Shown: piece by piece, positions 1 through 21,360 of the stretch
How the letters are laid out: every line of letters starts with the position of its first letter
How positions within the stretch are numbered: the first letter of the stretch is position 1
IMG/VR virus record: IMGVR_UViG_3300023223_001452
Location: 1 to 21,360 of that record
Strand: one strand, 5' to 3'
DNA: 21,360 nt
Origin: a virus
Translations under genes and position numbers: made by a program
Notes under the pieces: generated by a model
What the model was told of the DNA's origin: nothing
Database searches by the model: none
The model's input: the letters and a program-made list of their open reading frames with translations, nothing else

Positions 1-2
1 GT

Positions 3-131
3 CGGCTTAGCTTTCATAATGGTGCTAAAGCTCCATTTAAAAAGGGTATTCCTCGGATGTTTAGCTCTACAAGGCTCTTTTTACGGAACCCTGTCGAACG
101 TGAAAAAAATGGACTCTCTCTTGTTGTTTAG
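3..131 (+). CDS. C-terminal end of an unrecognised gene (partial)
   Basis: One reading frame is open from the left edge of the window to a TAG at 129-131 and encodes 42 residues. It has no start codon inside the window, so it would be the tail of a gene beginning further left. The peptide is rich in Lys, Arg, Phe and Pro, and its codon choice looks like real coding sequence. I do not recognise the family. It is followed by about 250 bases without a convincing gene before the repressor. It could also be a chance open frame, since 42 codons are not decisive. Confidence 0.3.
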   Translation, partial: RLSFHNGAKAPFKKGIPRMFSSTRLFLRNPVEREKNGLSLVV

Positions 132-268
132 ACTAAACGGCGGGCAGGCCATGAAAGACGAAACGAAGAGAGAGCCCAAAAGCTGTTCCTTGCGGAATTG
201 CTGTTATTTGACTGATTTGTGTTTTTGGGTTCCATAACCTGCCCTTTGTGAATGATCCATCACAATCA
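132..268. other. Gene-free stretch upstream of the repressor control region
   Basis: No convincing gene is seen between the left partial frame and the operator-like repeats. The one visible structure is a perfect 7-bp inverted repeat, GGGCAGG at 142-148 and CCTGCCC at 238-244, with 89 bases between the arms. The spacing is too long for an ordinary terminator. The arms could delimit a remnant or be chance. Confidence 0.3.
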
Positions 269-333
269 AGATACAGCTTATATTTGTATCTGTCAATAGT
301 AAGGATACAGCTTATATTTGTATTTGTCAATAG
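269..333. promoter_or_regulatory. Paired operator-like repeats upstream of the repressor
   Basis: Two copies of a 30-bp unit lie at 270-299 and 304-333 with a 34-bp period, differing only at 290 (C) versus 324 (T). The first copy contains a perfect inverted repeat, AGATACA (269-275) and TGTATCT (285-291), separated by 9 bases. The second keeps ATACA...TGTAT. Spaced dyads about three helical turns apart, directly before a CI-type repressor gene, are the usual layout of repressor operators that allow cooperative binding and autoregulation. Binding itself is inferred. Confidence 0.6.
290..318 (+). promoter_or_regulatory. Candidate repressor promoter inside the operators
   Basis: CTGTCA at 290-295 (4 of 6 to the -35 consensus) is followed after exactly 17 bases by TATATT at 313-318 (5 of 6 to the -10 consensus). 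The predicted start near 325 gives a leader of about 60 nt before the repressor ATG. The -35 lies at the right arm of the first dyad and the -10 in the core of the second, so a protein bound to the repeats would block it. This is inferred from sequence only. Confidence 0.45.
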
Positions 334-361
334 AGTAGGGATGAAAAAGTAGGGATGAAAA
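334..361 (+). repeat. Tandem 14-bp direct repeat in the repressor leader
   Basis: AGTAGGGATGAAAA occurs twice, back to back with no mismatch (334-347 and 348-361). It abuts the second operator-like repeat and lies in the predicted leader of the repressor mRNA. The copies create two very short reading frames: a Met-Lys-Lys-stop at 341-352 and a ten-codon frame from 355 whose TGA (385-387) overlaps the repressor ATG (384-386). Whether the repeat is functional or the result of replication slippage cannot be told. Confidence 0.6.
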
Positions 362-383
362 TACTTTTCTTGGGGGTGGTAAC

Positions 384-749
384 ATGAGCGGGCCTAATAT
401 ATTTGACAGAGTTTTTGATGTTATAAAATCTAATACTGCTATAGAAACACAGAAAGAACTTGCGGTTGTTTTAAATATAACCCAACAAAGCATTTCAGAT
501 GCCAGAACAAGGGGGCGTTTCCCGATGGAGTGGCTTGTGAAAATGTCTGTCATCTATAATATCAACTTAGATGCGATGTTAGGTTTAAGCAAAAATGGAA
601 CAACGCAAACGGATGAATTAATGAGCGATCTTTTGTCCGCATTGAAGACAAGTTTAGAAAAACTTTCTAAAGTGGATGCACGACTTGAAAAATTAGAAGA
701 GAGATTCAATAAAGGAGAACTAAGTTACCGCGTGCCTAATCGTCCATGA
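384..749 (+). CDS. Short CI-type phage repressor (helix-turn-helix)
   Basis: This 121-residue protein resembles the bacteriophage CI repressor N-terminal family (Phage_CI_repr type). A helix-turn-helix spans about residues 20-45, with a recognition helix around 33-42 (NITQQSISDARTR), followed by the motif PMEWLVKMS and a hydrophobic NLDAMLGL segment. Residues about 80-110 form a Leu/Lys/Glu heptad pattern likely to be a dimerising coiled coil. No LexA/S24 peptidase domain is present, so induction by RecA-stimulated self-cleavage is not expected unless another protein acts. The start has a G-rich Shine-Dalgarno (GGGGGTGG, 372-379). It is the first gene after the operator-like repeats and is followed closely by the lipoprotein and barrel genes. 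The role as lysogeny repressor is inferred from family and position. Confidence 0.75.
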   Translation: MSGPNIFDRVFDVIKSNTAIETQKELAVVLNITQQSISDARTRGRFPMEWLVKMSVIYNINLDAMLGLSKNGTTQTDELMSDLLSALKTSLEKLSKVDARLEKLEERFNKGELSYRVPNRP

Positions 750-799
750 AAACAAAAACAGCCTTTATCAAAGCGGGCGTCTGGTGGGTGAAAAACAAA

Positions 800-1234
800 A
801 TGGGTTTAAATCTGAAAGCTTGTGCAATTATCAGCCTAATATTATTTTTATCCTCTTGTGCTACAAAGCCTACGCCCCAGCAATTATCGAATGCGGATTA
901 TGGTTCATACCCTGCAGATTATGAAAATACCGTTAAAGCATATTTGAATTTGGTGCTTAAAGACCCTCATTCAGCCAAATATAAAAAATTAGCGGGGCCA
1001 GAGAAATCATGGGTACGTTACTTTGGGCCAGCATATTTCGGGTATGCCATTTGTTATATGATTAACGCAAAAAATAGTTATGGCGGTTATATTGGGGCAA
1101 CAACTCACTATTTCATGATTAAAGATGGGGTGGTAATAAAACATATTTCTGGCCGGGGGGTCGGGAGGTATGACTTTGGTGAAGGTGTTGCTCAAAAAAA
1201 TTGTGAATCAATTAGTGTCAGTAATTATAACTAG
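800..1234 (+). CDS. Small lipoprotein (lysogenic conversion candidate)
   Basis: From the ATG at 800 the protein is 144 residues with a lipoprotein signal peptide: a basic start, a hydrophobic stretch and the lipobox LSSC with Cys20 as the lipidated residue. The mature part has DPHSAKY (55-61) and NAKNSYGGY (89-97), a pairing I associate with small periplasmic lipoproteins of Gram-negative bacteria and their prophages. An in-frame ATG at 746 overlaps the repressor stop (ATGA). It would add 18 residues before the signal and lacks a well-placed Shine-Dalgarno, so 800 is preferred; GGTGGGTG lies just upstream. The gene sits between repressor and barrel genes on the same strand, suggesting expression in the lysogen. 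Specific function is unknown. Confidence 0.65.
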   Translation: MGLNLKACAIISLILFLSSCATKPTPQQLSNADYGSYPADYENTVKAYLNLVLKDPHSAKYKKLAGPEKSWVRYFGPAYFGYAICYMINAKNSYGGYIGATTHYFMIKDGVVIKHISGRGVGRYDFGEGVAQKNCESISVSNYN

Positions 1235-1245
1235 AGGGGTTTTAA

Positions 1246-1818
1246 ATGAAAAAGTTAATCGTAGTTCTGTGTCTCTCATTTCTGCCTGCACAGTCTTTTG
1301 CGGAGGATACGAAAAGAGACAATTTTTATGGTAGCATTTCTGGATTGGTAGTGGTTGTAGAAGATTCCACGATTAAAGTTGATGGGGTTGATGCGGGAGA
1401 ACTCGAATTAGATACAGGGTTGGGTCTTGCTGTGGCATTGGGTAAGAAATTTGGCAATGACTTTCGGGGTGAAATAGAATACACGCACAGAAGAAACGAG
1501 CACGCAGATATGGAAGATATATATGCGCATACCTATACCGCAATGTTTAATTTGGTTTATGACATAGAAAATGATAGCTCTATAACCCCCTATCTTGGCG
1601 GCGGGCTGGGTATTGGTTGGCTCGAAGGTGCCGATGGTTCGGAGTTTGCCTATCAGTTCCTGGCCGGGGTAGGTTACGATGTTACGGAGAGTGTCGATTT
1701 AATTATTGGGTATCGATACGCTGGGATGACTGATGCAGACTGGGATGTTGGTACAATGAAATATTCTGCCTCTATAGATACCCATAACTTTGAACTTGGC
1801 GTGAGATTTGCTTTTTAA
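1246..1818 (+). CDS. Outer-membrane beta-barrel protein (OmpA/Lom-like)
   Basis: The 190-residue protein begins with a Sec signal peptide (MKKLIVVLCLSF) with probable cleavage after AQSFA (residue 19). The rest alternates polar and hydrophobic residues in short beta strands, has a YLGGGLGIGW segment typical of small eight-stranded barrels, and ends in FELGVRFAF with the C-terminal Phe recognised by the BAM assembly machinery. It belongs to the broad OMP_b-brl/porin-like superfamily. Lambda Lom is a functional analogue as a phage-encoded envelope barrel made by lysogens, though I see no specific identity to Lom. A strong Shine-Dalgarno (GAGGGG) precedes the ATG. It lies 11 bases after the lipoprotein, so the two are probably co-transcribed. 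Confidence 0.75.
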   Translation: MKKLIVVLCLSFLPAQSFAEDTKRDNFYGSISGLVVVVEDSTIKVDGVDAGELELDTGLGLAVALGKKFGNDFRGEIEYTHRRNEHADMEDIYAHTYTAMFNLVYDIENDSSITPYLGGGLGIGWLEGADGSEFAYQFLAGVGYDVTESVDLIIGYRYAGMTDADWDVGTMKYSASIDTHNFELGVRFAF

Positions 1819-1829
1819 GAGTAGCCCAG

Positions 1830-1903
1830 AGCGGGTGGTAGCCGGGCCTTCTCCACCCGTCGTCTGGCAACTAGCTTCCTTCAGGCCACCCGCTTTGGTT
1901 TTT
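1830..1903 (+). terminator. Terminator-like hairpin after the barrel gene
   Basis: AGCGGGTGG (1830-1838) pairs perfectly with CCACCCGCT (1886-1894), and the 3' arm is followed by TTGGTTTTT. The 47-base loop contains a competing partner CCACCC (1853-1858), so two alternative stems are possible. It would end transcription of the repressor-lipoprotein-barrel unit and lies just before the convergent holin-like gene. The long loop is unusual for a simple intrinsic terminator. Confidence 0.5.
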
Positions 1904-1904
1904 A

Positions 1905-2144
1905 CTACAACTTAAAAAATTCCTTAGCAAAGAAAAGCATGACACCAGCAAGCAGAGCATATCCCCATTTCAAGACCTTTACTGATCCAGTAAGTCCATT
2001 AGAACCCGTCCTTCCGTACACGGTTCTTTGAAGAGCCTTTTGATTGTCAATCACAGGAGCCAGTTTGGAATCAAAATATTTTTCAATACGTGCTTCGTGC
2101 TTGTCTAACGCATCATCGAGGTCTTTACGGGTAAGTTCGGTCAT
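1905..2144 (-). CDS. Holin-like small membrane protein
   Basis: This 79-residue protein has a charged amphipathic N-terminal half (about residues 1-40, with LTRKDLDDALDKHEARIEKY), a Gly/Ser-rich linker (YGRTGSNGLTGS) and one C-terminal transmembrane helix (about 58-74) ending FFAKEFFKL. This XhlA-like plan, a soluble coiled coil plus a single C-terminal membrane helix, is common for small phage proteins at the end of the tail operon that are thought to act in lysis or at the membrane. Its ATG overlaps the stop of the upstream gene by 4 bases (ATGA), implying translational coupling. No endolysin or spanin is seen in the window, so a lysis role is an inference from topology and position. Confidence 0.5.
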   Translation of the reverse strand: MTELTRKDLDDALDKHEARIEKYFDSKLAPVIDNQKALQRTVYGRTGSNGLTGSVKVLKWGYALLAGVMLFFAKEFFKL

Positions 2145-2335
2145 TGGGTCGCCCCTGGTGTTACTGGAGCAGGATGATCGGTCAATATTTTACTGTAAAT
2201 ATTAACCACATTATCCATTTTAGGGCATAGAGTTTTACCATCATCTCGGTCTTTCTTAGCTTGTTGCAATAGTGCCTCTAAACAAACTTCTTCAAGTAAC
2301 AACTTCTTAAACTTCTCACCTGTAACCGGATTCAT
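2141..2335 (-). CDS. Small protein, paralogue of the fibre-associated gene
   Basis: This is a 64-residue protein of unknown function. Residues 20-57 align without gaps to residues 82-119 of the protein encoded at 3376-3738, with 20 of 38 positions identical, including QAK, DR, GKTLC and VNIY. It therefore represents only the C-terminal part of that longer protein. A GGAG precedes the ATG. It overlaps the holin-like gene by 4 bases. It may have arisen by duplication and truncation and may act with the tail fibre or the membrane protein. Neither role can be shown from sequence. Confidence 0.6.
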   Translation of the reverse strand: MNPVTGEKFKKLLLEEVCLEALLQQAKKDRDDGKTLCPKMDNVVNIYSKILTDHPAPVTPGATQ

Positions 2336-2428
2336 TGAAGAACTCCCTGGTGTAGGTTTCTGATCACGCCAAGGGCCCCGGTTGCATGGGCAGCTGGTTA
2401 TCCAGTGGCGCGTGTTCTCGCGTCGGTT

Positions 2429-2472
2429 CGGGTGCTAATAACACCCGGCCTGCTCTTTTTTAATTATACCTT
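2429..2472 (+). terminator. Hairpin/terminator, left copy of a flanking repeat
   Basis: CGGGTG (2429-2434) and CACCCG (2442-2447) form a 6-bp stem with a 7-base loop, followed by GGCCTGCTC and a run of six T. From 2440 the sequence matches the right copy at 3332-3362, apart from two extra T, through the shared AATTATACCTT end. It would insulate the plus-strand cassette from upstream read-through, but no plus-strand gene directly precedes it. Read on the other strand, AATTATA gives a -10-like TATAAT without a matching -35. Confidence 0.5.
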
Positions 2473-2498
2473 TGTTTTCACGCTAAAATGAGGCTAAA

Positions 2499-2687
2499 AT
2501 GAATGATAAGTTGCTGAAAACAACATTGGCGTGGTCTAGGAAACAAACACCAACACGCACACCATCTCCCAAACCTTCGAGGAGGGTTGTGCCTGTACCG
2601 CAGAGAAAGAAACACGACCCAGACACGAAGATTCTTCCTAATCGGGTGCCAGATCAGCGACCCCCGGCACCAAAGCCAGGGAAATAA
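2499..2687 (+). CDS. Basic proline-rich small protein
   Basis: The 62-residue protein is extremely rich in Lys, Arg and Pro, with repeated TPTRTPSPKPSRR and PAPKPGK-like segments and no hydrophobic core. It is probably disordered and may bind nucleic acid, membrane or a partner protein. A TGAGG Shine-Dalgarno lies 5 bases before the ATG. It is 30 bases upstream of the two-helix membrane protein gene on the same strand, and both sit between the two copies of the hairpin repeat. I recognise no family. Its gene-like spacing and ribosome site argue for a real gene; its low complexity argues for caution. Confidence 0.45.
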   Translation: MNDKLLKTTLAWSRKQTPTRTPSPKPSRRVVPVPQRKKHDPDTKILPNRVPDQRPPAPKPGK

Positions 2688-2717
2688 CGCAACCTTACAA
2701 TCAGGAGGACTGATCTG

Positions 2718-3287
2718 ATGACTAACGCTCTCGATAAAAGCTTTAAAGATCTTCTCTGGGGCATTCAGCTTTCAGTGCGCTATCATCAGCACCGCCGCGC
2801 TCATTTTGACAGTTTGCACAAAATCATAGTATTTTTAATTATCATTTTAGGCTCTTCCTCGATTGCGGGAAGTTTAGCCTCTCATCCCATCGTTGCCATC
2901 CTTGCGTCTTCTTTGATTACTTTTTTGTCAACAATTGAATTGGTTTTTGCCCCTACCCAAAAAAGCAGATTACATTTTGATCTGGCGAGCAAGTTTATTG
3001 ACCTTGAAAAAAATATTGTCCGCTCTCAAGCAGAACCAGCAGGCGACAAACTAACCTCCCTTACAGAAAAAAGACTGTCCATTGAAGTTGAAGAGCCTCC
3101 GCTCAAACGGCTTGTTTGGGATACATGCTATAATGAGATGTTGCAAAAGGAGGGGGCTGAGGAGGGCAAAATTCTTAAATTCAAATGGTATCATCTACTT
3201 ATTAAGAATTTTGTAGACTGGGGGTTTCGGAACGTTGTTGTTGATACCGAATGGAAACCACCACAGCAAGACCTCGGCTCAGCGTAA
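2718..3287 (+). CDS. Two-helix membrane protein, SLATT-like
   Basis: The 189-residue protein begins with an amphipathic segment containing LLWGIQLSVRYHQHRR (12-27). Two hydrophobic helices follow (about 34-53 and 57-77), separated by a short SHP turn, then a long charged helix (HFDLASKFIDLEKNIVRSQ, 86-104) and a C-terminal cytoplasmic part with EVEEPPLKRLVWDTCYNEML (123-142). This helix-2TM-long-helix plan resembles SLATT-type membrane proteins, some of which are proposed pore-forming effectors in nucleotide-signalling immunity. A similar conserved hypothetical protein is familiar to me from other prophages. A strong AGGAGG Shine-Dalgarno precedes the ATG. No SMODS cyclase or SLOG gene is present nearby, so effector function is only a hypothesis; superinfection exclusion is an alternative. 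Confidence 0.7.
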   Translation: MTNALDKSFKDLLWGIQLSVRYHQHRRAHFDSLHKIIVFLIIILGSSSIAGSLASHPIVAILASSLITFLSTIELVFAPTQKSRLHFDLASKFIDLEKNIVRSQAEPAGDKLTSLTEKRLSIEVEEPPLKRLVWDTCYNEMLQKEGAEEGKILKFKWYHLLIKNFVDWGFRNVVVDTEWKPPQQDLGSA

Positions 3288-3315
3288 TCCTCGCAAATTT
3301 GCCATTTATCCGCCT

Positions 3316-3362
3316 GCCAGGGTGTTTCTTCAACACCCGGCCTGCTCTTTTAATTATACCTT
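3316..3362 (+). terminator. Terminator, right copy of the flanking repeat
   Basis: GGGTGTT (3320-3326) and AACACCC (3332-3338) form a perfect 7-bp stem with a 5-base loop. The stem extends through GCC (3316-3318) and GGC (3339-3341) with one bulged A, then CTGCTCTTTT. This is a good intrinsic terminator for the plus-strand cassette. Positions 3332-3362 match 2440-2472 except for two T in the T-run. It lies between convergent genes. Confidence 0.65.
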
Positions 3363-3375
3363 ATGCGTTGGCCTC

Positions 3376-3738
3376 CTAACTCGGTTCTGGGTTCTCGATT
3401 AATATTTGGAGATAAATATTCACCGCTTCCTCCAGTTCGACACACAGGGTTTTACCTGCTTCCCTGTCGGCTTTGGCCTGTTCTAATATTGCCGGCAGAT
3501 ACAGGGTCTCGGGCAACAAGTCCCGCATCGCAGCTTCCCGGTCTTTTATATACTGGATAGCTGCCTGTTCAGCCAAGTAGGCATCCCACTGGGCCAACAT
3601 ATGAGCCTCGGTCGGTGGTGATTTTGTTGTATGGCGCCAGCCGTCAACCATTGCCTGATACGTTGACAAGTCAGGACTGGGATCGTATTCTTGGCCTGCA
3701 AGATAACCCATCCTGTCTAGTACTATTATGATATCCAT
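3376..3738 (-). CDS. Small protein downstream of the tail fibre
   Basis: With the ATG at 3738 the protein is 120 residues and begins MDIIIVLDRMGYLAG. This start is preferred because GGAAGGTAGG lies correctly before it; an upstream in-frame ATG at 3756 would overlap the fibre gene by 16 bases. The middle has a WRHTTKSPPTEAHMLAQWDAYLAE stretch (34-57) with conserved Trp, similar in style to the small assembly or chaperone proteins encoded after tail fibres. The C-terminal helix region (82-119) is shared with the gene at 2141-2335. A role as fibre assembly factor is inferred from position only. Confidence 0.6.
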   Translation of the reverse strand: MDIIIVLDRMGYLAGQEYDPSPDLSTYQAMVDGWRHTTKSPPTEAHMLAQWDAYLAEQAAIQYIKDREAAMRDLLPETLYLPAILEQAKADREAGKTLCVELEEAVNIYLQILIENPEPS

Positions 3739-3740
3739 AG

Positions 3741-4739
3741 TTAACCTACCTTCCATATTTTAACGTCTGTGTAAACTTCGTGAGGGCCAAAGTCTGAATC
3801 AAACCCAAGCCCAGTTGTAGCATGGGTCGCATCGGCTCTATGTTGAATTTCAAGAGCGCTTGTCACCGACAGGGTAAAACGTCCAGATACAAAAGCGACG
3901 GTTTGTACGTCAGCAGGTGGACTGGTTTGTTGTGAAGTACCAACTAACTTAGTTACAGATCCAGTAATATCTCTTAATATTACCCTATGAAAGCGTACCT
4001 TATATCCGGGGGCAGAAGCCTCGGCATAATAAGTCCCGGCTGGCAATGTTATTTGGTTTAATGCCAAACTCGCGCCTGTGATTTCATTGGTCAAAACTAT
4101 GTTTAAATCCCTTGTCCGTTCGGCCCCTAACGTAAATGTTCCCCCCGGAGTTCCAGTTGTTTTCTGATCTTGAATATGGAGGAACTGGTCTACGAACGCA
4201 GGTGTGATAGGAACTCCTGAGGCCCTCGTATAGTTTGTGCACCGCCAGTTGCCACTGCCCAAGGAAACCAGTTGCATGACATCTCCGGCGGCGGCCGTTA
4301 TGTTGGCACCGCCTGGAAGGATCAGGCTGGTAACGTTATGGGTGATGACCGGATTGCTGGAAAAGACGATGGTATAATTAAATCCCGCGTCAACGGTGCC
4401 GAAGCTGGTGATCGCCGCGGCTCCTGTAACAGTATTAGTTTTACCGGTGGCATCTGCGAGATCAACCGTGGCAGCACTGGCTATGTTCGCACCGATGTCG
4501 TCTTTATGAACGATTGTGGCGTCGATCTTATGCAGAATGATCCAGGCGGAATCCGTGCTGTTTCTTTGCTTGTGTGTCTTGATAGTGGTGCTGGTATCCA
4601 CCCAAATCATATAGGCTACGGTTACTGTAGGCTCTGTCGGGTCGCTGTTCTGGCTGAGTATGGCTGACAAGGCATTATTAATATCCGCCCTGACAGTGGC
4701 CCCTGGGGCGTTGGCTATATTATAATCGTGTTGCGGCAT
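3741..4739 (-). CDS. Tail fibre / receptor-binding protein
   Basis: This 332-residue protein starts with MPQHDYNIANAPGATVRADI and a DPTEPTVTVAYMIWVDTST segment, the attachment module seen in many short siphovirus fibres. A beta-rich, Thr/Ala-rich middle (about 85-175, with TSLILPGGANITAAAGD) resembles fibre shaft or knob domains. The C-terminal domain (about 188-332) has IQDQKTTGTPGG, TNEITGAS, ITLPAGTYYAEASAPG and EVYTDVKIWKV, matching a C1q/jelly-roll-like tip common in phage fibres. It is the likely host-recognition tip. AAGGAG lies 9 bases before the ATG. It is the last large gene of the tail operon. Confidence 0.8.
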   Translation of the reverse strand: MPQHDYNIANAPGATVRADINNALSAILSQNSDPTEPTVTVAYMIWVDTSTTIKTHKQRNSTDSAWIILHKIDATIVHKDDIGANIASAATVDLADATGKTNTVTGAAAITSFGTVDAGFNYTIVFSSNPVITHNVTSLILPGGANITAAAGDVMQLVSLGSGNWRCTNYTRASGVPITPAFVDQFLHIQDQKTTGTPGGTFTLGAERTRDLNIVLTNEITGASLALNQITLPAGTYYAEASAPGYKVRFHRVILRDITGSVTKLVGTSQQTSPPADVQTVAFVSGRFTLSVTSALEIQHRADATHATTGLGFDSDFGPHEVYTDVKIWKVG

Positions 4740-4740
4740 T

Positions 4741-5031
4741 TTAATTACTCCTTCTGATTTTTGTAATTTCTGTTTCGAAATGAATTTTTAGCTTTTCAGC
4801 TTTGACGCGATGCGATTCATTGAGCCTGTATCTTCCGGCCTTATCGTTTTCGGTCAACCCCTCCAAATGTGTGTTTGACATATCAATATAAATAATTCCG
4901 TGATCGAGAAGATACTTTAGAGCCTGTATCTCATACGGCCCTAACGCTTTTTCATTGGCGGTAACTGAGAATCCCTTGACAAAGGCAACTAGTTTTTCTG
5001 CCACCGAAACTTTGAACTCCATATTTTCCAT
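4741..5031 (-). CDS. Small protein between tail tip and fibre
   Basis: This 96-residue, mainly alpha-helical protein is not recognised. It has charged ends, KALGPYEIQALKYLLDHGIIYID (28-50) with a DNA-binding-like or adaptor-like helical rhythm, and a Lys/Glu-rich C-terminus. Its ATG shares one base with the tail-tip stop (TGATG), and GAGG lies 7 bases upstream, so it is translationally coupled. Only one base lies between its stop and the fibre ATG. Position suggests a tip-to-fibre connector, fibre chaperone or small virion component. Confidence 0.6.
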   Translation of the reverse strand: MENMEFKVSVAEKLVAFVKGFSVTANEKALGPYEIQALKYLLDHGIIYIDMSNTHLEGLTENDKAGRYRLNESHRVKAEKLKIHFETEITKIRRSN

Positions 5032-8000
5032 CAGGCTACCTCATCAGCTGTGATTGTTAATTGCGATACTTCAATATTATAGGACGGGTCGTTGGTTGTA
5101 AACTCGGCCTTAAACTCAAACGCCATGGCATTGAATTCTGCCGAGTCCAGACGCTGGTATTCAGAGAAAGTGGGCGAGCCACCGGGATCATCGTTGGTGT
5201 GGCGGACAAAAACTTTCACATCGGCATCGGCGGCTTCCGTGCCATCAAAATCGATCCAATCGTCTATATTATTCAAACGGCTGTCAATATCATCCAACAC
5301 ATTGACAATCAGAGCCTCGATTAATACGGTGAGGCGCACCCTGACTACAGAGCCAAAGTCAAAGGCCCCGTCAAAAATATAGGTGCCGTTAGGGGCTACG
5401 CCGCCTTCTGAATCGAAATCAGCAACAGCGTCAAAATCCGGCCAAGCATCTATATTTAACGTGCCATCAAGACTGAGGCTACCAGCGTCTACAACCAGGT
5501 TGGTTTTATCACCAGCGAATACGGGATGTTCAGAAAGGATGTTGACGTTGGTATATTCAAGAGCCGTTGCTTGAGTCGTTTCAAAAGACACCACGGGGCC
5601 AGAGATGTTTGACGCATCGATAGCTCGGGCTAAATAAGTTCCGGGTTTCAATGGCAAAACGACTACTGTTTCTGTCCCAGGAATTGCATCCCCGATTGAC
5701 ACCGACTCGCTCCAGGAGGCACCGCCAAATAAGCTACTATGGCGGAACACAATCCTCCCGCCTTCACGGACATCCAGGTCCGGCGACAGGTCCCAGCGAA
5801 TGATAGCCAATCCGCCAATGGTACTGATGGTCAGGTTTTGCAAAGCTAAGGGCGGTGCCAGTAAACCTAGCACTTCCAAATTCTGCTCGACAAAATCAAG
5901 GCTTTTTACTGCCAAAGTATTGATAGAGAAAACACGAAAAACGTAAACGCCCGGAGTTAAGTCTTCCAACAGGAAATTAATATCCCTTGTTGTGCCTTTG
6001 ACTTCAAACTCGGGCTCGGTCAGAAGTTTAAACTGTACTTCGTATTCAAACACAAACGCATCCAAAGAAGCCGTCCAGGTGAGCCTTACCCTGGCCTTAA
6101 CACCGCCTCCCTGGCGGGCAATATAAAGTTCTTCAATGGCAATCAACCCTGTTGGTGGCAATACCGTAAACGGATCGGGGAGATTAGTGTTTGGAGCAAT
6201 ATCAATCCTCGTTTCCTCTCCTGAATTCCAATCGTAAACCTCCGGGGCTGTTTCCCGGCAAAACAGATCAATCCCTAACTGTGGAGCACCGCCACCTTGT
6301 CTTATTGCGAACTTCCAGTCTTCAATGCTGAACAGTTTCTCAACCCAGCCAAATCGCGTATTATTGATTTTTATAGTATCGCCAGCCTGGAACCTGAAGA
6401 CTTTTAATTTACAAGAGAGCACAACACTTATTTGCTGGCGCACTTTTTCCAGTTGAATTTTAGCCAGCCTTTGGGCCATGGAGGATGAGGTGGTAAAGGG
6501 AAGATCGATATCCTGCCAGATTCTTTCGCCGCCGTCTTCGTCAAGATAAGTCGCATTGGTAACCGCAGGGAAATCGGTGGGCACAAAATCTTTATCCACG
6601 CTGGAAAACTGGCCTTTAACTCCATTAAATAAATCACGTTTTGAAATCAAGGTTGAAACCTGTATAGGCCCATCCAGGTCGCCCTCATCCAAGGCATCGA
6701 GCGTAGGAGGCTCAAAGGCAATATAGGGGTTCCAGAATCCGCTTTGGTATACTAAAGACCCATTTACAGCACTTAATAATTGCCCGATGATCCCTTCCGG
6801 TGTCTGGTTCGTATCAAAAGTACCATTACAGGTATAACGAGGCTCGGTAGTGCGGTGCAGCGTGTGGGTGCCAGTCCCGCCGTCAGTTATATCAATAGCA
6901 ATCCCAGCCAGAGCATTGGCATAGCTTGAGGCAATTAGCCCTACTTTGTCTGTTTTTCTGATATAAAAATGCGCTGTAGGTACAGGTGTTATCCATTTCT
7001 CGACTAAATATTGCTCTACCTGAATTCGATTTGCTGAAGATAGTTCAGTGTCGTACGCAATAACCTCCGCAATATCCCCCTTCCAATACCTAGCAAGAAA
7101 ATCTTGTGAAATTTGCGGTATAAAAGTGGGCGCGCCAGGAGATACTGCGCTTATTATAAATGGCGTATTGACCGCTATTGCAGGGGGTACGGATACCACA
7201 CCATTAATACGCATTTCACCTGAAGGGTCGGTAAAATCAGCACTATTCGTGACCCCATTTCCCCTGAGCTCAAGGTTTGTGCTGTTCATTCTTAGGTTTT
7301 CATCATCTGTTCCAGCCTTATTAAAAAGACCGGCTAAAGCAGGGAAACCAGATTCTATTTTAGCCACGATAAATATCATTTTAATTGTCGTGGAAGAGGA
7401 TGCCGCCATAAAATGATTACTGCCATCAAAATTAATGACATTCCTGCCGTTTATAGTATTGATACCGGTCTTTGGTCGAGCCACGCCCGATTGTGTAAAA
7501 TCAATATTCCCACTACCCTTGTCATTCCAGTCAGAAAGGTCGTTGCCCGATGCGATAAGCGTGCTCGCATCATCGGCATCCTGCCAGAAACTCAGCCCAG
7601 AAAAATCTGTGGGTGAAAATGGCACCAGCCCACCAGGGAGGGTGCCATCGGAGGACACTTCAACGCCATCACCTGTTTCTAACCCTTGAATGCGACTGGA
7701 CAAGGTGATCTCATTACTGGACGCATCAGCAGTAAAGGTTTCGCGGGATTGCCTGACCAGTCTATGAATCCCTGACCCTGCATCTGTTATATCGATAGTA
7801 ATCCCTTGGGCTGCGTTTTCAAAAGACACGGCCAGTTTAAAATCTGTGTCTGTTACAGGAATTAAAAAGTACTCGGTGGATGGAGCTAGCCCGCCTGGCA
7901 GGGTGCCGTCTGTGGATAGGAGAACCAGGTCAGAAACTTTAAACCCTGCGGCAGCACTGGAAAGGGTTATCGTATCAATTGCAACATCGGCCGTGAACTC

Positions 8001-8831
8001 ACGGCTGACGTTAACCGGTATCCGCTCTTCACTTATATTTATGGAGGATAAAAAAGCCGGGCCAATACGAGAATCAGATTCGCCCAAGCCAAAATCAGTG
8101 TCCAGCAGGTAATCCCGCAGGCAGAGTACAGGGTTATTTGAATACCTTGTTTGTGAATCACGGGGATCAAATACCTGTTTTCCCTTTACACGAAAACTTA
8201 AGACCGGCATCGCTCCAACGAATCTTTTTCCTCGGTCATAGTGTAGTGCAACAAAAACCTTGGCACACCCTGTCTGTTTATGATTTTCTGTCCAGCCTGT
8301 GGTGCGAGACATTAACGCATCGTTGAATTCCGCATCCCCTGCTTCGGTGCCCAGTCCCTTAAAAATTTGTATGATGATATCACCTGCTCTTGCATACGGA
8401 CCAGATGTAACGGCACCGTCTGAATCAAGAGTTACCGGTTCTCCGTCAATATAAACCTCGCCTATTTCTTCTACAGGGTGTCCGGCAAGGGTAATTACCT
8501 GGTACAAGTCTTCATTATCTGGCGTGCCTTCAATAAAAGTGAGAACTCCTGACACGCGGACTTCACCATAAATAACACGGCGGGAAGTGATCGGCTGGCG
8601 GAAGGTCAATACGCGACCGGATGCGGTTTCTGCGAGTGAAGGGGCAATTGAAGGGGCAATTGAAGGGGCAAGAGCCGGGCTAAGTAAACTGGATACTTTT
8701 GAAAGAGCTATGGAGGCACCAACTACCAAGACGGTCTGAGTAATCCCAACCGCAATAGCAAGACCAACGCCGGTAAGCCCTGTCACAGACGCAACGATGC
8801 CAACAACTGTTGCACCAGCAGTTCCCGGCAT
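5031..8831 (-). CDS. Tail-tip host-specificity protein (J-like)
   Basis: The 1266-residue protein is the central tip of the tail. Its N-terminus has hydrophobic Gly/Ala/Val segments (about 1-50) and a short APSIAPSIAPS repeat (55-65), then conserved tip-protein motifs such as RQPITSRRVIYGEVRVSG (78-95), ALHYDRG (195-201) and a LRDYLLDTDFGLG segment (238-250). A repeated beta module follows (279-363 and 366-404 plus 619-663), the second copy interrupted by a LamG-like domain (405-618). The tip-attachment domain resumes through about 890. Two fibronectin-III-like domains (about 892-978 and 993-1078) and a beta-rich C-terminus complete it. It should form a trimer that penetrates or contacts the host surface. 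The start is at 8831 because of tight coupling to the gene upstream. Confidence 0.8.
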   Translation of the reverse strand: MPGTAGATVVGIVASVTGLTGVGLAIAVGITQTVLVVGASIALSKVSSLLSPALAPSIAPSIAPSLAETASGRVLTFRQPITSRRVIYGEVRVSGVLTFIEGTPDNEDLYQVITLAGHPVEEIGEVYIDGEPVTLDSDGAVTSGPYARAGDIIIQIFKGLGTEAGDAEFNDALMSRTTGWTENHKQTGCAKVFVALHYDRGKRFVGAMPVLSFRVKGKQVFDPRDSQTRYSNNPVLCLRDYLLDTDFGLGESDSRIGPAFLSSINISEERIPVNVSREFTADVAIDTITLSSAAAGFKVSDLVLLSTDGTLPGGLAPSTEYFLIPVTDTDFKLAVSFENAAQGITIDITDAGSGIHRLVRQSRETFTADASSNEITLSSRIQGLETGDGVEVSSDGTLPGGLVPFSPTDFSGLSFWQDADDASTLIASGNDLSDWNDKGSGNIDFTQSGVARPKTGINTINGRNVINFDGSNHFMAASSSTTIKMIFIVAKIESGFPALAGLFNKAGTDDENLRMNSTNLELRGNGVTNSADFTDPSGEMRINGVVSVPPAIAVNTPFIISAVSPGAPTFIPQISQDFLARYWKGDIAEVIAYDTELSSANRIQVEQYLVEKWITPVPTAHFYIRKTDKVGLIASSYANALAGIAIDITDGGTGTHTLHRTTEPRYTCNGTFDTNQTPEGIIGQLLSAVNGSLVYQSGFWNPYIAFEPPTLDALDEGDLDGPIQVSTLISKRDLFNGVKGQFSSVDKDFVPTDFPAVTNATYLDEDGGERIWQDIDLPFTTSSSMAQRLAKIQLEKVRQQISVVLSCKLKVFRFQAGDTIKINNTRFGWVEKLFSIEDWKFAIRQGGGAPQLGIDLFCRETAPEVYDWNSGEETRIDIAPNTNLPDPFTVLPPTGLIAIEELYIARQGGGVKARVRLTWTASLDAFVFEYEVQFKLLTEPEFEVKGTTRDINFLLEDLTPGVYVFRVFSINTLAVKSLDFVEQNLEVLGLLAPPLALQNLTISTIGGLAIIRWDLSPDLDVREGGRIVFRHSSLFGGASWSESVSIGDAIPGTETVVVLPLKPGTYLARAIDASNISGPVVSFETTQATALEYTNVNILSEHPVFAGDKTNLVVDAGSLSLDGTLNIDAWPDFDAVADFDSEGGVAPNGTYIFDGAFDFGSVVRVRLTVLIEALIVNVLDDIDSRLNNIDDWIDFDGTEAADADVKVFVRHTNDDPGGSPTFSEYQRLDSAEFNAMAFEFKAEFTTNDPSYNIEVSQLTITADEVA
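6978..7619 (-). other. LamG-like lectin domain inside the tail-tip gene
   Basis: Residues 405-618 of the tail-tip protein read as a concanavalin/LamG-like domain. It opens with SGLSFWQDADDASTLIASGN and WNDKGSGN, continues with VINFDGSNHF, and ends with GDIAEVIAYDTELSSANR before QVEQYLVEKW. The flanking residues rebuild one copy of the neighbouring beta repeat when the domain is removed. Such domains bind carbohydrate in several secreted and phage tail proteins, so a sugar-binding role is plausible but inferred. Confidence 0.65.
8638..8671. repeat. 12-bp tandem repeat in the tail-tip gene
   Basis: GAAGGGGCAATT is repeated directly at 8638-8649 and 8650-8661, with a third, partial copy (GAAGGGGCAA) from 8662. 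On the coding strand it encodes the Ala-Pro-Ser-Ile repeat near residues 55-65. The unit is a multiple of three, so copy changes keep the reading frame. Confidence 0.75.
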
Positions 8832-9493
8832 CAGTTGGCCTCCCAGATATCAAACGCTTCATTGAGAAAAAAGGCTACTCCTTGATCCCTGCACTGGACT
8901 TCAACTTCACTAATCCAAGCCTCATCGCAATGTCTCTTCAAGCCCCAAGTTTCTTCGGCCACAAATACCAAGTCTATGCCGGAAAGATCGAGAGTCCCCA
9001 TCGGTCCCAATAGCGGGATGAAGGAGAGTGTTTTTTTCTTTGCCTTTAAGAGGCGCAGATATTCAATTCGCCATTTGTAGTCGCCAGATTCAATCGAAAC
9101 GGAGGCCACAATATTATCAGACCAATACAAATCAAACCGCTTGGAAGCGGTCCCCATACGCTCAGCCCGCTTGGTTGTGATCAAGAAGGTGTGCCTGGGA
9201 GATTCATTCATGGCAGTAAAAATCCGCTTCAGGTGGGGTTCTAAAACAGACTCATGGAATAAATCACTGCCAAGAGCGACCTGGTAAACAGTCGGGTTTG
9301 GGTTATGAGAAGGGATGTTGATATTATCCATCAGCACCCTTAAATCAAACCCGTCCTTAAAGAAATACCCGGTAACGCCTTTGTTTTCGATGGAAGAGAT
9401 ATAGGAGGGACAGCTTTCACAGCCTTCCGTCAGCAATTCACAGCCAATAACTATCGGCCAGTTTATCGTTTTAATTGTGGTTAGACTTTCCAT
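8831..9493 (-). CDS. Gp37/Gp68 (DUF5131)-like three-cysteine protein
   Basis: This 220-residue protein follows the landmark order of the phage Gp37/Gp68 family: a cysteine cluster GC-x6-C-xx-C (Cys18, Cys25, Cys28), then SDLFHE (76-81), SPRHTFLITTKRAERM (98-113), SVSIES (131-136), PLLGPMG (160-166) and a final CRDQGVAFFLNEAF (201-214). The cysteine spacing recalls radical SAM or metal-binding centres, and I recall the family being called the three-Cys-motif group. The activity is not established. Here the aromatic residue usual after the third Cys is replaced (CPSY), and the GGESG-like motif is VAEET, so it is a divergent member. Its ATG lies inside the upstream gene (13-base overlap), fixing it in the tail operon. 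Confidence 0.7.
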   Translation of the reverse strand: MESLTTIKTINWPIVIGCELLTEGCESCPSYISSIENKGVTGYFFKDGFDLRVLMDNINIPSHNPNPTVYQVALGSDLFHESVLEPHLKRIFTAMNESPRHTFLITTKRAERMGTASKRFDLYWSDNIVASVSIESGDYKWRIEYLRLLKAKKKTLSFIPLLGPMGTLDLSGIDLVFVAEETWGLKRHCDEAWISEVEVQCRDQGVAFFLNEAFDIWEAN

Positions 9494-9930
9494 GTTTTCT
9501 TTGCCTGGTCAATTCGCATGTTAAGGAGTCCTGATTTTCCCTGCACAGCAATATTTTTGCCCGTTACAACTCCCAGCACTTCACGCACACCACCAATCTC
9601 TGTTTCAACATTAAGTAAGGCAATATCGCCCCTGGAGGCGAACGGATAATTTATTTCAGCCAACCCAAGTCGGTAAGCGATCAACTGAAACGTCTGAGCC
9701 ACCCCACCGCCGGAATACCTTTTGAGAATCCGGTAAGCCGACCGCATAGTTCTGTATTTCCCCCGAAATGGTTTTTTAGCATCTAATTGGTCACAGTCCA
9801 CACCAGTTATGGCTTGCAAGCTATCAACAGCGAGCAAAAAACAATCGGTTTTGCCCCACTCCATAGGCAGGGGACTCCGGTTTTTTAAAAAATCAAACAG
9901 CTTGCTTTCCCAGTTGTCAACTCGTTCCAT
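9481..9930 (-). CDS. DUF6950-type NlpC/P60-like tail protein
   Basis: The 149-residue protein shows the DUF6950 pattern: a WGKTDC motif (25-30) with Cys30 in the position of the NlpC/P60 nucleophile, a helix DSLQAITG, FRGKYRTMRSAYRILKR (55-71), SRGDIALL (99-106) and GVVTGKNIAVQGKSGLL. In long-tailed phages a cysteine peptidase-like gene in this position, between the distal tail and the tip, is thought to help cell-wall entry. A clear catalytic His is not visible after the RGD segment, so peptidase activity is uncertain. Its stop lies 13 bases inside the downstream gene. Its own start has a weak ribosome site and is probably coupled to the gene upstream. Confidence 0.7.
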   Translation of the reverse strand: MERVDNWESKLFDFLKNRSPLPMEWGKTDCFLLAVDSLQAITGVDCDQLDAKKPFRGKYRTMRSAYRILKRYSGGGVAQTFQLIAYRLGLAEINYPFASRGDIALLNVETEIGGVREVLGVVTGKNIAVQGKSGLLNMRIDQAKKTWKV

Positions 9931-9935
9931 ATGAG

Positions 9936-10514
9936 TTATCGAGTTGCCCCAAAAAGAACCTCTTCTTCTTGTAGGCTCGGAACTAAATCAAAACCAAGGT
10001 CTGAAGGATGCTCTCTTTGCTGATCTTCAGAGGTATACCTCCTGTCTCGCTTGCGTTTTAAATCGATCAGCCTGGACTCAACGGCAACGCTAACCGTACT
10101 GGTCTCACCGGTTTCGTCAATTTCCACAATATCCGTTTGACCTGAAAATATCTCAACGGGGGAATCGATGGCAAGCTTGGTAGTGGTATCAAATAGTCCC
10201 ATCCATATTCGACCTGGTTTCCCCTGGCGCATGGAGTTCAGTGCTAAGGCAATAATATTTGACGGAATTCCTGAGAGCGAGAGGGTGAGCCCAGACGCCT
10301 TGAGTTCCGTTGTTTCCTGAGGAGCAGAAATACCGCCGAAATCACCCACGCCGATATAAGTCTCATCACCACTACCGGCATCAAATACAAGATCGCCTAT
10401 ACCTGACCAGACATTGACATCCCCTGATGCTGTTCCGATCTTGACAATCAAATAAGGCAGTACCGTATCAGCGACAACCGCATCCGATATTTCCATACTC
10501 AAGGGTCTTGACAT
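9936..10514 (-). CDS. Distal tail / tail hub protein
   Basis: This 192-residue protein has VNVWSGIGDLVFD, a YIGVGDFGGIS segment, ETTELKASGLTLSLSGIP, then SRLIDLKRKRDRRYTSEDQQREHPSDLGFD. I recognise this motif series from conserved siphovirus proteins encoded just before the DUF6950 gene. The beta-rich composition fits a ring at the tail end, similar in role to distal tail or hub proteins; it also recalls DUF2163-type proteins. GGAGAG lies before the ATG. It probably assembles with the proteins encoded on both sides. Confidence 0.65.
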   Translation of the reverse strand: MSRPLSMEISDAVVADTVLPYLIVKIGTASGDVNVWSGIGDLVFDAGSGDETYIGVGDFGGISAPQETTELKASGLTLSLSGIPSNIIALALNSMRQGKPGRIWMGLFDTTTKLAIDSPVEIFSGQTDIVEIDETGETSTVSVAVESRLIDLKRKRDRRYTSEDQQREHPSDLGFDLVPSLQEEEVLFGATR

Positions 10515-10526
10515 TTTTCTCTCCGT

Positions 10527-11147
10527 TTAAACCACGCTCATAGCAGCGATGACAATTCCATAGTGCATCGCTTCGTTGATGCTGTAAGGCATTTCATTGG
10601 ATGATAGACGAAACAATCCATTGGCCTGTGTAGTAGTTAAAGGATCGGAATCACCTGGAGAAACCTGCAAATCTGGCCATATATCGATGACCGCATCCCC
10701 GGAACCATCTGCGTTCACATCGTTCAAGACCTTATAAAGTCGTGTCAGCAGGAGAGTCCCAATCTCAATATAATCACCCTTTAACAGCACCCCGTTTTCA
10801 TTTATTTGCCAGCCTGTGGTTACCAGGGAACCCCCTGTTTGCCCAGCACCATCCACAATAGGAGTCCCAAGTGCCGAGCCTCGCGGTTGTTTCCCCGCAG
10901 GATCGCCAAAAAGAAAGGTGCCGAGTCTGCCATTTAAACTCAAAAGAAAAGTGATCCACTGCTCGGCATTCGCTCTTTGCATGGCAGGCAAGGACATTTC
11001 AACCTGCCACCTTTGCCCGGCAAACCCCTGAACCTGGGTTTGTAATGTGAAAGGAGACTGACTAGCAGAGACAACAGACATTGGCGTAAATCTCACATTT
11101 TTAATACCAGGGCTTGATGGAATAGAAAGCGGGTAAGTGATCGCCAT
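10527..11147 (-). CDS. Distal tail protein
   Basis: The 206-residue protein is encoded directly after the tape measure, the position of the distal tail protein in long-tailed phages. It has FTPMSVVSASQSPFTLQTQVQGFAGQRWQVEMSLP (21-55), then FLLSLNGRLGTFLFGDP (67-83) and a C-terminal MPYSINEAMHYGIVIAAM segment. The QxF.GQRWxxExxLPxM pattern is shared by siphovirus distal tail proteins of this gene order. Its ATG lies 2 bases after the tape-measure stop, with AGGGG serving as ribosome site. The role is inferred from motif and order. Confidence 0.65.
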   Translation of the reverse strand: MAITYPLSIPSSPGIKNVRFTPMSVVSASQSPFTLQTQVQGFAGQRWQVEMSLPAMQRANAEQWITFLLSLNGRLGTFLFGDPAGKQPRGSALGTPIVDGAGQTGGSLVTTGWQINENGVLLKGDYIEIGTLLLTRLYKVLNDVNADGSGDAVIDIWPDLQVSPGDSDPLTTTQANGLFRLSSNEMPYSINEAMHYGIVIAAMSVV

Positions 11148-11149
11148 AT

Positions 11150-13045
11150 TTAGCCCCTAGTAAATTCGCCACCACGGCGGTTGGCGTCAAACACGCTCTG
11201 CCTGGCAGCCTCAATAAACTGCGGGGCGAGTGCCAACATTTCAGCGCGGACCGTTTGCGCCACGCCTGTCTGAAAAGTTTGATTGATGACTACAGGCGAT
11301 CCACCATCAGCCAATTGTCCCGGAGTCCTGATATCAACCCGTTCCCCAGGAGTAGCCATGAAGCTGACCGGTGAGGAATCGGTTCCGCCTGAACCTGGTA
11401 CGGTGAAGGAACCGCCATGGGCGAAGCCCCCAAAGAACGACCCAATCGAAGAAATAATCCCGCCACTCCCAAACAAGCGGCTTGTAACTTGGACTCGGAT
11501 GATCTCCCGTATAATATCTGCCAAAATAGCCTTGGCGATATCTCTAAAGCCTTCCATGGCTGATGTGGCACCAGTGAGAGCATTGACAATCGCATCTTCT
11601 GTGCGCCGTCCGACCGCTTCCCAAATTTGGGTTATCTGTTGTCCGGTTTCCTCGTTGGCAGCAACAATTTTCTTTAATTGCTCGGTCTCTGTGATAAAAG
11701 CCTGGAGTTTTAGAGTTTCATTTTCACTCAGCTTTCTTCCCAGACGATCTTCCAGTTCAAATTGCAGTTTTTTCAAGGCAAAAAGCTCTTTATTACCGGA
11801 TGCCTCTAGGGTCAATAACCCCAATCTTCGTTTAAGGTCTTTGGTTGTTTCTTTATCAAGAGCCTTTCTCTGCATTATTTTCGCATTAAGGGCTTCCAAG
11901 TCTTGCAGCACGCTAGGGTCTATTGCAAAACGCGGGAAAAAATCCCCAGAAGGTCTTAGGGAATCAAAAGAATCCGCAACAGACTCTATCTCTTTAGACA
12001 CTTCTTTTAATTTTCCTGCCGATTTCGCTAAATTAATCGTCTCATCTGCCAGGAAGCCGGTTTCTTTTTGCAAATCAATAATTGCTTGCTTGATTTGAAG
12101 CAAGCTATCCCTTTGCTGGATAAGCCCACTTAAAATAGAATCATCCGTAGCAAATTCCTTAATAAATTCTTCCCCGCCAAACTCGGCTAGTTTTTTATTG
12201 ATCTCATCAATTTCTTCAGCCACCCTGCCATAGGCTGCGCTGAGTGTATTGGCGTCCTGGGCGGCATTAATATCGCGCACCTTCTTGAGTTCAGTGGTAA
12301 AAGCTAATATGGCGTTAGCGACTTCAATTATTACAGGGGCAATGTTTAAAAAAGCCGTGGAAAGGGTACTCTCCAACACTTCTGCGACCGCCGACATGGC
12401 ATCGTTCGCATCCTCCGCCGCATTGATCAAGTCCCCATCGATGACAATACCGAGGTCTCTTGCTTTCTGGCGGTTGGCTTCAAAGGCTGCGGTCCCATCC
12501 ACAAAGGCTGCCGTCATGTCTTTACCAGCGCGGCCTAATCCAGCATTAGCAAGGGCCAGTTTATCGGCCTGGTTTTTAGCCCCTGCCATTGCCTTTAAGA
12601 AGAACTCAAGGGCCTGTGTATTGTTTTTTGCTCCCTTTAAATTATCCGCAAGCTGCTGATCGTATTTTTTTAGAAACGTGGTTAAAGAACCGGTGCCCTG
12701 CCTTAGCTCACCGATATTTTTGCCAAAATTAACAATGCCCTTATCAACATTTTGCGCACTGACGCCTGCCTTATCAAAAGCAAACCTCAGTTCCTGCAAA
12801 CTATCAGTTGTGACGCCAGCCCGGTCGGCTGTTTTCCCGATATCGTCGGCTGCCTGCAAAGAGCGTTTACCAAACGTCACCATTGCTGCAGTGGCAATAG
12901 CAAATCCAACACTTAGACCCTTAAATACTTTGGCGGTACGATCACTGAATGAGGTGATTGATTTTTGCGCTCGACCCATCCCTCGTTTAAATTTAGAGGA
13001 ATCGATACCCAGTTCTGCGTTTAATTTACTGATTGGAGGAGGCAT
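11150..13045 (-). CDS. Tail tape measure protein
   Basis: The 631-residue protein sets tail length and is threaded through the tail tube. It starts with ISKLNAELGIDSSKFKRGMGRAQKSI, typical of tape-measure N-termini, and has a hydrophobic helix at about 44-58 that may enter the host membrane. Long helical and Ala-rich segments follow. The C-terminus carries the FAHGGSFTVPGSGGTDSSPVSFMATPGERVDI motif characteristic of lambda-like tape measures and ends FDANRRGGEFTRG. At roughly 0.15 nm per residue the tail would be about 95 nm, fairly short for a siphovirus. Its ATG shares one base with the chaperone stop. Confidence 0.85.
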   Translation of the reverse strand: MPPPISKLNAELGIDSSKFKRGMGRAQKSITSFSDRTAKVFKGLSVGFAIATAAMVTFGKRSLQAADDIGKTADRAGVTTDSLQELRFAFDKAGVSAQNVDKGIVNFGKNIGELRQGTGSLTTFLKKYDQQLADNLKGAKNNTQALEFFLKAMAGAKNQADKLALANAGLGRAGKDMTAAFVDGTAAFEANRQKARDLGIVIDGDLINAAEDANDAMSAVAEVLESTLSTAFLNIAPVIIEVANAILAFTTELKKVRDINAAQDANTLSAAYGRVAEEIDEINKKLAEFGGEEFIKEFATDDSILSGLIQQRDSLLQIKQAIIDLQKETGFLADETINLAKSAGKLKEVSKEIESVADSFDSLRPSGDFFPRFAIDPSVLQDLEALNAKIMQRKALDKETTKDLKRRLGLLTLEASGNKELFALKKLQFELEDRLGRKLSENETLKLQAFITETEQLKKIVAANEETGQQITQIWEAVGRRTEDAIVNALTGATSAMEGFRDIAKAILADIIREIIRVQVTSRLFGSGGIISSIGSFFGGFAHGGSFTVPGSGGTDSSPVSFMATPGERVDIRTPGQLADGGSPVVINQTFQTGVAQTVRAEMLALAPQFIEAARQSVFDANRRGGEFTRG

Positions 13046-13356
13046 TATTTACTCTTAAAAGTTTGTGCAGTCATGCTAAACCGGCGCATCTGCTCATCGG
13101 TGGACTGGATTCTTCGTGGAGATGAGCCTGAATGTAATAATCTTTTCAACGGAGGCATCCTTTTTTGTCGCATCAATGCGGCTGTGTGCCAGGCGGTTGA
13201 CATAGCCAGATTATAATTTTGTTGTGATTTCCAGCGAAACGCTTCCATCAAGGCAAAGATTTCTTTGGGCGTGGAGTCCCAGAATTTATCAGGGTCTATT
13301 TCAGCTTTCAAGGCATCCCCTAAGAGCTTGCCCCAGTCCCAACCTTCGCCTCCTTG
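13045..13356 (-). CDS. Tail assembly chaperone, frameshift extension (T-like)
   Basis: This 103-codon frame has no usable ATG near its beginning; the first potential start is a TTG at 13311, lacking a suitable ribosome site. It is open from the slippery site of the preceding gene and reads GGEGWDWGKLLGDAL before FWDSTPKEIFALMEAF. The last motif is a hallmark of tail assembly chaperone C-terminal parts in this type of tail cluster. A -1 shift on A AAA AAC joins it to the upstream product to give a fusion of about 204 residues, as in the G/GT pair of lambda. It ends at the tape-measure ATG, the protein it would chaperone. Confidence 0.8.
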   Translation of the reverse strand, partial: QGGEGWDWGKLLGDALKAEIDPDKFWDSTPKEIFALMEAFRWKSQQNYNLAMSTAWHTAALMRQKRMPPLKRLLHSGSSPRRIQSTDEQMRRFSMTAQTFKSK

Positions 13357-13658
13357 TTTTTTTTTGCGCTCGCTTCAGGAAAAGCATTGATAAAGGCTTC
13401 CGCTACTTTACCCATGCATTCTTCATTGCCCACCTGGTCTAAAATTTCTCCTGCTCTCTCAAGGGTTGTATCCGGTTGATAATGTTTTAATCCGCCCCAT
13501 ACCAACACACGACATTCTCGCATCCCCATGTTTTTATAGATTTGGATAATCGGAATACCCAGTTCATCCTCCATCAAACACATGCAGTTTGTGGTGAATT
13601 TTATTTTGTATTCGCGATCCCCTACTTTTAAAATTGATTCCCCTTTATGTGGATTCAT
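13320..13658 (-). CDS. Tail assembly chaperone (G-like)
   Basis: The 112-residue product begins MNPHKGESILKVGDREYKIKFTTNCMCLMEDELG, the form of a gene-transfer-agent/siphovirus tail assembly chaperone, with LVWGGLKHYQPDTTLERAGEILDQVG in the middle. It ends in a short Lys/Ala/Gly tail created by the zero-frame reading after the slippery A-run. It lies between the major tail protein and the tape measure, the canonical position. Most ribosomes should make this short form and a minority the frameshifted fusion that coats the tape measure during tail assembly. Confidence 0.8.
   Translation of the reverse strand: MNPHKGESILKVGDREYKIKFTTNCMCLMEDELGIPIIQIYKNMGMRECRVLVWGGLKHYQPDTTLERAGEILDQVGNEECMGKVAEAFINAFPEASAKKNKEAKVGTGASS
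13356..13362 (-). other. -1 ribosomal slippery site A AAA AAC
   Basis: On the coding (minus) strand nine A (13357-13365) are followed by C (13356). In the zero frame this gives the heptamer A AAA AAC over codons Lys100-Asn101, the standard X XXY YYZ arrangement. The -1 frame is open from here for 103 codons into the conserved chaperone C-terminal part. An AAGGAGG lies immediately downstream (13349-13355). No strong stimulatory stem was modelled. Confidence 0.85.
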
Positions 13659-13668
13659 AATCCTCCTT

Positions 13669-14106
13669 TTAGGCTAATACGGGTTTACCGGTAATTTTGA
13701 TGGTGAGACTGGCGGTGATTTTGTCTTCAACAGGATCGTTCATGGTGAACTCGGTAACGAATCCTGAAAAATCCCATGTTGTCGACCCCGTATCGGGAAA
13801 GATGATCTTCCAGTTTCTCACCTTGGTTTCCGCGTCATCAAAATCCTGCAGAATGCCTGTGTCCTTTCCATGTGTCGCATTGTCAAACAAGTAGTTGATC
13901 TCAAAAGAAATCTCACCAGCATCTCGAAGCCCTGGTATGAACTCCATATACTTATCTGGTGAATCCATATTGGTAACTTCCACTGCATTTGTGCTAAGAG
14001 ACGGCCCATTAATAGATTGCACCTCGGCTACGGTGGTAAAAACTTCAGGGCCTTCTCCATCGCCCAACTGCAATTGAGTGCCTATGCCAAGAATCGAATC
14101 GCTCAT
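13669..14106 (-). CDS. Major tail protein
   Basis: The 145-residue, beta-rich protein starts MSDSILGIGTQLQLGDGEGPEVF and has EVTNMDSPDKYMEFIPGLRDAGEISFEINY, the pattern of small siphovirus tail tube subunits in which a tested region is followed by an EFxPGLxDxGExxFE loop. No Ig-like C-terminal addition is present, so it is a minimal tube protein. It polymerises into the hollow tail. The gene lies directly before the chaperone pair, with 10 bases between. Confidence 0.8.
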   Translation of the reverse strand: MSDSILGIGTQLQLGDGEGPEVFTTVAEVQSINGPSLSTNAVEVTNMDSPDKYMEFIPGLRDAGEISFEINYLFDNATHGKDTGILQDFDDAETKVRNWKIIFPDTGSTTWDFSGFVTEFTMNDPVEDKITASLTIKITGKPVLA

Positions 14107-14115
14107 TTTGTACTC

Positions 14116-14529
14116 CTAATTTTCCTGGTGGTGAATAATAAAATCCTGTGTGTAACGAAATAAATCTGTTTGCTCGGTAAAGTTATTGAGATTAGTGTCT
14201 GACTCTAAAAATATTCCATTTATGAACATATCCCCGACCTGGCCACGAAAGACTTCCAGGCTGCGGCGTATCGCTTCAGACAGGTTCTTGACCTCTTCAG
14301 GATTTTTGTCTGAATAGGATTCAAACTGAAACCGGGCCACAACCAGTCCTGTTTTCCCGTCCATCGAATAAGTGCGGTCGGCACTGATACGGCTGAAATG
14401 AACGGCCGGGAACTCAATATTTTGTGGCAAGATCATCGGGAATATCCTGGCATCATTCCCTGACCCTACAATTGCGGTAACATCTGGATCGGCTAAGAGT
14501 TTCTGATAAATCGCATCCTCGATCGTCAT
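14116..14529 (-). CDS. DUF3168-type tail terminator
   Basis: This 137-residue protein has the N-terminal MTIEDAIYQKLLADPDVTAIVG and the IFPMILPQNIEFPAVHFSRISADRTYSMDGKTGL segment typical of the DUF3168 tail completion family. This family caps the tail tube at its head-proximal end. The C-terminus (FIHHQEN-like, residues 130-137) is short. Its ATG overlaps the upstream gene by 4 bases (ATGA). Gene order, between gp10-like and major tail proteins, matches the HK97 cluster. Confidence 0.75.
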   Translation of the reverse strand: MTIEDAIYQKLLADPDVTAIVGSGNDARIFPMILPQNIEFPAVHFSRISADRTYSMDGKTGLVVARFQFESYSDKNPEEVKNLSEAIRRSLEVFRGQVGDMFINGIFLESDTNLNNFTEQTDLFRYTQDFIIHHQEN

Positions 14530-14987
14530 TTTCTCAACCGGCTCCTTAAGATCAACTTGACCACTTCTTTTCTTAGCCGTTTTTTCAATTCTTGTCTCAA
14601 AATAAATTCCTGCTCGCGTTTTTTAGTGTCCAGGGCACGAGTAAAAAATCGTAAGGCGGGCATAGCCCCCGTAGACTTGCCATCCTTTGTGAAACGAGGA
14701 CCCGTACCAAACTCAACCAGCACAGCGTGATTCCCCATAGGCTTTTTAAATCCGACCAGGACAGCGACCTTTGAGATGGTTTTGAACTTACGATTGACAA
14801 CCGTTACACTGCGAGCCATATTGCCAGTATGTTTATGACCTTTGAGATTAGATTTGATCTGCCTGGTAATAGGTTTTGCGGATGCCCTTATAGCACCCCG
14901 AGTCGCCCGTCTTACAGGTTGTTCTGCAAGATTCTTTAGAAACCCAGAGAGTTCTTTAAATCCTTCCAATTTTAATTTCACACTCAT
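14526..14987 (-). CDS. HK97 gp10-like tail completion protein
   Basis: The 153-residue basic protein has LEGFKELSGFLKNLAEQPVRRATRGAIRASAKP at the start, then HTGNMARSV, and VLVEFGTGPRF, which match the HK97 gp10-like family. This family acts at the head-tail junction. The C-terminus is very rich in Lys and Arg. The gene shares one base with the head closure stop and 4 bases with the DUF3168 gene, so the three are translationally coupled. Confidence 0.8.
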   Translation of the reverse strand: MSVKLKLEGFKELSGFLKNLAEQPVRRATRGAIRASAKPITRQIKSNLKGHKHTGNMARSVTVVNRKFKTISKVAVLVGFKKPMGNHAVLVEFGTGPRFTKDGKSTGAMPALRFFTRALDTKKREQEFILRQELKKRLRKEVVKLILRSRLRK

Positions 14988-15307
14988 TATTCAACCCTCG
15001 CAATCGCAGTGATTTCCAGGCCTTCGCGCCGACCTAGTTCCTTGGGTTTGCCCTGTATGTCGTAAATATTGCCTGCATAGACAATGCGCATTGCCGACTT
15101 GATGCCAGAGCGAAAATGAATGCGAAACACCGTACGGACAAACGCCTGGGTTTGCTCTGAAATAAAAGCCTCATTACCGGATATCTCTCTAACCGATGCC
15201 CAGAGCTTGGCAAAGCGTACCCATTTTTTTTCCTCTCCTCCCTGGGTGCCACGGGTTGTCAGTTCCTGCTCAATGACAATGACGCGGTCCATTTCACCGG
15301 CTCTCAT
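14987..15307 (-). CDS. Head closure / head-tail joining protein
   Basis: The 106-residue protein begins MRAGEMDRVIVIEQELTTRGTQGGEEKKW and contains a FAKLWASVREISGNEAF segment, the signature of the Phage_H_T_join (SPP1 gp16-like) family. These proteins form a ring below the connector that holds DNA in the head until the tail is attached. AGGAAG and AAGGA lie just before the ATG. Unlike most operon neighbours it is separated from the upstream minus-strand gene by 429 bases that hold the plus-strand zinc-ribbon unit. Confidence 0.8.
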   Translation of the reverse strand: MRAGEMDRVIVIEQELTTRGTQGGEEKKWVRFAKLWASVREISGNEAFISEQTQAFVRTVFRIHFRSGIKSAMRIVYAGNIYDIQGKPKELGRREGLEITAIARVE

Positions 15308-15338
15308 TTCCTTGCTTCCTTTTTTGTAATAAGTTGCG

Positions 15339-15347
15339 TGCTATACT
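15339..15347 (+). promoter_or_regulatory. Extended -10 promoter for the zinc-ribbon gene
   Basis: TGCTATACT (15339-15347) is an extended -10 element (TGn followed by TATACT, 5 of 6 to consensus). No matching -35 is found at the usual spacing, which is acceptable for extended -10 promoters. Transcription would begin near 15354, at the foot of the first leader hairpin, giving a leader of about 76 nt. It runs against the late operon. Confidence 0.5.
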
Positions 15348-15351
15348 AAGT

Positions 15352-15421
15352 GCCTGGAAGAAAGCTAGTACTTCCTCCCAGGCTTCTCCTTTAGGAGTTG
15401 CAAACCAGAACTCCAAAGGAG
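15352..15421 (+). promoter_or_regulatory. Structured mRNA leader hiding the Shine-Dalgarno
   Basis: Two consecutive stems can be drawn. The first pairs GCCTGG (15352-15357) with CCAGGC (15378-15383), with AAG/CTT extending inside. The second pairs CCTTT+GGAGTT (15388-15399, one bulged A at 15393) with AACTCCAAAGG (15409-15419), 11 base pairs around a 9-base loop. The second stem covers AAGG of the AAGGAG ribosome site (15416-15421). A smaller alternative, CTCC/GGAG around AAA (15411-15421), also covers it. Translation control by melting or by a bound factor is inferred. Confidence 0.55.
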
Positions 15422-15429
15422 AAAATAAC

Positions 15430-15648
15430 GTGACATCTCACTCTGATGATCAAACCCTAGACATTCCCTGCCCTAACTGTGGCAAGAAAATCACGGAAAG
15501 CGTCCGTAGGTTGAAGCAAAGCCCTCAACTCACCTGTGTTTGCGGCACTGTTATCGACATTAATGCTGATAAATTCCAGCGGGGTCTCTCTGAAGCGGAC
15601 AAAGAACTCCAAGACTTCTTTCGAGACTTTGGGCAACGCCTTAAGTAA
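15430..15648 (+). CDS. Zinc-ribbon small protein (Com-like in size)
   Basis: The 72-residue protein starts with GTG at 15430, placed 8 bases after AAGGAG. It has CPNCGKK near the start, a helix (ESVRRLKQSP), TCVCGTVIDINADKF, and a charged C-terminal helix (SEADKELQDFFRDFGQRLK). The first pair is CxxC and the second CxC, one residue shorter than in most related phage zinc ribbons I know, which have CPxCG in both. Related small zinc-ribbon proteins occur in prophage structural regions. Function is unknown; phage Mu Com shows that such proteins can regulate translation by binding mRNA. It lies opposite to all neighbours. Confidence 0.7.
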   Translation: MTSHSDDQTLDIPCPNCGKKITESVRRLKQSPQLTCVCGTVIDINADKFQRGLSEADKELQDFFRDFGQRLK

Positions 15649-15714
15649 GGACGACAACTCCTTGATTAAATGGCTTACCTGATCTTCAAATATGATTTCC
15701 ACTGTTTGTTTCAT
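15457..15714 (-). CDS. Possible small gene antisense to the zinc ribbon
   Basis: An 85-codon frame starts at an ATG with a well-placed GAGGA, continuing the minus-strand operon, and overlaps 15430-15648 by most of its length. Its first 23 codons (beginning MKQTVEIIFEDQ) lie outside the overlap and look protein-like; the rest simply mirrors the zinc-ribbon gene. Either a real small protein begins here and later acquired the overlapping gene, or the start is accidental. The zinc-ribbon frame has clear family features, so this one is the less likely. Confidence 0.25.
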   Translation of the reverse strand: MKQTVEIIFEDQVSHLIKELSSLLKALPKVSKEVLEFFVRFRETPLEFISINVDNSAANTGELRALLQPTDAFRDFLATVRAGNV

Positions 15715-15736
15715 TTGAATTTCCTCACTATCCTTA

Positions 15737-16243
15737 TTATTTAACACCGATTAAAATAATGTCGTAATCAACAGACGTGCCACCTGCCAGGTTGGTAATG
15801 GTCAGAAGATCAGCCGTTCCAGGCGTAACAGCCATCCCCGTTCCGTCAGGGTTAATGATCACCAGCGTCCCATCGGGTCGTAGTGTCACACCATCACTGG
15901 CTGCAATAAATGGCGATACCCAGCCATTGGGCGCTTTCGCCACCACTGAAATATTATTAGTATTTTCTTTGGCAGCGTGCACGATAAAGGCTTTGATTGT
16001 GGTGAAATTGACGGTTTGACCGAAGGCGTTAATGAGCACCCCGTTTAAATCGATGTCCTCATTTGCAGAAGCTGAAAGCGTGCGGGTATCGGAAAACACC
16101 TCATCCGCCTGATTCGCTCCGTTTCCATCGGCAATCTTGTAGGTATACTCTTTAGAGATTTCGGATTTAGTTTTGGCCAAATCCGTGAGGACGGATTCCA
16201 GTGTTGAATTTATTTTTAATGAAATAATGGATGATTGCGACAT
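15737..16243 (-). CDS. Conserved beta-rich phage structural protein
   Basis: The 168-residue protein has INSTLESVLTDLAKTKSEISKEYTYKIADGNGANQADEVFSDTRTLSAS, then FTTIKAFIVHAAKENTNNISVVAK and ends LAGGTSVDYDIILIG. I recognise this layout in uncharacterised proteins encoded among siphovirus head genes, probably a decoration or minor virion component. A GGAAAG ribosome site precedes the ATG. It is the last head-side gene before the plus-strand zinc-ribbon unit. Its molecular role is not known. Confidence 0.6.
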   Translation of the reverse strand: MSQSSIISLKINSTLESVLTDLAKTKSEISKEYTYKIADGNGANQADEVFSDTRTLSASANEDIDLNGVLINAFGQTVNFTTIKAFIVHAAKENTNNISVVAKAPNGWVSPFIAASDGVTLRPDGTLVIINPDGTGMAVTPGTADLLTITNLAGGTSVDYDIILIGVK

Positions 16244-16257
16244 TTCACTTTCCTTTT

Positions 16258-16854
16258 TTAAAAATGGGTTATCGTGTACGGAGACATCAAATTACTTGCT
16301 GAAAGTGGGACAGTCGTGATGGCCGCGCCGACAATCGCTTCCTCCCGCCTGACATAAAGTTCCCCGATAATCAGTTTCATTGCGTGCCTGAGAGGCGAGG
16401 GAACATCCTCAGCGTCGTCTCCGTATCCCGCTATGAACTCGATGGTCACCGCATTGATCACGTCATCAGTTTCCGGGTAACTTTCACCGTTTACAGGGAT
16501 AATAAACCCTGGGGTTGACTTGGTGTTCACCTGGTACAAACTGGAATCCCAGGTCTGCTCCACGCCGTCAGTATCGATATACTTCACCGAAATAACGGAT
16601 TGCAGTGGTGGCAACTCCAGCTCAATCGGACAATCTGAAGACCAAGGAAATGCCCTGGACACCGCCTCCCATGTCTGCGTGATCAAGGCCCTGCGAGTTT
16701 CATTTTCTGTCTTTTCCCGTGCCACTAAAATAAAAGACAGAATACTCTCCTCTGGCACCTCATCATCCGGCATAAGGCGCAGATGATTCTTGGCCTCAAG
16801 CAGGCTGATAGGCTCAATTACCGGAGCCGTGATCAAATTCAGACTGTAGATCAT
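16258..16854 (-). CDS. Head-tail connector (gp6-like)
   Basis: From the ATG at 16854 the protein is 198 residues and starts MIYSLNLITAPVIEPISLLEAKNHLRL, matching the HK97 gp6-like connector family. A helical segment with EESILSFILVAREKTENETRRAL follows, then beta strands (PLQSVISVKYIDTDG) and a C-terminal helical AMKLIIGELYVRREE. The longer in-frame start at 16935 would overlap the upstream gene by 80 bases and is rejected. This connector binds below the portal and helps attach the tail. Confidence 0.8.
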   Translation of the reverse strand: MIYSLNLITAPVIEPISLLEAKNHLRLMPDDEVPEESILSFILVAREKTENETRRALITQTWEAVSRAFPWSSDCPIELELPPLQSVISVKYIDTDGVEQTWDSSLYQVNTKSTPGFIIPVNGESYPETDDVINAVTIEFIAGYGDDAEDVPSPLRHAMKLIIGELYVRREEAIVGAAITTVPLSASNLMSPYTITHF

Positions 16855-16855
16855 A

Positions 16856-17167
16856 TTATCTGACCTGCTCGTAGGCGGTATCCCTTTCAGCCGATGTGAT
16901 ATCGTATCCCAGTAAATCTTCCAGGGCCTCGACACTCGGTGCCCCAGAAGCGATCAGCTTTGACTTGTCATTCTCATCAATAAGGATACCAACCGCATCA
17001 AGAATTTCAGCCTCACGGTCAGGTGCAGGCTTCACTTGCGCAGCCACTGGCAAAGCATACCCGCCAGAAAGAAGAGACTTCGCCTCTTTTTCGGGCAGGT
17101 TAATGATCTTGCCAGGTTGGCACGTACCACGCGGACTGGAATATCGAGTTAACATTTTTACTTGCAT
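16856..17167 (-). CDS. Small head-cluster protein
   Basis: The 103-residue protein begins with a MLTRYSSPRGTCQPGKIINLPEKEAKSLLSGGYALPV segment. This compact beta-hairpin plus helix pattern recurs in small proteins between capsid and gp6-like connector genes. The second half (about 52-103) is acidic and helical (VEALEDLLGYDITSAERDTAYEQV), recalling a SAP/Rho-N-type fold. GGAGG lies 7 bases before the ATG. Function is unknown; position suggests a minor head protein. Confidence 0.6.
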   Translation of the reverse strand: MQVKMLTRYSSPRGTCQPGKIINLPEKEAKSLLSGGYALPVAAQVKPAPDREAEILDAVGILIDENDKSKLIASGAPSVEALEDLLGYDITSAERDTAYEQVR

Positions 17168-17179
17168 TGTGTCTCCTCC

Positions 17180-17611
17180 CTATACTTCAGTCGGAGAGAT
17201 CGACAGAGTCTCTGCGGCGAGTTTTACTGCATCATGAGCGGTCGGTTTCTTCGATCCCATATACTGGATCGCAATCGTTCCGCCCCACTCGGAGTTGGTG
17301 GTGCCCCCACGGGTCAAAACAGTGCGAACAAACCGCTTGAGAGGCCGATAGACATCCAGCACTAGAAACTTGTTATCCGAATCAACGGGGCTTATAGCAA
17401 CAGCACCCGATAAATCGTTGAACGTTATATCGTCATCGGATTGCTGGGCCTTTATTTCAGCCGTGGCCGTTGCATCCTGCGCTCCGATAATGCCGACATA
17501 CGTTACGCCATCGAATCCGGACATATCGACACTGTCGCTGTTGGGATCGGTGGCACCATCCGCCAGGTAGTTCTGTACCAGGCTAATTTTTACATGTTTT
17601 GAAAGATTCAT
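17180..17611 (-). CDS. Probable head decoration or accessory protein
   Basis: The 143-residue protein is encoded right after the major capsid gene. It has a DPNSDSVDMSGFDGVTYVGIIGAQDATATAEIKAQQSDD segment, then VVLD-like LVLDVYRPLKRFVRTVL, and ISPTEV at the end. I know this motif series from conserved uncharacterised proteins in the same position in other siphoviruses. The short beta strands fit a capsid decoration or head fibre base. AAAAGGA precedes the ATG. Confidence 0.6.
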   Translation of the reverse strand: MNLSKHVKISLVQNYLADGATDPNSDSVDMSGFDGVTYVGIIGAQDATATAEIKAQQSDDDITFNDLSGAVAISPVDSDNKFLVLDVYRPLKRFVRTVLTRGGTTNSEWGGTIAIQYMGSKKPTAHDAVKLAAETLSISPTEV

Positions 17612-17667
17612 TTTTTCATTCCTTTTATAGAGTTTTAAGGGATCGTCAAGGTTATAACCCTTATTTA

Positions 17668-18948
17668 TTATGCGAGTTGAACGCGGACAAAGGCTTCTTC
17701 CAGTACCGGCGCACCATCTGTTTCCAGTCGACCGATGAAGCCAACCTGATTGGTCTCGGCATACAACTCAACGAGGCGTTGCATTTCCAGGGTCAAGGCA
17801 TCCGCAATCCAGTAATTTTTGTAGTCGCCGAGCATGCCGACATACTGGCCTGTGGTAAAAGTATTTGGAACGAACTCGGACATACGAATTGGAAAGCCCA
17901 GGATGGTATCCGGTTCACCCACACGCACGCTTTCACGCCAGATGTAATTGCCCTGGCCGTCTTTCAGTTTTGAGATTTGCTTCATCGCATCGCGGTGGAA
18001 CAACCAGGAAGCCATAGCCCAATAATTACCCTTCAACTTGTATTTAACGTTGTGCAGGTTATCGAACTCAATGGTGGTCGCGGTATTGTCTGTCGATTCA
18101 TCGCGTGCCGCTGAAATTCCCTGCTCGCTTGTCGTGAATAGACCCAGAGGCTTGTTCGCCCCGTCTCCGGTCATAAAAGCGTTCTCCTGGGTGATCGAGA
18201 ATTTATGAGCCAGACGGTCTATAACGATCTGCTCAACCGGTAAAGCCGAGGTGCGCAAAAGTTTTCTTGAAACCTTGATCCTTTTAGCTAAAGGGTGTGG
18301 CTTCATTTCACGCAAACCAAACCTCATGGCATCATCTTCGTCTCCGGTTTTGATTTCAGCGGTCCAAATTGGGTCATCCGGGTCATTGTCAAGCGAAGGA
18401 GCACCGAGTGCATCGGATTTTGTTACAGTGAAAGTAGTCGCCAGGGCCCGTATAAAAACCAGATCATCGACTCTTTGTATCAACCGGTTCATAAACTCCA
18501 ACGGCGGGCTCAAGAATCCGCCCCTTTCATCATCATCCTGTTGCAGGGCATTCCTCAGAATAAGCCGGTCATTATTTGAGAAGGGCCGGTTAACATCAGG
18601 GACACCATGGACCAACCCGTTCCCATATGCCGCCATGATTTGATCAGCCGTTGCCAGCTTGGGATCAATTTCACCTTTCGAGCCGTTCGATCCCTTCGCT
18701 CCATTGCCATTCGGCTCCATAACAGCCGTGGCCACAGGGGCTGTTTCCTTGGCTGCTTCCCGTTCCATCTCTTCCTGTTGCCCCATCCTATCTATACGGG
18801 CTTTGACATCAAGCACCTCATCCATAATTACATCGTATTTTTCTTCTTCTTCTTTTGACAGGTTACGCTTTTCAGCTTCCGCTTTGTCGATCAGGTCGCG
18901 TGCGGCTTTCAGCTTTTCCCCGTGTTGGTTTTTCAGGTCTTTGATCAT
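17668..18948 (-). CDS. HK97-type major capsid protein
   Basis: The 426-residue protein has an N-terminal charged coiled coil (about 1-70) that acts as an internal scaffold (delta domain) and a Gly/Asn/Ser linker at about 77-93, followed by the capsid fold. Recognisable parts are DERGGFLSPPLEFMNRLIQRV, RIKVSRKLLRTSALPVEQIVIDRLAHKFSITQENAFMTGDG and the C-terminal LYAETNQVGFIGRLETDGAPVLEEAFVRVQ. The ENAFMTGDGANKPLGL segment is highly characteristic of the family. The adjacent ClpP-type protease gene probably removes the scaffold domain. No lysine-asparagine crosslink pair was assigned. Confidence 0.9.
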   Translation of the reverse strand: MIKDLKNQHGEKLKAARDLIDKAEAEKRNLSKEEEEKYDVIMDEVLDVKARIDRMGQQEEMEREAAKETAPVATAVMEPNGNGAKGSNGSKGEIDPKLATADQIMAAYGNGLVHGVPDVNRPFSNNDRLILRNALQQDDDERGGFLSPPLEFMNRLIQRVDDLVFIRALATTFTVTKSDALGAPSLDNDPDDPIWTAEIKTGDEDDAMRFGLREMKPHPLAKRIKVSRKLLRTSALPVEQIVIDRLAHKFSITQENAFMTGDGANKPLGLFTTSEQGISAARDESTDNTATTIEFDNLHNVKYKLKGNYWAMASWLFHRDAMKQISKLKDGQGNYIWRESVRVGEPDTILGFPIRMSEFVPNTFTTGQYVGMLGDYKNYWIADALTLEMQRLVELYAETNQVGFIGRLETDGAPVLEEAFVRVQLA

Positions 18949-18987
18949 TTTTTTACTCCCAAACTAGTAGTGTTATTAAATAAAAAT

Positions 18988-19746
18988 CTAAACTGCCATT
19001 TCTGCCAGCTCAATTTTTTTGAGCAAAATCTCATTGAGATTGAATTCGTCTTTGGCTCCACCGGCGTCATCCGGCAAAACCACATCTTTTACTTCTTCTT
19101 TTAAATTCTCATTCTTAGCAATCTTATTTTCAGGTGCCAGCTTCTCAGTAGATGGCACGTTCTTGAACTTATATTTATCCAAATCAAACTTAGCTGATAC
19201 CTTTTGAGCTTTAAAAATATCTGTAACAAATCCTGCCTCCTTAGCCTCGCTTGCCGTGTACCAGGTCTCATCGTCCATGGCAGCAGATATTGCCTTTACG
19301 CTGAGACTGGTTTGACGCCGATAGGCAGTGACCAGCGTTTCCTTAGCCTTATCCATCATCTCAGCCGTTTTTCTCATTTCATCGGCATCACCAATGGCGA
19401 ATCCCCAAGGGTTATGAATCATAAATAAAGAACTCTCAGCCATAGTTACTGTATCCCCTGCCATAGCAATCACACTGGCAACAGACAAAGCCATGCCTTC
19501 AATTTCAACATTTATCTTGGCAGGATGTTTAACGAGAGAATTATAAATAGCCAGGCCTTCAAACACTTCGCCCCCGGGTGAATTAATGCGAACCGTGATA
19601 TTAGGAACATTTTTCAGCAGGTTTAAGTTTTCCGCCACCTCTTTAGCACTGATATCCTCATCCCAGAAACTGCCTATAGGAGCGTAGAGCAGGATTTCAG
19701 CACTGGATTCATGCGCGTTTAACAATACCTGTAAGTTATTTTTCAC
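18988..19746 (-). CDS. ClpP-type prohead protease
   Basis: The 252-residue protein has the ClpP/S14 head maturation protease fold: NINSPGGE-type RINSPGGEVFEGLAIYNSL (53-71), EGMALSVASVIAMAGD (83-98) with Ser88 as the nucleophile, and MIHNPWG (109-115) with His111. A WYTASEAKEAGFVTD segment follows where the third catalytic residue region is expected. The C-terminal 60 residues are charged and likely help targeting to the prohead. It overlaps the portal gene by 11 bases. It should cut the capsid scaffold during maturation. Confidence 0.9.
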   Translation of the reverse strand: MKNNLQVLLNAHESSAEILLYAPIGSFWDEDISAKEVAENLNLLKNVPNITVRINSPGGEVFEGLAIYNSLVKHPAKINVEIEGMALSVASVIAMAGDTVTMAESSLFMIHNPWGFAIGDADEMRKTAEMMDKAKETLVTAYRRQTSLSVKAISAAMDDETWYTASEAKEAGFVTDIFKAQKVSAKFDLDKYKFKNVPSTEKLAPENKIAKNENLKEEVKDVVLPDDAGGAKDEFNLNEILLKKIELAEMAV

Positions 19747-21100
19747 TGATCAGTTCTCCATGTTTGCCGTTTTCTTTATTCCCGTTTAAATGAGTTGCCG
19801 TTAAAATTGCTGCCACTTGATCCGCTTCGCTGGGGTTTTCCCCGGCTCTCCTGCCCTGCTGGGGCACAACGCTCATATTTTCTGTGAGCGGCATCATATT
19901 CATTGGCACGAAATAATTATCCCCCTTTGCCCCAATCGGATTCATGTTTTCCAATCGTCTAATTTCATTCGGCGACATGGCACCCACCGCAAACAGCTTT
20001 TGATAAAATTCCGCCCGGGCTGCGGAATCCCCGCGTAAAAGTCCGGTTACCAGAAACTCGGCAAAATGCGTTTCTAGCTGTCTCGGTGTGAAAAGGTCTT
20101 TATGGATGCGCTGCTCGATCCGTACCAGCCAGGGCATGAGGGTATAAATTACAAATTCCAGGCTCTGCATTTCTATATTGGAAAAAGTTGCCTTGGTTAA
20201 ATCCATAATCAGATGCGGAGGAACCCTAAAAATCCGGGCAATGTCGGTTACCTGAAAAGCTCTTAATTCCAGGAACTGACTGTCCTTATTGGTGGTTTTT
20301 AGTTCCTTGAAGCTCATACCTTCTTCTAGTATTGATATCTTGTGCTGATTGCCTCCTGATTGAGCCTCCTGCCAGCCAGCCTTAAAACGCTCAAGGTCTT
20401 CCTTTGTTTTGCCGATTGTTTTGGGATGTTCTAAAATTCCTCCAGGGGTCCCATCATTTCTGAAATACCGGGCAGCATATTTATCCGCCGCCAAAGTCAG
20501 ACCCAGTGTTTCAGCCGCATGCGTGATTAAAGATTCTCCTTTGATGCCATCAGAAGAAAAGATCATCCAATGTAGAATCTCGCTTTGTAAAAACACTCGC
20601 GAAGGACCAGATATCGGCGTGTAAGAATAGGCCACCTGACCATCGGGAGCGATAAAAGGCCGAACTCTATCAGGATGGAGAGGCACCAGTTGCTCCACTG
20701 CATTTCGCCCGGAAGAAACGATCTGGGCATAGGCGTTGCCTCGCAGGAGAACGTGTTGCATCATCATTTCCCTGAACTCAAAAGCCGTCTGGTTTGGGTT
20801 CGGCGTATCATGGAGAATCCGGTACAACGGATGCTCAATATCTCTTATTTTCCCTCCGCCTCGAAGCCGGCGATAAACGATTAAAGGCAGGCTGGCAACG
20901 CTTTCAGATAGCACTCTGACACAGGCCAGAACAGCTGATATCTTTTTAGAAGATTCCGGTGTGATGTTTTCTCCCGATTCCGTCTGACCGGTATTGCCAA
21001 ACCAGGCTGCTAGGACAGGATCACGAGGATGCGCGGTTTGAGTACTCCCCAATGCAAACAACCCCCTAAAAAATCGTGATATTTTGTTCCCAATATTCAT
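19736..21100 (-). CDS. Portal protein (HK97 family)
   Basis: The 454-residue protein is a Phage_portal-type dodecameric ring component through which DNA enters and leaves the head. Motifs include SAVLACVRVLSESVASLPLIVYRRL (50-74), HPLYRILHDTPNPNQTAFEFREMMMQHVLLRGNAYAQI and FSNIEMQSLEFVIYTLMPWLVRIEQ. The C-terminal region after about 400 is Asn/Glu/Gly-rich and variable. The ATG overlaps the terminase stop by 4 bases (ATGA). Confidence 0.9.
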   Translation of the reverse strand: MNIGNKISRFFRGLFALGSTQTAHPRDPVLAAWFGNTGQTESGENITPESSKKISAVLACVRVLSESVASLPLIVYRRLRGGGKIRDIEHPLYRILHDTPNPNQTAFEFREMMMQHVLLRGNAYAQIVSSGRNAVEQLVPLHPDRVRPFIAPDGQVAYSYTPISGPSRVFLQSEILHWMIFSSDGIKGESLITHAAETLGLTLAADKYAARYFRNDGTPGGILEHPKTIGKTKEDLERFKAGWQEAQSGGNQHKISILEEGMSFKELKTTNKDSQFLELRAFQVTDIARIFRVPPHLIMDLTKATFSNIEMQSLEFVIYTLMPWLVRIEQRIHKDLFTPRQLETHFAEFLVTGLLRGDSAARAEFYQKLFAVGAMSPNEIRRLENMNPIGAKGDNYFVPMNMMPLTENMSVVPQQGRRAGENPSEADQVAAILTATHLNGNKENGKHGELISEK

Positions 21101-21360
21101 ATCGTGAGAAGCCCCCGGGTGGCATACACGCTCTCTTCCTCCACTCTGTCCATGTAGCGATTCATAGCCATTAGCGTGGCAATTACACCATCGATTTTAT
21201 TTTCAGGCTTCTCTTTATTGGGATAGATATTGTCTTTTTTATCCATGTGACCCACGACATTAGAAACCATCCAAGTCATTACAGGGCACCCCGTATGTTT
21301 TATTTTTCCAGCAAAAACCATCGCCTCGAATGTCTTCATCGGATCGGAAAAGTTTTGCAC
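21097..21360 (-). CDS. Terminase large subunit, C-terminal end (partial)
   Basis: The frame is open to the right edge and encodes the last 87 residues of a large terminase. Recognisable C-terminal nuclease-domain features are MKTFEAMVFAGKIKHTGCPVMTWMVSNV and ENKIDGVIATLMAMNRY, where the Asp in KIDG corresponds to a conserved metal-binding residue. The ATPase part lies beyond the window. The internal ATG near 21358 is only an in-frame Met, not the gene start. Confidence 0.85.
   Translation of the reverse strand: MQNFSDPMKTFEAMVFAGKIKHTGCPVMTWMVSNVVGHMDKKDNIYPNKEKPENKIDGVIATLMAMNRYMDRVEEESVYATRGLLTI

Follow-up and report, generated by a model that had tools for sequence, protein, structure and literature searches.

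Within the minus-strand head-tail operon of the phage DNA analysed here, a small zinc-ribbon gene (R) and a second small gene on the opposite strand (S) appear to be encoded by the same DNA. Judging from sequence comparison, we regard them with a probability of about 0.8 as a nested pair of antisense genes that is conserved and codes for protein in both frames. The computations show selection on both frames across 32 distant loci, and the pair sits on a transferable cassette that is missing from a close relative with 92-93% identical flanking proteins. The features of the locus are given below, with positions counted in the window, i. e. the whole stretch of 21,360 nucleotides that was analysed.

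14987-15307, minus strand: head-closure gene, one flank of the R/S unit
15308..15728, no strand assigned: cassette, replacing a 48-aa gene of the near relative L012
15339-15347, plus strand: extended -10 promoter-like site for R, TGCTATACT, a consensus match only
15354-15381, plus strand: first leader stem, predicted by folding from 15354
15384-15423, plus strand: predicted second stem of the leader, 15 pairs interrupted by one bulge, including the R ribosome site
15416-15421, plus strand: R ribosome site AAGGAG, read from the sequence, 8 nt upstream of the start
15430-15648, plus strand: R, zinc-ribbon gene of 72 aa with a GTG start, CPNC...CVC, product VTSHSDDQTLDIPCPNCGKKITESVRRLKQSPQLTCVCGTVIDINADKFQRGLSEADKELQDFFRDFGQRLK
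15457-15714, minus strand: S, 85 aa from an ATG start, in codon register with R, product MKQTVEIIFEDQVSHLIKELSSLLKALPKVSKEVLEFFVRFRETPLEFISINVDNSAANTGELRALLQPTDAFRDFLATVRAGNV
15721-15726, minus strand: S ribosome site GAGGAA, read from the sequence
15737-16243, minus strand: 168-aa late gene (PHROG 22694), upstream neighbour of the R/S unit

The original prediction described a GTG-started zinc-ribbon gene in a 430-base gap of the opposing operon. The ribbon gene was found as described, with its GTG at 15430, the CPNC...CVC ligands and the stop at 15648. The gap, however, is filled by the minus-strand frame of S, an antisense gene which had been overlooked. The ATG of S lies 22 nt beyond the stop of the upstream 168-aa late gene, its product matches phrog_20296, and by its sequence context S would be an ordinary member of the late operon.

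To assess selection, 32 non-redundant phage or prophage loci were compared whose ribbons are less than 70% identical. The antisense frame in register with R is open through the ribbon and for at least 45 nt past its stop in all 32 loci, whereas the remaining two antisense frames are open to the same extent in 12 and 11. An in-frame ATG is found 36-90 nt out in 24 of the 32 loci for the S frame, as opposed to 0 and 2 for the other antisense frames. Since the codons of S face those of R exactly, any TTA, CTA or TCA codon in R would put a stop into S. None of these codons was observed in the overlapped part of R, where 39.3 were expected. With same-length windows of neighbouring genes as the reference, the chance of all 32 loci being open is about 10^-16, a value that treats the loci as independent and, as they are partly related, overstates their independence; for the window alone, the chance of an open antisense frame is 10%.

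The N-terminus of S extends beyond the overlap. Over 54 nt of this part no stop occurs in the 32 loci, compared with 8-42 in the other frames, and the pairwise similarity of the encoded residues reaches a z-score of 8.8 against residue shuffles, compared with -0.4 to 4.1 in the other frames. The recurring pattern is a short strand, often with Asp at its end, followed by a helix. Substitutions in the ribbon are also spread over the codon as expected for dual coding: they fall on positions 1, 2 and 3 in proportions of 35/13/52% at less than 10% divergence and 32/12/56% at 10-20% divergence, against 12/5/83% and 14/5/82% in controls, for which each low-divergence bin contained only 6 gene pairs. 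R and S share most of their length on opposite strands, each has a start and a ribosome site, and codon use, N-terminus, openness and codon positions all bear signs of selection on the two frames.

Protein searches for relatives of R led to viral contigs, to plasmids and to a small number of chromosomes; broad genome searches recovered ribbons in about 1% of genomes or fewer and added few new loci. The closest ribbon found, that of locus L100, is 49% identical overall and 56% over 60 aa. The family conserves C-P-x-C...C-x(1-2)-C and a C-terminal helical segment, and the model of R shows a zinc ribbon with C-terminal helices (pLDDT 69). The CxC pair, which had been called unusual, is common: relatives from enterobacteria have it as a rule (CRCG), and further members of the family have it as well. 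Among known profiles YnfU comes nearest; each of the 16 ribbons tested reaches E <= 0.01 against it (best 3.4e-10). Still, R of the window scores 23.4-24.3 bits against NF038384, under the curated cut-off of 36, and so falls outside YnfU as curated. The YnfU profile had no match in the E. coli control, and the examined stretch of K-12 Qin contained no entry for ynfU. Among the Pfam matches of R up to E 1 the Com zinc-ribbon family is absent; for two of the 16 ribbons there is a weak match to a PHROG annotated as translational regulator.

R is maintained in its own right. Distant chromosomal ribbons, for example those of Neobacillus (L070 and L074), have no open antisense frame opposite them. 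The cysteines of R are retained while both TGC and TGT are used, a swap that alternates Ala and Thr in S, and R varies less than S when the same pairs are compared. Probably R is a nucleic-acid-binding regulator or an accessory protein of the moron type that is expressed in the lysogen.

AlphaFold2, run on S together with 23 relatives, gave a model of moderate confidence (mean pLDDT 78, pTM 0.55) with the predicted topology strand-helix-helix-strand-helix-strand-helix. According to this model S would be a small alpha/beta protein; a fold search against the PDB and a viral library found no resemblance. A tblastn search of plasmids with S of the window gave no match, and no S was found without R. 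In plasmid records from Rhizobium, Microbulbifer and E. coli that contain relatives of the ribbon, only the S-type antisense frame is annotated. E. coli prophages carry a variation in which a ClpX C4-type zinc-finger domain precedes S in frame (L008, 4019-4384, minus strand), and the E. coli records label this fusion product 'ClpX C4-type zinc finger protein'.

The flanks shared by the window and L012 run to AAATAATAAGGATA on one side and to the head-closure ATG on the other. Between them L012 has an unrelated 48-aa gene and lacks the cassette, so that the cassette is an insert between conserved phage genes. In L013 tail genes occupy the corresponding site. The tail-terminator and major-tail genes differ in place between the two phages: in L013 (1498-2369) they lie between the 168-aa and head-closure genes, in the window (13669-14529) downstream of head closure. 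This local change of gene order falls at the cassette site. Elsewhere in the window, at 384-1818 on the plus strand, there are genes whose products look by eye like a repressor of the helix-turn-helix type, a lipoprotein and a beta-barrel protein of the outer membrane; such a set points to a temperate phage that carries accessory genes.

Phages and prophages of alpha-, beta- and gamma-proteobacteria carry the pair, in varying settings. The pair lies inside lysis operons in rhizobial prophages, between cII-like and cro-like genes in L002, L024, L033 and L100, next to an S24 repressor in E. coli and between terminase-like and portal-like genes in L040 (outside annotated records, neighbours were identified from their translations, without profile searches). 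Wherever the neighbours are readable, S is co-directional with the operon and R opposes it. In outline this bears out the expectation that R forms a compact independent unit whose RNA is antisense to the operon: the unit is absent in L012, has a promoter-like site of its own, and opposes the operon in the relatives as it does here. The promoter itself was claimed on the basis of the extended -10 motif. The motif is present, but it occurs four times on the plus strand of the window and is therefore weak evidence by itself; a sigma-70 scan requiring a -35 listed nothing at 15339-15347.

A possible interpretation, which we put forward tentatively and at less than even odds, is that R and S are a widespread transferable antisense pair of two folded proteins that serves temperate phages as an either/or switch, with R made when the operon is off and S when it is on. 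One phage cassette would code for the two proteins codon against codon, and R, running against the surrounding operon with its own promoter-like site, leader and ribosome site, would be transcribed mainly while the operon is silent, i. e. in the lysogen where the pair lies in a late or lysis operon. S would be made when the operon is active. The two mRNAs would be complementary over the entire shared stretch and transcription would converge, so that the expression of each gene would hinder that of the other and the output would be one or the other. R itself would act on nucleic acid. A toxin-antitoxin reading was set aside, since co-expression is unlikely for a pair of complementary mRNAs.

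The main rival to the dual-coding pair is that only R is functional and that the antisense frame and its start are kept for the sake of ribosome coverage of the operon mRNA across the inserted cassette, which would block Rho termination. The constant orientation of S along the operon would fit such anti-polarity translation, as would the fact that openness of the frame and the start codon give the strongest signals. The conserved N-terminal sequence of S outside the overlap and the fusion of S to a ClpX-type zinc finger in E. coli speak against it; the moderately confident fold of S and codon changes suggesting selection on its residues as well point the same way, and we consider this explanation unlikely. 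The converse, in which S alone is genuine and the zinc ribbon is no more than its mirror-image shadow frame, takes up the annotation of S alone in the databases and the recognised risk of shadow families such as DUF1602, which is a family of antisense open reading frames. It is hardly credible here, given the resemblance of every ribbon tested to the independent YnfU profile, the distant ribbons without an antisense frame, the cysteines kept through TGC/TGT changes, the lower rate of change in R and its own ribosome site.

The original prediction offered a third explanation, in which R is a Com-like RNA-binding protein and governs how its own mRNA is translated, by way of a leader stem that covers the ribosome site. 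Com of phage Mu is a small phage zinc-ribbon protein. Both leader stems proposed for the window are predicted by folding, and the second indeed has one bulge and pairs the ribosome site AAGGAG, albeit with 15 pairs instead of the 11 bp described. Folded from 15354, the leader reaches -27 kcal/mol (z-score -3.1), and only one of 200 shuffles is equally stable; in the window this hairpin probably damps translation of R. An Rfam scan of the window returned nothing. The comparison of leaders does not support masking as a property of the whole family, however. When 37 ribbon leaders were compared with 133 control starts, neither the accessibility of the ribosome site (0.41 versus 0.44, p 0.22) nor the fold z-score (-0.44 versus -0.18, p 0.30) differed, and family-wide masking was rejected. 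Individually strong leaders are those of the window, L024, L068 and L088, while in L100, whose ribbon is the closest, the ribosome site lies outside the nearby stem.

Masking is nevertheless plausible, from sequence covariation, in a subgroup of six leaders (L019, L024, L033, L068, L088, L092), where a stem of 9 pairs ends at the start codon and 5 of the 9 pairs have changed on both sides. The covariation of 0.311 was reached by one of 500 shuffles and by none of the slid versions of the stem (at most 0.133), for a small sample and a structure derived from those same sequences. The -10 of these leaders likely falls between the two arms of the stem, in which case the 5' arm may be missing from native transcripts, and only read-through RNA would be silenced by the stem. 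As the arms are near-palindromic, they may alternatively be DNA operators. Considering in addition the absence of a match to the Com Pfam family, against which the weak match of two ribbons to a translational regulator has to be set, self-control of R through its leader seems improbable.

Embedded antisense genes are known in bacteria, namely ano, aatS (PMC4892627) and a set from EHEC O157:H7 (PMC5960689, PMC4892627, PMC9927249; reviewed in PMC7457138). As in these cases, a small reading frame is antisense to another over all or nearly all of its length and each has a start and a ribosome site. Established embedded antisense genes are, however, reported to be taxonomically restricted as a tendency (PMC9927249), whereas the R/S pair spans three proteobacterial classes, is codon-registered and constrained in both frames, and travels on a transferable cassette. 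Fully overlapping opposite-strand pairs this widespread are rarely documented, and a literature search, to which subscription journals were largely inaccessible, found no paper on the R/S pair. With the YnfU family (NCBIfam NF038384, Pfam PF23499) R shares the zinc-ribbon core but not the C-terminal helical segment, which is extra in R, and its score stays below the curated cut-off. R is a small phage zinc-ribbon protein like Mu Com, from which it differs in lacking a profile match and a family-wide leader stem; the Com gene arrangement was not seen here. The cassette resembles prophage morons in being an insert with its own promoter-like site that opposes the operon and is missing in a close relative. 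Unlike in morons, a second, antisense frame belongs to the host operon, and the search for plus-strand terminators found none behind R.

Extended antisense overlaps between genes of bacteria or of phages are a matter of dispute, and the recorded examples are described as coming mostly from narrow groups. Because it is conserved over three proteobacterial classes with measurable selection on both frames, the R/S pair offers a clean test case for asking if the two strands of a single DNA segment can each specify a folded protein. A gap in annotation comes to light as well, since the examined records list S and lose R. Through the E. coli prophage representative, the pair is open to experiment.

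Two further observations concern the upstream regions. The leaders of L019, L033, L087, L088, L100, L049 and L060 have the motif (T)TCTCAC(AC) in common, close to where transcription is inferred to start. It is flanked by a short inverted repeat with locus-specific arms (TCTTGG/CCAAGA, TGCTGG/CCAGCA, TGGCGT/ACGCCA, TTGGC/GCCAA), and was counted in 6 of 33 leaders, slightly over the chance maximum. The same element occurs upstream of ymfI in the e14 prophage of E. coli K-12 (L067, 1640-1721); ymfI was rejected as a relative of the ribbon, as it has the leader motif in common but its product is not a zinc ribbon. Finally, a Microbulbifer phage-plasmid (L006) contains two similar promoter regions, at 5900-6020 and 6340-6430, of the form CACACCACT..CAGGTG..TTTACCGGTA, each in front of a different small gene; the ribbon is one of these genes.
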